From NCBI RefSeq assembly GCF_003812745.1, contig NZ_CP033831.1, positions 4,650,001 through 4,714,000 on the forward strand: a stretch of DNA of 64,000 bases. Reading direction: 5' to 3'. The notes beneath the pieces are model-generated. The model saw only the letters and a list, made by a program, of their open reading frames with translations, searched no databases and was not told where the DNA came from. Source of the stretch: Serratia sp. FDAARGOS_506. GTDB lineage: Bacteria > Pseudomonadota > Gammaproteobacteria > Enterobacterales > Enterobacteriaceae. Of the stretch, positions 1 to 64,000 are shown one piece after another (position 1 is the stretch's first letter; every line of letters starts with the position of its first letter). The translations under genes were made by a program, and so were the position numbers.

Positions 1-38
1 AGGCAAATAGCGAAGGTGGCGGGGTTAAGCCGGAGCAT
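1..38 (-). CDS. 5' end of an unidentified gene (runs off the window)
   Basis: An ATG on the minus strand at 38-36 is preceded by an AAGGGA ribosome binding site and opens a frame of 12 residues beginning MLRLNPATFAIC before the window ends. The start resembles a hydrophobic signal peptide, but too little is visible to name it. It lies 74 bases downstream of the TetR gene on the same strand. By analogy with many TetR-linked loci it could be an efflux-pump component; that is only a guess. Confidence 0.4.
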   Translation of the reverse strand, partial: MLRLNPATFAIC

Positions 39-85
39 GGGTTCCCTTACTGAATTAACAGGACAGTAACCGCATTCTCAGACTA

Positions 86-109
86 GTGACCAATATTGTC
101 AATAGTCAC
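86..109. promoter_or_regulatory. Palindromic site between the TetR gene and the next gene
   Basis: The 74-base gap contains the perfect 8-base palindrome CAATATTG (91-98), and GTGAC (86-90) pairs with GTCAC (105-109). Dyads like this are typical TetR-family operators, so this may be where the neighbouring regulator controls the gene at the left edge. It has not been compared with known sites. Confidence 0.3.
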
Positions 110-112
110 AAA

Positions 113-727
113 TCAAGGCGACAGGCTTCTCAGTATCAGCGATGACAGGAGCGCGGCAGCTGAGGATGCCGTCTCCAGATTGCATTGCAGCTGTATCGGG
201 CTGATGTAAGGCCGCATGACCAGATATATTGCATCCGCGGTCTCATCCAGCGGCGTTTTTCGTTCAAATTCCCCCGTCTGCCGTCCTTCAAGGATAATGT
301 GCTCAACAAGTTGCCGCAGGCGCTCTTCATGCCGCACGGCGGAAGGCCACTTATCGCGCGCAGCCACCGCCGCAATGTCATACAGCTTGCGATCGTGAAA
401 GAACAGATCGCTGCCGGCCTCAGTGAGCGCCCTCAATAAGCGCCTCATTTTTTCGGCTGCCGTCGGCGCCTCTGCGATCGCTGCATTGACAATCTCCATG
501 ACTGTCGCCAGCCGGTTGGCGCAGATCACCTCGCCTATCGCCTGCTTGGAGTCAAAGAATTTATAGATATAGGCTTTGGAGAAGCCTATTGATTTAGCCA
601 GATCGGATACCGTGGTTTTTTCATAGCCAAAGTGCCCGAAATGCTCCGTGGCGGCGTCCACGATCTGATCGCGGACGCTATGGTCAGAGGGGCCCCGAGA
701 GGGATTCGCATTTGTGTATTCAGTCAT
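113..727 (-). CDS. TetR/AcrR-family transcriptional regulator
   Basis: A 204-residue protein of normal TetR length. Residues about 15-65 form the N-terminal DNA-binding domain, with the helix-turn-helix around residues 38-57 (TVSDLAKSIGFSKAYIYKFF). The remainder is the variable ligand-binding and dimerisation domain, from which no ligand can be read. The start has only a weak ribosome binding site (AAGCTTAAAA before the ATG) but fits the family's usual N-terminus. The gene points toward the truncated gene at the left edge, which it may regulate. It is transcribed away from the accessory lipase locus, so a link to that locus is unlikely. Confidence 0.9.
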   Translation of the reverse strand: MTEYTNANPSRGPSDHSVRDQIVDAATEHFGHFGYEKTTVSDLAKSIGFSKAYIYKFFDSKQAIGEVICANRLATVMEIVNAAIAEAPTAAEKMRRLLRALTEAGSDLFFHDRKLYDIAAVAARDKWPSAVRHEERLRQLVEHIILEGRQTGEFERKTPLDETADAIYLVMRPYISPIQLQCNLETASSAAALLSSLILRSLSP

Positions 728-794
728 TTTTTAAGCTTAGCTCAATGAACCCAGATCAACAACGAGTGACCATAATGGGATTTGGTTACAATGA

Positions 795-986
795 TGCATT
801 GCCTCAAGGAATATCAAGACATCTCCTGCGCCCGCCCGCCTTAGCGGTAAACGCCGGTTCACAGGGGATAGCGTCGTCAGGCCCGATTATAGCCGCGATG
901 GCAATAGCGATGAAACCGCTCTGAACCACCGGTGGGAGATTGAGGTATCGGTGGGCCGCAAAACGCTTGCCAGGCTGATGGACTGA
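795..986 (+). pseudogene. Possible 3' remnant of a lost gene
   Basis: In this frame about 63 codons are open up to TGA at 984-986, ending ...EIEVSVGRKTLARLMD. Codon use is GC-rich at third positions and composition is protein-like (RPDYSRDGNSDETALNHRW is one segment). There is no ATG or GTG that would give a plausible start, and a stop lies just upstream. I read it as a 5'-deleted gene remnant, of unknown family. It could be a chance open frame. Confidence 0.3.
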
Positions 987-1075
987 CGATCAGGCGTCTA
1001 AGATAAGACGGGTGCTGCCTTGCCGCCGCAGCAGCCTTTGGAAAACAAGAACTTTCCGGTTAACATTTGGCCGGC

Positions 1076-1103
1076 TTTACAAATTGGCCTAAGCCGTTAT
1101 CAT
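1076..1103 (+). promoter_or_regulatory. Candidate sigma-70 promoter for the effector operon
   Basis: TTTACA (1076-1081) and TATCAT (1098-1103) are separated by 16 bases and lie about 140 bases before the chosen effector start at 1245. Both hexamers are close to consensus. No other promoter-like pair was noticed in the gap. Confidence 0.4.
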
Positions 1104-1156
1104 CCCTTATCTGGTGTCCTATGCGCCGTTAGCTATCGCTGACTGCCGTTCGATAA

Positions 1157-1279
1157 CATGCCCCTCGGGGCTCCATCGAGTGCAAGGAGTGCGAGCGCCC
1201 GCCTGAACAGGCCAAGGTGCAGCAAGCAAAGGAAGAGACACACTATGTTTTCCAGTTTGAAACTGCTGTATATCGCCGA
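1157..1279 (+). pseudogene. Possible gene fragment overlapping the effector start
   Basis: This frame is open from 1157 to TGA at 1277-1279 and overlaps the effector start by 35 bases. It contains two close cysteine pairs (ECKECE) followed by a charged segment ending in HYVFQFETAVYRR. Codon third positions are GC-rich in its first half, unlike the alternative N-terminal extension of the effector in another frame. It has no start codon of its own (TAA at 1154-1156). It may be the tail of a deleted upstream gene whose stop overlapped the effector start. Confidence 0.3.
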
Positions 1280-2747
1280 TGATATTATTTCACCTGATGA
1301 ATTCCCCCGTATAGTCAGCCCTTCCCGCGCCTGTCACGGCCTTTCATACATGCCGGACAATGACATTCTGTCGCTTTTTTCTGGTTTTCGCGGTGGTGAA
1401 CGGATCCGCCGTGAAGTCGGCGTTACGCAAAACGGAATAAGCTCTAACCTGCGCGCAAGAGTGCAGAGCGACCTAATGAGCGGCGTTGTCGTAGCGGTCG
1501 AAACCCGGCCCGGCGTGTTGGCGACGATGGGGCCATTTTACGCCGACATCGACGGCTACCTGATACCGCAGGGGAGACAAGAGCCCAACTACCCGGTGGA
1601 CAGGATAGTGAAGCGGTACGAAGAGGCCGTGAAGTCTTACGGCGGCCGCCGGGCGCGCCCGTCCGTCTTCCCCGCACAAGTCACGCGGGCCAAACCGGCC
1701 CTTGGCCCGGATATCCCGGCGCAAGGTGCAAGAGCCTCACAGTCGGTCGTGTTTGGCCCCTTGACCAAGGCGCAACGCTGGCAGGAGCGAAAATACCTCA
1801 TTGGCCGCGGGCAACGGAGTATCTACCCGGACGCCCGAATCGCCTCGGAACGCCTGGCGGCAAACAATGTCGCCGTCGAGAAGGCAAAACTGGCGGAGAA
1901 TATCTACAAGAGCACGAATCCGCTAAAGGAGACTCCCGGCGTTCCCGAGGGTTGGAAAGATATCAGTAACGATAATGCGGCCCTGAGTAAAATTGGGCTA
2001 AACAGAAATATGCTCTTCGACAGAGATGAATCTCCGGATTTTTTGGCAAGGGTATATCAACCTGATAGCACTGTTTTTGGTAAAGAGATGAACCCAACGG
2101 TCGTGTTCAGAGGATCAAGAGCGCCAGAATTCCCGGAGGGAATCGGCAGCGCCGCCAAAAAGGCCCTTAGGGGCGACTTCTCAGGTGTTAAAAATGTGAA
2201 TGACTGGATAAATAATGGTGCTCAGGGGATGGGGGCGAACTCAGATTATTATAAGCAGGCGGTTAAAATAGGATTACAAGTAAAGAACTCCTCCGGCGTC
2301 GATATTTCTGGTCATTCATTGGGCGGGGGAATGGCCTCAGCTGCATCAATGTCCAGTGGAAAACCCGCCTGGACGTTCAATGCAGCCGGACTCCATCATG
2401 GAACTGTAGGAAGATACGGAGCTGAGATGATTGGTTCAGCCAAGAACATACAGGCCTATCGAGTTGAGGGAGAACTATTAACCACGTTACAGGAGGTTAA
2501 TAACGAAAGTGACTATGAGCTTATAAAAAATTCCCTGCCCGATTCTTTGCAAAAACCCTGGGGCGTAGCATTGCCTTTCACCTTGAAAGAGTGGTCGTCA
2601 CTGGCGATGCCTGATGCCGCTGGCATACCGCACACGCTTGCCGGTGGGACAGGAACCCTGCTCGATAAACACGGTATAGACCAGACAATAAAGTTGATTG
2701 AAGATCAGAAAGACGAGGATGTCGCCACTATCAGGGGGAGAATATGA
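1245..2747 (+). CDS. Class 3 lipase, probable type VI secretion antibacterial effector
   Basis: A 500-residue protein. The C-terminal half is an alpha/beta-hydrolase of the class 3 lipase type: the nucleophile elbow GHSLGGG has Ser358 as nucleophile, and a later His near residue 465 (IPHTL) may complete the triad. There is no signal peptide, as expected for a type VI cargo. The N-terminal ~200 residues have no recognisable domain and may be the loading region. I chose ATG 1245 because GGAAGAG lies 8 bases upstream; the frame also opens at 1158, but that extension is basic and low-complexity. The stop overlaps the next start as ATGA, and two ankyrin lipoproteins follow. A lipase paired with an ankyrin lipoprotein immunity protein is known for Enterobacter type VI lipases (Tle/Tli). 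No other secretion gene is in the window, so the effector assignment is inference. Confidence 0.75.
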   Translation: MFSSLKLLYIADDIISPDEFPRIVSPSRACHGLSYMPDNDILSLFSGFRGGERIRREVGVTQNGISSNLRARVQSDLMSGVVVAVETRPGVLATMGPFYADIDGYLIPQGRQEPNYPVDRIVKRYEEAVKSYGGRRARPSVFPAQVTRAKPALGPDIPAQGARASQSVVFGPLTKAQRWQERKYLIGRGQRSIYPDARIASERLAANNVAVEKAKLAENIYKSTNPLKETPGVPEGWKDISNDNAALSKIGLNRNMLFDRDESPDFLARVYQPDSTVFGKEMNPTVVFRGSRAPEFPEGIGSAAKKALRGDFSGVKNVNDWINNGAQGMGANSDYYKQAVKIGLQVKNSSGVDISGHSLGGGMASAASMSSGKPAWTFNAAGLHHGTVGRYGAEMIGSAKNIQAYRVEGELLTTLQEVNNESDYELIKNSLPDSLQKPWGVALPFTLKEWSSLAMPDAAGIPHTLAGGTGTLLDKHGIDQTIKLIEDQKDEDVATIRGRI

Positions 2748-3264
2748 GTAAATTGATAATGGCAATAGCGCTACTGTTTACTGTTCTCATGATGCAAGGA
2801 TGCAAAAAAAACATGGAATATGAACCACAGGATTTTTTTGAAGGCCGTCAACTGGAAGTCGCGCAGCTGATTTATGATGGCGACGAAGTGAAACTGAATG
2901 AGAAGCTTCCTTCAATAAGCAAGGAAGAACTGAATCGACCGGTGAAAGCAGACATGACCCTGCTGTTTTGGTCGGTGTTGAACTCAATCTATGATAAAAA
3001 CACGCCGGAAAGGCTGAAAATAATAACCGACCTGGTTAAAGCTGGCGCAGACCCGTTGCAGCCCAGACCAGAGGGAGGAAGCAGCCCTGCGGAATTTGTC
3101 ATGAAAGCCGACAAGGGGATTTGGGCCAAAGCCATGCTCAACGGTGGTTTACCGCCAAACGCAAAAGATAAGGTATTCAATGAACCCATTGTATTCCAAA
3201 CAATCAAAGCCAAAAACACTGAAACGTTAAAGGTGATGCTGGATTATGGCGCGGATATAAATAT
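2675..3264 (+). repeat. Tandem duplication, copy A
   Basis: This stretch is colinear with 3581-4170 at a constant offset of 906 bases, with no indel noticed. It starts inside the last ~24 codons of the effector gene and ends about two-thirds into the first immunity gene. Differences are scattered point changes, so the duplication is not brand new but is well preserved. Confidence 0.85.
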
Positions 3265-3502
3265 CAGAGACTCCTTGCAACAAACCTTATTAATGGATGC
3301 TTTTTTTAGCTCAGCCTTTGAGCACATGGCCCTACTGCTCAATCGGGGTGCGGATCCTAACCCGGTAAATATAAACAATCTTTCGCTGTTAACAGCAGTA
3401 AACCGGCAAATAAAAGACAGCCAAGATGGCTCAGAATACAATGTACAGTGTAAGAAAATACTCGAACTCATGCTTTTGAAAGGAGCAAAGGAAACGCCGT
3501 AA
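2744..3502 (+). CDS. Ankyrin-repeat lipoprotein, probable lipase immunity protein (copy 1)
   Basis: A 252-residue protein starting with a lipoprotein signal: a hydrophobic stretch ends in the lipobox MQGC, with Cys20 as the lipidated residue. The mature part contains ankyrin-like repeats, for example LKVMLDYGADINIRD and MALLLNRGADPN. A lipid-anchored periplasmic protein is well placed to neutralise a lipase injected into the periplasm. The start overlaps the effector stop (ATGA), implying coupled translation. The second copy is nearly identical up to about residue 150-170 and diverges after that. Confidence 0.8.
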   Translation: MSKLIMAIALLFTVLMMQGCKKNMEYEPQDFFEGRQLEVAQLIYDGDEVKLNEKLPSISKEELNRPVKADMTLLFWSVLNSIYDKNTPERLKIITDLVKAGADPLQPRPEGGSSPAEFVMKADKGIWAKAMLNGGLPPNAKDKVFNEPIVFQTIKAKNTETLKVMLDYGADINIRDSLQQTLLMDAFFSSAFEHMALLLNRGADPNPVNINNLSLLTAVNRQIKDSQDGSEYNVQCKKILELMLLKGAKETP

Positions 3503-3516
3503 TTTCATCAACGCAG

Positions 3517-3555
3517 ATCTGACAGCTGCCGGTTATTATACTGGGGCTGTCAGAT
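3517..3555. terminator. Inverted repeat after the first immunity gene
   Basis: ATCTGACAGC (3517-3526) pairs perfectly with GCTGTCAGAT (3546-3555) across a 19-base loop. It lies just after the first immunity gene and before the effector remnant. There is no clear T tract, so it may be a weak terminator or a scar of the duplication junction. Confidence 0.4.
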
Positions 3556-3569
3556 TGCATCTGGTTTTC

Positions 3570-3653
3570 GATACACACGCTATAGACCACGCAATAAAAC
3601 GTATTGAAGACCAGAAAGACGAGGATGTCACCATTCTCAGGGGAAGAATATGA
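3570..3653 (+). pseudogene. Orphan C-terminal remnant of a second lipase effector
   Basis: The 27 codons before the TGA at 3651-3653 encode DTHAIDHAIKRIEDQKDEDV followed by TILRGRI. This is clearly the counterpart of the last residues of the intact effector, which end KLIEDQKDEDVATIRGRI. The frame ends in the same ATGA overlap with the next immunity gene. So the duplication unit began inside an effector gene, and only its tail survives. Changes relative to the intact effector suggest that it came from a variant rather than a fresh copy. Confidence 0.8.
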
Positions 3654-4170
3654 GTAAATTGATAATGGCAATAGCACTACTGTTTGCTGTTCTCATGGTG
3701 CAAGGATGCAACAAAAGCATGGAATATGAGCCACAGGATTTTTTTGAAGGCCGGCAGTTGGACATCGCACAGCTGATTTATGATGGCGATAAAGTGAAAC
3801 TGAAAGAGAAGCTTCCCTCTATAAGCAAGGAAGAACTGAATCGACCGGTGAAAGCAGACATGACCCTGCTGTTTTGGTCGGTGCTGAACGCAATCTATGA
3901 TAAAAATACGCCGGAAAGGCTGAAAATAATAACCGACCTGGTTAAAGCGGGCGCAGACCCGTTGCAGCCCCGACCGGAAGGGGGAAGCAGCCCGGCGGAA
4001 TTTGTCATGAAAGCCGATAAGGGAATTTGGATCAAGGCCATGCTCGACGGCGGTTTATCACCAAACGCAAAAGATAAGGTATTCAATCAACCCATTATAT
4101 TCGAAGCTTTAGAAGCGAAAAACCCTGAAACGTTAAAGGTGATGCTGGATTATGGTGCGGATATAAATAC
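3581..4170 (+). repeat. Tandem duplication, copy B
   Basis: Second copy of the unit at 2675-3264. It contains the effector-tail remnant and roughly the first two-thirds of the second immunity gene. Beyond about 4170 the similarity to copy A falls off sharply. Confidence 0.85.
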
Positions 4171-4423
4171 AATGGATTCATTGGGGAATACCATATTAAT
4201 AAGCTCTCTGGATTCTCGTTCGTTTGATCATACTATACTTCTGTTGGAGAGAGGTGCAGATAATAAAATCAAGGGTAAGTTTGGTTGGACTATGGGCAAT
4301 CAGCTCCAACGCTTTATAGATAGAGGGGTAGGCGATGCCGAGGATAAAGAGAAAATTAACAAGATAAAAGAGTTATTAATTAAAAACGGTGGAGACTGGC
4401 CTCCTCTACCTGTAGAGAATTGA
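3650..4423 (+). CDS. Ankyrin-repeat lipoprotein, probable lipase immunity protein (copy 2)
   Basis: A 257-residue paralogue of the preceding lipoprotein. The lipobox is VQGC with Cys20 as the lipid anchor. Ankyrin-like repeats are visible, for example LKVMLDYGADINTMD and TILLLERGADNKI. Residues 1 to about 165 are almost the same as in copy 1, but the C-terminal ~90 residues are unrelated in detail and end in a lysine-rich helix and a proline-containing tail. This pattern fits immunity variants that protect against different versions of the same effector. Its start overlaps the orphan effector tail at ATGA, just as copy 1 overlaps the intact effector. Confidence 0.8.
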   Translation: MSKLIMAIALLFAVLMVQGCNKSMEYEPQDFFEGRQLDIAQLIYDGDKVKLKEKLPSISKEELNRPVKADMTLLFWSVLNAIYDKNTPERLKIITDLVKAGADPLQPRPEGGSSPAEFVMKADKGIWIKAMLDGGLSPNAKDKVFNQPIIFEALEAKNPETLKVMLDYGADINTMDSLGNTILISSLDSRSFDHTILLLERGADNKIKGKFGWTMGNQLQRFIDRGVGDAEDKEKINKIKELLIKNGGDWPPLPVEN

Positions 4424-4512
4424 GACTCCCTTAAGGTCAGCGTCGAAGACATGGAATATGCCGCTCAGAGGCAGAATGGCAACCGCCATCCGCCCCTGCT
4501 CGTTCCGTGGAA

Positions 4513-5820
4513 TTAACGCAATTCCTGCGCTATCGCGCTGAACATCAGCGATGCCTCCAGCGGTTGGGCGCTGAAGGACGGCTCCGCCTGCGGCCAGGTG
4601 GACCACTGGACGATCACCAGATTCTCAGCCTGATTGACCATAATCATCTGGCCGAAGATCCCCAGCGCCCACAGGGAATGCTTGAGGGAGGCCTGCGGAG
4701 CGGGTTCGACGTTGGTCGCATTCACCGGCACTTCGTTGTTCCACCACTGGAAGCCGTAGATGCCGTTGGGATGCGCCGCCGACACCGAGCCTGCCGCCCG
4801 CGTCCAGTTGGACGACTGGGCTACCCAATCTTCCGGTAGGATCTGTTTGCCGTTCGGCAACTTTCCGTTATGCAGAATGAATTCGCCGAAACGCCCCCAG
4901 TCTTCCAGCGTGGCGTTGAAGCCGTGCGCGCCCACGTCGTGCTGGCCTTTGGCGTAGGCATGCCACACGCCGTCGCTCGCCATGCCGTAGGGCTGCCAGA
5001 TGCTTTGCTGCAGATAGGCCGCCAGCGGCATGCCGGTGGCGCGCTCCAGCACGTCGCCCAGCAGCCACGCGCCACCGGAGGAGTAAGACCAGTTCTGCCC
5101 TGCCGGGTGCGCGCGGTGCAAACCGGCTACCAGCTTGCGCACGCAGGCGTAGGTACCGGGCTTGGCTTCACACTCGGTCAGCTGCGCGAAGTCCGATTTC
5201 GGGTTGGTGTAATCCTCATTCCACGCCACGCCGGAGGTGTGAGTGATCAGCTGCCTGAGGGTCACACCGTCCCACGCGGTGCCTTTCAGATCGGGTTCGT
5301 ATTGCGTGATGAGATCGTCAAGCGAGCGGATCTTGCCCTGTTTAATCGCCACGCCCACCAGCGTGGCGACCACGGATTTTCCCACGGAGCGCGACGTCCA
5401 CAGGGTAGCGTCGGTATTGCCCTGCCCCAGATATTTCCAGGCGATTTTACCGTCTTTCAATACCAGCATGCCGCTGACGTTCTGGCGCTGTAGGTAATCC
5501 TGCAGGTGGTAGGTTTTGCCATTCACCCGATAGGTGGCGTCCGTTAACGGTTTAGCGGCAGTAAGCAGCGGCGCGGCGTTGCCGTGGTGAAACACATCCC
5601 CGGCATAGTTGCGGTAGTCGTTACGAAAACCGATCACCCGGTCGCTCTGGCTCCAGGTGAGCATCTTGTGCGTGTCCGGCAATTGCGTATCGAAAGGCGC
5701 GGGACAGGCGCTGAGTTCGGTGCCCGCACAGGCGGCCAGCGCGGCGGGCGCCAACAGGCCGCTGCAGAGACTGATGACAACGCCCGCCAGCAGGCTGCGG
5801 TTAAACACTTTGCTTTTCAT
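4513..5820 (-). CDS. Exported serine hydrolase of the beta-lactamase / 6-aminohexanoate-dimer hydrolase type
   Basis: A 435-residue protein with a Sec signal peptide (positively charged start, hydrophobic residues 9-27, likely cleavage after ALA near residue 29). The penicillin-recognising fold is shown by the SxxK motif SVGK (nucleophile Ser145, Lys148) and the YxS motif YSS at 246-248. The sequence around these sites (HTSGV, YSSGGAWLLG) resembles NylB-type hydrolases and esterases more than true class C beta-lactamases. The substrate cannot be read. It is divergent from a LysR regulator only ~107 bases away, which suggests control by that protein, formally like ampC-ampR. Confidence 0.8.
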   Translation of the reverse strand: MKSKVFNRSLLAGVVISLCSGLLAPAALAACAGTELSACPAPFDTQLPDTHKMLTWSQSDRVIGFRNDYRNYAGDVFHHGNAAPLLTAAKPLTDATYRVNGKTYHLQDYLQRQNVSGMLVLKDGKIAWKYLGQGNTDATLWTSRSVGKSVVATLVGVAIKQGKIRSLDDLITQYEPDLKGTAWDGVTLRQLITHTSGVAWNEDYTNPKSDFAQLTECEAKPGTYACVRKLVAGLHRAHPAGQNWSYSSGGAWLLGDVLERATGMPLAAYLQQSIWQPYGMASDGVWHAYAKGQHDVGAHGFNATLEDWGRFGEFILHNGKLPNGKQILPEDWVAQSSNWTRAAGSVSAAHPNGIYGFQWWNNEVPVNATNVEPAPQASLKHSLWALGIFGQMIMVNQAENLVIVQWSTWPQAEPSFSAQPLEASLMFSAIAQELR

Positions 5821-5848
5821 ATTTTTTCTCGCTTAGCTCAGGAAGGCG

Positions 5849-5876
5849 TTCAGCTTAAAAAAACGCGGCCTATAAT
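5849..5876 (+). promoter_or_regulatory. Candidate promoter of the LysR gene
   Basis: A perfect -10 hexamer TATAAT (5871-5876) lies 16 bases after a weak -35 TTCAGC (5849-5854). Transcription would start near 5883. That leaves almost no leader for the ATG at 5889 and favours the GTG start at 5928. Confidence 0.45.
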
Positions 5877-5927
5877 AAAAAACGCCTGATGGGGGAAAAT
5901 CCCCCGCAAAATCGACGGGGGAACCGC

Positions 5928-6821
5928 GTGCCGAGCCTGATTTATTCCTTTGCCCAACTGGAAGCCTTCACCGCCGTGGCCGAGCACGGCAGCCTGGCGA
6001 AAGCCGCGCTCAAGCTGGGCAAAGACCGCACGACGCTACGCGATTTGATTGATTTTCTCGAGGATGGCTTAGGCTATGCGCTGTTCCTGCGCGAGGGACG
6101 CAGCCTGCACCTGACGCCGGAAGGCGAACAGCTGCAGCGCCAGGCGCACCTGCTGATGCGCCAGGTGAAAGCGTTTGAGGCGTTTGCTAAAGACGTGCCG
6201 AAGAGCGCGGCGCAGGAAATCTCGCTGGTCTACGATCCTTTCACGCCACGCGCATTGCTGCAGGCGCTGATTGCCGCCATGGCCCAGCGCAACACGCGCC
6301 TGAGCCTGATTAACGCCTCGCGCGACGAAGCGGAAAGCCTGCTGGCAAGCGGCCAGGCCGATCTGGGCATCTGCCAGGCGCGCAACCGCAGCGTGGGCGA
6401 CACCATGGAGTGGCGCGCCTTAGGGGCGATAGAGATGGATTTTTACGCCGCCAAAACGCTTTTCCCCGGCGCGGAACAGCCGCTTTCGCTGCTGGAGCTC
6501 TCACTCACGCCGCAGGTAATCATGCACCCGGACTCTGACGAACCGGTGGCGCGCCGCCTGCAAATTTCAGGGCACACTATCTTCACCAACGAGCTGGAGA
6601 TGCTGCGCGCCCTGCTCGAACAGGGCTGCGGCTGGGGATTCCTGCCGACACATATGCATGCCGAACGGTGGAAAAACGTCAACACGCTGCGCACCGAAGT
6701 GGGCAGCCAGGGGATCAGCCAAACCATGGTGACCATCTGGAAACCGGGCAATGACCGGCGTGCGCTGATTGATGAGACGTTGGGGTTGTTGCCGGGGTTG
6801 TGGATGGGGGTTGGTGGGTGA
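5928..6821 (+). CDS. LysR-family transcriptional regulator
   Basis: About 297 residues. The N-terminal winged helix-turn-helix is clear (FTAVAEHGSLAKAALKLGKD), followed by the LysR substrate-binding domain with the late motif LLEQGCGWGFLPTHM. I prefer GTG 5928 because GGGGGA lies 7 bases upstream and the -10 box at 5871 leaves little room for the in-frame ATG at 5889. The 5889 start would add 13 residues. The gene is divergent from the serine hydrolase, its likely target. The inducer is unknown. Confidence 0.85.
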   Translation: MPSLIYSFAQLEAFTAVAEHGSLAKAALKLGKDRTTLRDLIDFLEDGLGYALFLREGRSLHLTPEGEQLQRQAHLLMRQVKAFEAFAKDVPKSAAQEISLVYDPFTPRALLQALIAAMAQRNTRLSLINASRDEAESLLASGQADLGICQARNRSVGDTMEWRALGAIEMDFYAAKTLFPGAEQPLSLLELSLTPQVIMHPDSDEPVARRLQISGHTIFTNELEMLRALLEQGCGWGFLPTHMHAERWKNVNTLRTEVGSQGISQTMVTIWKPGNDRRALIDETLGLLPGLWMGVGG

Positions 6822-7148
6822 AACGTCGCTGTAGATTAGCGGTGTTGTTACTGGTAGTGGATCGCAGCGTTCATCGTCCGCGTTGCTTATTCGATCGTTC
6901 TTTGGCGGGGATTGCTGTTTTCTACTAATGGAGCCCCTCTCCACCTTCGCCCCACCGCTGCTGGCGCTGGCTTATTGCTTTGAATGGTGGCATTTGAGGG
7001 GCGGCTTTGAGCGAGGAGCAGACGTTCGTACTTGAGTCGCCATAGATCCTGCTCACAATGTCGTGTATCAATCAACTAGGAACAGGTCAAACTATATCAA
7101 AACTGTCAGTGATACAGTGGCATGCGAATATTTCAGAGGCTTATCAGT
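6822..7148. other. 327-base non-coding stretch with one copy of a 95-base repeat
   Basis: No gene is visible. The right part carries one member of an imperfect repeat (6996-7090). This is the left border of an AT-richer segment that extends to about 11.3 kb. Confidence 0.5.
6996..7090 (+). repeat. 95-base imperfect direct repeat, copy 1
   Basis: From GAGGGGCGGCTTTGAGCGAG to AGGAACAGGTCAA this stretch matches 7456-7550 without length change, with scattered substitutions. It contains the phrase GACGTTCGTACTTGAGTCGC. The pair brackets the small gene at 7149-7370. Confidence 0.75.
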
Positions 7149-7370
7149 ATGAAGATTGTTTTTATCCCTGCGTTGATCATAGTCCTGATTGATAAAGAAC
7201 AGGACATGGGACGGGAATTGACCCGCGATGAGGTTGAGTCCATCCGCGATGACGCTACAGCCATCCGCCTGCCGGCCGAAGCAGCCGAGGATATAATCAG
7301 AGAGCGTGGCTACCGCGATATTGATCCTGAGAATGTCTGGCGCGAGTGGCAGGCGTATAAAGCTGACTGA
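7149..7370 (+). CDS. Small protein of unknown function
   Basis: A 73-residue protein. The first ~13 residues are hydrophobic (KIVFIPALIIVLI). The rest is acidic and helical, with the segment DEVESIRDDATAIRLPAEAA and a C-terminus rich in Trp and Tyr (VWREWQAYKAD). I chose ATG 7149, with AGAGG upstream; the frame also opens at 7122. I do not recognise the family. Reading-frame quality (many GAT/GAG codons, no stops) supports a real gene. It sits between two copies of a 95-base repeat at the edge of the accessory segment. Confidence 0.55.
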   Translation: MKIVFIPALIIVLIDKEQDMGRELTRDEVESIRDDATAIRLPAEAAEDIIRERGYRDIDPENVWREWQAYKAD

Positions 7371-7455
7371 ATGTCGATGGGAACACGCTGCTTTAGTGGC
7401 ACATGAAAATTGTGCACTTACACGGATGCGTTTACTCCGCGCCTGGCGTGGAGCT

Positions 7456-7550
7456 GAGGGGCAACTTTGAACGAGGAGCGGACGTTCGTAATTGAATCGC
7501 CATAAATGTTGCTAGCAAAGCCGTGTGCCAATCAACTGGGAGCGGGTCAA
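7456..7550 (+). repeat. 95-base imperfect direct repeat, copy 2
   Basis: Counterpart of 6996-7090, from GAGGGGCAACTTTGAACGAG to TGGGAGCGGGTCAA. It lies about 110 bases before the nuclease gene at 7664. The two copies are 460 bases apart. Confidence 0.75.
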
Positions 7551-7663
7551 CGGAAAAATCATGACTAAGGATTGAAAGACTTGTCGAACGAGTGAAATAA
7601 TGGCCATCTGGGTAAGGGCGATGCCCACATAAACACTTTTAAGGCTACAAGGCGAGATCCTTA

Positions 7664-8860
7664 ATGAGCATCGAGAATGTATCAAGATTAAAACGAAATC
7701 GCGGAGTTCCTGTAGCGATCCGACGTAAATTGCTTGAGAAATACGATCATGCTTGCGCTGCCTGTGGTGTTAAAGATGACGTGGTTCCACTTGAGCTTGC
7801 TCATCTTGTTCCCACCTATGCAGGTGGTGAATCATCTGAAGACAATTTGACAATTCTTTGCCCAAATTGTCACCGAACATTTGATCGCCAGCCACGTGAA
7901 TATGAATTTGTCAGTTTTCTCACTGAGCTATTGAAAAATCATCCTAACTTCAGTGACATACAACAGGATATACTGTTAGGCCGCGAAATTCGTTATAGGG
8001 CTGATCTTCTAGTAAACCGACGGTTAAATGATACAAAGGAAGTTTTGCTAATCGAGTGCAAGACCTATTTAGCACTAACTTCCGGCCATATTCATAATGT
8101 CATTGGACAATTGGAAAAATACAAATCCAGTTACGGTAATGGCAGGATGGTCCTCGCTATTCCAGCAACCTTGAGAGCAACTGACTTGTCGGCTCTGAAT
8201 GCGGCGGACATTGAAGCGTGGGATATTAAATACATTGCAAACAATTTTTCTAAACAAATAGAGGCTGCATCTCCAAGCTATTATAGGGCATTATTTCTTG
8301 CACGGATCACGCGTCCAACAAAAAAGATTACTCGCGAGCAAGAGTTAATTAATTCTTTATCTTCCTGTATTCCAGGGAAGAACGACTGCTATGTGTATCA
8401 GAACCTCGTTGGAGATATTCTTGAACATTTGTTCACGCCCCCTCTTGGGAAGCCAATTCCAGAGCTATCTGACAAGTTGAAAGCCAATCGCCGCGACTTC
8501 ATCATGCCAAACTATACTGATAAGGGATTCTGGTCTTTCTTGCGACAAAAGTATGAAGCTGATTACATTGTGATTGATGCAAAAAACTACTCAAGAAAAG
8601 TCAAAAAGTCTGAGATCTTGCAAATCGCGAACTACTTGAAACCACATGGAGCTGGTCTCTTTGGGTTAATCATATCTCGCAAGGGTGGCGACGCATTAGG
8701 TTGTGAACATACGTTGAGAGAACAATGGCTAGTTCATAAAAAAATGATCTTGGTGCTGGATGACGAAGATGTTAAAGCGATGCTAGTTGCCAAGTCAGAT
8801 GGTCGCCAGCCTGAAGAAATATTGGGGCAGAAAATTGAAGACTTCAGGCTATCAATGTAG
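7664..8860 (+). CDS. HNH endonuclease with two PD-(D/E)xK-like nuclease motifs
   Basis: A 398-residue protein of unusual make-up. Residues 28-75 are a zinc-type HNH domain: Cys31/Cys34 and Cys66/Cys69 would bind zinc, with His47 (ELAHLVP), Asn61 and His70 as HNH residues. A restriction-like core follows, with Asp114 (YRADLL), Glu131-Cys-Lys133 (LIECKTY) and Gln149. A second comes later, with Asp278 (RRDFI), Asp305-Ala-Lys307 (VIDAKNY) and Gln320. Each core has the D...(D/E)xK...Q order of that superfamily. The gene is AT-rich with rare codons, unlike the flanking genes, so it was probably acquired by transfer. It converges on a three-gene operon that also encodes an HNH protein. A defence or restriction role is likely but not shown. 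Confidence 0.75.
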   Translation: MSIENVSRLKRNRGVPVAIRRKLLEKYDHACAACGVKDDVVPLELAHLVPTYAGGESSEDNLTILCPNCHRTFDRQPREYEFVSFLTELLKNHPNFSDIQQDILLGREIRYRADLLVNRRLNDTKEVLLIECKTYLALTSGHIHNVIGQLEKYKSSYGNGRMVLAIPATLRATDLSALNAADIEAWDIKYIANNFSKQIEAASPSYYRALFLARITRPTKKITREQELINSLSSCIPGKNDCYVYQNLVGDILEHLFTPPLGKPIPELSDKLKANRRDFIMPNYTDKGFWSFLRQKYEADYIVIDAKNYSRKVKKSEILQIANYLKPHGAGLFGLIISRKGGDALGCEHTLREQWLVHKKMILVLDDEDVKAMLVAKSDGRQPEEILGQKIEDFRLSM

Positions 8861-8971
8861 CAGTAAACCGGAATTACGCGAAAAGACGTGCAGGTTCGGT
8901 AACTGCTAGGTAGTATTTTCCAACGCACAGGATGGTGAGTGTATTTTATCTATATAGATGATCTAGCTCGT

Positions 8972-9041
8972 AATGTCCGCAGTTGGCACGGAGCGGATTT
9001 GTGAGGAGACTTAGATCCACCTTGAGCGAGATGCGGACATT
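8972..9041. repeat. Inverted repeat between the convergent nuclease genes
   Basis: AATGTCCGC (8972-8980) pairs with GCGGACATT (9033-9041) across 52 bases. It lies between two convergent genes and resembles a short intergenic element; a degenerate relative (CTTCTGGCACAAAGCAG) may sit near 11090. No T tract marks it as a terminator. The rest of 8861-9152 shows nothing further. Confidence 0.4.
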
Positions 9042-9152
9042 AATATATGTTAATATGGAAAAATTTAGCTTTGCACAGATGAACCTTTGTGGTCGAAATG
9101 CTAAGTTACAGATGACACCATCTGAACCCAAAGACATAATGCGAATTATTTT

Positions 9153-9479
9153 CTAACGCCCTTGTGAAGCTAAAAGTGCAAGAGATACACATTTTTGTTT
9201 CTTCACAAACTGTGTTTCTTCAGCTTCGATTGGCAGCATATATAAAATATCTAACGGTAATTCGGCGCCAGCATATTTCATTTCACCTTTAAGTTTATGC
9301 AAAGCATCACCTGATGGTCCAATAATCAATATATCGTAATCACAACCTATCCCTAAAAGGGACGAACCAAACATAAAACTCTCATACAAAGCTAATGTCT
9401 TGCAATTATTTAACAGATGTTTTGCAACTTCACTCGCGGTCATTATTTTTGAGTGATCAACGCTTTTAACTCCGGCCAT
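9153..9479 (-). CDS. Minimal nucleotidyltransferase (MNT-type)
   Basis: A 108-residue protein with the nucleotidyltransferase signature: FMFGSS (Gly38, Ser39), then Asp47-Tyr-Asp49 (CDYDILII) and a third acidic residue Asp77 (LPLDILYM). These are the three carboxylates that bind metal in the pol-beta-like fold. The size matches minimal nucleotidyltransferases such as MNT partners of HEPN toxins; it is too short for a CD-NTase. The ATG at 9479 has GAGG upstream and overlaps the previous gene by 37 bases. An internal ATG at 9443 shares one base with that gene's TAA (TAATG), so a 96-residue product is also possible. Substrate unknown. Confidence 0.7.
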   Translation of the reverse strand: MAGVKSVDHSKIMTASEVAKHLLNNCKTLALYESFMFGSSLLGIGCDYDILIIGPSGDALHKLKGEMKYAGAELPLDILYMLPIEAEETQFVKKQKCVSLALLASQGR

Positions 9480-10087
9480 TTCATTACCTCACAACCAAGT
9501 TCACTACCTGCCTCATAGGCATTTCGAGCAGGACTTCCATTGGGATTTATATTCCACAAAATATCAACAGGGCCAAATATTCCCCAAAAAGTGCGCACAG
9601 AATCTGCAGTCGGTTCGTATTCAGTTAACATACCTACTCTTAACTTTCGATTATTTGCTAAAGTAATAATAAAAACACGATCAAACTGTCTCTCTACTTC
9701 CTTTACTACCCTCATCTGCGTTATGAGCCGATACGAGAAAAAGTAGTCTTTATGGGAGGCAGTATTGAGAGTGTCATTAGACAGTGCGCTGTAAAAGGTT
9801 CCAGCGTTACCCCATCCTATTTTAGCTGATGTAAGATAGCTAATGGCCTCTCCAGTCCATACACACTCTTTTCTATACCCACATATAAAATCTACATCCG
9901 GGAAATCATGATGATATCTCTGAGCAATCTCCAGGCTAATTTCTTCTGATGCTGAAATTACCGCTAATACATCAGGCCTATCGCGAATAGATATTCTAAT
10001 AGCATCTCCATTCACATGCACTGCAGACCCTGATTCTTTTAGATCATCATTAATATATTCAATCGCATAATTTACTTGCCAACTCAT
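9443..10087 (-). CDS. Protein of unknown function in the HNH-nucleotidyltransferase operon
   Basis: A 214-residue, probably cytosolic protein with no signal peptide or membrane segment. I do not recognise a domain. Segments that look conserved are PDVDFICGYRKECVWTGEAI (about residues 63-82), IGWGNAGTFYSAL, and a C-terminal part with VDILWNINPNGSPARNAYEA. The gene starts inside the stop of the HNH gene (ATGA, 4-base overlap) and overlaps the nucleotidyltransferase start, so the three are almost certainly co-translated. It is AT-rich like its neighbours. It could be the effector, target or regulator of the trio; nothing in the sequence decides this. Confidence 0.7.
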   Translation of the reverse strand: MSWQVNYAIEYINDDLKESGSAVHVNGDAIRISIRDRPDVLAVISASEEISLEIAQRYHHDFPDVDFICGYRKECVWTGEAISYLTSAKIGWGNAGTFYSALSNDTLNTASHKDYFFSYRLITQMRVVKEVERQFDRVFIITLANNRKLRVGMLTEYEPTADSVRTFWGIFGPVDILWNINPNGSPARNAYEAGSELGCEVMKWPELKALITQK

Positions 10088-10779
10088 GCTAATATTCCAT
10101 CCATTTCTCTTGGAAACCTTATGGCTTTACCGGAAACGCCACAGACATGACGTTCTGTAAGCCCACGAACGTGCTCAAGGTACTGCGCAAAAATACCTCT
10201 CTCATCAGGTGTCATATGACATCTGTTCAGGCCTAAAATAGCTTGAATTCGATAATGATTAGGTAAAATGACACTACGTATTCTTAGAGACCATAATTCC
10301 GCCGTTTCAGATTCAGGATCATAGGTAAAACGCTCTCCTTCACCAGGCGCAAATTTTGCCCAAAGAGCTTTATTTTCATCCATAGCGGCTAAAACAGCCT
10401 CTCTTGCTTGCTCTCTGTTTTCATAGCGAATAATGCCTTGCCGATTGGCCAAAGCAACAAGGTGGTTTGTCTTCCAGTCTAGAAGGAGGCTTCTGGGATA
10501 AGCCTCAGGAGCCTTGTCGATGAGAGTGTGGCAATTAGGGCATAGTAAAAGAAGGTTTTCAAAAGAGTCTGCTTCAAATACCTCTTCAGGTCTCTCCTCA
10601 TGCCTTGGCCCCTTATTACCATGGGGAATGACATGTGCCATTTCCCCGATATGCTTATAACCGCCCATCTCTTGAGGAAACAGTGGCTTATGACAATCAG
10701 GATGCTGACAATGCCCTGCTGATGCAGAAAACAATTGTAATTTGATTTCATTTGGGATGCTTTTACGGGGTGCCATCAT
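10084..10779 (-). CDS. HNH endonuclease, first gene of a three-gene accessory operon
   Basis: A 231-residue protein. The HNH domain spans about residues 20-90: zinc ligands Cys24 and Cys29 (HCQHPDCH) and Cys80 and Cys83 (CPNCH), with His49 (EMAHVIP), Asn75 and His84 as nuclease residues. The C-terminal ~130 residues, including ALWAKFAPGEGERF, form a helical domain of unknown role. A strong ribosome binding site (AGGGAAGAG) precedes a double ATG; either Met may be used. The gene is AT-rich. It leads an operon with an unknown protein and a minimal nucleotidyltransferase. Confidence 0.8.
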   Translation of the reverse strand: MMAPRKSIPNEIKLQLFSASAGHCQHPDCHKPLFPQEMGGYKHIGEMAHVIPHGNKGPRHEERPEEVFEADSFENLLLLCPNCHTLIDKAPEAYPRSLLLDWKTNHLVALANRQGIIRYENREQAREAVLAAMDENKALWAKFAPGEGERFTYDPESETAELWSLRIRSVILPNHYRIQAILGLNRCHMTPDERGIFAQYLEHVRGLTERHVCGVSGKAIRFPREMDGILA

Positions 10780-11337
10780 CTCTTCCCTAAATCTTTAGAA
10801 GTAAGCTAAAAATTTTTCACCTTAGCAGCTTGACCACTGGTTAAAGAAAACGACTTATCAGAAGTATACATTTGACCTATCCATGAGTTGAACACAGCCC
10901 AAGAAGCTAACCGATACACTTTTCTTAAAACAATGGCATTTAAATTAACTCTCCAACATTTCATAGTTAAAGCATAACAAGATTTACAATTTCATTATCT
11001 TGAACTAACACAAGGTTTCAATAAATGTTTATTTTTATCTGGGTGACCTGCTCCCGTAAACTAACATAACATGATGCAAGCAACTTCCGCTTCTGGCACA
11101 AAGCAGCCATTGATACCTAACTTCAACAATGAAACACACCTTACCAACCTCTCCTCAAAAAAACACAACCACACAAAATGATTTGACTCACAATTAATAA
11201 ATCAACGACATTATTACCTCTATATTCATTCCATTATTTTACCTCCCCCAGCTCCAGCCCCCCAACTCCCCCCTAGCACCGCCCCCGCCCTTTCCCTACA
11301 ATAAGGGATCTGTTGAGGCATAACGCAAGGAAAGACG
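10780..11337. other. 558-base AT-rich gap at the right edge of the accessory segment
   Basis: No gene is visible on either strand. The left end must hold the promoter of the HNH operon and the right end that of the LacI-type regulator. Around 11085-11105 there is a degenerate copy of a CCGCTTCTGGCACAAAGC-type intergenic element. The last ~120 bases change abruptly to C-rich sequence (11235-11300), marking the return to core composition. Confidence 0.5.
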
Positions 11338-12342
11338 GTGTCGAAAGCCAATCCCAATGCCACTATCGTGGATATCGCCCGCCGCGCCAGGGTGACCAAT
11401 ATCACCGTTTCCCGCGCCTTCAATAAGCCCGAGCTGGTCAAGCCGGAAACCCGCGAGCGCATTCACGCCATCGCCAAAGAGCTGAACTATGTGCCCAACG
11501 CCTTCGCGCAGGGGCTGAAAAGCAGCAGCAGCCAGATTATCGGCATCGTCACCAGCAGCATGTACAACCCGTTCTATTCCGGCCTGATCAAGACCGTGTC
11601 GCGCATTGCGCGCCAGCAGGGCTACCAGATCATGCTGTTCGACACCGACGGCAGCGAAGAGGCGGAAATGCGCGCCATTCAGGCGCTGTTCGGCTACAAG
11701 GCGCGCGGCATTCTGCTGTCGGCGGTGCGCGACGACAAGCGCTACCGCCCCGCCTATCTCGAGCTGGCCGAGGTGTACGGCGTGCCGCTGATCCTGATCG
11801 ACCGTGACCTTTACGATCAGCAGCTGAGCGGCGTGTTCCTCGATAACCGCGAGATCGGCGTGCTGGCCGGCCGTTATCTGGCGGAGCAGCCGGAGCAGAA
11901 GCTTTTGATTATCGGCGGCCCGGCGGATTCGGAAATTACGCTAACGCGCACCGCCGGCATCGTCGCGGCGCTGCAGGGCAGCGGGCGTGAGATTCACATC
12001 ATCAACGGCGACTACGATTTCACCTCGCAAGAGAGCGAGGTGCGCACCTATCTGGCGCAGCCGGAGAACCGCCCGGATTACATCATCGGCCTGAATGGCA
12101 TCATTACGCTGGGCGCCATCGCCATCTGCCACGAGATGGGGCTCTATCAGCAGGTGAAGTTCTTCTCGATAGACGAACCGCCGCGCGCCGGCGCTTACGG
12201 CCTGCACATTCCGGGGGTGTATCACGATACGCAGAAACTGGGGGAGATCGCCGCGGAGCTGCTGTTCAGCGCCATTAACAGCCCGCGCGGCGAGTTGCCG
12301 GTGCGCAGAGAGTTCTTCACCGGCTCGCTGTTGAATCGCTGA
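11338..12342 (+). CDS. LacI-family regulator of the adjacent pentitol operon
   Basis: A 334-residue protein starting with GTG; AAGGAAA lies 7 bases upstream. The N-terminal LacI headpiece is clear (TIVDIARRARVTNITVSRAF, then the hinge ending LNYVPNAFAQGLKS). The rest is the periplasmic-binding-protein-like effector domain, with IIGIVTSSMYNPFYSGLI at its start. The gene ends 6 bases from the convergent end of the seven-gene sugar operon and is its obvious regulator. Two copies of TGACAACGT upstream of that operon are candidate operators. The effector is probably the pentitol, pentulose or a phosphorylated intermediate. Confidence 0.9.
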   Translation: MSKANPNATIVDIARRARVTNITVSRAFNKPELVKPETRERIHAIAKELNYVPNAFAQGLKSSSSQIIGIVTSSMYNPFYSGLIKTVSRIARQQGYQIMLFDTDGSEEAEMRAIQALFGYKARGILLSAVRDDKRYRPAYLELAEVYGVPLILIDRDLYDQQLSGVFLDNREIGVLAGRYLAEQPEQKLLIIGGPADSEITLTRTAGIVAALQGSGREIHIINGDYDFTSQESEVRTYLAQPENRPDYIIGLNGIITLGAIAICHEMGLYQQVKFFSIDEPPRAGAYGLHIPGVYHDTQKLGEIAAELLFSAINSPRGELPVRREFFTGSLLNR

Positions 12343-12348
12343 CGGGCG

Positions 12349-13041
12349 CTATTGCCCGTAGTAAGCGTGTTTGCCGTGCTTGCGCAGGAAATGTTTGTCC
12401 AATAGCTCCGGCTGCATCGGGGCGATGGCCGGCGCCAGCTGGCGCGTCGCCATCGCCATGATCGCCACCTCTTCCAGCACCACCGCGTTATGTACCGCAT
12501 CCGCCGCGCTCTTTCCCCAGGCGAACGGGCCGTGGGAATAAACCAGCACCCCCGGCACCTGCTGCGGATCGCGCCCCGCCTGGTTGAAGGTCTCGATGAT
12601 CACCTTGCCGGTTTCCCCTTCGTAATCCCCGGCGATCTCCGCCTCGCTCATCGGCCGGGTGCAGGGAATGTCGCCGTAAAAGTAGTCGGCGTGGGTGGTA
12701 CCCAGCGCCGGGATCGGCTGCCCGGCTTGCGCCCAGATGGTGGCATTGCGGCTGTGGGTGTGCACCACGCCGCCGATCTCGGCGAAGGCGCGGTACAGCG
12801 CCAGGTGGGTGGCGGTGTCGGATGAGGGCTTGCGGTGCCCTTCGCGCACCTTGCCCTCCAGATCCACCACCACCAGATCTTCCAGCGTCATCGCCTCGTA
12901 GGCGATGCCCGAAGGCTTGATCACCACCAGCCCGCTTTGGCGGTCGATTGCCGAGACGTTGCCCCAGGTAAAGGTCACCAGCCCGTACGCCGGCAGGCTA
13001 AGGTTGGCGGCCAGCACCTGCCGCTTGAGTTCGTTCAGCAT
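12349..13041 (-). CDS. L-ribulose-5-phosphate 4-epimerase (AraD/UlaF/SgbE family)
   Basis: A 230-residue class II aldolase-fold enzyme of standard length. It interconverts L-ribulose 5-phosphate and D-xylulose 5-phosphate, the entry into the pentose phosphate pathway. Zinc ligands are visible in HTHSRNAT (two His) and YSHGPFAWG (third His). The substrate loop KPSGI, the acidic [12 protein letters not shown] segment and the C-terminal HAYYGQ tyrosines are all family features. It is the last gene of the operon and overlaps the 3-epimerase gene by 7 bases. AraD, UlaF and SgbE cannot be separated by sequence alone; the context favours an L-xylulose route. Confidence 0.9.
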
Positions 13042-13904
13042 GCGATGCCTCCCTCGATCATCTGTTGTTCGATCCAGGCCTTGGCCTGGGCGATACGTTG
13101 CTTATCCTGCCCGTCTTCGCGCGCCCACATCTCCAGCAGGTAGGGGCCGCGATAGCCGAGCGCGTTGAGCACGGAAAAGGCATGGGCGAAATCCACGCAG
13201 CCCTCGCCGAACGGCACGTCGCGGAACTGCCCGGCGCTGCCCGGCCCCACCGCGACGGTATCTTTGAGGTGTATGGCGGTGATGCTGCCGATGCCCAGCG
13301 CCAGCTCGGCGGCGACGTCGTTGCCCCAGGCGCTGAGGTTGCCGAGATCGGGATACACCGTGAACCACGGGCAGTTGACATGGCGGGCGATGTCGCGCCA
13401 TTTGCTGATGCTGTTGATGAACGGCGTGTCCATCACCTCCACCGACAGCATCACCTGCGCCCTGGCGGCCTGCGCCGCCGCCCACTGCATGCCCTCGATA
13501 AAGCGTTCGCGGCTGTGGCGATCGGCGGGTTCGTAATAGACGTCGTAGCCCGCCAGCTGGATGTTGCGGATGCCGAGATCCGTCGCCAGTTCCAGCGCCT
13601 TGCTCATCAGCACCCGCGCCCGTTCGCGGGTGGCGGCGTCCGCGCTGCCGAACGGATCGCGCCGGTGCGCCGACAGGCACAGGCTCGGCACCGTCACCCC
13701 GCTGTCGAGCCGCGCCTGGATAAACGCCAGCCGCTGGCGGCGATCCCAGTCCAGCCGCTGCTGGCGCGCCGGCTGCTCGTCGATCGACATCTCCACGAAC
13801 TCAAAGCCCAGCTCGGCGGCGGTGGCCAGCCGCTGCGGCCAGCTCAGATCGGCGGGCAGCGCCTTTTCATACAGCCCCAGACAGGCGGCGTTAGTCGTTT
13901 GCAT
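13035..13904 (-). CDS. L-ribulose-5-phosphate 3-epimerase (UlaE/SgbU family)
   Basis: A 289-residue TIM-barrel enzyme of the xylose isomerase-like family. It converts L-xylulose 5-phosphate to L-ribulose 5-phosphate. The metal-site residues are in the expected order: Glu in [10 protein letters not shown], Asp in YPDLGN, His in IHLKDT and Glu in YLLEMW. The N-terminus ([17 protein letters not shown]) matches UlaE/SgbU. It overlaps the kinase gene by 14 bases and the 4-epimerase gene by 7, so the three enzymes are tightly coupled. Confidence 0.9.
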
Positions 13905-15378
13905 CAGTCACCTCACTCAAAGCCTGGGCGACCGCCAGATAGCGCGCCTGCTGGGCGCGCAGGCGCCGATGGGCGGCGGTCGCGGGATAATAACAGCGCA
14001 GCTTGGGCGGCGCGGCGGCGATCGCTTCGGCGAACCCGGCGTACTCCCCGGCGCCGACGGCGGCGCACAGGGCGGCGGCGCGACAGCCGCTCTGGCGGGT
14101 TTCCACCACCTCGAGCGGCAGGTTGCCGGCGTCGGCGTACATCTGCATCCAGACCTCGGACTGTGTCGGCCCGCCGGTCATGCGCACCCGCTCGATGCGC
14201 GGGTTCAGCTGCACCATGCGCTCCTGATGGATCAGGTGCGAGAACACGATGCCCTGGTAGATCGCCTGCACCACGTCCGCCATCTCGTGGTGGGCGCTCA
14301 GGCCGATCAGCCCGCCCGGCGTGTTGCCGCCGAGGTTGGAGCCGTACAGATAAGGCAGGAACAGCAGCCCGCTGGGCTGCTCGCGGCGCTCGGCCACCCA
14401 GGCATTGAACTGGGCGTAGCGCTGCCGGTCGTCGGCGCAGAACTGGCGCAGGAACCAGGCCAGGTTGCCGGCTGAGGTCGGGCTGCCTTCGTGCACGAAA
14501 TAGCGGCCGTCGATGCAGTAGCGCCCCCAGGCGTAGGGGTACTCGGCGGGAATGATGCGCTCGGTCACGCAGGTGGCGATCGACCAGGTGCCCGCCACCG
14601 CGCTGAGCGTACGATCGTCGGCCACGCCGGAGCTGAGCGCCGCGCCCACCACGTCGAACAGGCCGCCATACACCGCGGTGCCTACTCGTAGACCACACTG
14701 CGCCGCCGCCGCGGCCGTCACCCGCCCGGCCAGCTGCGCCGAGCCGATCACCGGCGCGGTCTTCTCCTGCGCCTCTTCGATGCCGAAGGCCGCCAGCAGC
14801 ACCGGATCGTAAGCGCCGCTGCGCTGGTTAAACAGGTTGCTGCCGGAGATATTGGTCACCTCGGCCGCCGCCTCGCCGGTGAGGCGAAAGCGCAGGTAGT
14901 CGTGCGCCATCAGGATACGATCGACGGCGGCGTACTGCGCCGGTTGTTGCTGCTTCAGCCAGCGCAGCAGCAGCGCCGGGTGGCTGGGCCACAGCGGCTG
15001 CAAGCTGCGCGGGTAGGTCTGCGCGTCCACCCCGGCGCGGCGCAGCTCAGCCGCCGTGGCCGCCGCCCGGTTGTCCGAAGAGAGAATGCCGTTGCCGACC
15101 GGTTTGCCGTGGCGATCGATGGCGTACAGCCCTTTGCCGTGCGCCGAGAAGCTGACGCCGCGCACCTGCCCGGCCTCCAGCCCCGCCGCGTGCAGCGTCT
15201 GGCGGATCGCCGCACACACGTCATCCCACAGCGCGTCCATATTGCGTTCGCTGAAGCCCGGCCGGGCGGCAATCGCCGCGCCGTCGCGCTCGGCGATCGC
15301 CAGCTCTTCGCCGCTTGCCCGGTACAGCCCGGCCTTGATCACCGTGCCGCCGACGTCTATGCCAAGAAAGACTGACAT
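13891..15378 (-). CDS. lyxK: L-xylulose kinase-like FGGY carbohydrate kinase
   Basis: A 495-residue FGGY kinase, close in length and sequence to E. coli LyxK (498). It should phosphorylate L-xylulose to L-xylulose 5-phosphate with ATP. The first phosphate-binding motif GIDVGGTVIKAGLY is at residues 6-19; the catalytic region LMAHDYLRFRLTGE and the second-domain motif MTGGPTQSEVWMQM are present. VGGLFDVV of LyxK is matched by YGGLFDVVGAAL. The following gene is the matching 3-epimerase, which supports the L-xylulose assignment over D-xylulose or ribulose. Confidence 0.85.
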   Translation of the reverse strand: MSVFLGIDVGGTVIKAGLYRASGEELAIAERDGAAIAARPGFSERNMDALWDDVCAAIRQTLHAAGLEAGQVRGVSFSAHGKGLYAIDRHGKPVGNGILSSDNRAAATAAELRRAGVDAQTYPRSLQPLWPSHPALLLRWLKQQQPAQYAAVDRILMAHDYLRFRLTGEAAAEVTNISGSNLFNQRSGAYDPVLLAAFGIEEAQEKTAPVIGSAQLAGRVTAAAAAQCGLRVGTAVYGGLFDVVGAALSSGVADDRTLSAVAGTWSIATCVTERIIPAEYPYAWGRYCIDGRYFVHEGSPTSAGNLAWFLRQFCADDRQRYAQFNAWVAERREQPSGLLFLPYLYGSNLGGNTPGGLIGLSAHHEMADVVQAIYQGIVFSHLIHQERMVQLNPRIERVRMTGGPTQSEVWMQMYADAGNLPLEVVETRQSGCRAAALCAAVGAGEYAGFAEAIAAAPPKLRCYYPATAAHRRLRAQQARYLAVAQALSEVTDAND

Positions 15379-15386
15379 CGCGCCTC

Positions 15387-16376
15387 CTATTTGCGCCGCA
15401 CGGAGCTGAGGTAGATGGCGGCCAGGATAATGCCGCCCTTCACCACGTTCTGGATATACGGTGACACGTTCATCAGATTGAGGCCGTTGTTGAGCACCCC
15501 GAGCATCATCGCCCCCACCAGCGTGCCAACGATGGCGCCGCGCCCGCCGGAGATCGCCGCCCCGCCCAGCACCACCGCGGCGATGGCGTCCAGCTCGAAG
15601 CCTTCGCCGGCGTTGGGCTGCCCGCTCATCAGGCGCGAGGTCAGCACCAGCCCGGCCAGCGCGGCGGTCAGGCCGCTGATCACGTATACCAACATTTTGT
15701 AACGTGGCACGCGGATGCCGCTCAGGCGCGCCGCCTCTTCGTTGCCGCCCATCGCGTAGACGTAGCGGCCGAACGGCAGCTGGTTGAGCATCAGCCAGGC
15801 CAACACGTACACGCCGAGCATGATCAGGATCGGCACCTGGATGCCCAGCACCGTGCCGCGGCCGAAGAAGGAGAAGACGTCGGGTAGGCCGGAGATCGGG
15901 TAGCCGCCGGTATAGAGCAGCGCCAGGCCGCGAGCGATGCCCATCGACGCCAGGGTGACGATGATCGGCGGCATGCGCAGGTAGGCGATGCAGGCGCCGT
16001 TGGCCAGGCCAAACAGCGCGCCGACCGCCAGCGCCGCCACCATCGCCAACGGGATAGGCACCGCCGCCAGCATCAGCCCGGCGGCGACCGAACCGGCCAG
16101 CGCCATCACCGGCCCCACCGAGAGATCGATGCCGCCGGTCAGGATGGCGCAGGTCATGCCTACCGCGATGATGGCGTTGATAGACACCTGGCGCGCCACG
16201 TTGGTCAGGTTGTTGACGCTGAGGAAGCTGTCGTTCAGCAGGCTCATCAATACGAACAGGACAGCGAAGCCGATAAACGGCAAGATCGCCGGGTGATGCA
16301 GCAGTTTGTCCCAGCGCTTGCCGAGACTGGGGCCGGCGGCGCGGCGCGCCACGGCGGGTTGTTCAATTCCGATCAT
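15387..16376 (-). CDS. Sugar ABC transporter permease (RbsC/XylH type)
   Basis: A 329-residue inner-membrane protein with about 8-10 hydrophobic segments and the family signature region [20 protein letters not shown]. The ATG at 16376 overlaps the ATPase stop (ATGA). A longer frame running up to 17456 in this phase is a shadow across the ATPase gene. As in ribose-type systems a single permease gene should form a homodimer. With the ATPase and binding protein it makes a complete importer for the pentitol or pentulose used by this operon. Confidence 0.92.
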
Positions 16377-17863
16377 AAGGCACTCCCGGTCGCGTGAAGC
16401 ATGATGTGGTTGGATTCGATGTCGTCGCCGGTCAGCTCGGCGACGATGTGGCCGCCGCGGAACACCAGCACGCGGTCGCACACGCCGATGATCTCCGGCA
16501 GTTCGGAGGAAATCATGATGATGGAGATACCCTGCTGGGTCAGTTGCTGCATCAGCTGGTAGATCTCGGCCTTGGCGCCCACGTCGATGCCGCGCGTCGG
16601 TTCGTCGAAGATCAGGATGTTGCAGTCGTTGTTGAGCCAGCGGGCGATCACCACCTTCTGTTGGTTGCCGCCGCTCAGGGTGCTGACGGCGGTCTCGGCG
16701 TCCGGGGTTTTCACCCCCACGGCGCGGATCAGCCGCTGCACCACGTCGCGATCCTTGCGCGCGCTGACGAAGATCTTGCCGCGCCGGTGGTGCCGGTTGA
16801 GGGTGATGTTCTGCGCCACCGAAAACGGCAGCACCAGGCCCTCGGTTTTGCGGCTCTCCGGCAGCAGGCCGATGCCCTGCGCCAGCGCCTGCGCCGGGGA
16901 GCGCAGCGCCGCCGGTTGGCCGCCGAGGGTGACGCGTTTGCGGTGGCAGCGGCTGGCGCCGATCAGCGCCGAGACGGTCTCGGTACGCCCGGAGCCCACC
17001 AGCCCGGCGAAGCCGAGGATTTCGCCCTTGTGCAGGTGGAAGCGGTCGGTCGCACCGTGCTTCTCGCGCTGGATCTCCGCCTCCAGCAGCACCGTCGCGG
17101 TATCGACCGGGTGCTGTTTCACCGGGAAGGCGTTCTCGATTTTGCGCCCGACCATCAGCCGCACCAGCTCTTCCACGTTGGTGTCGCCGGTGGCCAGCGT
17201 TTCGATGTAGGCACCGTCGCGCAGCACGGTGATGCGATCGCAGATGGTGAAGATCTCGTCCAGGTGGTGCGAGATAAACACCATGCCGACGCCCAGCAGC
17301 CGCAGATCGTTCATCACGCTGAACAGGTGCTCGGCCTCGCCCGGCGTCAGCGTGGCGGTCGGTTCGTCCAGCACCAGCACCCGCGCCTCCAGCGACAGCG
17401 CCTTGGCAATCTCCACAAACTGCTGCTGCGCCACGCTCAGCTGCTCCACCGGGCAATCGAGATCGATAGCCACCGTCAGCCGCTTGAAGATCGCCTCGGC
17501 CTTGCGCCGCATCGCCCGCCGATCCAGCAGGCCCCAGCGGTTCCTGATCTCCCGGTTGAGGAAGATGTTGTCGATGGCGCTCATGTAGGGAATCAACGAG
17601 AATTCCTGAAAAATAATGCCGACGCCGGCCTCAATCGCCTGGCGATAGTTGTTAAAGCGGCGCTGCTCGCCGTCGATAAAAATATCGCCCTCGTCCGGCT
17701 GATAAATGCCGCACATGATTTTCACCAGCGTCGATTTGCCGGCGCCGTTTTCGCCCAGCAGGGCGTGCACTTCGCCACGTTGAATGGCCAGATCGATGCC
17801 GTCCAGCGCCTTCACGCCGGGAAAGCTCTTTTTTATTCGCTTCAGTTCCAGTAAAGGTGTCAC
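16373..17863 (-). CDS. Sugar ABC transporter ATP-binding protein (RbsA/XylG type)
   Basis: A 496-residue protein with two ABC cassettes. The first has Walker [10 protein letters not shown] and Walker [11 protein letters not shown], with the signature replaced by LSVAQQQ. The second has the usual degenerate Walker A (GLVGSGRTE), an intact signature [15 protein letters not shown] and Walker [12 protein letters not shown]. This pattern is typical of carbohydrate-uptake ATPases. It overlaps the permease gene by 4 bases and follows the binding-protein gene after 54 bases. Confidence 0.93.
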
Positions 17864-17917
17864 CGCATTGCCCTCCGCGCCGAACGCCCCGCCGCAGCGG
17901 GGCGAACCTGGCCGCTG

Positions 17918-18835
17918 TTACCAGCTAAAGCCGGCCGCATTGCTGCGGTCGATCAGCTTCACTTTGACCGGCACGGTTTTCGGCACCGTGGCGCCCCAGT
18001 AGCGGGCCAGCGCAATGCCGAGTGCGATGCGCAGCTGGTCGCGCGGGAACTGCGCCGAGGTGGCGATGAACGGCGAATTCGGCTTGAGGATCTCTTTGAT
18101 GGCTTCCGGCTGGCCGTCGACGCTCACCAGCTTGACCTTGGCGCCGTTGCTTTCGATCGCCGCCAGGGCGCCGAGCGCGCCGACGTCATTGACGCTGAAG
18201 ATGCCCGCCAGATCCGGCGCCGACTGCAGCATGTTTTCGGTCACGGTCAGCGCGGTGTCGCGCTCCTGCTTGCCGTTTTGCTTGGTAACGATCTTGATGT
18301 CAGGGTATTTCTTCATCGCCGCTTCAAAGCCGCGCACGCGCTCCAGGATCGGCACCACCGGGATGCCGTCGAGGATTGCCACCTTGCCTTTGCCGCCCAG
18401 CGCTTTCGCCAGGTATTCGCCCGCCTGGAAACCGGCGTCGTAGTTTTCCGAGCCGACGAACGAGTCCAGCGGCCCTTCCGCCTGGGCGTCGATCGCCACC
18501 ACCACCGCGCCGGCCTTATGGGCGGAGATCACCGCCGACTGCACCCCCACCGAATCGGTCGGGTTGATCAGCAGGATATCCACCTTCTTCTGCAGCATGT
18601 CCTCCACGTCGCCGATCTGTTTGGCGACGTCATGGCGTGCATCGGCCACGTACACCTTGGCGCCGATATCCGCCGCCGCCTGATCCAGCGCCTGTTTCAT
18701 GGTGACGAAGTAGTCGTTGTTCATTTCCTGGAACGACATACCGATAGTGATTTGCTTGGCCAGCGCCCCATGGCTGGCCGCCAACATTCCACCGGCGACG
18801 ATAAAAGGCAGAGTCTTTTTGAAAAATGAAAACAT
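17918..18835 (-). CDS. Periplasmic sugar-binding protein of the ABC importer
   Basis: A 305-residue protein with a Sec signal peptide (FFKKTLPFIVAGGMLAASHG, cleavage near ALA). The mature part is a type I periplasmic-binding fold similar to ribose-binding proteins: it begins KQITIGMSFQEMNNDYFVTM and carries DILLINPTDSVGVQSA and FSVNDVGALGALAAIE. I chose ATG 18835, with AGGAG 8 bases upstream; a TTG at 18841 is too close to that site. The ligand is not readable but is expected to be the polyol or pentulose oxidised by the neighbouring dehydrogenase. Confidence 0.9.
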   Translation of the reverse strand: MFSFFKKTLPFIVAGGMLAASHGALAKQITIGMSFQEMNNDYFVTMKQALDQAAADIGAKVYVADARHDVAKQIGDVEDMLQKKVDILLINPTDSVGVQSAVISAHKAGAVVVAIDAQAEGPLDSFVGSENYDAGFQAGEYLAKALGGKGKVAILDGIPVVPILERVRGFEAAMKKYPDIKIVTKQNGKQERDTALTVTENMLQSAPDLAGIFSVNDVGALGALAAIESNGAKVKLVSVDGQPEAIKEILKPNSPFIATSAQFPRDQLRIALGIALARYWGATVPKTVPVKVKLIDRSNAAGFSW

Positions 18836-18904
18836 AGCCAATTCTCCTGTAGGGAAGCTTCTTGTTGTGGTTATCAGAGCAACAGCATGTCTTTACGTTT
18901 GGCC

Positions 18905-18942
18905 GACCGGCCGGCCCCTCCGTTGCGGACGGGCCGGCGGTC
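18905..18942 (-). terminator. GC-rich hairpin between dehydrogenase and binding-protein genes
   Basis: GACCGGCCGGCCC (18905-18917) pairs with GGGCCGGCGGTC (18931-18942) apart from one bulge, over a 13-base loop. It has no T tract. It lies in the only sizeable gap inside the operon and may limit read-through or protect the mRNA of the abundant binding protein. Confidence 0.45.
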
Positions 18943-18971
18943 GTGACTGCAACAGCGGTACGGCGGGAGGG

Positions 18972-20039
18972 TCAGGGAACCAGGATCACCTTGATGGAAT
19001 CGGTCGAGTCCGCCAGAGCGAAGGCTTCGTCCCAGTCGTTCAATGAATAGCTGTGGGTGACCACGCCGTTTGAGGTCACCAGCCCGCGCTCGAACAGATC
19101 GATGGCGATTTCGTAGCTGTAGGGCGCCAGGTGCGCGCCGCGAATGTCCAGCTCTTTGCGATCGCCGATGATGGACCAATCGACGGTGGTTTCCTTGCCG
19201 AACACGCTGAACTCCACGAAGCGGCCCAGCTTGCGGATCATCTGCAGCCCCTGGGTGACACCGATCGGCGCGCCGGTGGCCTCGATATACACGTCGCAGC
19301 CGTAGCCGCCGGTCAGCGATTTGACGATTTGGTCGGCGTCTTCCTTCAGCGGGTTGATCACCACGTCGGCGCCGAACTCCTTCGCCAGCGCCAGCCGCTC
19401 GTCGATGGCGTCGATCACGATCAGTTTCTTCGGCGTTTTCAGGCGCGCCACCTGCACCATGCACAGCCCCAGCGGCCCGGCGCCGGCCAGCACCACCACG
19501 TCGTCCAGCTGGATGTCGCCGCGCGCCACGGTGTGGATGGCGCAGGCCATCGGCTCGATCAATACCGCATCTTCATGGCTCAGGCTTTCCGGGATCTTGT
19601 GCACGATGGCGTTCTCGGAAAAACGCATGTACTCCGCCATGCCGCCCTCCGCCACGTCTTTTTGGAAACCGTAAATGTTATGCGTCTCACACATCCAGTA
19701 ACTGCCGGATTTGCAGTAACGGCACTCCCAGCACGGTACGATCTGCTCGGCGATCACCCGCTCGCCGATCTGGTATTTGCCTTCCGCGCCCTCGCCCAGC
19801 GCGGCGATGCGGCCGTAAAACTCGTGCCCCGGTACCACCGGCGGTTTAACCCACGGGTTCTCTCCCCAAAACATCTGCGCGCCGTTCTTGCACTTGCAGT
19901 CGCCGGCGCAGATGCCGCAGCCTTCCACCTTGATCACCAGCTCGCGCGCCTTCGGCAGCGGCGTGGGCACCTGTTCGAAACGATAGTCCTGCGGGCCATG
20001 GCAAACGACCGCGCGCATTTTTTCCGGCAACTGGCTCAT
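18972..20039 (-). CDS. Zinc-dependent polyol dehydrogenase (MDR family)
   Basis: A 355-residue medium-chain dehydrogenase. Catalytic zinc ligands are in GCGICAGD and PGHEFYGR; the structural zinc site is the four-cysteine cluster CWECRYCKSGSYWMC; the NAD-binding turn is GAGPLGL. I chose ATG 20039 because GGAGGAAG precedes it; the upstream extension to 20096 has no such site. The family includes L-arabinitol, xylitol, threitol and sorbitol dehydrogenases. The kinase and epimerases after it handle L-xylulose, so the most consistent reaction is oxidation of L-arabinitol (or xylitol) to L-xylulose. That is inference from context. It is the first gene of the operon. Confidence 0.85.
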   Translation of the reverse strand: MSQLPEKMRAVVCHGPQDYRFEQVPTPLPKARELVIKVEGCGICAGDCKCKNGAQMFWGENPWVKPPVVPGHEFYGRIAALGEGAEGKYQIGERVIAEQIVPCWECRYCKSGSYWMCETHNIYGFQKDVAEGGMAEYMRFSENAIVHKIPESLSHEDAVLIEPMACAIHTVARGDIQLDDVVVLAGAGPLGLCMVQVARLKTPKKLIVIDAIDERLALAKEFGADVVINPLKEDADQIVKSLTGGYGCDVYIEATGAPIGVTQGLQMIRKLGRFVEFSVFGKETTVDWSIIGDRKELDIRGAHLAPYSYEIAIDLFERGLVTSNGVVTHSYSLNDWDEAFALADSTDSIKVILVP

Positions 20040-20084
20040 CTCTTCCTCCAATACACTCGTTAAATGCTTGAATCTTATAAATGT

Positions 20085-20095
20085 TGACGTTGTCA
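20085..20095. promoter_or_regulatory. Candidate operator of the pentitol operon, site 1
   Basis: TGACGTTGTCA contains TGAC/GTCA arms and reads TGACAACGTCA on the minus strand. The same 9-base core TGACAACGT recurs at 20178. It lies 46 bases before the dehydrogenase start, so a bound LacI-type regulator could block transcription. Confidence 0.45.
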
Positions 20096-20177
20096 TTTTT
20101 ATCTAACAAAAAACAATCAATACTATAAAACTATAAATTTCAATAGATTAATCATGACACATCCCGATAACTAAAAA

Positions 20178-20188
20178 TGACAACGTGA
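20178..20188. promoter_or_regulatory. Candidate operator of the pentitol operon, site 2
   Basis: TGACAACGTGA repeats the core of site 1 with centres about 93 bases apart, a distance compatible with DNA looping by a tetrameric or paired LacI-type repressor. Confidence 0.4.
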
Positions 20189-20227
20189 ACATATGACGAC
20201 ATATAACCAAAGCTGCAAAAATAATTA

Positions 20228-20244
20228 TTTGAGCAAAATCACAT
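20228..20244. promoter_or_regulatory. Candidate CRP site upstream of the pentitol operon
   Basis: TTTGA, six bases, then TCACAT resembles the CRP consensus TGTGA-N6-TCACA. Control by cAMP-CRP would be normal for a secondary carbon source operon. Confidence 0.4.
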
Positions 20245-20279
20245 ATCGTTAACATTGCGGCTAAAAATGCTACAAATAC

Positions 20280-20312
20280 GGATCGCGATCCCATTTACGG
20301 GATCGTCGATCC
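20280..20312 (-). terminator. Hairpin after the LysR gene
   Basis: GGATCGCGATCCC (20280-20292) pairs with GGGATCGTCGATCC (20299-20312) with one mismatch and a six-base loop. It follows the stop of the minus-strand LysR gene and separates it from the pentitol operon promoter. Only a scattered T-rich stretch follows. Confidence 0.5.
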
Positions 20313-20323
20313 AGGCAGTTCCG

Positions 20324-21277
20324 CTACATCAGCAGGCGTACGCGATCGTAGATCTGGCGGTCTTCCGGCCGTGACGATCGCGCCTGCTGGCGCAGGGTGC
20401 GCACCAGTGTGTCGATAAACGTATGGGCGGCGGCGCTCAGAATGCTGTTGCGCCGGGTGACGATATTCAGCTGCGTCGGTTGGCCGCTTTCCCGCAGCGC
20501 CAGCGGCTGCAGGCGGGAGGCAAACTGCGGCAGCGCGGCGATCGGCCGCGGGCACCAGGTGCACATCTCGGCGGATTCCACCAGCGCTTGCAGCATGCCG
20601 AACGAATGCGCCTGAATAATGCGCTGGTGCGGCAGGCGCACGCCGTGGCGGTGGAACACCGCGTCGAGCAGCGCATCGAAACTTTCCTGGGTATAGCTCA
20701 TCACCCAATCTTGCTCCAGCAACTGGTGCAGCGAGGTGCTGTGCGCCAGCGGGTGGCCGCGCCGCACCATGTAGGCCGTTTCATACTCCAGCAGCGGTTC
20801 GCAGTGAAACTCCTGCGGCGCCGACGACGCCGGCAGCGGCGTGATGGCGAAATCCATCGTGCCCTCGCGCAGCTGCGACTGGGCGTTGGCCATCAGGCTT
20901 TCCGACAGTTCCAGCCGCACCGCCGGCGCCTTGCTGCGAAATGCCATCACCGCCGGCGGCAACACCGTCAGCATCAGCCAGGGGGTGATCGCCGCCTTGA
21001 CCAGATCCGCCGTTCGCCCGCGCAGCGCCGCCATTTCGCCCTGCGCCTGCTCCAGCTGATTCAACACCAGCCGGGCGTGCGCCAATAGGGTTTTGCCGTA
21101 GGGGGTAAATCCCAGCCCGGTCGGGGTGCGGATCAGCAGCGGCAGCGCCTGCTCCTGCTCCAGTTCACGCAGTGCGCGGGTCACCGCCGCCTGCGACAGC
21201 CCCAGATGCCGTGCCGCAGCGCGAATGCTGCCGCTGTCGGCGCTGGCCACCAGCGCCTGCAGTTGGTGCAGTTTCAT
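20324..21277 (-). CDS. LysR-family regulator next to an amidohydrolase
   Basis: A 317-residue LysR protein. The helix-turn-helix covers about residues 16-40 (GSIRAAARHLGLSQAAVTRA), followed by the substrate-binding domain. I chose ATG 21277 because AGGAGG precedes it; the frame opens at 21334, but those extra residues lack any family resemblance. It is divergent from the M20 amidohydrolase and the amino-acid binding-protein gene, about 140 bases apart, and probably controls them. The inducer is unknown. Confidence 0.88.
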   Translation of the reverse strand: MKLHQLQALVASADSGSIRAAARHLGLSQAAVTRALRELEQEQALPLLIRTPTGLGFTPYGKTLLAHARLVLNQLEQAQGEMAALRGRTADLVKAAITPWLMLTVLPPAVMAFRSKAPAVRLELSESLMANAQSQLREGTMDFAITPLPASSAPQEFHCEPLLEYETAYMVRRGHPLAHSTSLHQLLEQDWVMSYTQESFDALLDAVFHRHGVRLPHQRIIQAHSFGMLQALVESAEMCTWCPRPIAALPQFASRLQPLALRESGQPTQLNIVTRRNSILSAAAHTFIDTLVRTLRQQARSSRPEDRQIYDRVRLLM

Positions 21278-21417
21278 GTTCACCTCCTGACAATCATTGG
21301 TTGTCAGCATAACCGAACGGCGGCTACCCGGCAAAAACGGAGTTTGCTAGTCTCGATGCCTACCCCCTCTGCCCCGCTCCCCGCCCGTTGGCCGGGACCC
21401 TTTTGCCGGAGACCGTG

Positions 21418-22599
21418 ATGAGCCCTTCACTCGTACTGCCTGAGATCGCCGCCGTTCATGATGAGATGGTCGCGCTTCGCCGCCATATTCACGCCCACCC
21501 GGAACTGGGCTTCCAGGAGTTCGCAACGTCGGATCTGGTGGCGCAGCGGCTGGAGGAATGGGGTTACCACGTCACGCGAGGCGTAGGACAAACCGGCGTT
21601 GTCGCCACACTGCAGCGCGGGCCGGGAAGATCGCTCGGCATCCGCGCCGATATGGACGCCCTGCCGATCGCCGAAACGACCGGTTTACCGCACGCCAGCA
21701 CCCATTCCGGAGTGATGCACGCCTGCGGCCACGACGGGCACACCGCCATGCTGCTGGCGGCGGCGCGCTATCTGGCGCGGCAGCCAAACTTCAGCGGCAC
21801 GCTGCACCTGATCTTTCAGCCGGCGGAAGAAGGCGGCGGCGGCGCCAGAGTGATGATTGAAGACGGCCTGTTTGAGCGCTTCCCTTGCGACGCGGTGTTC
21901 GCCATGCACAACGTGCCCGGCTTCTCCACCGGCCACCTGGGCTTCGCCAGCGGCCCCTTCATGTGCTCGGCCGATACGGTACACATCACTCTGCACGGCC
22001 ACGGCGGCCACGGCGCAGTGCCGCAGAGCACCGTCGATCCAGTGGTGGCCTGCGCGGCCATCGTCATGAGCCTGCAAACCATCGTGGCGCGCAATATCGA
22101 TCCGCAGGAAACGGCGATCGTCACCGTGGGGGCGATGCAGGCCGGCCAGGCCGCCAACGTAATCCCGGCGACCGCCACCCTGACGCTCAGCGTGCGCGCG
22201 CTGACGGCGGCGGTGCGTGAGCGGCTGGAGCAGCGCATCACCGAGCTGGTCACGGCGCAGGCCGCCAGCTTCGGCGCCCGCGCGGAGATCGACTATCAGC
22301 ACGGCTACCCGGTGCTGGTGAACCATCAGGCAGAAACCGAGCTGGCGCGCGCGGTGGCGCTGGAATGGGCCGGAGAGAGCCGGGTTATCCCCACGCTGCG
22401 GCCGTTCACCGCCAGCGAAGATTTCGCCTTTATGCTGGAGAAGTGCCCGGGCAGCTACATCTCGATCGGCAACGGCCCCGCCACGCCGGGCAATTCTCTG
22501 CACAACCCCGGTTATGACTTCAACGACGACAGTCTGTCGCTGGGCGCCACCTACTGGGTCAAATTGGTCGAGCGCTTTTTGGCTCGTCCCGCAGTTTAA
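21418..22599 (+). CDS. M20-family metal amidohydrolase (hippurate / N-acyl amino acid hydrolase type)
   Basis: A 393-residue enzyme of standard length. Metal-binding motifs are intact: GIRADMDALPI, HACGHDGH (Cys and His ligands) and the catalytic glutamate pair in PAEEGGGGA. The dimerisation lid domain lies in the middle (HGHGGHGAVPQ). Members cleave N-acyl amino acids such as hippurate, indoleacetyl-amino acids or N-acetyl amino acids; the substrate cannot be read. There is no signal peptide, so it is cytosolic. ATG 21418 follows GGAG; a TTG in frame at 21388 is less likely. It precedes a solute-binding protein gene by 22 bases, suggesting uptake and cleavage of the same compound. Confidence 0.88.
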   Translation: MSPSLVLPEIAAVHDEMVALRRHIHAHPELGFQEFATSDLVAQRLEEWGYHVTRGVGQTGVVATLQRGPGRSLGIRADMDALPIAETTGLPHASTHSGVMHACGHDGHTAMLLAAARYLARQPNFSGTLHLIFQPAEEGGGGARVMIEDGLFERFPCDAVFAMHNVPGFSTGHLGFASGPFMCSADTVHITLHGHGGHGAVPQSTVDPVVACAAIVMSLQTIVARNIDPQETAIVTVGAMQAGQAANVIPATATLTLSVRALTAAVRERLEQRITELVTAQAASFGARAEIDYQHGYPVLVNHQAETELARAVALEWAGESRVIPTLRPFTASEDFAFMLEKCPGSYISIGNGPATPGNSLHNPGYDFNDDSLSLGATYWVKLVERFLARPAV

Positions 22600-22621
22600 T
22601 CGCCAACGCTGAGGAAATGAC

Positions 22622-23410
22622 ATGAAAACCATCAAAGGGCTGTTGTTGTTGCTGCCGCTGGCAGCGAGTTTTCCCGCGCTGAGCGGTGAATTCAGCGGCA
22701 AAGTGATCAAGCTGGGCATCGATCCCACCTTTCCGCCGCTGGAGTATAAAAACCCGCAGGGCAAGCTGACCGGCTTCGGCGTCGATATCGCCCAAGCGCT
22801 GTGCGATCAGATGCAGGCCAAATGCGTGTGGGTGGAAAGCAGCTGGGACGGCATGATCCCCGGCCTGCAGGCGAAAAAATTCGACGCCATCGCCTCGTCG
22901 ATGACCATCACGCCGCAGCGTCAGCAGCAGATCGCTTTCTCCAGCAAAGTCTCCAACGCCCCGGCGCGGCTGGTGGCACATAAGGGCAGCAACCTGCAGC
23001 CTACCGTCGCCTCGCTGAAGGGCAAATCGGTCGGCGTGCAGCAAGGCTCAAGCCAGGAGGCCTACGCCAATGCGCTGTGGCGCCCGGCCGGCGTCAACGT
23101 GGTCGCCTACCAAAGCCAACAGGAGGTGAATGAAGATCTGGCCAACGGCCGGCTGGACGCTTCGCTGCTGGCCAGCGTCAGCGCCAGCGAGTTCTTCAAA
23201 ACCCCCGGCGGCAAAGACTTTGCCTTTATCGGCGCCGAGCTGACCGACAGCAAATACTTCGGCGTCGGCGACGGCATCGGGGTGCGCAAAGACGATACCG
23301 CGCTGCTTAACGCCTTCAACGCCGCGCTGCAGGCGATCCGCGCCAACGGCACTTACAAGAAAATCAACGACAAGTATTTCGACTTCGACATGTACGGCGC
23401 GGAGCAGTAA
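22622..23410 (+). CDS. Periplasmic amino-acid-binding protein (ABC type), without its own transporter genes here
   Basis: A 262-residue protein with a Sec signal peptide (residues 1-22). The mature part has the family 3 solute-binding fold: it starts VIKLGIDPTFPPLEYKNPQG and contains FDAIASSMTITPQRQ, like HisJ/ArgT-type lysine-arginine-ornithine binders. The start is close to a GAGG site. No permease or ATPase gene follows, so it must use a transporter encoded elsewhere or act with another system. It is co-transcribed with the amidohydrolase. Confidence 0.88.
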   Translation: MKTIKGLLLLLPLAASFPALSGEFSGKVIKLGIDPTFPPLEYKNPQGKLTGFGVDIAQALCDQMQAKCVWVESSWDGMIPGLQAKKFDAIASSMTITPQRQQQIAFSSKVSNAPARLVAHKGSNLQPTVASLKGKSVGVQQGSSQEAYANALWRPAGVNVVAYQSQQEVNEDLANGRLDASLLASVSASEFFKTPGGKDFAFIGAELTDSKYFGVGDGIGVRKDDTALLNAFNAALQAIRANGTYKKINDKYFDFDMYGAEQ

Positions 23411-23414
23411 CAAA

Positions 23415-23478
23415 CGTTCCCCGGCGGTCACCTGCAGAGCCTGCAGGATGGGGAGGCGCCTTCGGCCGCCGGGGAACG
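23415..23478. terminator. Nested hairpin after the binding-protein gene
   Basis: CGTTCCCCGGCGG (23415-23427) pairs perfectly with CCGCCGGGGAACG (23466-23478). Inside the loop a second perfect hairpin is formed by CCTGCAG (23431-23437) and CTGCAGG (23441-23447). It follows the stop by five bases and has no T tract. It may end or stabilise the transcript. Confidence 0.5.
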
Positions 23479-23568
23479 CCCCAACGGAAACGGCAGTGTC
23501 GGCAAGAACGGCAAATCAGGCAGAATAAGGATGCGGGCCAGGCAGGATGCCCGGCCCGCTAGAGCGGG

Positions 23569-23901
<333 letters not shown>

Positions 23902-24045
23902 TTAGTAATACACAGATTCATTTGCTTACGGCCACATGGCACCAAGATACAGGTTTGTGGCGGTCCGGCACAACAGTGATTGCTTATCTTACCCACTTTG
24001 CCCCGGCGGCCAAAACCCAAAGCGCCGCCTTCATGATCTGACCCC

Positions 24046-25113
24046 TTATTCACGCCCTGCAGCGGTGCAGACCTGAAGCAGATCCCCCAGTTCTTCCAGC
24101 TGCTGCGCCAGCTCCATGCTGAGCCAGACATAGCCGTAAATCGGCGCTTCGCCGTGCTGGCCGAGGCTGACCTCCCGCATCAGCATTTTCAGCTCGCCGG
24201 CGATCTCCGTCAGCTGCCCCGCCGCTGCCTGCCGCTGCGCCTGCGGTCCTTCGCGCATCAACAGCGCCAGCGACTCCAGCGAGCTCAGCGTCAACAGTTG
24301 GGTGCTGCGCAGCGTGCGGGCGTTCAACATGATGAAGTGCGTTTCGCGCGAGGCCCAATAGGCGTCGGCCATCAGCTCCAGCGTACACACCAAATTACGG
24401 CTGAGGGTTTGCACCGCCTCGAACACCGCTTTGGGAATGCGGGTTTCCTTACTGGCGGGCACGATCAGGCTGCGCAGCTTCACTACCTGATTCAACAGCT
24501 CCTTGAGCTGAGGCTCCAGCCGCGGCCGCTCAATGACGTTCGGCGAAAAATACGCGCCGTAGATACGAGCGGCGGTTTGCAGGCAGTCCGCCATTTGCAT
24601 GCGCCACAGAATATAGGCGCGCTGTGGATAGATGCTGGTGAACAACAGCGCCAGCAGCGAGCCGAAGATCACATCGCCGCTGCGCCACAACGCGGTATGC
24701 ATGTCGCCGGCACCCGCGCCGCACACCACCGCCAGCGTGATCCCGACCAGCAGCGCCATATACGGCCGTTTGCCGAGCGTCAGGTAACCGCAGACGAACA
24801 TCACCACGCCGCACCAGACCAGCATCAACGGCAGCGAATAGAGTTCCAGATATAAGGCGATCAGACCGGAGGCGGCGCCGAACACCGTGCCGGCAATGCG
24901 TTGCAGCGCCCGCTGCAACACATTGCCCCAAAACGAGATCGGCCCCATCACCACCACCAGGGTGATCAGCGGCCAGGTGCCTTCGGGCACCGCCAGCAAG
25001 CGTATAAGCAGAAAGGTCAGGATAAACGCCAGCCCGATGCGCACGCCGTGGACGATGCGATAGTGGCGATAGGTCAGCAATTCAAGGGAAGAGATTTTTC
25101 GATCGAGGCGCAC
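24046..25113 (-). CDS. yeeA: FUSC-family inner-membrane protein YeeA
   Basis: About 355 residues. The first ~165 contain five or six membrane segments with the motif WPLITLVVVMGPISFWGNV; the cytoplasmic part follows (SKETRIPKAVFEAVQTLSRN). It matches E. coli YeeA along its length. The family is related to aromatic acid exporter B subunits; the substrate is unknown. I chose GTG 25113 because GGAGG precedes it by 4 bases and it matches the E. coli N-terminus better than the GTG at 25134. Confidence 0.9.
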   Translation of the reverse strand: MRLDRKISSLELLTYRHYRIVHGVRIGLAFILTFLLIRLLAVPEGTWPLITLVVVMGPISFWGNVLQRALQRIAGTVFGAASGLIALYLELYSLPLMLVWCGVVMFVCGYLTLGKRPYMALLVGITLAVVCGAGAGDMHTALWRSGDVIFGSLLALLFTSIYPQRAYILWRMQMADCLQTAARIYGAYFSPNVIERPRLEPQLKELLNQVVKLRSLIVPASKETRIPKAVFEAVQTLSRNLVCTLELMADAYWASRETHFIMLNARTLRSTQLLTLSSLESLALLMREGPQAQRQAAAGQLTEIAGELKMLMREVSLGQHGEAPIYGYVWLSMELAQQLEELGDLLQVCTAAGRE

Positions 25114-25206
25114 GATGCCTCCGATAAAGACCACCAGGCCGCTATTTTAACGGAGGAAGCCCAGCGAGGAAAAGGCGAATGAGGCGTCCCCCATTCGCGG
25201 TCAGGC

Positions 25207-25974
25207 TCAGGCGGCGTACTTGTCGACCAGCGCGCGCAGAACGGCGGCGGTTTCGACATCCATCACGCCGTCATACTTCTGCTGACGGAAGTGCAGCTGG
25301 AACGCGCGCACCAGTTGGCGATAGCCTTCTGCGGTATTTGCCGCCGAGGTGTCGTAGCCGTATTGGGTGAACAGCTTCAACAGCTCGGCCTGCGCAGGCA
25401 GCCCCTGGCGGCAGTATTCCTGCTGGCGTTGCTGCTTGGTCGCTTCGTCATACCAGGCGCCGACGCCGGCCTGATACAGCTGCTGCCACGGGAACTGCGG
25501 GCCCGGATCGCTCTTGCGGCCCGGCGCGATATCGGAGTGCGCCACCACGTTCACCGGCGAGATGTCCGGATAACGCTGCAGGATGTTCTGCGCCAGCTGG
25601 GTGACCGCCTCGATCTGCTGCGGGTTGAACGGCGGGAAAGTGATGTTTTCACCATCGCCGCTCGCCAGGTTGACGATCTCGATGCCGATCGAAGTGTCGT
25701 TGATATTGCTGCGGGTGCCCCACTGGCTGGTGCCGGCATGCCAGGCGCGCTCATTCTCGTCCACCAGGTTGAAAATACGCACGCCGCTGAAGCCGGCGGC
25801 CTGATAGCTGGCTTCAGTCGGATCCGGCACCAGATAGTGCGCGCTGACCGATTTTCCGGTCAACGACTTCACCGAGTCGGCGAAGTTTTGCGCCGTGTAG
25901 TGCAGCACCAGAAAGCGCACGCGGTGGCCAAAGCTGGCGACCGATCGGTAGCTATTGTAATCAATCTTGTACAT
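25207..25974 (-). CDS. N-acetylmuramoyl-L-alanine amidase, AmiD/AmpDh type, without signal peptide
   Basis: A 255-residue zinc amidase. The amidase_2 domain (about residues 20-165) shows the first zinc His in VLHYTAQNF, an IGIEIVN strand with the catalytic Glu, and the later zinc site AHSDIAPGRKSDPGPQFPW. A C-terminal peptidoglycan-binding helical domain follows. It cuts the bond between MurNAc and the stem peptide. No signal peptide or lipobox is present, unlike E. coli AmiD, so the protein may act in the cytosol in muropeptide recycling. Such enzymes affect ampC beta-lactamase induction in related bacteria. It is divergent from a LexA-like repressor. Confidence 0.88.
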   Translation of the reverse strand: MYKIDYNSYRSVASFGHRVRFLVLHYTAQNFADSVKSLTGKSVSAHYLVPDPTEASYQAAGFSGVRIFNLVDENERAWHAGTSQWGTRSNINDTSIGIEIVNLASGDGENITFPPFNPQQIEAVTQLAQNILQRYPDISPVNVVAHSDIAPGRKSDPGPQFPWQQLYQAGVGAWYDEATKQQRQQEYCRQGLPAQAELLKLFTQYGYDTSAANTAEGYRQLVRAFQLHFRQQKYDGVMDVETAAVLRALVDKYAA

Positions 25975-26067
25975 CGTAAAGTCCCTCTCTCGTTTGATTT
26001 CACTGAGCGGCCTCTCATCATGACAGGCCGTCCCGCACAGGTGAACCTTTGGCCCACCCTTTTTGTT

Positions 26068-26131
26068 TTAGCTAATTGCTAAATTATGCGCAAGTGTTTT
26101 TTAGCAAAACCGTTATTTACCTTTTTGCTAA
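26068..26131. promoter_or_regulatory. Repeated operator-like sites before the LexA-like repressor gene
   Basis: TTAGCTAATTGCTAA (26068-26082) is a perfect dyad around a five-base centre. A second pair follows, TTAGCAAAA (26101-26109) and TTTTGCTAA (26123-26131). All share the half-site TTAGC. Their position between the repressor gene and the divergent amidase gene suggests that the repressor controls itself and perhaps the amidase. Confidence 0.55.
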
Positions 26132-26150
26132 AGAGTGCGATCATCGAACG

Positions 26151-26897
26151 ATGGAAACTAAAGAAATCAGGCGCAACAATCTGCGCGAATTGATGGCCCG
26201 CTACGCCCGGCAAGGCGTCAATCAGAATGAGTTCGCCACGCTGGTTGAATCTTCCGCGCCAACGCTGAGCCAAATCATCGGGGAAAAATCCTCCCGCAAT
26301 CTTGGCGACAATTTGGCCAGGCGGATCGAGGCCAGGCTGAATTTGCCCAAGGGCTGGTTCGACGTATTTCATGAAAAGCAGCTGGTGCGCCCGTTTGACA
26401 ACGTGGCGGCGGAGTCGGACTTCCAGCCCGCCCGTTTAAAACCGGTGGTATGGGAAGATACCGAACAGGACAAGGAAGAGTTTGTGGAGATCCCGCTGCT
26501 GGATATTGATTTTTCCGCCGGCGACGGCTGCTATGAAATCGTCGATCGCGAGGAGTTTTCGCTGATCTTCCGCCGTTACTATCTGCACAAGATGGGAGTG
26601 GCGGTCAACGCCGCACGCATCATCCGCATCTCCGGCTCCAGCATGGAACCGCGCCTGCAGGACGGCGACGTCGTCGGCATCAACACCGACGATACGCGCA
26701 TCCGGGAAGGCAAGACCTACGCCATCCGCCACGGCAATTTGCTGCGGGTGAAGGTGCTGATCGAGCAACCGGACGGTGGCGTCATCATCCGTTCCCTCAA
26801 CCGGGAAGAGTACCAGGACGAGCACCTCAGCTATCAGCAGCGCAAAGAGCAACTGGTAGTGCTCGGCCGCGTCTTCTGGTCCTCTTCGTCCTGGTAA
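26151..26897 (+). CDS. LexA/CI-like repressor with self-cleavage domain
   Basis: A 248-residue protein. A helix-turn-helix (QNEFATLVESSAPTLSQIIG, residues 25-44) is followed by an S24 peptidase domain. Catalytic Ser164 (SGSSMEP) and Lys201 are 37 residues apart, exactly as in LexA (Ser119, Lys156). An Ala123-Gly124 bond (DFSAGDG) sits where self-cleavage would occur. It is therefore probably inactivated through RecA after DNA damage. I chose ATG 26151; the open frame starts at 26076 but runs through the operator-like repeats. No other phage gene is next to it, so it is either a domesticated phage repressor or an independent stress regulator. Confidence 0.88.
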   Translation: METKEIRRNNLRELMARYARQGVNQNEFATLVESSAPTLSQIIGEKSSRNLGDNLARRIEARLNLPKGWFDVFHEKQLVRPFDNVAAESDFQPARLKPVVWEDTEQDKEEFVEIPLLDIDFSAGDGCYEIVDREEFSLIFRRYYLHKMGVAVNAARIIRISGSSMEPRLQDGDVVGINTDDTRIREGKTYAIRHGNLLRVKVLIEQPDGGVIIRSLNREEYQDEHLSYQQRKEQLVVLGRVFWSSSSW

Positions 26898-26933
26898 CGG
26901 ACAACAACCTCGGGCGCCCGTTGCGCCCGGCGG

Positions 26934-28043
26934 TTATTTGAAGTCCACCACCATCTGCTGCTGGATAGACAGCCCGCGGGTCGACTGTACGCAACCGGCG
27001 ATGTAGTCGGTGAAGCGCGGCGGCTTCGGCATACCCAGCTTGAGGATCTTCTCGTTGCTGAAACGCACGTTGAGCATGGCGAACGATCCGTACAGGCGCA
27101 TCGCCTTCAGCATCAGCCGCTCGTTGCACGGGCCGAAAATGTCTTTCAGCTGGCGGCGCATTTTCACCAGCGCGTCATACGTCACCTGCGCATACTCATC
27201 GCCCACCGGCGCTTTTTCCAGCGCGGCCGCCATGGCGTTATCAATTTCGGCGAAGCTGACACTGCTCTCCACGCCGGCGGAGATGTGATAAACGTCGTTC
27301 TCCAACGTTTCGCTGTTCATCAGCATCACCAGCGCATCCGCACAGTAATCCGCCGGGATCACGTCGATATTGTCCTGCAGCGAGCACATGAACTTGCGCA
27401 GCATCAGCGCCATGCCGAACACCCAGAAAATGCTGCTGGAAGGCTGGCAGCCCAGGCGGGTGTGCCCCACCACGATCGACGGACGAGCGATGGTCAGCGG
27501 CATTTGCGGGCAGCGTTGGCGCATGAGCTGTTCGATGGTGGATTTGGAACGCGTATATTCCACCAGGTGCTCGGCGTCTTCCTCAAACTCGCCGCTCTCC
27601 GCCACCAGCGAACCCGGCTCCGGCGAACAGGACATGGCGGTACCGACGTGCAGGAAGCGTTTTAATCCCGGCACCTGCGCCATTCTTTCAGCAAAGGCCA
27701 GAGTGCCTTCTACGTTTACCTTCCAAATGAGCGGGTTATTACCAAATGAAGCAACGGCTGCACAATTAATAACGTGCGTGACATTGTTAATACGTGCGTC
27801 AGTTAAAAAGTCGGCCGGTTCGGAAAGGTCGCCCAACAATATATTTTCTATCGTAATTTTAGACAGCAGGTTCGCATCGATATTAAATTTTTCCATATTC
27901 GCGCGAATACGGGCCAACCCCTGCTGCGCATCATCGGCACGCACCAGCAAAAGATAATTAATAGCCTGATTTTCAATCAATAATTTTTCGAGAACTGCAC
28001 CACCGAGAAAGCCGGTAGCGCCGGTCAACAGTAGCGTTTTCAT
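26934..28043 (-). CDS. SDR-family reductase resembling fatty acyl-CoA / thioester reductases
   Basis: A 369-residue extended short-chain dehydrogenase. The NAD(P) motif TGATGFLGGAVLEKLL is at the start and the catalytic pair YTRSK is near residue 165. The layout (INCAAVASFGNNP, VEGTLAFAERM) is that of the NAD_binding_4 or male-sterility family, which reduces acyl-CoA or carrier-bound thioesters. No acyl-CoA ligase, carrier protein or decarbonylase is next to it, so the substrate is unknown. ATG 28043 follows GGTGA; seven extra residues are possible upstream. The gene's start region is AT-rich. Confidence 0.75.
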   Translation of the reverse strand: MKTLLLTGATGFLGGAVLEKLLIENQAINYLLLVRADDAQQGLARIRANMEKFNIDANLLSKITIENILLGDLSEPADFLTDARINNVTHVINCAAVASFGNNPLIWKVNVEGTLAFAERMAQVPGLKRFLHVGTAMSCSPEPGSLVAESGEFEEDAEHLVEYTRSKSTIEQLMRQRCPQMPLTIARPSIVVGHTRLGCQPSSSIFWVFGMALMLRKFMCSLQDNIDVIPADYCADALVMLMNSETLENDVYHISAGVESSVSFAEIDNAMAAALEKAPVGDEYAQVTYDALVKMRRQLKDIFGPCNERLMLKAMRLYGSFAMLNVRFSNEKILKLGMPKPPRFTDYIAGCVQSTRGLSIQQQMVVDFK

Positions 28044-28301
28044 AATTGTCACCCACATTGGCATTGAATATGGAAGATTGTATCTGCGGATAATTAAACA
28101 AATATTAAATAGAATTACGGCGCCCTAACTCAATTTTCTTAATATTATCTTAAGGAATCTTTTGAAACATCCATCATGGGTTTCGTAACAAAAGAGTCGG
28201 ACGCGCATTGCGATTACTCCCTACTGTTTAAATACCATTGATGTAGCCCCTGATTTAATTTAACGGTCAATGTTATTTCTCTTCTCGTCCGTGGAGGACT
28301 T

Positions 28302-28508
28302 ATGACCTATAACCAAAAAGCCTGGTTGGGGGTTTTGCTGCTGTGCACCCTGTTTTGGGTAGCGGTGATCGACGGTGCCTGTTCGCTGTATAACCGGGCG
28401 AATCACCTCAATGCGCACCAGCCACAGAGTGAGTTCGCCGTGCGCCACAGCCTGGCCCCCTGCTCGCAGCAAGGCGCTCAGGCATCCATCGCCCCCCGGA
28501 ATGGGTAG
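28302..28508 (+). CDS. Small single-pass membrane protein of unknown function
   Basis: A 68-residue protein with an excellent ribosome binding site (GGAGG, 5 bases before ATG). Residues about 7-23 form one hydrophobic helix (AWLGVLLLCTLFWVAVI), and the rest is hydrophilic with two cysteines. I do not recognise the family. It precedes another small gene and sbcB on the same strand. Confidence 0.65.
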   Translation: MTYNQKAWLGVLLLCTLFWVAVIDGACSLYNRANHLNAHQPQSEFAVRHSLAPCSQQGAQASIAPRNG

Positions 28509-28562
28509 GGACAAGACCCGCTAACGATCCTATTATGCCCTAAGGTTAACAGGGAGATAACG

Positions 28563-28751
28563 ATGGCTCGAAAGCTGGATAGCTTACCGCAGGCACAACG
28601 CGAAAAAATAGAAACCGATTTGCTGGCCATCAGCGTGATCTACAACGAGCGCTACGGCATCGCCTCGACCCAGGCGGAAACGGAACAACAGATCCCCGAC
28701 CACCTGCTCCCCTACTTTCATCAACGGCTGGATTATTATCGCCGTGCGTAA
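28563..28751 (+). CDS. Small soluble protein of unknown function
   Basis: A 62-residue, charged, helical protein (MARKLDSLPQAQREKIETDL at the start) with GGGAG well placed before the ATG. It contains an IYNERYGI segment and ends in HQRLDYYRRA. No domain is recognised. It lies about 90 bases before sbcB on the same strand and may share its transcript. Confidence 0.65.
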   Translation: MARKLDSLPQAQREKIETDLLAISVIYNERYGIASTQAETEQQIPDHLLPYFHQRLDYYRRA

Positions 28752-28841
28752 TTGCGCGCATTTCGCTAACCGCCGCTTGGCATCGCTCCCCACGCCGTTA
28801 CAATAGGGGCATATTGTATCCGCCACTGAAGAGACGCGATT

Positions 28842-30269
28842 TTGAGCAGCAAGGCAACGGCCACATTTTATATTCACGATTACGAAACCTTCGGCAAGAG
28901 CCCGTCGCTGGATCGCCCGGCGCAGTTCGCCGGCGTGCGCACCGATATGGATTTCAACATTATCGAAGAACCGCTGGTCATCTACTGCGCCCCGGCCGAC
29001 GACTACCTGCCGGAACCCGAGGCGGTGATGATCACCGGCATCACGCCGCAAGTGGCGCGCGCCAAAGGCGTTAACGAGGCCGAGTTCACCCGCCAAATCC
29101 ATCAGGCCTTCAGCGTGGCCGGCACCTGCATTCTCGGTTACAACAACATCCGCTTCGATGACGAAGTGAGCCGCAATATCTTCTATCGCAACTTCTACGA
29201 TCCCTATGCTTACAGCTGGCAAAACGGCAACTCGCGCTGGGATCTGCTGGATGTGATGCGCGCCTGCTACGCCCTGCGCCCGGACGGCATCGTCTGGCCG
29301 GAAAACGAAGATGGCTTCCCCAGCTTCCGCCTCGAACACCTGACGCGCGCCAACGGCGTCGAGCACACGCAGGCTCACGACGCGATGTCGGACGTTTACG
29401 CCACCATCGCGATGGCCAAGCTGGTCAAGCAGGCGCAGCCGCGGCTGTTCGATTTCCTGTTGCAACACCGCAACAAACACAAGCTGAACGCCCTGATCGA
29501 CGTCGCCGAAATGACGCCGCTGGTGCATGTCTCCGGCATGTTCGGTGCAGCACGCGGCAACACCAGCTGGGTGTCGCCGTTGGCCTGGCACCCGGACAAC
29601 AAGAACGCGGTGATCATGTGCGATCTCGCCGGCGATATGACGCCGCTGCTGACGCTGAGCGCCGAGCAGCTGCGTGAACGCCTGTATACCCGCCGCGACG
29701 ACCTGGCGCCGGATCAGGCGCCGGTGCCAATCAAGCTGGTGCACATTAACAAATGCCCGGTGCTGGCACCGGCCAAAACCCTGCTGCCGGAGAACGCCGA
29801 GCGGCTGGGCATCGATCGTCAGGCTTGCCTGCAGAACCTGCAGCTGCTGAAACAGCACCCGGAAGTGCGCGAGAAAGTGGTGGCGCTGTTCGCCGAAGCC
29901 GAGCCGTTCAAAGGTTCCGACGACGTCGACGCCCGGCTGTACGACGGCTTCTTCAGCGACGCCGACAAGGCGGCGATGAGGATTATTCAGCAGACCAAGC
30001 CGCAGAACCTGCCAGCGCTGGATCTGGCCTTCAGCGACGGCCGCATGAAAGAGCTGCTGTTCCGCTTCCGCGCGCGTAACTACCCGAATACGCTGGACGA
30101 TGCCGAACAGCGCCGCTGGCTGCAGCACCGCCAGGAAGCGTTGAGCGCGGAGCGCGTGCAGAGTTACCTGCTGCAGCTCGAATCGCTGTATAACCTGCAC
30201 GAAGGCGATAAAGAGAAAACCGCCCTGCTGAAAGCGCTGTTCGATTACGGCAAAGAGTTGGTGGGGTAA
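28842..30269 (+). CDS. sbcB: Exodeoxyribonuclease I
   Basis: A 475-residue protein matching E. coli SbcB over its whole length. It degrades single-stranded DNA from the 3' end and takes part in recombination and mismatch repair. The DEDDh exonuclease motifs are clear: IHDYETFG, ILGYNNIRFDDEVSRN, and HDAMSDVYATIAMAK. The SH3-like and helical C-terminal parts follow (LVHVSGMFGAARGNTSW). It starts with TTG, which fits the match to E. coli; no ATG gives a better start. A rho-independent terminator follows. In E. coli it is also next to plaP. Confidence 0.96.
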   Translation: MSSKATATFYIHDYETFGKSPSLDRPAQFAGVRTDMDFNIIEEPLVIYCAPADDYLPEPEAVMITGITPQVARAKGVNEAEFTRQIHQAFSVAGTCILGYNNIRFDDEVSRNIFYRNFYDPYAYSWQNGNSRWDLLDVMRACYALRPDGIVWPENEDGFPSFRLEHLTRANGVEHTQAHDAMSDVYATIAMAKLVKQAQPRLFDFLLQHRNKHKLNALIDVAEMTPLVHVSGMFGAARGNTSWVSPLAWHPDNKNAVIMCDLAGDMTPLLTLSAEQLRERLYTRRDDLAPDQAPVPIKLVHINKCPVLAPAKTLLPENAERLGIDRQACLQNLQLLKQHPEVREKVVALFAEAEPFKGSDDVDARLYDGFFSDADKAAMRIIQQTKPQNLPALDLAFSDGRMKELLFRFRARNYPNTLDDAEQRRWLQHRQEALSAERVQSYLLQLESLYNLHEGDKEKTALLKALFDYGKELVG

Positions 30270-30290
30270 ACCCGCAGCAAACAGAAAGAA

Positions 30291-30315
30291 AAAGGCCGCG
30301 AAAGCGGCCTTTTTT
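30291..30315. terminator. Rho-independent terminator between sbcB and plaP
   Basis: AAAGGCCGC and GCGGCCTTT pair around a GAAA loop, and a run of six T follows (A run on the other side). It can serve both convergent genes. Confidence 0.9.
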
Positions 30316-30337
30316 GTGGCTGAGGAGAGGCTCGCGC

Positions 30338-31705
30338 TTAGGCGGCGTCTTCGCTCGCTTGTGGCACCGGCAGACGGAAGCTGCGGGTGACGACGGCCAG
30401 GTAGATCAGACCGATGGTCGCCCAAACCAGGCCCAGCGTCATCGAGCTGGCTTCCAGGTTGATCCACAGCGCGCCGACGGTCAGTGCGCCCATCACCGGC
30501 AGGATCAGGTAGTTGAACGTGTCCTTCACGGTGCGGTTCATCTTGTCGCGAATATAGAACTGCGAGATCACCGACAGGTTGACGAAGGTGAAGGCCACCA
30601 GCGCACCGAAGTTGATCAGCGCGGTCGCGGTCACCAGGTCAAACGACACCGCGGACAGCGCGATGGCGCCAACCAACAGCACGTTCAGCGCCGGGGTACG
30701 CCACTTCGGATGCACATAGCCGAAGAAGCGAGTCGGGAATACGCCGTCGCGGCCCATCACGTACATCAGACGCGAAACGCCCGCATGCGCCGCCATGCCG
30801 GACGCCAATACCGTCACGCAGGAGAACACCAGGATCACCGACTGGAAGAACTTGCCCGCCACGTACAGCATGATTTCAGGCTGCGACGCGTCAGGATCCT
30901 TGAAGCGTGAGATGTCCGGGAAGTACAGCTGCACGAAGTAAGACACCACGATAAAGATGATGCCGCCGATCAGCGCCGTCAGGAAGATGGCTTTCGGGAT
31001 CACTTTCTCCGCGTCTTTAGTCTCTTCGGACAGCGAGCTGATGCCGTCGAAGCCCAGGAACGAGAAGCACAGGATGGTCGCGCCGGTAATCATCGGCACC
31101 ACGTGAGCGTTATCGGACCAGAACGGGCGGCTGCTGACCAGCGTACCGGCGCCTTCGCCGTGGTAAATGCCGTTGATCACCAGGCCGAGGAACACGATCA
31201 TGATCGCCACCTGCACCACCACGATGATGGAGTTCAGGTTAGCCACCAGCTTGATGCCGCGCAGGTTGAAAATCGTCATCAACCCGACCAGCACCGCCAC
31301 GAAGATCCAGGACGGGACGCCCGGGAAGATCGCTTCAAGGTAAATCTTGGCCAGCAAAATGTTGATCATCGGCATGAACAGGTAGTCCAACAGCGATGAC
31401 CAGCCCACCATAAAGCCGACGTGCGGGCTGATGGCTTTCTGGGCGTAAGTGTAGGCAGAACCGGCGGAAGGGAACTTCTTCACCAGCTTGCCGTAGCTCA
31501 GGGCGGTAAACAGGATCGCCAGCAGAGCGAAGGCGTACGCGGTCGCGACGTGACCATCGGTCAGGCCGGATACGATGCCGAAGGTATCGAAGATGGTCAT
31601 TGGCTGCAGATAAGCCAGGCCCATCATCACTACCGGAACCAAAGTCAGGGTTTTACGCAGCTGAGTGCGCTGAGCCGGAGCGGCGTTGAGGGTGTTATCG
31701 GACAT
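30338..31705 (-). CDS. plaP: Putrescine importer PlaP (YeeF), APC family
   Basis: A 455-residue inner-membrane amino acid-polyamine-cation transporter with about 12 membrane segments. The sequence follows E. coli PlaP closely ([40 protein letters not shown]). It imports putrescine with the proton gradient; in E. coli this supports surface motility. Next to it are puuA and puuR, so import and catabolism of putrescine are neighbours here. The start follows a G-rich Shine-Dalgarno-like stretch. Confidence 0.93.
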
Positions 31706-32240
31706 TGTTCAGCCCCCCCTTACCTTGAGCCTTGCGGATGGCGGACACGCCAAGACTTAAGGTTGCGGGGAAACTTCGCAACGAGCGACTTAATTCTAAA
31801 AGAAGGGGATTGTAAGCTGGATAACGGGTCGAGGAAACCTCGGCTGCTCCATAGTCGCTGCGGCCACAGCGGAAACCGGCGGGCACCGGTGCTAAAGTGA
31901 AAAATTGCCCCATCTTTCTAATCCTCATGAGTCACGACCATAAAGTTTTGTTTGATCGTGCACGAAACTATTTATCTATCCGGATCGGTGTCCGGCCTCG
32001 CTTGGTGTATGAAACGCTACGTTGGTAAAGCTAAATGCAAAAAAAATAACCGACGCTTTCAAAACGTCGGCTATCTGCATTTGAGATATTTTGCACCAGA
32101 ATGCCTCCGGATGACAAGATCCGGAAGCCCTCAAATACAAATTCTTTTTGTCGATCGGACGGAAAACCGGCCCGGCAGGCGAATTAATCCGCTACCGGCA
32201 GGCCAGTCGCCCGCACATACCTCTTACTTTATACGCCCAT
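31706..32240. other. 535-base gap between plaP and puuA
   Basis: No gene is seen. The puuA terminator lies at 32040-32070. Close to plaP, GTTGCG (31762-31767) and CGCAAC (31777-31782) can form a leader hairpin, and the plaP promoter should lie between about 31900 and 32000. The remainder shows nothing recognisable. Confidence 0.5.
32040..32070 (-). terminator. Rho-independent terminator of puuA
   Basis: On the minus strand CCGACG pairs with CGTCGG around a nine-base loop, followed by TTATTTTTTTTG. It lies 170 bases after the puuA stop. Confidence 0.8.
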
Positions 32241-33659
32241 TCAGGCATTTTTCAACATCCAGTCGATCTCGGTTTCCGTCACCCGCCGTTCAAACTGCAG
32301 CAGTTCGTCCGTCTTGCAGGCGTGATAAACCTGAGTAAAACGCTCGCCCAGATAATGGGTCAGCGCATGCTGATGTTCAAACTCGTACAGCGCGTCGCTC
32401 TGGCGGATCGGCAGCGGCAGCCCCTCCTGCTCCAGCCCGTTGCCGGTCACCGGCTCAGGCAGCGGCAGCGCGTTGTCCAGCCCGTACAGCATGCCGGCCA
32501 GGATCGCCGCCATCACCAGATACGGATTGGCGTCGGCGCCGGCCACGCGATACTCCACCCGGAGGTTCTCCGGATCGCCGCAGGGAATCCGCAACGCCAC
32601 GGTGCGGTTGTTGTGGCCCCACGCGGCCTGGATCGGCACATACATCCCCGGCTGGAAGCGCCGGTAGGCGTTGACGTTCGGCGCCAGCAGCGCCATCGAC
32701 GCCGGCATCAGGGTGATCATCCCGGCCAACGCCTGCTTCAATAGTGGTGAATCCTCGCCTTCGGCATCGGCGAACAGGTTGTTGCCCGCCCTATCCTGCA
32801 TGCTGACATGCACGTGCATGCCGCTGCCGGCGTAATCCTCATAGGGTTTAGCCATAAAGGTGGCGTGCATGTCGTGGTTCTCGGCCACCAGCCGCACCAG
32901 CCGCTTCAGCGCCAGCGCGTGGTCGCAGGCCAGCAAGATATCGTCGGTATGACGCAGGTTGACCTCGAACTGCCCCGGCGACGCCTCCGCCACCGCGCCG
33001 TCCGCCGGCAGCCCCTGCAGCTTCGCCAGCGCGTCGATGTCGTTCAGCACCTCGGCGAAATGGTTCAGGTTATCGACGGAATACACCTGGCTTTGGGTGT
33101 TGCGCTCCTGGGTGCCGGGCGCGCACGGCGGCTGCAGATCGCCTTCCGCGTCGCGCTGCCGATCGATGAGATAAAACTCCAGCTCTACCGCTGCCACCGG
33201 GAACAAGCCGCGCTGTCGCAGCGCCTGCCACACGCGGTTCAGCACATTGCGGGGTTCAACGTCAAAGGGAGTGCCATCTTCATCCAGCATGGTCAGCAGC
33301 ACCTGGCCGATATGCTCCGGATCAGCGGCCGACGGCGTCAGCGAGCCGGGCACCGGCAGGCATATGCGGTCCGGCTCGCCGAGCTCCTGCCCAAGACCGG
33401 TTTCCTCCACCACGTTGCCGAGGATATCCATGGCGAACACCGACGCGGGGAAGTAGCTGCCTTTTTCCAGTTTTTTCAACCCTGAGACGGGTATGCGTTT
33501 GCCGCGGAAGGAACCATTGAGATCGGTGAGAAGGATATCGACATACTGCGTGGCGGGATGGCGTTCCAAATAATGAGCAACCTCATTTTGGAACGCGCTA
33601 CTTCGCCTCTCTTCATGATGCTGTGCAAAATGTTCAACTGCTGCGCTATTGGTTTGCAT
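32241..33659 (-). CDS. puuA: Gamma-glutamylputrescine synthetase
   Basis: A 472-residue glutamine synthetase-like enzyme, nearly colinear with E. coli PuuA. It joins glutamate to putrescine with ATP, the first step of the Puu pathway to GABA and succinate. Shared blocks include YVDILLTDLNGSFRGKRIPV, the catalytic region VAAVELEFYLIDRQRDAEG, GSGMHVHVSMQD and NVNAYRRFQPGMYVP. It is divergent from puuR. The other pathway genes (puuB, puuC, puuD, puuE, puuP) are not in this window. Confidence 0.95.
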   Translation of the reverse strand: MQTNSAAVEHFAQHHEERRSSAFQNEVAHYLERHPATQYVDILLTDLNGSFRGKRIPVSGLKKLEKGSYFPASVFAMDILGNVVEETGLGQELGEPDRICLPVPGSLTPSAADPEHIGQVLLTMLDEDGTPFDVEPRNVLNRVWQALRQRGLFPVAAVELEFYLIDRQRDAEGDLQPPCAPGTQERNTQSQVYSVDNLNHFAEVLNDIDALAKLQGLPADGAVAEASPGQFEVNLRHTDDILLACDHALALKRLVRLVAENHDMHATFMAKPYEDYAGSGMHVHVSMQDRAGNNLFADAEGEDSPLLKQALAGMITLMPASMALLAPNVNAYRRFQPGMYVPIQAAWGHNNRTVALRIPCGDPENLRVEYRVAGADANPYLVMAAILAGMLYGLDNALPLPEPVTGNGLEQEGLPLPIRQSDALYEFEHQHALTHYLGERFTQVYHACKTDELLQFERRVTETEIDWMLKNA

Positions 33660-34054
33660 ACGTCACCCGCCATTATGCTCTTAAGGCGCGTTGGCGCCCG
33701 TCCGCCGTTAGATTCAACACATGATTGGATTTCTCGCCAGGCCGCGCCGCTGCTGGGCGCTCAAAATAACATCCACAATATGAAACATAGCCTTAACAGA
33801 ATAGGTTTGCAAATGTTACAATTCTGTTTGATTATTCGCCACCGGCTGCTAAATTGATAAAATATTGACCGAAAAGGCCTTACTGTCCTTTTTACGTCAA
33901 CTATTTCGTCCAACGCACCGAGAGTGAACATGGGCAATATATTTTCCAAATCTGCCCTAACTACCGATATCATGCAGCATCGTTATCGCCCAGACAGGCG
34001 CCCGATAGCGATATTCATGTCTGCCTGTCGCCCCTACCAGAAGGAAGTACCGCT
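33660..34054. other. 395-base divergent control region of puuA and puuR
   Basis: No gene is visible. It must hold promoters for both directions and contains a candidate PuuR site (33931-33945). The segment AAAATATTGACCGA near 33858 may be a second, weaker one. Confidence 0.5.
33931..33945 (-). promoter_or_regulatory. Candidate PuuR operator
   Basis: On the minus strand AAAATATATTGCCCA matches the published E. coli PuuR sequence AAAATATAATGAACA at 12 of 15 positions, as I recall that consensus. It lies about 110 bases before puuR. Confidence 0.45.
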
Positions 34055-34612
34055 ATGAGCGAAGCCAGCTTGGCACCGGGCAAACGCCTGTCGCAGATCC
34101 GTCAGCAATTGGGTTTGTCGCAGCGCCGGGTCGCCGAACTGTCCGGGTTAACCCACAGTGCGATCAGCACCATCGAACAGGACAAGGTCAGCCCGGCCAT
34201 CAGCACGCTGCAAAAGCTGCTGAAGGTGTATGGCCTGTCGCTGTCTGAATTCTTTGCCGAACCGGAAGCCGCCGACGAGCCGCGCGTGGTGATCGATGCC
34301 GAGGACCTGATTGAGATAGGCAGCCAGGGGGTGTCGATGAAGCTGGTACACAACGGCAGCCCGACGCGCAACCTGGCGATGATGCTGGAAACCTACCAGC
34401 CCGGCACCACCACCGGCGAAAAGATCAAGCACCAGGGCGAAGAGATCGGCACCCTGCTGGAGGGCGAGATCGTGCTGACCATCAACGGCCAGAGCTACTG
34501 CCTGACCGCCGGTCAGAGTTACGCCATCAACACCGGCATCCCGCACAGCTTCAGCAATACGTCGGCGCGCATCTGCCGCATCGTCAGCGCACACACCCCC
34601 ACCACCTTCTGA
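34055..34612 (+). CDS. puuR: PuuR, repressor of putrescine catabolism
   Basis: A 185-residue protein with an N-terminal helix-turn-helix (LGLSQRRVAELSGLTHSAIS, about residues 19-38) and a C-terminal cupin domain (TGEKIKHQGEEIGTLLEGEI) that binds the effector. It matches E. coli PuuR throughout. It represses puu genes and is released by putrescine. AAGGAAG precedes the ATG. Unlike in E. coli it is not in an operon with puuD, puuC, puuB and puuE; it stands alone, divergent from puuA. Confidence 0.94.
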   Translation: MSEASLAPGKRLSQIRQQLGLSQRRVAELSGLTHSAISTIEQDKVSPAISTLQKLLKVYGLSLSEFFAEPEAADEPRVVIDAEDLIEIGSQGVSMKLVHNGSPTRNLAMMLETYQPGTTTGEKIKHQGEEIGTLLEGEIVLTINGQSYCLTAGQSYAINTGIPHSFSNTSARICRIVSAHTPTTF

Positions 34613-34769
34613 CCGCTTCTCGCACCGGCGCAGCCTGACGCGGGTTGCGCCCCTGCCCGCCAACGCGTTTTTCATCGCCGTTATGCCATTTTGTTGGTTG
34701 CCAACGGCGCAATCTGTGTTACAACAGAGCAAAACAGCCATCTAAACATCTAAACGGCCTTACTAACCT

Positions 34770-36281
34770 ATGTCAACCGCAACGCCTTCACGCCTCGAGA
34801 TGCGCAATATCTCGATCGCCTTCTCCGGCTTCAACGCGCTGCAGGACGTGGACTTCACACTGCAGGGCGGTTCAATCCATGCGCTGGTCGGTGCCAACGG
34901 CGCGGGCAAGTCGACGCTGATGGCAATCCTTTCCGGCGCCCACGATCATTATCGCGGCGAGATCCTGATCGATGGCCAGGCGGTGGCGATTCACTCCCCG
35001 CTGCAAGCACGCCGCCACGGTATTCACGTGGTGCAGCAAGAGGTGGACGTCGCGCTGATCCCCACGCTGTCGGTGGCGGAAAACATCATGCTGGACTGGC
35101 TGAACGAGCCGGGCCACTGGCTGAACTGGGCGGAACTGCACCGCCGCGCCGCGCAGCTACTGCAGCAATGGGCGTTGCCGCTCAATCCGCGCAGGCGGCT
35201 GGCGGACTGCACGCTGGCGGAAAAACAGCAGGTGCTGCTGGCGCGCGCGCTGTCGCACCGCTGCCGTTTTCTGGTGCTCGACGAACCGACCGCGCCGCTC
35301 GATCGCGCCGAGAGCGAGCGCCTGTTTAACGTGGTGCGCCGCCTGCAATCCGAAGGCATCGGCATCGTGTTTATTTCCCACCGCATCCACGAACTGAGCG
35401 ACATTTGCGATCGGCTGACGGTGCTGCGCGACGGCCGGCGCGTCAGTGAAGACCCCATGCGTGGGCTGAGCGGCGAGCAGATCGTCGAGAAGATGCTCGG
35501 CCATCGGCTGGACGACATTTTCCCGCCGCCGCGCCCGCCGCGCGCCGAGCGAACGCTGCTGCAGGTGCAAGGCTTGCGCGATCGCCACAAGCTGCGCGAC
35601 GTTTCGCTGCGGCTGCATGAGGGCGAGATCCTGGGCATCGCCGGGCTGGCCGGAGCGGGCAAAACCGAGCTGTGCAAAGCGCTGTTCGGCGCCAGCGCCG
35701 TGCAGCTCGAGCGCGGCGAACTGCGCGGGCAACCCTGGGCGCCGCGCGCGCCGCATCTCTCGGTCGAACAGGGGCTGGCGCTGGTGCCGGAGGAACGCCG
35801 CAAAGAAGGCATTTTCATCGATGAGGCGATCCCGATGAACCTGAGCGTCAGCGCCGACGACAGCTTCTCGCGCTGGAGCCTGTTCAGCCGACGGCAAGAG
35901 CTGCGCTGGGCGCGCGAGATCATGCAGCGCCTGAACATTCGCGCCTCGGGCCCGCAACAGCGGCTGGCGCGCCTGTCCGGCGGCAATCAACAAAAAGTGG
36001 CGATCGGCAAATGGCTGCGCGGCGACGCCGAGGTGCTGATCTTCGATGAGCCGACCAAGGGCGTGGACATCAAGGCCAAGCAGGAGCTGTTTGGCCTGAT
36101 CGACGGCCTGGCGCGCGCCGGCAAAGGTGTGATTTACGCCTCCGGCGAGTTCGCCGAGCTGGTTGGCCTGTGCGATCGCATCTGCGTGCTGTGGGACGGC
36201 CGCATCGTGGCGGAGTTGAACGCCGCCGACATTGACGAAGAAACCTTATTGCTCTATTCCACCGGAGGAACCCCTGCGTGA
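34770..36281 (+). CDS. Sugar-type ABC transporter ATP-binding protein
   Basis: A 503-residue protein with two ABC cassettes of the RbsA type. The first has Walker A GANGAGKST and Walker [11 protein letters not shown], with a degenerate signature (LAEKQQVLLARAL). The second has a modified Walker A (GLAGAGKTE), an intact signature [15 protein letters not shown] and LIFDEPTKGVD. The start has no clear ribosome binding site. The stop overlaps the permease start (GTGA). No periplasmic-binding protein gene is adjacent on either side, which is unusual for this family; the ligand is unknown. Confidence 0.88.
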   Translation: MSTATPSRLEMRNISIAFSGFNALQDVDFTLQGGSIHALVGANGAGKSTLMAILSGAHDHYRGEILIDGQAVAIHSPLQARRHGIHVVQQEVDVALIPTLSVAENIMLDWLNEPGHWLNWAELHRRAAQLLQQWALPLNPRRRLADCTLAEKQQVLLARALSHRCRFLVLDEPTAPLDRAESERLFNVVRRLQSEGIGIVFISHRIHELSDICDRLTVLRDGRRVSEDPMRGLSGEQIVEKMLGHRLDDIFPPPRPPRAERTLLQVQGLRDRHKLRDVSLRLHEGEILGIAGLAGAGKTELCKALFGASAVQLERGELRGQPWAPRAPHLSVEQGLALVPEERRKEGIFIDEAIPMNLSVSADDSFSRWSLFSRRQELRWAREIMQRLNIRASGPQQRLARLSGGNQQKVAIGKWLRGDAEVLIFDEPTKGVDIKAKQELFGLIDGLARAGKGVIYASGEFAELVGLCDRICVLWDGRIVAELNAADIDEETLLLYSTGGTPA

Positions 36282-37273
36282 GTAAAGAATTAGCCCTGCG
36301 GCCTGCGCTGCCCTGGCGCCAACAGCTGTTCGATTTCCTCTACAAATGGGGCATGTTGCTGACCGTAGCGGCGCTGATCGCCCTGTTCGGCCTGGCGTCG
36401 GACAACTTTCTCGATGCCAACAACATCATCAATATCCTGCGTTCGATCGCCATCGTGACGGTGATCGCTATCGGCGTCTCTATCTCGCTGTCGGTCGGCG
36501 GTTTCGATCTGTCGGTCGGCTCGACCGCCTCGTTGGCCAACGCGCTGGTGATTTCTCTGTTCGTCTGGCACGGATTCGGCACCACCGGCGCCATCGTGGT
36601 AACGCTGCTGCTGTGCACGCTGGTCGGCCTGTTCAACGCCCTGCTGATCGTGGTGTTCAGAATTCCCGATATGCTGGCGACGCTGGCCAGCCTGTTCGTG
36701 ATCCAGGGCGTGGCGATGACCTACAGCTACGGCGGCTCCATCACCCAAAACATGGTGCTGCCGAATGGTGACATGGCGGAAGGCCTGATCCCGGAGGTGT
36801 TTTCCGCCCTCGGCCAGGTCCCGGTGATCGTGCTGATCATGCTGGCGGTCACCGTAGCGGTGCAGCTGTTCCTGTCGTTGACCAAGCATGGCCGCCGCAT
36901 GTATGCCATCGGCGGCAACCCCGAAGCGGCGCGCCTGTCGGGCATCCGCACCGTGCGTTACAGGGTTGCCGCTTACGTCATTTCCTCTTGGCTGGCGGCA
37001 CTTGGCGGCATCTTGCTGGCGTCACGTATCGGCTCTTCGCAGGTCAACGCCGGCGGCGGTTATCTGATGGATGCGGTGGCGGCGGCCTATATCGGCTTCT
37101 CACTGGCCGGGGCCGGTAAACCCAATGCGCTCGGTACCCTGATCGGCGCAGTGATCCTCGGCGTGCTGCAAAACGGCCTGGTGATGCTGTCGGTGCCCTA
37201 CTACGCCATGGACATTATCAAGGGCCTGGTGCTGGCACTGGCGCTGGCCATCACCTACATCCAGAAACGCTGA
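36278..37273 (+). CDS. Sugar-type ABC transporter permease
   Basis: A 331-residue membrane protein of the RbsC type with about 8-10 hydrophobic segments and the signature SVGGFDLSVGSTASLANALV. It starts with GTG overlapping the ATPase stop by 4 bases, with GGAGG a few bases upstream. It forms the membrane pore of the preceding ATPase. The gene is followed by a terminator-like hairpin, so the operon holds only these two genes. Confidence 0.9.
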   Translation: MSKELALRPALPWRQQLFDFLYKWGMLLTVAALIALFGLASDNFLDANNIINILRSIAIVTVIAIGVSISLSVGGFDLSVGSTASLANALVISLFVWHGFGTTGAIVVTLLLCTLVGLFNALLIVVFRIPDMLATLASLFVIQGVAMTYSYGGSITQNMVLPNGDMAEGLIPEVFSALGQVPVIVLIMLAVTVAVQLFLSLTKHGRRMYAIGGNPEAARLSGIRTVRYRVAAYVISSWLAALGGILLASRIGSSQVNAGGGYLMDAVAAAYIGFSLAGAGKPNALGTLIGAVILGVLQNGLVMLSVPYYAMDIIKGLVLALALAITYIQKR

Positions 37274-37280
37274 TTCTCCC

Positions 37281-37307
37281 CGGCGCACGCTCGCTGCGCC
37301 GCTTTTC
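37281..37307 (+). terminator. Terminator after the ABC permease gene
   Basis: CGGCGCA (37281-37287) pairs with TGCGCCG (37295-37301) across seven bases, followed by CTTTTCCCTTTAA. Confidence 0.7.
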
Positions 37308-37355
37308 CCTTTAATTCATCCGGTTACCCTTCCCAGTCAGAATAACAATCATACA

Positions 37356-37374
37356 AATGATATGAATTATCATT
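37356..37374. promoter_or_regulatory. Fur box before the TonB-dependent receptor gene
   Basis: AATGATA and TATCATT form a perfect seven-base dyad around TGAAT, the pattern of the 19-base Fur box. It lies about 150 bases before the receptor start and predicts repression when iron is sufficient. Confidence 0.8.
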
Positions 37375-37517
37375 AGCGTTTACATTCAGTAAAAAATCCT
37401 TACAATACCCTCACGCAACGCTGACGAAGCGACGGATTTCTCAGCGAACGATGAATAATTTCATTAGAAATTCAATTGGTTAATTACTTTCACTTCAATC
37501 CAGGAAAGGTTTACCTC

Positions 37518-39506
37518 ATGGAAACGCCACGTTACAGCAAGCTCGCCGCTCTGGTCGTCGCCTCACTCAGCGCCACCGCCGCGTTGGCCGCGCCGCAGGA
37601 CGATACCCAGGACACCATGGTCGTCACCGCCTCCGGCTTCCAGCAAAAAATTCAGGACTCCGCCGCTTCCATCTCGGTGATCCCGCGCCAGCAAATCGAA
37701 GACAAGGCCTATCGCGACGTGACCGACGCGCTGAAAGACGTACCGGGCGTAGTGGTCACCGGCGGCGCCAGCAGCAGCGACATCAGCATCCGCGGCATGT
37801 CTTCCAAGTACACGCTGATCCTGGTGGACGGCAAGCGCGTTGATACCCGCGGTACCCGTCCGAACAGCGACAACGCCGGCATCGAACAGGGCTGGCTGCC
37901 ACCGATGGAAGCCATCGAACGCATCGAAGTGGTGCGCGGGCCGATGTCTTCGCTGTACGGTTCCGACGCCATGGGCGGCGTGATCAACGTCATCACCCGC
38001 AAGACCTCCCGCACCGAGTGGAAAGGCTCGCTGCACGGCGACGCCACCCTTCAGGAAAACCGCGATTCCGGCGATCTGTTCCAGACCAACGCCTACGCCT
38101 CCGGCCCGCTGATTGAAGGCCTGCTCGGCGTGCGGGTCAACGGCCTGCTGTCGCGTCGTGCCGAAGATAAAATCGCCAACGGTTACAACGAGCAGCGCAT
38201 GCGCAGCGGCACTGCGGTGTTCACCCTGACGCCAGACGAGAAAAACGAATTCGACTTCGAAATCGGCCGCTCGCTGCAGGATCGCAACAGCACGCCGGGC
38301 AAATCGGTGGTGGCGGAGCGCTGCAGCAAAGGCAAGTGCAAACCTACCTCTCGCAGTGAAAACCTCTATACGCGCACCAACTACTCGCTGACCCACAACG
38401 GTTATTACGACTTCGGTAACTCCACCAGTTACGTTCAGCGGGAAGAAACCAATAACCCGGGCCGCAAGATGAAGATGTACAACACCATCTTCAACACCCA
38501 GAACCAGTTCGAGCTGGGCTCCCATATGCTGAACCTCGGCGGCCAATACCGCTATGAGAAACTGGGTGACAGCGGCAACCAGCTGAGCTCGGCGAAAGAC
38601 GTCAACCAGCTGACGCGCTGGAGCTGGGCACTGTTCGCCGAAGACGAATGGGCGCTGACCAACGACTTCAGCCTGACCAGCGGCATCCGTATGGACCGCG
38701 ATCAGAACTTCGGCAGCCATTGGTCGCCGCGCATGTACGGCGTCTGGCACCTGACCGAGCAGTGGACGATGAAAGGCGGCGTCTCCGCCGGCTACCGTTC
38801 GCCGGATCTGCGCCAATCCTCCGCCAGCTGGGGCCAGGCCACCGGCGGCGGCGTGCGTAACGGCATCATCGTCGGCAACCCGGATCTGCAGCCAGAGAAG
38901 AGCCTGAGCGAAGAGATCGGCCTGATGTGGGATAGCCTGAAAGGCGTCAACGCCGGCGTGACGGTCTTCAACACCGACTTCAAAAACAAGATCACCGAAG
39001 TACGCCGCTGCGAAGACACGCCGGACTGCAAGATCGGCAACGATGTCTATGACTTTATCAGCGATCGCGTCAACGTCGACAAAGCCAATATGCGCGGCGT
39101 AGAAGCCACCTTCGGCTGGCAGATCAACAAAGACTGGAAGTGGAACACCAACTACACCTACACCGCTTCCGAGCAGAAGAGCGGCGACTTCCAGGGTAAA
39201 GCGCTCAACCAGATGCCGAAGCACATGCTCAACACCGTGCTGGACTGGCAGGCCACGCAGGACCTCAGCCTGTGGTCGCGCGTTAACTTCCGCAGCCGCA
39301 CCTCAGACTACCTGAGCCGTACATCGATGGAAACCAGCACGCCGTCCTACACCTTCGTCGATGCGGGCCTGAGCTATCAGGCGGCGAAAAACCTGCAACT
39401 GACCGGCGGGGTTTACAACATCCTCGACAAAACCGTGGATTACGATCACTACCGCACCACGCTGGACGGCCGCCGTTACACCGTCGGTATGACCTACAAC
39501 TTCTGA
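37518..39506 (+). CDS. TonB-dependent outer-membrane receptor for iron-siderophore
   Basis: A 662-residue receptor. Signal peptide (residues 1-24), then a TonB box near the mature start (DTMVVTASG), a plug domain (VTDALKDVPGVVV...ISIRGM; YGSDAMGGVINVITRK) and a beta-barrel ending in YNF with a terminal Phe. Residues such as RPNSDNAGIEQGWLPPMEAI resemble catecholate siderophore receptors of the FepA/CirA/IroN group. The barrel has a cysteine pair loop (ERCSKGKCKP). I chose ATG 37518, with AGGAAAGG upstream. It works with the binding protein just downstream and the convergent ATPase and permease genes. The exact siderophore is not readable. Confidence 0.9.
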   Translation: METPRYSKLAALVVASLSATAALAAPQDDTQDTMVVTASGFQQKIQDSAASISVIPRQQIEDKAYRDVTDALKDVPGVVVTGGASSSDISIRGMSSKYTLILVDGKRVDTRGTRPNSDNAGIEQGWLPPMEAIERIEVVRGPMSSLYGSDAMGGVINVITRKTSRTEWKGSLHGDATLQENRDSGDLFQTNAYASGPLIEGLLGVRVNGLLSRRAEDKIANGYNEQRMRSGTAVFTLTPDEKNEFDFEIGRSLQDRNSTPGKSVVAERCSKGKCKPTSRSENLYTRTNYSLTHNGYYDFGNSTSYVQREETNNPGRKMKMYNTIFNTQNQFELGSHMLNLGGQYRYEKLGDSGNQLSSAKDVNQLTRWSWALFAEDEWALTNDFSLTSGIRMDRDQNFGSHWSPRMYGVWHLTEQWTMKGGVSAGYRSPDLRQSSASWGQATGGGVRNGIIVGNPDLQPEKSLSEEIGLMWDSLKGVNAGVTVFNTDFKNKITEVRRCEDTPDCKIGNDVYDFISDRVNVDKANMRGVEATFGWQINKDWKWNTNYTYTASEQKSGDFQGKALNQMPKHMLNTVLDWQATQDLSLWSRVNFRSRTSDYLSRTSMETSTPSYTFVDAGLSYQAAKNLQLTGGVYNILDKTVDYDHYRTTLDGRRYTVGMTYNF

Positions 39507-39512
39507 TGCCCC

Positions 39513-39535
39513 GGGCGCGCGCTGCGCGCCCTTCT
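39513..39535 (+). terminator. Intercistronic hairpin between receptor and binding-protein genes
   Basis: GGGCGCGC and GCGCGCCC pair perfectly around a GCT loop, followed by TTCTCATT. It probably reduces, but does not abolish, transcription of the downstream gene. Confidence 0.6.
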
Positions 39536-39560
39536 CATTCCATCACCATGAGGAAGCTCC

Positions 39561-40508
39561 ATGAGATTACGTCGCTCCCCCCTGATGATCGCCCTGCTGG
39601 CCACGATGGCGCTGGCGGGTTGTCACAGCAAAACCGACGCGCCGGTAGCTCCGGCCACCGTCAACGTCCAGCACCTGAACGGCAGCACCGAGGTGAAAAA
39701 GCACCCGCAGCGCATCGTGGTGCTGGATTACGCCTCGCTTGAAACGCTGCAGCTGCTGGGCGTCGAGCCGCTGGCGCTGCCCGGCAACCGCCAGAACTTG
39801 CCGGATAACCTGAAGCGCTATCAGGATGACAAATACCTCAATGCCGGCACCCTGTTCGAGCCGGATATGGCCGTGCTGCGCGCCGCCAAGCCGGATCTGA
39901 TCCTGATCGCCGGCCGGGCGTCCAAAGCCTATGACGAGCTGAACGCGCTGGCGCCGACGCTGAACATGTCCGTCGATCCGCAGGATCAGTTGGGCAGCCT
40001 GAAACAGCGCACGCTGCAGCTGGGCGAGCTGTTCGATAAGCGGCAGCAGGCGCAGGCGGCGGTCGATAAGCTGGATGCGCAGATCGCGGCGGTCAAACCG
40101 CAGGCCGCCCAGGCCGGGCGCGGGCTGGTGGTGCTGTTCTCCGGGGGCAAGATCAGCGCCTACGCCCCCAAGAGCCGTTTCAGCTTCGTCTATGACGCCC
40201 TCGGCTTCTCGTCTGCGCTGCAGTCCGACGAAAAAGACGTGCGCGGCAACAAGTTGACGCCTGAGCAGGTGGCCAAACTGAATCCGGACTGGCTGTTCGT
40301 TATCGACAGAGACACCGCAACCGGACGGCCGAACGCGGTAGCACCGCAGAAAATCCTTACCGGCACCGCGCTGAAGAAAACCACGGCGGTGAAAAAAGGC
40401 CAGGTGGTTTACCTGCCGGCGGCCGAGGTTTATCTGTCCGGCGGCATCGTCACCGCCCAGCTCGTCGTCGAACGCGTGAGCGAGGCCCTGAACCACACTG
40501 CACGATAA
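39561..40508 (+). CDS. Iron-siderophore-binding lipoprotein of an ABC importer
   Basis: A 315-residue protein with a lipobox (ALAGC, lipidated Cys21). The mature part is a type III binding fold with HPQRIVVLDYASLETLQLLG at the start and FEPDMAVLRAAKPDLILIAG, typical of the CeuE/YclQ/VctP group that binds catecholate iron. Lipid anchoring is less usual in Gram-negative bacteria, but common in this group. It follows the receptor gene by 54 bases and delivers iron-siderophore to the permease encoded convergently. Confidence 0.88.
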   Translation: MRLRRSPLMIALLATMALAGCHSKTDAPVAPATVNVQHLNGSTEVKKHPQRIVVLDYASLETLQLLGVEPLALPGNRQNLPDNLKRYQDDKYLNAGTLFEPDMAVLRAAKPDLILIAGRASKAYDELNALAPTLNMSVDPQDQLGSLKQRTLQLGELFDKRQQAQAAVDKLDAQIAAVKPQAAQAGRGLVVLFSGGKISAYAPKSRFSFVYDALGFSSALQSDEKDVRGNKLTPEQVAKLNPDWLFVIDRDTATGRPNAVAPQKILTGTALKKTTAVKKGQVVYLPAAEVYLSGGIVTAQLVVERVSEALNHTAR

Positions 40509-40511
40509 AGA

Positions 40512-40535
40512 AAGCCCGGCAATGCCGGGCTTTTT
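40512..40535. terminator. Bidirectional terminator of the iron locus
   Basis: AAGCCCGGC and GCCGGGCTT pair around AAT, with T and A runs on both sides. It separates the binding-protein gene from the convergent ATPase gene. Confidence 0.9.
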
Positions 40536-40541
40536 CTTGGG

Positions 40542-41330
40542 TTAAATCGTCGGCTGGTTTACCAGGCCGTCTATCAGCACCTGCGGCGTGCCCTGCGAGC
40601 AGCGTTCGATGCGCCCGCGCACGCCGTAGACCCGCGCCAGGCTCTGCGGCGTAATCACCTGATCCGGCGCGCCGTCGGCGATCAGATCGCCATCCTGCAG
40701 CATCAGCACGTGGTCGCCGTGGCGCAGCGCGATGTTGATGTCGTGCACCACCACCACCGTCACGATATTGCGCTTGCGGGTTTCGCGGCGCACCAAATCC
40801 ATCACGTGGAACTGATAGTTGAGATCGAGCGCGCTCAGCGGCTCATCCAGCAACAGCAGCGAGGGCTGACGGATCAGCGACTGCGCCAATCCCACCAGCT
40901 GTTTCTGGCCGCCGGACAGTTGATCGAGGTAACTCAGCGCCAGGTGCGCGATGCCCAGCTGCTCCAGCAGGGCCATCACTTCCGCTTCGCTGCCGGCGTT
41001 GCTGCGGCCGCCCGAGGCGCGTTGCGCCACGATGATCGACTCCAGCACGTGCAGATGCACCCCGGCGGGCAACGACTGCGGCAGATACACTACGTTCTCC
41101 GCCCGACGGGCGAACGGCATCTGCATCAGATCGACGTCGTCCAGCCACAGCTTGCCCTGTGCCGGGTTCAACCCGGCCAGCGAGCGCAGCAGCGTCGATT
41201 TGCCGCTGCCGTTCGGCCCCAGCAGCACGGTGATTTTCCCACGCGGCAGCAGCGGCACCGAGAGATCGACAATCACCGGACGTTTCGGGTAACCCGCCGA
41301 GAAGTTTTCTATCCGCAAGCCCTGGCTCAT
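40542..41330 (-). CDS. Iron-siderophore ABC transporter ATP-binding protein
   Basis: A 262-residue ABC ATPase of the FepC/FecE type. Walker A is GPNGSGKST, the signature LSGGQKQLVGLAQSL, Walker B LLLLDEPLSALD, with the switch His in VVVHDINIALRHGD. It powers import through the permease whose gene overlaps it by 4 bases (ATGA). The two genes converge on the receptor and binding-protein genes. Confidence 0.92.
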   Translation of the reverse strand: MSQGLRIENFSAGYPKRPVIVDLSVPLLPRGKITVLLGPNGSGKSTLLRSLAGLNPAQGKLWLDDVDLMQMPFARRAENVVYLPQSLPAGVHLHVLESIIVAQRASGGRSNAGSEAEVMALLEQLGIAHLALSYLDQLSGGQKQLVGLAQSLIRQPSLLLLDEPLSALDLNYQFHVMDLVRRETRKRNIVTVVVVHDINIALRHGDHVLMLQDGDLIADGAPDQVITPQSLARVYGVRGRIERCSQGTPQVLIDGLVNQPTI

Positions 41331-42409
41331 ACGTTCCCCCGGTGGCGCAGAATAATACTCAGGAAGAACGGCACCCCGACCAGCGAGGTAACGATGCCCA
41401 CCGGAATGATCACGCCAGGCACCAGATTTTTCGACGCCACCGAGGCCATCGACAGTACCAGCGCGCCAATCAGCGCACTGGCCGGCAGATAGAAACGGTG
41501 ATCTTCGCCGAAGATCATGCGGGCGATATGCGGTGCCACCAGACCGATAAAGCCGATCGGCCCGACGAACGCCACCGCCAGCGCCGAGAGAATGCTGATG
41601 CGCAGCAACGTGGCCAGCCGCAGACGGCGCACATCTATGCCGAAGCTCACCGCCCGGTCTTCACCCAGACGCAACGCGGTCAGTTTCCACGAGCTCATCA
41701 TCGACAGCGGCAGCAGCACGGCGAATACGCCAAACAGGATGCCCAACTTGTCCCATGAGGCACGCGCCAGGCTCCCCATGGTCCAGAACACCAGCCCCTG
41801 CAGCGTGTCCTCGCTGGCGATGAACTGCATCATCGATACCAGCGCGTTGAAGGTAAACACCAGCGCGATGCCGAACAGCACCACGCCGGAAGTGGCGACC
41901 CGCGTCCAGCGCGTGATGCCGTCGAGCATCAGTGCGGCGAACAGCGCAAAGATAAAGGCGTTGGCGGAGATAAACCACTGATCGGGAATGCCGGGAATGC
42001 CGATGCCGAGCACGATCGCCAGCGCGGCGCCGAAGGCCGCGGCGGAAGACACGCCGAGGGTAAAGGGGCTGGCCAGCGGGTTATTCAGGATGGTCTGCAT
42101 TTCCGCCCCGGCCAGGCCGAGCGCAAAGCCCACCACCACCGCCATCAGCGCGTAAGGCAAGCGGATGTCCCAGACGATCACCCGCGTGCCGGCATCGGCT
42201 GCGGCGGGGTCGAGCAGCGTTTGCCATAAGGATGACAGCGACAGGCCGGATGGCCCCATGGTGAAATCCAGCAGCAGCGAGCCCAGGATCGCCAGTGCCA
42301 ACGCGCCCATCATCAACAGGCGATGGCGAAGAATATGCTGATAACGCCCCATCACGCCGGCGTCGGGTTGCCCCTTGGCTTCAGTCATGGGATCGGTGGA
42401 TATGCTCAT
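41327..42409 (-). CDS. Iron-siderophore ABC transporter permease (FecCD family)
   Basis: A 360-residue membrane protein with about nine or ten membrane helices. The family motifs LAGAEMQTILNNPLASPFTLG and VGPIGFIGLVAPHIARMIFG (the coupling region) are intact. Only one permease gene is present, so it should act as a homodimer, unlike the FepD-FepG or FecC-FecD pairs. A Fur-box-like site lies about 110-128 bases upstream. Confidence 0.92.
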   Translation of the reverse strand: MSISTDPMTEAKGQPDAGVMGRYQHILRHRLLMMGALALAILGSLLLDFTMGPSGLSLSSLWQTLLDPAAADAGTRVIVWDIRLPYALMAVVVGFALGLAGAEMQTILNNPLASPFTLGVSSAAAFGAALAIVLGIGIPGIPDQWFISANAFIFALFAALMLDGITRWTRVATSGVVLFGIALVFTFNALVSMMQFIASEDTLQGLVFWTMGSLARASWDKLGILFGVFAVLLPLSMMSSWKLTALRLGEDRAVSFGIDVRRLRLATLLRISILSALAVAFVGPIGFIGLVAPHIARMIFGEDHRFYLPASALIGALVLSMASVASKNLVPGVIIPVGIVTSLVGVPFFLSIILRHRGNV

Positions 42410-42771
42410 TAGTTAAGATACCTGTTACAACCATCATGACAGCGGCGCGAAAGCGACCGCCGTAGACCGGGAAGTGCGCGGCGACAGCCTGCGCGCAGCC
42501 GTCAACAATAAAGCAAACGATAATACTTATCAATCATATCTATCGGTAAAAACAGCATTGCCGAAATGTAATAATTTGTTTTTCCTCGCCATTTTTTAGT
42601 CCTTCAGATTCACCTCTGCCAAGGCCATTAGGTTCATTATTCTGAAAATTATTCCTGATCCGACCAGACTCTGACAAATAACGCCAAAACCACATAGAAT
42701 CCAAAACCACGGCACCGCGCGTGCAAAAACTTTCAGGCCGCCGCAAGAGCGGCCTTATTAACGAGGCTGTA
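42410..42771. other. 362-base divergent gap between the iron permease and GGDEF genes
   Basis: Contains a Fur-box-like site (42519-42537) for the permease side. On the other side AGGCCGC (42735-42741) and GCGGCCT (42749-42755) form a hairpin just before the GGDEF gene start. No gene is visible. Confidence 0.5.
42519..42537 (-). promoter_or_regulatory. Fur-box-like site before the iron permease gene
   Basis: GATAATACTTATCAATCAT matches the 19-base Fur consensus GATAATGATAATCATTATC at 12 positions. It would bring the permease-ATPase operon under the same iron control as the receptor. Confidence 0.6.
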
Positions 42772-43872
42772 ATGAGAAGTCCATCTCCGGCGATAACGCC
42801 CAAACGCCCGGCGCTGCTGAACTGGCTGTTGCACAGTCCGCTGCACGCCGACGACGAGCCGTTTCAACGCCAGTTGCGGCTCACGCTGACGCCCTCCCCG
42901 CTGACTCCCTGGCTGAATGCCGTAGGGCCGGCGGCGCTGCTGGTGGGGTACGCCTGGCTGAACCAGCGTCTGGTCGGCATCGGTTTGCTTCTATTGCTAC
43001 TGCTGTTGACCGCCGGGCGCGCCTGGCTGGCGCAGCGGCGCCAACCGGCTTGGCCGAACGCCATGCTGGTGACGGTGTTGCTGTGGATGCTGCTGGTCGG
43101 CGCCAGCGCCGCGCTGGCGATGCTGTCGGGCCGTTTCGTGCTGATCCTGTTCGCCGGTCTGACGATCACTGCGTTGGCCTGCTGGCTGATGCAGCGCCAT
43201 GCGGCCGCGCCGCGTTTTGCACTGCTTGAAGTGATCGCGCTGACGCTGCCCTACCTGCTGGCGGCCCCGCTGTCACGCGTGCAAAACCTGTTTGTCCTGG
43301 CGGACCTCGCGCCGCTGTGGCTGGTGCTGGCCCATGGCATGATCGCTCGCTATCACCGCCAGCTGGTGCAACGCGTCATGCTGGCGTGGGAAAAGCAACT
43401 GGCGTCCCACCGCGATCGCCTGACCGGTTTCCTCAACCGCGCCGGTGGCGAGGCGGTGATGCGCAGCATCTGCCGCCCTGGAGCGACGCAGTCGATCTCT
43501 CATCTGTTCATTCTTGAATTCGGCCCACTGGCGGCGCTCTACCAAAGCCACGGCGTACAGATTGGCGATGACGTGCTGCGCACCGTCGGCGAACGTCTCA
43601 AGACGCTGATCCGCCCCAGCGATTTTGTCTGCCGCTACACCGGCGGTCTGTTTTTGATTCTGGTGCACGATCTGCCTTACGGCGCGGAAAGCGAGTTCCT
43701 GGCGCGCATCATGCCGCCGCTGGAGACGCCCTATGATTTTGGCGCATTCGGCGAGGTGAACATGCAGCTTAGCGCCGGCATTTTGGCGCTGACGCAGGAT
43801 TATGCGACGGTGGACGACTTGATGAGCTCAGCGCAGCAGGCGCTGGCGGAAGCCAAAGGCGGGAAAAAGTAA
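42772..43872 (+). CDS. Membrane protein with a degenerate GGDEF domain
   Basis: A 366-residue protein. Residues about 40-190 contain five or six membrane segments, and the C-terminal ~160 residues are a GGDEF-like domain (HRDRLTGFLNRAGGEAVMRS). The active-site signature, normally RYGGDEF, reads RYTGGLF (in CRYTGGLFLILVHDL), so the metal-binding and catalytic acidic residues are missing. It should not make cyclic di-GMP; it may sense it or act by protein contacts. ATG 42772 follows GAGG; the frame is open from 42721. The neighbourhood gives no target. Confidence 0.82.
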   Translation: MRSPSPAITPKRPALLNWLLHSPLHADDEPFQRQLRLTLTPSPLTPWLNAVGPAALLVGYAWLNQRLVGIGLLLLLLLLTAGRAWLAQRRQPAWPNAMLVTVLLWMLLVGASAALAMLSGRFVLILFAGLTITALACWLMQRHAAAPRFALLEVIALTLPYLLAAPLSRVQNLFVLADLAPLWLVLAHGMIARYHRQLVQRVMLAWEKQLASHRDRLTGFLNRAGGEAVMRSICRPGATQSISHLFILEFGPLAALYQSHGVQIGDDVLRTVGERLKTLIRPSDFVCRYTGGLFLILVHDLPYGAESEFLARIMPPLETPYDFGAFGEVNMQLSAGILALTQDYATVDDLMSSAQQALAEAKGGKK

Positions 43873-43875
43873 ACC

Positions 43876-43903
43876 ATACGCGGCGGGAACCCCCGCCGCG
43901 TAT
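43876..43903. terminator. Strong hairpin between convergent genes
   Basis: ATACGCGGCGGG and CCCGCCGCGTAT pair perfectly around AACC. There is no T tract. It separates the GGDEF gene from lysP. Confidence 0.65.
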
Positions 43904-43916
43904 CACTCACCGAAAA

Positions 43917-45395
43917 TTATTTCACGTCCATCTTCGGGAATTCCATTTCGCTGTACTTCACGACGCGGGTGCCGCGCGACAGCTTGTAACCGAACCAGAT
44001 CAGCAGGAACAACGGAATACCGATGTAGGTTGCTGTCACGCCGTACCAGTCGATCTTGTCTTGCAGAAACGCCTGGTAGTTCTGGCCCAGGGTAATGATC
44101 AGGCACAGCACGAAGGCGAAGATCGGCCCCAGTGGGAAGAACCCGGAACGGTACGGCAAATCATTCAGATCGCGCCCTTGCAGCATGTAACCGCGACGGA
44201 AACGATAGTGGCTGATGGCGATGCCCAACCAGGCGATGAAACCGGTCATGCCCGAGGTGTTCAGCAGCCACAGGTAAACCGACTGGTTGCCGAACATCGA
44301 GGTCAGGAAGCACAACCCGGCCACCACGCAGGTCGCGTACAGCGCGTTGCGCGGCACGCCGCCTTTCGACAGCTTGGCGAAGATGCGCGGCGCCTTGCCT
44401 TCCGACGCCAGGGTGAACAGCATGCGGGTAGACGCGTACATGCCCGAGTTACCGGCCGACAGCACCGCCGTCAGGATCACCGCGTTCATCACCGCCGCCG
44501 CCGACAGCAAGCCGGCATGCTGGAACACCAGGGTGAACGGGCTGACGCTGATGTCCTTCACGTCGTTGCGCAGCAGGCTCGGATCGGTATACGGAATGAT
44601 CAGGCTGATGATCAGAATGGCGAAGATGTAGAACAGCAGGATACGCCAGAACACCTGACGCACCGCGCGCGGGATGTTTTTACCCGGGTTTTCCGATTCG
44701 CCGGCCGCGATGCCGATAAGCTCGGTGCCCTGGAACGAGAAGCCGACGATCATGGCCACGCCGATCATCGCCGAGAAGCCACCGGCGAACGGCGCGTCCC
44801 CTATCGTCCAGTTCTGCCAGCCGGCATGCTCGCCGCCTTTCAAAATGCCGACGATCATCAGCACGCCGACGGCAATGAAGATAATCACGGTGCTGACCTT
44901 GATCAGCGCAAACCAGTATTCCGCCTCGCCGAACCCTTTCACCGAAATGTAGTTCAGCAGGAACATCAGGCCGAGGAACAGTGCGCTCCATATCCAGCCG
45001 GGGGTGTCCGGGAACCAGTAGCTCATCACCAATTGCGAAGCCACCAAGTCAACGGCGATGGTCACCGCCCAGTTGTACCAGTAGTTCCAGCCCAGCGCGA
45101 AGCCGAAGCCTTCTTCTACGTATTTGGCGCCGTAGGTGGAGAATGAACCGGAGACCGGCATAAAGGCCGCCAGTTCGCCCAAACTGGTCATCAGGAAGTA
45201 CACCATCAAACCGATCAGAGCGTAAGACAACAGCGCCCCGCCGGGGCCTGCCTGAGAAACCGTGGCGCCCGAGGCGACGAACAGGCCGGTGCCGATGGAG
45301 CCGCCGATGGCGATCATGGTCAAATGCCGGGCTTTCAGCTCACGACGCAATCCGGGTGCTTGCTGCCCCGATGTTTTTATATCCTGCTGAGCCAT
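43917..45395 (-). CDS. lysP: Lysine-specific permease LysP
   Basis: A 492-residue APC-family inner-membrane transporter with 12 membrane segments, closely matching E. coli LysP (RELKARHLTMIAIGGSIGTG; ALGWNYWYNWAVTIAVDLVA). It imports lysine with protons and in E. coli also acts as a co-sensor with CadC. I chose ATG 45395 after AGGG; 15 more residues are open upstream. It lies beside yeiE as in E. coli, which supports the assignment. Confidence 0.94.
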   Translation of the reverse strand: MAQQDIKTSGQQAPGLRRELKARHLTMIAIGGSIGTGLFVASGATVSQAGPGGALLSYALIGLMVYFLMTSLGELAAFMPVSGSFSTYGAKYVEEGFGFALGWNYWYNWAVTIAVDLVASQLVMSYWFPDTPGWIWSALFLGLMFLLNYISVKGFGEAEYWFALIKVSTVIIFIAVGVLMIVGILKGGEHAGWQNWTIGDAPFAGGFSAMIGVAMIVGFSFQGTELIGIAAGESENPGKNIPRAVRQVFWRILLFYIFAILIISLIIPYTDPSLLRNDVKDISVSPFTLVFQHAGLLSAAAVMNAVILTAVLSAGNSGMYASTRMLFTLASEGKAPRIFAKLSKGGVPRNALYATCVVAGLCFLTSMFGNQSVYLWLLNTSGMTGFIAWLGIAISHYRFRRGYMLQGRDLNDLPYRSGFFPLGPIFAFVLCLIITLGQNYQAFLQDKIDWYGVTATYIGIPLFLLIWFGYKLSRGTRVVKYSEMEFPKMDVK

Positions 45396-45612
45396 TCGTA
45401 CCCTATCTGCTCTTTGAAAAATGAGGGCGGATTGTAACAAATACCCGCCGGTGAACTAGCAACATTGCACTGATATAAGATAGCTTCATAATTCAGTGGC
45501 AATTATTAGCCACGGCCCTTATGGCCTTACTTACTCTCATTAATGTGAGCGCGCGCAGGTTTTTATGCTTTTTCCGGCCTGCGCGGCAGCAGAGGACGTG
45601 ACGCGCTGCCAA

Positions 45613-46479
45613 TTACAGCGCGCAATAGCTGAGAAAACGCTGTAATGCGTTGGAAATGTGCTTTTGCCGATGGCGGATCAGGTACAGGGTGCGCCGCAGC
45701 GGCGGCAGCGGCACCGGCAGCTCCACCAGCGCACCGCTGGCCAGCTGTTCCGCCACCACCCGCCGCGACAGGCAGCTGATGCCAATGCCGTGCCGCACTG
45801 CGTGCTTGATCGCTTCCGAGTTGCCCAGCTCCATCACCAGTTGGAAGTGCGGCAGATGCGACAGCAGCAGATGATCCAGCACCTCGCGGGTGCCCGAACC
45901 GCGTTCGCGCAGGATCCACTGTGCGTTAGCCAACGCCTCCAGCGTCGGCGGCTGACGGGTCAGCGGGTTGTCCGGCGCGGCGAACACCACCAGCTCGTCT
46001 TCCAGCCACGGCTGAGTCACCAGCTCAGGCATATGGCAAGGCCCTTCGATCAGCCCCAGATCGACGCGGAAATCCGCCACCGCCACGATCACGTCCTGGC
46101 TGTTGCCGACGTTCAGCTCCAGCGGTGTGGCCGGAAAGTCCCGGCGGTAACGGGCGATCATCTCCGGCAGCATGTAGTTGCCGATGGTGCTGCTGGCGGC
46201 GATGCGCAGCGCCCCGCCGTCATGGCGAAACAGCTGCTCGATCTCCCCCGCCTGCTCCAGCAGCGCCAGCGCCTTGGGATACAACAACCGGCCGTGCTCG
46301 TTGATCACCAGCCGTTTGCCGACGCGATCGAACAACTGCACGCCCAGCTGCCCCTCCAGATCGGCCAGTGCCGCGCTGACCGCCGATTGCGACAGCGCCA
46401 GCACCACCGAGGCCTGAGTGGTCGAACCGCTTTTTAGCACTTCGGTGAAGACTTCCAGTTGACGCAACGTGATATGCAT
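45613..46479 (-). CDS. yeiE: LysR-family regulator YeiE
   Basis: A 288-residue LysR protein with the helix-turn-helix at about residues 16-40 ([20 protein letters not shown]) and a standard effector domain. It lies between lysP and yeiH as in E. coli. YeiE proteins have been linked to the response to sulfite and to iron limitation in enterobacteria; it probably controls the yeiH gene nearby. No specific binding site could be picked with confidence. Confidence 0.9.
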
Positions 46480-46572
46480 AGCCGTCCCGGTATTGAAAAA
46501 GGATTCTGCAAGAGAATCGCAAAATGATGTGGGTAGCCCAGCGAGGCTACCCGGTATGCGGCCAATTCGGCG

Positions 46573-46770
46573 CTACTTGCCCAAGGCGACCAGCTGCGCC
46601 GCCGCGGCCAGCGCCGCTTCGCGCGGCGTGCCGGTTTCGTCCCGCTGTATTAAGTTCAACATCGCCACCAGGTGGTCGCGATCGACCACCTTGTTTTCTT
46701 CAATCAAACGCCGCACCGCACGCCCCACTTCCTGGTCTATCTGTTCTCTGCGTTGATCGTCGGTATCCAT
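46573..46770 (-). CDS. Small protein of unknown function between yeiE and yeiH
   Basis: A 65-residue, charged helical protein (MDTDDQRREQIDQEVGRAV...) with AGGAG 8 bases before the ATG. It contains LVAMLNLIQRDE and ends in alanine-rich helix and Gly-Lys. The size and helix pattern loosely recall YmgB/AriR-like connectors, but I would not assign it. It has no counterpart at this place in E. coli that I know of. Confidence 0.6.
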   Translation of the reverse strand: MDTDDQRREQIDQEVGRAVRRLIEENKVVDRDHLVAMLNLIQRDETGTPREAALAAAAQLVALGK

Positions 46771-46963
46771 CGCCTGCTCCTGTACCGTTGGAAAGTTGTC
46801 GGCAGTTCGCCGCTCTTCCTCACCCTAGCCGCAATGCGGCTTTATGCCAATGCCTGACTCAATACCACTTATTCAGATAGGTTATAAATATATAATCAAT
46901 TTCTCTTTTATTCAGCCCAAACGTACTCTTGGCAGCAAGAAACAGACTGAAGGACTGACTTTT

Positions 46964-48037
46964 ATGGCGACTGATACCACTCACACTTATCCCGAGCGAC
47001 GCTTCCCGCTGTTCGGCCTGCCGCGGCTGGTTCCGGGGCTGGTACTGACCGGCGCGCTCACCGCGCTGGCCGTCTGGGCCGGCGACATTCCCTGGGTGGC
47101 GGAGCTGGGCCTGGGCGCGCTGACGCTGGCGATCCTGCTCGGCATTCTGGTGGGCAACACGCTGTATCCTCAGTTGCAAACCGTTTGTCACGGCGGCGTG
47201 CAGTTGGCCAAGCAGCGCCTGCTGCGTCTGGGCATTATCCTTTACGGCTTCCGGCTGACCTTTCAGCAAATCGCCGACGTGGGCGCCAGCGGCATCATCA
47301 TCGATGCGCTGACCCTGACCACCACTTTCCTGCTGGCCTGCTGGCTCGGCAAGAAAGTGTTTGGCATCGACAGCCAGACCGCAATGCTGATCGGCGCCGG
47401 CAGCAGCATTTGCGGCGCGGCGGCGGTGATGGCCACCGAGCCGGTGCTGAAGGCCGACTCCAGCAAAGTGGCGGTGGCGGTTTCGACCGTGGTGGTATTC
47501 GGCACCCTGGCGATCTTCGCTTACCCGTGGCTGTATCAGTTGAACGAACACTTCCAGTGGCTGCCGTTCAGCCAGGAAACCTTCGGCATCTACGCCGGCT
47601 CCACCATCCACGAAGTGGCTCAGGTGGTCGCTGCTGGGCACGCCATCGGGCCGGACGCCGAAAATGCGGCGGTGATCGCCAAGATGATCCGCGTGATGAT
47701 GCTGGCGCCGTTCCTGTTGCTGTTGTCGGGCTACATCAGCCGTGGCAGCGCAGGCAAGGCGGAAAAATCCGCCATCACCATTCCGTGGTTTGCCGTGCTG
47801 TTTATCGCCGTCGCCGGGCTGAACTCCTTCAACCTGCTGCCGGCCACGCTGGTGCGTCACCTGATCACCGCCGACACCTGGATGCTGGCGATGGCGATGG
47901 CGGCGCTGGGGTTGACCACCCACATCAGCGCCGTGCGTCAGGCCGGGGTGAAACCGATTCTGTTAGCCACGCTGCTGTTCGCCTGGCTGCTGGTCGGCGG
48001 CGGTGCGATAAACCAACTGGTGCAACACTGGCTCTAA
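46964..48037 (+). CDS. yeiH: YeiH family membrane protein (putative sulfate/sulfite exporter family)
   Basis: A 357-residue inner-membrane protein with about ten helices and the family segments [48 protein letters not shown] and [15 protein letters not shown] chose ATG 46964 after AAGGA; the frame is open from 46844, but the added residues are AT-rich leader sequence. Its partner regulator yeiE lies across a small gene. Transport of sulfite or taurine-derived sulfur has been proposed for the family; the substrate is not certain. Upstream TTATAAATATATAATC looks like its promoter. Confidence 0.9.
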
Positions 48038-48049
48038 TCATTCCCTTCT

Positions 48050-48075
48050 GCGGCCCGCTTCGGCGGGCCGCATTT
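48050..48075 (+). terminator. Terminator after yeiH
   Basis: GCGGCCCGC and GCGGGCCGC pair around a TTCG tetraloop (48059-48062), followed by ATTTATT. Confidence 0.75.
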
Positions 48076-48127
48076 ATTCCACCCGCCATCAATGCCATAA
48101 TGTCACCGATAACACAGGAGAATGAAG

Positions 48128-48967
48128 ATGAAGTTTGTCGGTGCACATGTCAGCGCGTCAGGCGGCGTGGATCAGGCGGTTATCCGCGCGCACGAATTGG
48201 AGGCGACCGCGTTCGCCCTGTTCACCAAAAATCAGCGTCAATGGAAGGCCGCACCGCTGGCCGCCGACGTGATCGATAAGTTCAAGAGCGCCTGCGCGCA
48301 GTACGGTTTCGGGCCGGGCCAAATCCTGCCGCACGACAGCTACCTGATCAACCTGGGTCATCCGGTGGCCGACGCGTTGGAAAAATCGCGCGAGGCGTTC
48401 ATTGACGAACTGCAACGCTGCGAACAGCTGGGGCTGACGCTGCTGAACTTCCACCCGGGCAGCCATCTGCTGCAAATCGATGAAGACAAGTGCCTGGCGC
48501 GTATCGCCGAATCGATCAACATCGCGTTGGATAAAACCGCCGGCGTGACGGCGGTGATCGAAAACACCGCCGGCCAGGGCAGCAACCTGGGCTTCAAATT
48601 CGAACATCTGGCGGCGATCATCGACGGCGTGGAAGACAAGAGCCGCGTCGGCGTCTGCATCGATACCTGCCACGCCTTCGCCGCCGGTTACGATCTGCGT
48701 ACTGAAGAAGAATGCGAGCGCACTTTTAAGCAGCTTGGCGACATCGTCGGTTTCAACTACCTGTGCGGCATGCACCTGAACGACGCCAAGAGCGAGTTCA
48801 ACAGCCGCGTCGATCGCCACCACAGCCTGGGGGAAGGCAACATCGGCAAAACGGTGTTCAGCTACATCATGCGCGATCCGCGTTTCGACAATATCCCGCT
48901 GATTCTGGAAACGGTAAACCCGGATATCTGGGCGGAAGAGATCGCCTGGCTGAAAGCGCAACAGTAA
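48128..48967 (+). CDS. nfo: Endonuclease IV
   Basis: A 279-residue AP endonuclease. It cuts DNA on the 5' side of abasic sites during base excision repair, using three zinc ions. The three family signatures are present: [32 protein letters not shown] and [23 protein letters not shown] 48128 is preferred over 48122 because AGGAG is 7 bases away and the product then begins MKFVGAHVS as in E. coli. The neighbours yeiH and fru match E. coli. Confidence 0.96.
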
Positions 48968-48987
48968 CGCCGCGCCAAAACGACAAA

Positions 48988-49013
48988 ACCGGAGCCTGGG
49001 CTCCGGTTTTTTT
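48988..49013. terminator. Bidirectional terminator between nfo and fruA
   Basis: ACCGGAGC and GCTCCGGT pair around CTGG, with seven T after it. It serves nfo and, on the other strand, the end of fruA. Confidence 0.9.
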
Positions 49014-49028
49014 ATGGCTGAATCGCCG

Positions 49029-50711
49029 TTACGCCACGCTGGCCGCCGGCACTTCAGCACGCTTCAGCAGGGCGTAAGCCACGCCAGCCAGCAGGGTCCC
49101 GGCGGCGATCGCCGCCAGGTACAGCAACACCGGCGTGATCGCGCCCGGGATCAGCAGCACAAACAATCCACCGTGCGGTGCCATCAGTTTGGCACCGAAC
49201 GCCATCGACAGCGCACCGGTCAGCGCACCGCCGGCGATGCAGCACGGCAGCACGCGCATCGGATCGCGGGCGGCAAACGGGATCGCCCCTTCAGAGATAA
49301 AGCACAGGCCCAGCACCAACGCCGCTTTGCCGCCTTCGCGTTCGGATTTCTCGAACTTGTGGCGTGCCAGCAGCGTCGCCAGCCCCATCGCCAGCGGTGG
49401 CACCATACCGGCAGCCATGATGGCCGCCATTGGCGCATACACCGAGGAGCTGAGCAGCGCCACGCCAAAAGCGTAGGCCGCTTTGTTCACCGGGCCGCCC
49501 ATGTCGGTACACATCATCGCGCCAAGGATCGCTCCCATCAGCACCGCGTTGGCAGTGCCCAGCGACTGCAGCCAATGGGTCAGGCCTTCCATGATTTTCG
49601 CCACCGGCGTGCCGACCACGTAAATCATGATAAGACCGGTAATCAGGCTGGCCACCAGCGGGATGATCAGGATCGGCTTCAGCGCTTCCATGCTCTGCGG
49701 CAGGCGCAGCTTGCTGCTGATCGCTTTGGCGACGTACCCCGCCAGGAAACCGGCGATGATGCCGCCGAGGAACCCGGCGCCGGTGCTCACCGCCAGCATG
49801 CCGCCGATCAGGCCCGGCGTCAGGCCCGGACGATCCGCGATGGAAAAGGCGATGAAACCGGCCAATACCGGCACCATCAGCGCAAAGGCGGAGCCGCCGC
49901 CGATCTGCATCAGCGCCGCAGCCAGCGTGCCTTTGACTTCAAACGCCTTGATGCCGAACACGAACGACAGCGCGATGCACAGACCGCCGGCCACCACCAT
50001 CGGCAACATGTAAGACACGCCGGTCAGCAGGTGGCGATACGGGCCGTTGCCCTCTTTCTTCTTACCCGCCGGCGCCGCGTTGCCGCGCTGCTGCGGCTGG
50101 AATACCTCGGCCGCGGTCAGCGCCCTATCCAGTTCCTGGGCAGTTTTCTTCAGCGCCAGGCCGGTGGAAGTGCGGTACATCGGCTTACCGGCAAACTTAT
50201 CCAGATCCACCTCGATATCCGCCGCGACGATCACCAGATCCGCCGCCGCCACCTCTTCCGGGGTGATGGCATTGCCGGCGCCGACGGAGCCGCGCGTTTC
50301 CACCTTCACCCACCAGCCGCGTTTCTTCGCTTCACTTTCAATGGCTTCGGCCGCCATAAAGGTGTGCGCCACGCCGGTTGGGCAAGCGGTGATCGCCACA
50401 ATGCGTTTTTGTCCAGCGACTTTCACCGGCGCCGCCTGCGGCGCCTGATAGGTTTCAGCTTGAGTCTTGGCGCGCGCCAGAAACGCGTCCGGTTCACGCA
50501 CCGCCTGTTCCACGTCGCCCACATACACCAATTTGCCGTTCAGCTCGGCGTCAGCAGGGGCAGACTGCCCCGCCACCGCCACCAGTTCGGCGTCCTGCAG
50601 TGTCTCGACCAGCGTCAGGCCGGCTTTGGCCGCGGCGGCCTCCAGCATGCGTTTCGCCAGGTGGCCACGAGCCTGCCCCAGCGAACTGTCTACCATCAGC
50701 AGCGTTTTCAT
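49029..50711 (-). CDS. fruA: PTS fructose-specific enzyme IIBC (FruA)
   Basis: A 560-residue membrane protein. A degenerate IIB' domain (residues 1 to about 90) precedes the functional IIB domain with phosphocysteine Cys110 (AITACPTGVAHTF), and the IIC domain with about ten helices follows (VSYMLPMVVAGGLCIALSF). It takes phosphate from FruB and imports fructose as fructose 1-phosphate. It is the last gene of fruBKA, 11 bases after fruK. Confidence 0.96.
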   Translation of the reverse strand: MKTLLMVDSSLGQARGHLAKRMLEAAAAKAGLTLVETLQDAELVAVAGQSAPADAELNGKLVYVGDVEQAVREPDAFLARAKTQAETYQAPQAAPVKVAGQKRIVAITACPTGVAHTFMAAEAIESEAKKRGWWVKVETRGSVGAGNAITPEEVAAADLVIVAADIEVDLDKFAGKPMYRTSTGLALKKTAQELDRALTAAEVFQPQQRGNAAPAGKKKEGNGPYRHLLTGVSYMLPMVVAGGLCIALSFVFGIKAFEVKGTLAAALMQIGGGSAFALMVPVLAGFIAFSIADRPGLTPGLIGGMLAVSTGAGFLGGIIAGFLAGYVAKAISSKLRLPQSMEALKPILIIPLVASLITGLIMIYVVGTPVAKIMEGLTHWLQSLGTANAVLMGAILGAMMCTDMGGPVNKAAYAFGVALLSSSVYAPMAAIMAAGMVPPLAMGLATLLARHKFEKSEREGGKAALVLGLCFISEGAIPFAARDPMRVLPCCIAGGALTGALSMAFGAKLMAPHGGLFVLLIPGAITPVLLYLAAIAAGTLLAGVAYALLKRAEVPAASVA

Positions 50712-50722
50712 TCTGCCTCCTG

Positions 50723-51664
50723 CTATTGATTGAAAGGTTTCAGATCGACGCGCGCCATCATCGCGGCCAACTGGGGACGATCGGTCACGCCGACGTTGCT
50801 CTGGCTGACCGCCAGCGCCGCTACCGCCGTGGCCAGACGCAGGGTGTGTTCGCTGGATTCGCGCATCAGCAGGCCATAAATCAGGCCCCCAACCATCGAA
50901 TCGCCGGCGCCCACGGTGCTGACCACCTCACAGGACGGCGGTTTGGCGATCCAGGCGCCGGAAGCGTTAACCCACAGCGCGCCTTCCGCGCCGAGAGAGA
51001 TCACCACGTGGGCGATGCCCTGTTCGCGCAGCGCATGCGCGGCCTCGACCACGTCCGCCAGCGTCGGCAGCGGGCGGCCGGCCCAGATTTCCAGCTCGCG
51101 GCGGTTCGGCTTCACCAGCCACGGTGAGGCCTTCAGCCCGGCGACCAGCGCTTCGCGGCTGCTGTCGAAAATGATGCACGGGCACTTGGCGCGCAGCTGG
51201 GTCATCCAGTCGGTAAAGGCATCGGGATCGACGCCGGCCGGCAGGCTGCCGCTTACCGCTACCATGTCGAACTGGCCCAGCCAGCTCAGCGAGTCGCTGA
51301 CGAAGCGATCCCAGTCCTGCGGCGTGACTTCAAAACCGGAGAAGTTGAAGTCGGTGACTTCGCCGTCTTTTTCCGTCAGCTTGACGTTAATGCGGGTGCG
51401 GCCCGGCACCACCTGGAAGCGGTTGGCGATCCCCAGATCGCTGAACAGCAGCTGGAAACCGTCCTGATTGTCTTTGCCCAGAAAACCGCCGACGGTGACG
51501 TCGATGCCCAAATCCTTCAACACTTTGGCGACGTTGATGCCCTTACCGGCGGCGTGCAAGCCGGCGGTTTTTACCCGGTTGACTTCCCCGCGCTCGATCT
51601 GCGGGCAGAAACCCACCAGATCGTACGCCGGGTTCAGGGTGATTGTTGCTACTCTTCTGCTCAT
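50723..51664 (-). CDS. fruK: 1-Phosphofructokinase
   Basis: A 313-residue PfkB-family kinase converting fructose 1-phosphate to fructose 1,6-bisphosphate with ATP. It begins with [12 protein letters not shown], and has the [12 protein letters not shown] substrate motif and the catalytic [14 protein letters not shown] with its Asp base. It overlaps the fruB stop by 4 bases. Confidence 0.96.
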
Positions 51665-52794
51665 GCTGCGCCCTCGCCCAGTCCTTCATTAATCGCTTCG
51701 CCGATCGCCTTCAGCGCGGCTTCAGCATCTTCTCCATTGGCGGTAAAGCGCAGGTGATGCCCTTTCTTCACGCCCAGCGCCACCACCTTCATCAGGCTGC
51801 GCCCGTTGGCCGGCTTACCGCTGCCGTCCAGGTTGGTGACGGTGATATCACTGTTGAAACTTTTGATCACGTTGACCAACGCCGTACCCGGCCGTGCGTG
51901 TAGGCCATGCTCGTTGCGGATCACGAACTCGGCGCTCAACACGCTGCTTTCCTCAGCCACTTCGCTGGTCAGTAGCGCCAGCACTCCGGCGGCATCCGCC
52001 TTCAGCAAGCGTTCAGCTTTGTTGACCAGCAGCAGATCGCCGAGGTAGTTGAGCACCGCCAGCGGCTGTGCATCGGCGACCGACACCGTCAGCAGCAGCG
52101 CCACTGGCTCGCCGTCTTCAACGAAAGCCTGCGCCGGGCGGCTGACGGTGGCCGCGCTGGCCAGGTTGCCTTCGACGCTGTCGCTCAGCCAGATGCCCTG
52201 CCCCAGGTTCAGCGGCTTGCGGGTGATGGCATCGCTGACGAACTGCGCGTTGACCGCACCAATCTTTTGCAGCCGGCCGGCGTTCAGCGCCTGCAGCGTC
52301 ATCAGGCTGTCAGCCGCGACGTCGAGCGCAATCAGCGAAACGTCGAACTGGAATTCGGCGCTCTGCTGCTCGCCCATCAGCAGGCTGCGCAGTTCTTCCG
52401 CAGAGGTGGTTTTCGCCAGCCGTTCCGCCACGCTGTCATCGCTCAGCACGTGAGTAAGCTGGCGCAGCAGCGCCAAATGCTCATCGGAACGGGCGGCGAT
52501 GCCGATCGCCACATAGGCGGTCTGGCCTTCGCCCCAGGCAATGCCCTGCGGGAACTGGAACACCTGCACGCCGGTTTTCAGCACCAGATCGCGGGTATCG
52601 GTGGTGCCGTGCGGAATGGCGATGCCGTTGCCCAGGTAGGTGGACGTCTGCAGTTCGCGCTGCAGCATGCCGTCCACGTAGCCGGCGCTGACGCAGCCGG
52701 CTTCGGTCAGGGCGGCGGCCACCTGGCGAATGGCTTCCTGTTTACCGTCGGCAACGGCACCCAGATGAATGTCTTGCGGTGACAACTGGAACAT
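51661..52794 (-). CDS. fruB: Fructose PTS diphosphoryl transfer protein (FruB)
   Basis: A 377-residue protein with an N-terminal IIA-Fru domain (phosphorylated His62 in [11 protein letters not shown]), a central linker domain, and a C-terminal HPr-like FPr domain (His299 in [11 protein letters not shown]). It carries phosphate from enzyme I to FruA. It is the first gene of the operon; two Cra boxes lie directly upstream. Confidence 0.96.
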
Positions 52795-52814
52795 GATTCT
52801 CCTCTCCTGCTGAA

Positions 52815-52829
52815 TTGAATCGTTTCAGC
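52815..52829. promoter_or_regulatory. Cra (FruR) box 1 of the fru operon
   Basis: TTGAATCGTTTCAGC is, on the minus strand, GCTGAAACGATTCAA, one change from the strong Cra site GCTGAAACGTTTCAA. It is 20 bases from the fruB start and would block transcription when fructose 1-phosphate is absent. Confidence 0.88.
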
Positions 52830-52879
52830 TTCATTGAGAAAAAGGAGCGCTATCCGCTCGCCACAAGCGGCCGGATAAC

Positions 52880-52895
52880 GCTGAAACGTTTCAAG
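52880..52895. promoter_or_regulatory. Cra (FruR) box 2 of the fru operon
   Basis: GCTGAAACGTTTCAAG matches the Cra consensus. Two operators upstream of fruB are also found in E. coli. Confidence 0.92.
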
Positions 52896-53041
52896 GAGTG
52901 TGTGAGCAGCGCAAGACGAAAGCAAGCTTTCTCACTTTCGCCATTGCAGATTTTTGAGCTTACGCACACTTTCGCCGGCACATTGGTCAGCGCCGGGGCG
53001 AAATGACATACTGTGCTGAAACTTTGCTGACGGAGAAAAGC

Positions 53042-53464
53042 ATGAACGTAGTGACGGGCATCGGGGTGATCATCGTCAACCCGCAAGGCGAGATTTTGTT
53101 GGGTAAACGCTGCGGCTCCCACGCGCCCTTTTGGTCGATCCCTGGCGGACACCTGGAGGCCGGTGAAACCTTCGAGCAGTGCGCCCAACGCGAAATCGCC
53201 GAAGAGACCGGGCTGCTCATCGATCCGCCTCGCTTCGTGGGCGTCAGCAACAATCTGCAAACCTGGCGCGCCGAAGGCAAACACACGGTGTCTATCTGCC
53301 TGCAGGTAGATCATCCCGGTGGAGACGCCGAGCTGAGAGAACCCGAGAAATGCGCCGAGTGGCGCTGGTGCGCGCCAGATGCCCTACCGGAGCCGCATTT
53401 CGAAGCCAGCCGCACCGCCATCCGCCTGTGGCTGAGCGGCCAGGCCTATGTGCCCACGGTCTGA
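53042..53464 (+). CDS. Nudix hydrolase (nucleotide pyrophosphatase type)
   Basis: A 140-residue protein with a perfect Nudix box at residues 36-58 (GHLEAGE ... REIAEETGL). The overall sequence resembles the MutT/NUDT15-like group that cleaves nucleoside triphosphates. The substrate is not readable. ATG 53042 follows GGAG. It is divergent from fruB and sits between the fru operon and an oxide reductase operon. Confidence 0.88.
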   Translation: MNVVTGIGVIIVNPQGEILLGKRCGSHAPFWSIPGGHLEAGETFEQCAQREIAEETGLLIDPPRFVGVSNNLQTWRAEGKHTVSICLQVDHPGGDAELREPEKCAEWRWCAPDALPEPHFEASRTAIRLWLSGQAYVPTV

Positions 53465-53470
53465 TCCATC

Positions 53471-53491
53471 GCGAGCGCATGTTGCGCTCGC
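53471..53491 (+). terminator. Hairpin after the Nudix gene
   Basis: GCGAGCGCA and TGCGCTCGC pair perfectly around TGT, six bases after the stop. No T tract follows. Confidence 0.6.
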
Positions 53492-53511
53492 TTCCCCTGC
53501 CGTACCGCCCC

Positions 53512-53539
53512 ACCGCTATATACATCAGAATATAACGCT
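53512..53539. promoter_or_regulatory. Candidate ModE site upstream of the oxide reductase operon
   Basis: ACCGCTATATA, six bases (CATCAG) and AATATAACGCT match the ModE consensus ATCGnTATATA-N6-TATATAACGAT at nearly all positions. ModE with molybdate activates or represses molybdenum enzyme genes; the reductase downstream binds molybdopterin. Confidence 0.6.
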
Positions 53540-53697
53540 ATTTTTTGCGATATATGCCATTTTTTTGACTACGGATAACCCTATGGGGTTAACCCTCTTC
53601 TATTATTATCCCTGCAATCGACGTGGCATTCTGACCTCCGGTCGGCGGCCTTTTGGCAAGATTTTATTTTAAATTCATAATTATAAGCGGGTTTACC

Positions 53698-54858
53698 ATG
53701 AGCAAAAAACTGACTGGCTTTGAAAAAAAGCGCCGGTGGGGATGGCTATGGCTTTTGCTGCTGGGGATTATCCTCGGCGCAGCGCTGTTGGCCGGGACCG
53801 CCACCGTCTTCCATAAAACCAGCGATACCGCCTTCTGCGTTTCCTGCCACACCATGCAACAGCCGCTGGCCGAATATCAGGGCAGCGTCCACTTCCAAAA
53901 CACCAAGGGCATCCGCGCCGAGTGCGCCGACTGCCACGTGCCGCACCAGCCGATCGATTACCTGTGGACCAAGATCCGCGCGGTGAAAGACATTTATGGC
54001 GAGATGGTCGGCACCATTGATACGCCGGAAAAATACGAAGCGCACAAGCTGGCGATGGCGCAATCAGTCTGGAAAACGCTAAAAGAGAACGACTCGGCCA
54101 CTTGCCGATCTTGCCACAGCTACGACGCCATGGACATCACCGCCCAGCGCCCTGAAGCGCGCCTGCAGCACCCGGTGGCAATCAAACAGGGCGAGACCTG
54201 CATCGATTGCCATAAGGGCGTGGCCCACATCCTGCCGGATATGAGCGGCGAAACCCAGGCCGGCGCCGCCGAGTTGGCGAAGGCTGCGGCGCTGACCGCA
54301 CCGGACGCCACCACCCTCTACACCATCGCGACCGAACCGTTCTTCCTCAGTGCGGACGACAGCCATAACGCCGGCAACCTGATGCCGTCCACCGAAGTGC
54401 AGGTGGTGAAGCAGGATGGCGACAAAGTGTTGGCCACCGTGAGCGGCTGGCAGCAGGACGGCGTCAGCGAAGTGTTCTACGCCGCGCAGGGCAAACGCAT
54501 CCTCAGCGTGCTGCTGGGCGAAGACGCACGCAAACAGCTGAAGACCGCCTCCACCCAGACCGACGCGGAAACCGGCCTGGTCTGGCACCAGGTTTCTCTG
54601 CAGGTGTGGCTGCCGCGCAAACAGTTGATCGACGATCAGCAAAAAATCTGGCGCTACGCTGCGGACATGATGTCGGCCAACTGCACCGGCTGCCACGGGC
54701 TGACCGCGCTCGATCGCTTCAACGCCAACCAATGGATCGGCGTCATCAAAGGCATGGCGCCGCGCACCTCGCTGACGCAGGAACAGCTGCGCGTGCTGAC
54801 GCAATACGTACAAAAACACGCCAGCGACATGCCACCTGCCGCACCGGCCAAGCTTTAA
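53698..54858 (+). CDS. Pentahaem c-type cytochrome of the TorC/TorY (NapC/NirT) family
   Basis: A 386-residue protein with one N-terminal membrane anchor (residues about 14-35) and five CxxCH haem sites: CVSCH, CADCH, CRSCH, CIDCH in the NapC-like part, and CTGCH in a C-terminal single-haem domain. This five-haem layout is that of TorC and TorY. It takes electrons from menaquinol and passes them to the periplasmic reductase encoded 13 bases downstream. ATG 53698 has only a weak ribosome binding site. No torD, torR, torS or torT gene is near. Confidence 0.9.
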   Translation: MSKKLTGFEKKRRWGWLWLLLLGIILGAALLAGTATVFHKTSDTAFCVSCHTMQQPLAEYQGSVHFQNTKGIRAECADCHVPHQPIDYLWTKIRAVKDIYGEMVGTIDTPEKYEAHKLAMAQSVWKTLKENDSATCRSCHSYDAMDITAQRPEARLQHPVAIKQGETCIDCHKGVAHILPDMSGETQAGAAELAKAAALTAPDATTLYTIATEPFFLSADDSHNAGNLMPSTEVQVVKQDGDKVLATVSGWQQDGVSEVFYAAQGKRILSVLLGEDARKQLKTASTQTDAETGLVWHQVSLQVWLPRKQLIDDQQKIWRYAADMMSANCTGCHGLTALDRFNANQWIGVIKGMAPRTSLTQEQLRVLTQYVQKHASDMPPAAPAKL

Positions 54859-54871
54859 AGGGAGAAGCGCA

Positions 54872-57346
54872 ATGAGCAACCAACAACCGTTAAAAATGAG
54901 CCGCCGCCGCTTCCTGACCGGCGCCGCCGCGCTGACCGCCGCCCCGCTGCTGGCAGGCTTATGGCCCAAAGCGGCGCTGGCGCAGGCCATCAGCGAAGCG
55001 CTGCCGCAGTTCATCGTCTTGCGTCAGGCGCAAAAAGGGATTCTGACCGGCGCCCACTGGGGCGCGTTCGAGGCCATCGTGCAAGACGGCAAGATGGTCG
55101 GCGTGCAGCCGGTGCAGGACGATCCGTATCCGAATGAGCTGATCACCATGGCGCCTTATCAGGTGCACGCCAAGAACCGCATCAAATACCCGATGGTGCG
55201 TAAAAGCTGGCTGGAGGGCGGCCCCGGCAGCCGCACCGAGCTGCGTGGCCGTGACGAGTGGGTGCGCGTCAGCTGGGACAAAGCGACCGAGCTGGTGTGC
55301 AATGAGATCACTCGCCTGCAAAGAGATCACGGGCCGCAGTCGATCTACGCCGGTTCCTACGGCTGGAAAAGCGTCGGCATGCTGCACAACAGCCGCACGC
55401 TGCTGCAGCGCCTGATGAACCTGACCGGCGGTTTCCTCGGCTACGCCGGCGACTACTCTACCGGCGCGGCGCAGGTGATCATGTCGCACGTGGTCGGTTC
55501 GATGGAGGTCTACGAACAACAGACCGCCTGGCCGAACGTGATCGAGAACAGCGAGCTGGTGATCCTGTGGGGCTGCAACCCGATGGTCACGCTGAAAAAC
55601 AGCTGGAACGTGCCGGATCACGTTGGCCAGACCGGCTTCGAGGCGCTGAAGAAGAAAGGCACCCGGGTGATCAGCATCGATCCGGTACATAACGACAGCG
55701 CCAAGTTCGTCAATGCGCAGTGGATCGCCCCGCGTCCTTATACCGATGGCGCCATGCTGATCGGCATCGCCCACACGCTGCTGACCGAGAAGCTGCATAA
55801 CCCGGACTTCCTGAAAACCTACACCGTCGGCTTCGACAAGTTCCAGGCCTACCTGCTGGGCGAGAGCGACGGTGTCGCTAAAACCGCCGAATGGGCGGCC
55901 GACATCAGCGGCGTCGATGCCGACACGCTGCGCGGGCTGGCTCGCGAGATGGCGAAGCATCGCACCATGATCATGGGCGGCTGGGGCATTCAACGCCAGC
56001 ACCACGGCGAACAGCAACACTGGCTGCTGGTGACGGTGGCGGCGATGCTCGGCCAGATCGGCCTGCCGGGCGGCGGCTTCGGCTTCAGCTACCACTATTC
56101 CTCCGGCGGCAGCCCAACCGCCAAAGGCGGCATCATCGCCGGCATCTCCGCCGGCAATGCGCCGAAGAACTCGCCGGCGCCGATCCCGGTGGCGCGCATC
56201 GCCGAATGCCTGAGCAACCCGGGCAAAACCATCGACTTCAACGGTGCCAAGGTCACCTATCCCGAGGTGAAAATGGTGTATGTGGCGGGCGGCAACACCT
56301 TCCACCAGCATCAGGACACCAATAACCTGGTCAAAGCCTGGCAGCGGCCGGACACCATCGTGGTCAACGAGCCTTACTGGACCGCCACTGCCAAGCATGC
56401 CGACATCGTGCTACCGGCCACCACCAGCTACGAACGCAACGATCTGGAGATGGGCGGCGACTATTCGCAGCTCTATGTGTTCCCGATGCATCAATGCGTG
56501 CCGCCGCAGCACGAGTCGCGCAGCGACTTCGATATCTTCTCGGCGATGGCGGCCAAACTGGGCGTGCAGGAAGCCTTTACCGAGGGCAAGGACGAAACCC
56601 AGTGGCTGAAAGGCATGTACGACGACATGAAGAACCAGGCCCGCGCCGCCCGGGTGGCGTTGCCGCCGTTCGACATGTTCTGGCAGTCCAACAACTACGT
56701 GCGCTTCCCGGTGCCGGAGGCCAACAAGCAGTGGGTGCGCTTCGCCGACTATCGCGACAACCCGTTGCTGAACCCGCTGGGCACGCCGTCGGGCAAGATC
56801 GAGATCTACTCCGATGCTATCGCCAAAATGCACTACGAGGATTGCCCCGGCATCCCGACCTGGATGCCGCCGCACGAGTGGTATCGCGGCCCGGAAGCGG
56901 CTAAATACCCGCTGTCGCTCAATACCGCGCACCCGACCAACCGGCTGCACTCTCAGCTCGACAATACGCCGCTGCGCGAGAAATACGCAGTAGCGGATCG
57001 TGAAGCGATCCTGATCCACCCGCAAGACGCGCAGCCGCGCGGCATCAGCATCGGCGATCTGGTGCGGGCGTTCAACGATCGCGGTCAGATCCTGGTGGGC
57101 GCGGTGGTCAGCGAAGACGTGCGACCGGGCGTGGTGCGCATCAGCGAAGGCGCCTGGTTCGATCCGGCCGATCCGGCGCAACCCGGCTCGCTGTGCAAGA
57201 ACGGCAACGTCAACTGCCTGACCTTCGACATCGGCTCTTCCAGCCTGGCGCAGGGCAACTGCGGGCAGATGGCGCAGCTGCAGATCGAGAAGTATCGGGG
57301 GCCGGTATTGAAAAATACCGCGCACGCGGTGCCGCAAGGCGCCTGA
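54872..57346 (+). CDS. Periplasmic molybdopterin N-oxide/S-oxide reductase (TorA/TorZ/BisC family)
   Basis: An 824-residue enzyme exported by Tat (SRRRFLTGAA, residues 10-19). It binds bis-molybdopterin guanine dinucleotide; Ser196 in GDYSTGAAQVIM is the molybdenum ligand. It reduces TMAO or sulfoxides with electrons from the preceding cytochrome. Tyr163 (AGSYGWKS) lies where DMSO reductase and TorZ have Tyr, which E. coli TorA lacks, suggesting wider specificity than TorA. Blocks such as GWGIQRQHHGEQQHW and FNDRGQILVGAVVS are typical. No dedicated TorD chaperone gene is adjacent. Confidence 0.92.
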   Translation: MSNQQPLKMSRRRFLTGAAALTAAPLLAGLWPKAALAQAISEALPQFIVLRQAQKGILTGAHWGAFEAIVQDGKMVGVQPVQDDPYPNELITMAPYQVHAKNRIKYPMVRKSWLEGGPGSRTELRGRDEWVRVSWDKATELVCNEITRLQRDHGPQSIYAGSYGWKSVGMLHNSRTLLQRLMNLTGGFLGYAGDYSTGAAQVIMSHVVGSMEVYEQQTAWPNVIENSELVILWGCNPMVTLKNSWNVPDHVGQTGFEALKKKGTRVISIDPVHNDSAKFVNAQWIAPRPYTDGAMLIGIAHTLLTEKLHNPDFLKTYTVGFDKFQAYLLGESDGVAKTAEWAADISGVDADTLRGLAREMAKHRTMIMGGWGIQRQHHGEQQHWLLVTVAAMLGQIGLPGGGFGFSYHYSSGGSPTAKGGIIAGISAGNAPKNSPAPIPVARIAECLSNPGKTIDFNGAKVTYPEVKMVYVAGGNTFHQHQDTNNLVKAWQRPDTIVVNEPYWTATAKHADIVLPATTSYERNDLEMGGDYSQLYVFPMHQCVPPQHESRSDFDIFSAMAAKLGVQEAFTEGKDETQWLKGMYDDMKNQARAARVALPPFDMFWQSNNYVRFPVPEANKQWVRFADYRDNPLLNPLGTPSGKIEIYSDAIAKMHYEDCPGIPTWMPPHEWYRGPEAAKYPLSLNTAHPTNRLHSQLDNTPLREKYAVADREAILIHPQDAQPRGISIGDLVRAFNDRGQILVGAVVSEDVRPGVVRISEGAWFDPADPAQPGSLCKNGNVNCLTFDIGSSSLAQGNCGQMAQLQIEKYRGPVLKNTAHAVPQGA

Positions 57347-57363
57347 TTTATCGGCAAGCAAGG

Positions 57364-57386
57364 GGGGCGCAACGCGCCCCTTTTTT
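57364..57386 (+). terminator. Terminator after the oxide reductase gene
   Basis: GGGGCGC and GCGCCCC pair around AAC, followed by six T. Confidence 0.85.
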
Positions 57387-57501
57387 CTCGTCGCCGCGCG
57401 ACATATCCGTTTACCCTTCGCCGCAAGGGAGCGGTTTGCGTTTCATTTCAACGGGCGTATGATGCGCGCGACCTTCCTTTTTCGACGAATTCTCAACCAC
57501 C

Positions 57502-58677
57502 ATGCCGACTTCATCCGCAGTAACGCGACGCGCGCCCGATCTCACTTCGCTGGCCTTTTTGGCGGTGGCGTTTCTTACCGGCATCGCCGGCGCCCTGCAA
57601 ACCCCGACGCTGAGTCTGTTTCTGGAAACCGAGGTCAAGGTACGGCCGGCGCTGGTCGGGCTGTTCTTTACCGGCAGCGCGGTGATCGGCATTCTGGTCA
57701 GTCAGTTTCTCGCCGGCCGTTCGGATAAACAAGGCGACCGCAAGTCACTTATTTTCCTCTGCTGCATGCTGGGTGCGCTGGGGTTCACGCTGTTCGCCTG
57801 GAACCGCGACTATTACCTGCTGCTGATCGTCGGCGTGGTGCTTACCAGCTTCGGCTCCACCGCCAACCCGCAGATGTTTGCGCTGGCGCGTGAGCATGCC
57901 GACCGTACCGGCCGCGAGGCGGTGATGTTCACCTCCATCATGCGCGCCCAGGTCTCCCTGGCCTGGGTCATTGGCCCGCCGATCGCCTTCGCGCTGGCGC
58001 TGGGCTTCGGCTTCAAGGCCATGTATCTGGCGGGCGCGGCGGCCTTTGTGCTGTGCGGCCTGCTGGTGTGGAAACGGCTGCCCTCAATGCCGAAAACCGC
58101 GGCGACGAACGCGCCCCTGGCCGCACCGCGGCAGCACCGCCGCGATTCGCTGCTGTTGTTCGTCGCCTGCACCCTGATGTGGACCGCCAACAGCATGTAT
58201 CTGATCAACATGCCGCTGTACGTGGTGCACGAGCTGCGGCTGCCGGAGCGGCTGGCCGGGATATTGATGGGCGCCGCCGCCGGGCTGGAGATCCCGGTCA
58301 TGCTGCTCGCCGGCCTGGCGGCGAAGCGCTGCGGCAAACGCCGCCTGATGCGCGGGGCGGTGGTCGCCGGCGTGCTGTTCTACTGCGGCCTGCTGTTTAT
58401 CACCGGCAGCTGGCCGCTCATCGCCCTGCAGCTGCTGAATGCGGCGTTTATCGGCGTGCTGGCGGGGATCGGCATGCTCTATTTTCAGGATTTGATGCCC
58501 GGCCAGGCCGGCGTGGCCACCACGCTGTTCACCAACACCACCCGGGTGGGCTGGATCATCGCCGGCTCGATCGCCGGCGCGGTGGCGGAAATCTGGAACT
58601 ACCATGCGGTGTTTTACGCCGCGCTGGCGATGACGGTGGGGGCCACGCTGTGCCTGTGGCGGTTGAAAGACGCTTAG
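57502..58677 (+). CDS. setB: Sugar efflux transporter SetB
   Basis: A 391-residue major facilitator protein with 12 membrane segments, close in size to E. coli SetB (393) and with Set-family segments ([40 protein letters not shown]). Set proteins export sugars such as lactose and glucose analogues. In E. coli it is next to fruB; here the Nudix and oxide reductase genes lie between. yeiW follows as in E. coli, converging with a 4-base overlap. Confidence 0.9.
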
Positions 58678-58928
58678 GGCGCGGTGTCCGCTTCCAGCCT
58701 GGCGAGATAAATCAGCGCCTGATCGCGGTGATCGTGGCACATGTCGCGGCTCGGCTGCAGGCTGCCGCACACTTTCGGCCGCAGCGGCGAATGAAACAGG
58801 CCGCAGCGCAGCCGTTCATCCAGGTGAATGCAGCGGGTATTGGCGGGCTTGCCGTTCGGCATGCCAGGGATCGGGCTGGATATTGACGGCGCGATACAGC
58901 AGGCGCCGCAGTCGCTGCGACAGTCCAT
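58674..58928 (-). CDS. yeiW: YeiW, small cysteine-cluster protein
   Basis: An 84-residue protein that matches E. coli YeiW: it starts [11 protein letters not shown] and continues with [23 protein letters not shown] and [15 protein letters not shown]. The conserved cysteines suggest a metal or iron-sulfur site (UPF0153/YkgJ-like). ATG 58928 follows AGGAG; the longer frame to 59030 is not needed. Function unknown. It overlaps the setB stop by 4 bases on the opposite strand. Confidence 0.92.
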
Positions 58929-59144
58929 CAGCGCTACTCCTGGTGGGCTGGGGAAAAGAAGCGCGACAATAGCAGCCGCGTGCGGTGGCCGCCAGCAGAA
59001 TCCCTGCCCCCTTGCGATCTTTACACTCATCGCCCTGCGCCACCGGTTTCACCTATGGCGAATAAACGCCCAACAAACCTTGATTTAAAGGAAAAAACGC
59101 GTGAAACGTGCAATTCCCCCGCTTTACATGCGTCATGCGCCCAT

Positions 59145-59162
59145 GTACCATTGAGCTAGTAC
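59145..59162. promoter_or_regulatory. TrpR operator before mtr
   Basis: GTACCATTGAGCTAGTAC matches the TrpR consensus GTACTAGTTAACTAGTAC at 14 of 18 positions. In E. coli mtr is repressed by TrpR with tryptophan; the same is expected here. Confidence 0.8.
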
Positions 59163-59187
59163 AAAAGAACCCATCCCAGGAGCCCTC

Positions 59188-60432
59188 ATGTCTACGGACA
59201 CCATCCAGAAGCTGGCCCGCCCTTCCGTTCTCGGCGGCGCGATGATCATTGCCGGTACCGCCGTTGGCGCCGGCATGTTTTCCATTCCGATCGTCACTTC
59301 CGGCGTCTGGTTCAGCGGCTCCGTCGCGCTGCTGGTGTATACCTGGGCCTGCATGTTGCTTTCCGGCCTGATGATCCTCGAAGCCACGCTGCACTACCCG
59401 AGCGGCGCCAGTTTCAACACCATGGTCAAGGATCTGCTGGGTAAAGGCTGGAACGCCGTGAACGGCCTGTCGGTGGCGTTCGTGCTGTATATCCTGACTT
59501 ACGCCTATATCTCCGCCGGCGGCTCGATCATCGCCCACACGCTGGAGGGCATCGTCGGCGTCGGCCAGACCACCGCCGGCCTGGTGTTCGCGCTGGTCGT
59601 GGCGTTTATCGTCTGGCTCTCCACCCGCGCGGTCGATCGCCTGAGCACCATTCTGATCGGCGGTATGGTGATCACCTTCGTGATGTCGGTGGGCGACATG
59701 TTCACCCACGTGCAGCCTGCGGTGCTGTTCAACACCGGCGATGACCAGGCCAGCTATCTGCCCTACGCCCTGGCGGCGTTGCCTTACCTGCTGACCTCAT
59801 TCGGCTACCACGGCAACATTCCCGGGTTGGTGAAGTACTACCACAAGGACAGCGGCTCCGTAGTGCGCAGCCTGGTGTACGGCACCCTGCTGGCATTGGC
59901 GATCTACATCCTGTGGCAGTATGTGATTCAGGGCAATATCGCGCGCGATGCCTTTAAGCAGGTGATCGCCGAGGGCGGCAATATCGGCAGCCTGCTCAAG
60001 CAAATGGGCAACGTCTCCAGCAGCCAGACCGTCAGCCAGTTGCTGAACGCCTTCTCCTATATGGCGCTGGCCAGCTCGTTCCTCGGCGTGTCGCTGGGCC
60101 TGTTCGACTACCTGGCGGACTTCTGCAAGTTCAAGGACGACGCCGTCGGACGCAGCAAGACCGCACTGGTGACCTTTGTGCCGCCGACCCTGGCCGCGCT
60201 GCTGTTCCCGAACGGTTTCCTGTACGCCATCGGCTTCGCCGGGCTGGCGGCCACCATTTGGGCAGTGATCGTGCCGGCGCTGATGGCGCGCGCCAGCCGC
60301 CGCCGCTATCCGCAGGCGGATTACCGCGCACCGGGCGGCAACGGCGTGATCCTGTTCGTCATCCTGTTCGGGCTGATCAACGCCGCCGCGCATATTCTGT
60401 CGCTGTTCGGCCTGCTGCCGGTCTTCCAGTGA
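59188..60432 (+). CDS. mtr: Tryptophan permease Mtr
   Basis: A 414-residue aromatic amino acid permease with about 11 membrane segments, the same length as E. coli Mtr and closely similar (LLGKGWNAVNGLSVAFVLYI; SFGYHGNIPGLVKYYHKD; LFPNGFLYAIGFAGLAATIW). It imports tryptophan with protons. AGGAG precedes the ATG. A TrpR operator is just upstream. In E. coli mtr is at another locus, so this placement between yeiW and efpL differs. Confidence 0.93.
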   Translation: MSTDTIQKLARPSVLGGAMIIAGTAVGAGMFSIPIVTSGVWFSGSVALLVYTWACMLLSGLMILEATLHYPSGASFNTMVKDLLGKGWNAVNGLSVAFVLYILTYAYISAGGSIIAHTLEGIVGVGQTTAGLVFALVVAFIVWLSTRAVDRLSTILIGGMVITFVMSVGDMFTHVQPAVLFNTGDDQASYLPYALAALPYLLTSFGYHGNIPGLVKYYHKDSGSVVRSLVYGTLLALAIYILWQYVIQGNIARDAFKQVIAEGGNIGSLLKQMGNVSSSQTVSQLLNAFSYMALASSFLGVSLGLFDYLADFCKFKDDAVGRSKTALVTFVPPTLAALLFPNGFLYAIGFAGLAATIWAVIVPALMARASRRRYPQADYRAPGGNGVILFVILFGLINAAAHILSLFGLLPVFQ

Positions 60433-60558
60433 TCCTCGAAGGGAGGGCGCCCGCTCTCCCTTTCCCGCACTGTTTTTACGCCGGGCTATTGCCTGAAATC
60501 GGCGGCGCGAGTACCTTGTCGCAACTTCTCTAATACTCTTCATTGCGGATGAATTGAA

Positions 60559-61131
60559 ATGGCAAGAGCTAACGAAATTAAGCGCGGCATGGCGATCAGC
60601 TACAACGGCAAGCTGCTGCTGGTAAAAGATATCGACGTGCAGAGCCCGAGCGCCCGCGGCGCCAGCACCCTGTACAAAATGCGCTTCTCCGACGTGCGCA
60701 CCGGCCTGAAAGTGGAAGAACGCTTCAAGGGCGACGATATCCTGGACACCATTTCCCTGTCGCGTCGCAAGGTGAACTTCTCCTATATCGACGGCGAAGA
60801 ATACGTGTTCATGGATGACGAAGACTACACTCCGTACATCTTCAAGAAAGACCAGATCGAAGACGAGCTGCTGTTCATTCCGGAAGGCGGCCTGCCGGGC
60901 ATGCAGGTGCTGACGCTGGACGGCCAGGTGCTGGCTCTGGAGCTGCCGCAGACCGTGGACATGGAAATCGTCGAGACCGCGCCGGGCATCAAAGGCGCTT
61001 CCGCCAGCGCCCGCAACAAACCGGCCACCATGGCGACCGGTCTGGTGATCCACGTGCCGGAATACCTCAGCGCCGGCGACAAAATTCGCATTCATATCGC
61101 CGAACGCCGCTATATGAGCCGCGCCGACTAG
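60559..61131 (+). CDS. efpL: Elongation factor P-like protein EfpL (YeiP)
   Basis: A 190-residue paralogue of EF-P with three beta-barrel domains. It helps ribosomes past polyproline-type stalls. The tip of the first loop reads SPSARGAST with Arg33 in place of the modified lysine of EF-P, as in E. coli YeiP, so no lysyl modification is expected. Domain II includes [14 protein letters not shown]. It keeps its E. coli neighbours setB and yeiW nearby, apart from mtr. Confidence 0.95.
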
Positions 61132-61140
61132 CCGGCGCCC

Positions 61141-61170
61141 ACGGGGCCGGTACTTGGCCCCGTTTCGTTT
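61141..61170. terminator. Terminator between efpL and uxuA
   Basis: ACGGGGCC and GGCCCCGT pair around GGTACTT, followed by TTCGTTTTG. It lies between convergent genes. Confidence 0.8.
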
Positions 61171-61174
61171 TGCG

Positions 61175-62365
61175 CTACGGCAATTCCGGGAAAAAGCGCC
61201 GCTTGAGCGCCAGCTCGACGCCGCGCAGTTCCGCCAGCCCTTTCAACCGTCCGATGGCCGAATAGCCCGGATTGGTTTTCTTTTTCAAATCGTCCAGCAT
61301 CTGATGCCCATGATCGGGACGCATCGGGATCGGCCGCCGATCGCCCGCCCGCTGCCGACGCAGCTCTTCGGTCAAGATCGCTTCGATCACCGCCACCATG
61401 TCCACATCGCCCTGCAGGTGCGCCCCTTCGTGGAAGCTTTTCGGGTTCTCCTCGCGGCAGGTGGCACGCAGGTGGGTAAAGTGAATGCGATCGCCGAAGG
61501 TTTCAATCATCCGCACCAGATCGTTGTCGGCGCGCACGCCGTAGGAGCCGGTGCACATGGTAAAACCGTTATAAATGCTGTCGACGGTCTGCTTCAGCCA
61601 CTGCATGTCCTCAATCGTAGAGACGATGCGTGGCAGGCCGAGGATCGGCCGCGGCGGATCGTCGGGGTGCACCGCCAGCCGGATACCAACCTCTTCCGCC
61701 ACCGGCACGATGGCACGCAGAAAGACCGCCATGTTTTCTCGCAGCCGCGCCTTGTCGATGCCGTCGTATTCCGCCAACCGGCGGCGGAACTGTTCCAGCG
61801 TGTAGCCCTCTTCCGCCCCCGGCAGCCCGGCGATGATGTTACCCGTCAGCCGGTTTTTTTCCTCCTCGCTCATGGCGGCGAAACAGGCCGCCGCCTGGCT
61901 GCGCTCTTGCGGCGTATAGTCGGCCTCGGCGCCGGCACGCTGCAGGATATGCAGCTCGAACGCGGCAAAGGCTATCTGATCGAAACGCAGCGCTTTGGAA
62001 CCGTCCGGCAGCGGATAGGCCAGATCGGTGCGCGTCCAGTCGAGGATCGGCATGAAGTTGTAGCAGACGGTGTCGATGCCGCAGGCCGCCAGGTTGCGCA
62101 GCGACTGCTGGTAATTGGCGATGTACCGCCGCCAGTCGCCGCTGTGGGTTTTGATCTCCTCATGCACCGGCACGCTCTCAACTACCGACCACACCAGCCC
62201 CTTTTCCGCCAACAGCGCCTGGCGCGCGCGGATCTCGTCGATCGGCCAGACTTCACCGTTCGCGATATGATGTAACGCCGTCACCACCCCGGTCGCCCCA
62301 GCCTGACGCACGTCGTCTAAAGAGACCGGATCGTTCGGGCCATACCAACGCCATGTTTGTTCCAT
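61175..62365 (-). CDS. uxuA: Mannonate dehydratase
   Basis: A 396-residue TIM-barrel enzyme that removes water from D-mannonate to give 2-keto-3-deoxygluconate in the glucuronate pathway. It begins [20 protein letters not shown] and has the metal-site segments [32 protein letters not shown] and [12 protein letters not shown] with the expected His and Asp. Length and sequence match E. coli UxuA. It is divergent from uxuB; in E. coli the two form one operon. Confidence 0.96.
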
Positions 62366-62398
62366 GTTTTGTCCTTATGCCTGTTTCGCACCGCGATG

Positions 62399-62413
62399 CT
62401 GTTATACCAGTTT
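62399..62413. promoter_or_regulatory. Candidate UxuR/ExuR operator between uxuA and uxuB
   Basis: On the minus strand AAACTGGTATAACAG resembles the UxuR/ExuR core ATTGGTATACCAAT. Further half-site-like sequences are ATTGGTTGATCC near 62480, GACTGACCAATTTC near 62515 and AAACTGGTCTGC near 62598. One or more could control both divergent genes. Confidence 0.45.
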
Positions 62414-62658
62414 AATTTAGATGTCAGTTATCTTTAACTTACTCCTTCGCCCTGTGCTGTCAAAACCGAACCCCTCATTGGTTGATCCACTTCACGATTC
62501 TGGCTTATTTTGGACTGACCAATTTCTTTAACTGGCCGACAACCTTACACTGAGCGCAGTTTTTTATCGTCGGCGCCGCCCTGCCTGTACGGCAGAAAAC
62601 TGGTCTGCTAACTTGAGGCAAGTGGCCCGCCAGATGTCTTACATGCTTTGGAGATGAG

Positions 62659-64000
62659 ATGAAAACGATCGCCAACACCCCGCTGCCGAGCGCCGTCCGG
62701 CAGCCGGACTATGACCGTCAGGCCCTGCGCAGCCGCATCGTGCACCTCGGCTTCGGCGCGTTCCACCGCGCGCATCAGGCGTTGCTGACCGATCGGGTGC
62801 TGAACGCCCACGGCGGCGATTGGGGCATTTGCGAAATCAGTCTTTCCGGCGGCGTGCCGCTGTTTGAGGCGCTGCGGCAACAGGATCATCTGTACAGCGT
62901 GCTGGAAAAAGGCGCGGACAGCCATCAGGCCATCGTAGTCGGCGCGGTGCATGAGAGCCTGCATCGCAAACTGGAGGGCATCACCGCGGTGCTGGAGAAG
63001 CTGGCCGAGCCGCAGGTGGCGATCGTCTCGATGACCATCACCGAAAAAGGTTACTGCATCGAGCCCGGCAGTGGGCGGCTGGATCGGCAGCATTCGGGGA
63101 TCGTCGCCGATCTGGCGGCGCCGCATCAGCCGCAGACCGTGCCCGGCATTTTGGTGGAGGCGCTGCGGCTGCGGCGCGAACGCGGCCTGCCCGCCTTCTC
63201 CCTGCTCTCCTGCGACAATATTCCGGAGAACGGCCACGTGCTGCGTCGGGCGGTCCTCGATCTGGCGCAGGCGCGGGATCCGGCGCTCGCCGATTGGATC
63301 GCCACCGCCGCCACCTTCCCCTGCACCATGGTAGATCGCATCGTGCCGGCCGCCACGCCGGCCACGCTGGATGAGATCGCCGCCGCGCTGGGCGGCGTGC
63401 GCGACGAATGCGCCATCGCCTGTGAGCCCTTTATTCAATGGGTAGTGGAAGACAACTTCACCGCCGGACGCCCGGCGTGGGAGCTGGCCGGTGCCCAGTT
63501 GGTCAGCGATGTGCTGCCGTTTGAGCACATGAAGCTGCGCATGCTGAACGGCAGCCACTCGTTCCTGGCTTATCTGGGCTACCTGGGCGGCTACCGCTAC
63601 ATCAACGAGTGCATGGCAGATGAGCACTATCGCCGCGCCGCCCTGCGGCTGATGCTGGACGAACAGGCCCCGACGCTAAGCGTCACCGGCATCAGTCTGC
63701 CCGACTACGCCGCACAGCTTATCGCGCGCTTCAGCAATCCGGCGCTGCAACACCTTACCTGGCAGATCGCCATGGACGGTTCACAGAAGCTGCCGCAGCG
63801 CCTGCTGGACACGGTGCGCTGGCATCTGCGGCACGGCGGCGACTATAGCGGGCTGGCGCTGGGCGTGGCGGGCTGGATGCGTTACGTTGGCGGCGTCGAT
63901 GATGCCGGTCAGCGGATCGACATTCGCGATCCGCTGGCAGACGTGCTGCAACAGACGATCGCCGCAACGCCGGACGATCGGCGGCGCGTTAAGGGGCTGC
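62659..64000 (+). CDS. uxuB: Fructuronate reductase (mannonate oxidoreductase), 3' end beyond the window
   Basis: About 447 of ~486 residues are visible. The protein follows E. coli UxuB closely: SRIVHLGFGAFHRAHQALLT, SMTITEKGYCIEPGSGRLD, FPCTMVDRIVPAATPATLDE, MKLRMLNGSHSFLAYLGYLG and WQIAMDGSQKLPQRLLD. It reduces D-fructuronate to D-mannonate with NADH, the step before UxuA. ATG 62659 has GGAGA five bases upstream. It belongs to the long-chain mannitol dehydrogenase family. The gene is open to the right edge with no stop. Confidence 0.95.
   Translation, partial: MKTIANTPLPSAVRQPDYDRQALRSRIVHLGFGAFHRAHQALLTDRVLNAHGGDWGICEISLSGGVPLFEALRQQDHLYSVLEKGADSHQAIVVGAVHESLHRKLEGITAVLEKLAEPQVAIVSMTITEKGYCIEPGSGRLDRQHSGIVADLAAPHQPQTVPGILVEALRLRRERGLPAFSLLSCDNIPENGHVLRRAVLDLAQARDPALADWIATAATFPCTMVDRIVPAATPATLDEIAAALGGVRDECAIACEPFIQWVVEDNFTAGRPAWELAGAQLVSDVLPFEHMKLRMLNGSHSFLAYLGYLGGYRYINECMADEHYRRAALRLMLDEQAPTLSVTGISLPDYAAQLIARFSNPALQHLTWQIAMDGSQKLPQRLLDTVRWHLRHGGDYSGLALGVAGWMRYVGGVDDAGQRIDIRDPLADVLQQTIAATPDDRRRVKGL

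Follow-up and report, generated by a model that had tools for sequence, protein, structure and literature searches.

Three overlapping genes at positions 9153–10779 of the window, by which we mean the whole 64,000-nucleotide stretch of Serratia sp. FDAARGOS_506 DNA analysed here, encode an HNH protein, a middle protein and a mini-nucleotidyltransferase. They form a conserved unit of coupled genes whose domains can be assigned; the middle protein carries an internal duplication, and the unit is found in mobile and defence-rich settings. We infer a defence function for the trio, and assign a probability of about 0.55 to the reading that it is a mobile module against phages (or plasmids), so far undescribed, whose three parts are translated together: an HNH effector, a pseudo-nuclease and a nucleotide-handling subunit.

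Organisation of the locus

The window genome comprises 4.86 Mb in two contigs. The trio lies on the minus strand of an AT-rich insert between a LysR-type gene (5889–6821) and a LacI-type gene (11338–12342), and the G+C content is about 40% in the trio stretch compared with about 60% in the surrounding region. Coordinates and base composition agree with the original prediction of three AT-rich minus-strand reading frames at this place, listed as 231, 214 and 108 residues. The features are as follows.

10084–10779, minus strand: gene 1, HNH nuclease, 231 residues; open reading frame and Pfam HNH_2 match, kept in all trio loci read
10441–10767, minus strand: Cap5-type HNH domain of gene 1, residues 5–113; from PDB profile matches and PADLOC CBASS effector models
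10087–10446, minus strand: C-terminal domain of gene 1, residues 112–231; without Pfam match, marks the HNH proteins of the trio system
9443–10087, minus strand: gene 2, middle protein, 214 residues; without family in Pfam, PADLOC, NCBIfam or PHROGs
9767–10087, minus strand: N-terminal repeat half of the middle protein; internal duplication, motif W77-G79-A81-I82 ... G93 ... G96, missing in the short forms
9446–9766, minus strand: C-terminal repeat half of the middle protein; internal duplication, the part common to the short forms
9617–9619, minus strand: codon of Tyr157 of the middle protein; sole invariant residue in 22 of 22 middle proteins
9153–9443, minus strand: gene 3, mini-nucleotidyltransferase, 96 residues from the conserved start (108 residues, to 9479, from an upstream ATG)
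9333–9368, minus strand: GSX7DXD nucleotidyltransferase motif, residues 38–49 of the 108-residue reading frame
7465–11108, no strand assigned: 3,644-bp block with the trio and a second HNH gene; 99.4% identity to E. coli strain I4
7664–8860, plus strand: second HNH gene, 398 residues; HSDR_N_2/Mrr_cat-like and PDC-M36A-like parts

The predicted 4-base overlap of genes 1 and 2 is confirmed and is kept, as ATGA, in all 11 loci of the window clade; across the 14 loci tabulated it occurs in 12, the other two having a 1-base gap. At the end of gene 2, a 37-base overlap and a TAATG junction had both been described. Both are present in the DNA, but they are two alternative starts of gene 3. A stop–start junction of the form TRATG (TAATG or TGATG) joins genes 2 and 3 in 11 of 11 window-clade loci, Met13 of the listed gene 3 reading frame is the same in all 10 aligned rows, and two of the 11 clade loci (L005 and L006) have GTG at the upstream start that would create the 37-base overlap. 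For these reasons, the more probable start of gene 3 is 9443, which gives 96 residues. An RNA component was considered and rejected, as no Rfam family reached its gathering score in window 6500–11600, and a scan for promoters and terminators gave no excess over shuffled sequences.

Conservation and distribution of the trio

Distant genomes carry these three genes again, in unchanged order, with identities down to 17–26%. The trio is a conserved operon, as had been proposed, and among the loci inspected its genes do not lie mostly apart. A search of 84,980 species genomes with the middle protein, which reaches close relatives only, gave six loci (Proteus, Rouxiella, Azoarcus, Halomonas, Neopusillimonas and Stutzerimonas), all six with the three genes in order. 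The 72,556 plasmid records gave 8 matches to the middle protein, 9 to the C-terminal domain of the HNH protein and 8 to the nucleotidyltransferase. The same 8 records hold all three genes (three from Ensifer, three from Rhizobium, and one each from Phaeobacter and Polymorphobacter) and represent about four lineages, the repeats within a genus being near-identical; the ninth, from Vibrio, holds a divergent trio as judged by annotation and alignment. Searches with middle-protein profiles gave 3 of 398 genomes in the phylum sample, 2 of 385 in the class of genome G151 and, in the window's class, 1 of 369, namely the window's own; the three samples may overlap. The five distinct genomes reached by profile search (G000, G240, G151, G595 and G1147, with the window's own counted) all carry trios. 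By this profile count of 3 in 398 genomes, the family is rare.

In a comparison with 60 relatives of the window genome, the trio was found in the window genome alone, and it is present in one of 5,426 E. coli genomes. Phage records gave no match; viral contigs yielded one prophage contig and one interrupted copy. In the latter (L021, 6875–8201), the middle gene is reduced to its last third beside a transposase-like reading frame of 326 residues, recognised by eye, and the nucleotidyltransferase frame is intact. The HNH proteins of G1200 and G1214 match over 200 residues, have another C-terminus and are not accompanied by a trio.

The conserved order, the overlaps and the co-inheritance of the genes suggest that the three proteins act in a complex or are needed in tight stoichiometry.

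The HNH protein

Gene 1 was said to contain complete HNH motifs and does so: Pfam HNH_2 matches with 33.4 bits against a cut-off of 21. In a profile search, residues ~5–115 matched six PDB chains of Cap5-like or HNH proteins (9om4, 8ysq, 8fm1, 7rwm, 9dif and 7rwk) with E-values from 3e-18 to 9e-10, and the same part is matched by PADLOC models of CBASS effectors. The matches from both sources end near residue 115–123, apart from one SduA model that reaches residue 141. Judged by sequence, the HNH domain is nearest to the Cap5 effectors of CBASS.

Alignment of 13 HNH proteins reveals 19 invariant residues, among them C24, C29, H49, N75, C80 and H84. Gene 1 has the full complement of an active HNH nuclease, consisting of the catalytic set H49, N75 and H84 and the zinc ligands C24, C29 and C80. 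A further cysteine, C83, is invariant in the nine rows of a smaller alignment, not in all 13. The last 120 residues have no match in Pfam, and the structure of gene 1 predicted from its single sequence has a pLDDT of 34. We infer that the HNH protein is the effector, because no other part of the trio has a clear catalytic domain whose active site is complete throughout.

The middle protein

Searches of Pfam, PADLOC, NCBIfam and PHROGs with the middle protein gave nothing at E ≤ 1. A Pfam scan of 11 middle proteins returned five families with one member each, at a best E-value of 0.095. Against the sequences of the PDB, a profile of the whole protein gave no match at E ≤ 10 and a profile of the stacked halves gave low-quality matches only.

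The two halves align with one another with an hhalign score of 40.6, compared with 25.3 or less in 200 column shuffles and 9.7 on reversal, and the order helix, three strands, helix, strand is repeated in the predicted structure. This AlphaFold2 model was made from seven sequences; the best model has a pLDDT of 83.7 and a pTM of 0.56, and the other four have mean pLDDT values of 65.7–71.7. Foldseek returned no match to it at E ≤ 0.001. The best rows by E-value are retroviral integrases and a metallo-β-lactamase with probabilities of at most 0.28, and the rows of high probability are NucS (2vld_A, 0.99 with E 0.024; chain B, 0.30), EndoMS (0.72) and RPB5 (up to 0.84). Against viral models, Rpb5-like proteins were matched with probabilities up to 1.00 and Mrr-domain proteins with 0.80 and 0.47. 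RPB5 and NucS are proteins that we take to contain a restriction-endonuclease-like fold, and it is this fold that the model of the middle protein resembles, through weak matches. As to the (D/E)xK signature, no conserved lysine follows the third strand of either half. Taken on its alignment and predicted structure, the middle protein is duplicated and has lost the catalytic signature. A relationship of its C-terminal half to the C-terminal domain of gene 1 was considered and rejected, as the hhalign score of 23.8 does not reach the 25.3 of the best shuffle.

Tyr157 alone is invariant in the 22 middle proteins compared, and Asp175 is kept in 20 of them. By analogy with HepT, the invariant tyrosine suggests a target of nucleotidylation; a structural role is equally compatible.

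The predicted fold would also suit a non-suicidal form of restriction, in which the middle pseudo-nuclease recognises modified or foreign DNA, the HNH protein cuts it and the nucleotidyltransferase serves as an NTP-dependent switch. HNH domains occur in restriction enzymes, and no methylase would be needed if the target were modified DNA. Nevertheless, Pfam finds no modification-reading domain in the trio and the closest relatives of its HNH protein are CBASS effectors of the abortive type, and we regard restriction of this kind as distinctly unlikely.

Short forms of the middle protein

A profile of the C-terminal domain of the HNH protein found 5 of the 398 genomes, these being the three already known together with G280 and G436, in which the product of the gene between the HNH and nucleotidyltransferase genes is only 136 or 139 residues long. 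Both products match the C-terminal half of the middle protein, with 25.5 and 14.8 bits, versus 9.1 bits for the best of 2,000 shuffled decoys; with a profile of the N-terminal half they do not rise above the decoys. A combined profile of both halves gave 14.6 bits for the middle protein of G436, with one shuffled decoy close at 13.9 bits; separation is better with the profile of the C-terminal half.

The HNH protein of G280 has matches in 19 of 148 genomes of the order. Six of these were read: G280 and G1187 have short trios, G1147 and the window genome long ones, and G1200 and G1214 none. In the other 13 the match is confined to the HNH domain. The C-terminal domain of the G280 protein matches seven plasmid records, and in the three new records that were read, from Acinetobacter, Novosphingobium and Klebsiella michiganensis, a short middle gene is followed by a GSX8-9DXD frame that is annotated as a nucleotidyltransferase in none of the three; the frame of the Acinetobacter plasmid stops after about 70 residues.

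The mini-nucleotidyltransferase

The match of gene 3 to Pfam NTP_transf_2 has 15.8 bits, under the cut-off of 21; a family profile recovers the minimal nucleotidyltransferases 2rff (E 0.0027) and 1ylq (E 0.0097). The signature GS...DxD...D read from the window sequence holds in part. Its GS and DxD elements are invariant in 10 of 10 relatives and the window protein has the third Asp, but this residue is not conserved in the family: the third metal-binding carboxylate (D71 of MntA) is Asp in 6 of 10, the window included, and His in 4 of 10. The loop from GS to DXD has 7 residues in the window clade and 8–9 in divergent copies.

PMC7641770 and PMC11586414 give the antitoxins of HEPN/MNT systems a GSX10DXD motif, mutation of which abolishes the transfer of AMP to tyrosine. 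PMC7641770 also describes minimal nucleotidyltransferases as antitoxins of HEPN toxins and provides, in MntA, a precedent for the transfer of NMP to tyrosine. The analogy to HEPN antitoxins drawn in the original prediction is weaker than it appeared, the motif being GSX7DXD in the window (7–9 residues in the family) instead of GSX10DXD and the third carboxylate being replaced by His in 4 of 10 proteins. For these two reasons, some members of the family are of doubtful transferase activity.

These comparisons bear on the possibility that the trio is a toxin–antitoxin or addiction module that stabilises mobile DNA, its HNH toxin being neutralised by the nucleotidyltransferase and the middle protein with no phage-specific trigger. 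Small overlapping genes on plasmids, in a prophage and in integrative elements (see below) are consistent with such a module, and minimal nucleotidyltransferases are antitoxins elsewhere. However, neither the GSX10DXD motif nor the HEPN partner of HEPN/MNT was found in the trio, the effector gene comes first, no DNA-binding antitoxin is recognised by Pfam, and relatives carry defence-type genes at the same site. We consider an addiction module unlikely, although it is the most credible of the rival explanations.

Mobility and genomic surroundings

Positions 7465–11108 of the window differ from the chromosome of E. coli strain I4 at 21 of 3,644 positions, an identity of 99.4%. At the level of sequence, this is a recent transfer of the trio-bearing block. 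The second HNH gene (7664–8860) reached E. coli I4 together with the trio; as a candidate fourth component it was rejected, the six species-genome loci giving only short HNH-level matches to it.

The block ends near short repeats. Related repeats of ~95 bp stand at the borders of the insert (6995–7090, 7455–7550 and about 11040–11108), with a partial copy at 9022–9041, and between two of them is an 82-residue reading frame (7122–7370, plus strand) with no family and a weak PADLOC match of 16 bits. The repeats were rejected as a part of the system, since related repeats are found on many enterobacterial plasmids beside unrelated genes (four regions read).

Plasmids, a prophage and integrative elements are all among the locations of the trio. 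In Proteus it lies between integrase-like and tail genes, identified by eye, on a contig that is also in the viral collection, and we assign this copy by eye to a prophage. In Azoarcus and G240 the trio comes directly after an integrase. At L046 and L003 a tyrosine integrase immediately precedes it, in the vicinity of guaB/guaA-like genes (names given by eye), and it is followed by the same kind of gene, of ~256–350 residues and without Pfam match.

The LacI gene is present in 14 of 30 genomes of the genus, the window's own included, and the site was fetched in 5 of the other 13. LysR and LacI genes flank it in all five relatives, and the contents between them differ: DarT1 with a NADAR antitoxin in one, SIR2-HerA in two, a NACHT protein (27.0 bits at a cut-off of 26.7; no PADLOC match) in another, and an Mrr_cat protein with an unknown partner in the last. 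Because all five hold defence-type genes at this position, the LysR–LacI site (window 6821–11338) is a variable defence-type hotspot in the genus. Plasmid-borne copies are close to Shedu (Phaeobacter), LmuA of Lamassu (Polymorphobacter), HamA and a partial HamB of Hachiman (Rhizobium) and a QatA-like NTPase (Ensifer), from a scan of nine neighbouring proteins picked by eye at five loci, with no control rate from random loci. The hotspot contents and the plasmid neighbours bear out the supposed defence surroundings of the trio.

Elsewhere, a short middle gene and an unannotated nucleotidyltransferase frame (L067, 4341–5100) lie just upstream of the antiviral reverse transcriptases Drt3a and Drt3b (DRT3), so named in the record annotation. 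In G595 (L048, 7000–8358) a TIR-domain gene, by its listed coordinates, shares 11 bases with the start of the HNH gene of a long, divergent trio, and the two are possibly a four-gene form. No recognised defence gene occurs in the stretches read of L003, L004, L005, L006, G151 and G280.

An operon for DNA repair or for maintenance of a mobile element, outside defence, would be in keeping with the integrases and transposases nearby and with the presence of the repair nuclease NucS/EndoMS (2vld, 5gke) among the closest fold matches. The patchy, transferable distribution of the trio and the defence-type genes at the same site and nearby make such an operon highly improbable.

Relation to known systems

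The likeness of the trio to CBASS Cap5 (HNH-SAVED) is in the HNH domain of gene 1. The C-terminal 120 residues of gene 1 match nothing in Pfam, no SAVED domain is found there, and no CD-NTase is present, genes 2 and 3 having no PADLOC match; membership of CBASS was rejected on these grounds. A messenger sensor of the SAVED or CARF type was also rejected, there being none among the best 50 Foldseek rows of either library. A CBASS-like signalling system in pieces can be imagined, in which the nucleotidyltransferase makes a messenger, the duplicated middle protein senses it instead of SAVED and the HNH protein is the effector. The Cap5-type domain and a nucleotidyltransferase in the same operon would agree with this, as would a sensor of two similar halves, which is how SAVED is built. 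CD-NTases, however, are a few hundred residues long compared with ~100 for gene 3, and with no CD-NTase found by PADLOC and no SAVED/CARF protein among those Foldseek rows, we think this arrangement very unlikely.

With HEPN/MNT (HepT/MntA, type VII toxin–antitoxin), the trio has in common a small Pol-β-type nucleotidyltransferase beside a nuclease. It differs in having an HNH instead of a HEPN partner, an extra gene between the two, a GSX7DXD motif and, often, His as the third carboxylate. Membership of HEPN/MNT was rejected, as Pfam gave no HEPN family for genes 1 and 2 at E ≤ 1 and the motif spacing is wrong. Proteins of the PD-(D/E)XK or Mrr-like kind and NucS, inactive versions from conflict systems included, have a helix–strand order like the one predicted for either half of the middle protein; by E-value, none of the Foldseek matches to NucS, EndoMS, RPB5 and Mrr-domain proteins is significant, and the middle protein differs from the group in lacking the conserved (D/E)xK lysine and in having Tyr157 as its one invariant residue. 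The PADLOC candidate PDC-M68A matches the HNH part, with up to 104 bits for the divergent L053 copy, but the match stops at about residue 125 of the 253-residue model, and PADLOC has no model that fits the window's genes 2 and 3.

The trio resembles parts of CBASS and of HEPN/MNT and, by the tests made, is a member of neither. The combination had not been recognised as a named defence system, and no description of it was found in PADLOC 2.0.0 or in the open-licence PMC literature. We file the trio under a known kind, multi-gene defence with a nuclease effector, and its middle-protein family as new, having no entry in the libraries used.

Proposed mechanism and implications

In a mobile defence module, the reading that we prefer, the HNH protein with its Cap5-type domain would be the effector that cuts DNA. 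The middle protein, with one or two nuclease-like domains without catalytic residues, would be a sensor or scaffold that binds DNA or a partner and keeps the HNH protein both in position and in check; a duplicated nuclease-like fold that lacks an active site, as modelled, would fit such a part. The mini-nucleotidyltransferase would bind NTP and nucleotidylate a partner, for which Tyr157 of the middle protein is the candidate acceptor, or it may instead be a nucleotide-sensing clamp; its features would fit either an enzyme or a nucleotide sensor. Infection would alter the state of nucleotides or DNA, the restraint would be lost and the HNH protein would degrade DNA. The complex, the direction of restraint, the trigger and the reaction at Tyr157 are the conjectural elements of this scheme.

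A more specific proposal, which we put forward tentatively and hold to be possible though rather doubtful, is that the trio represents a new class of immune system. The minimal nucleotidyltransferase would modify or read the invariant tyrosine of a pseudo-restriction-endonuclease and so license a Cap5-type HNH nuclease, control by nucleotidylation being exerted via a third, dead-nuclease protein. Were this true, the one- and two-domain middle proteins would be two generations of the same switch.

If the trio is a defence system, it would add to bacterial immunity a protein family without a database entry, and it would join the HNH effectors of cyclic-nucleotide immunity with minimal nucleotidyltransferases known as antitoxins, components that are usually separate. 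Through the invariant tyrosine, the idea of nucleotidylation as a switch of immunity can be tested directly, and for such a test nature supplies variants with one or two middle domains and with Asp or His in the nucleotidyltransferase. A nearly identical copy is already in an E. coli chromosome, so that simple tests may be made in the native genus of the usual phages.
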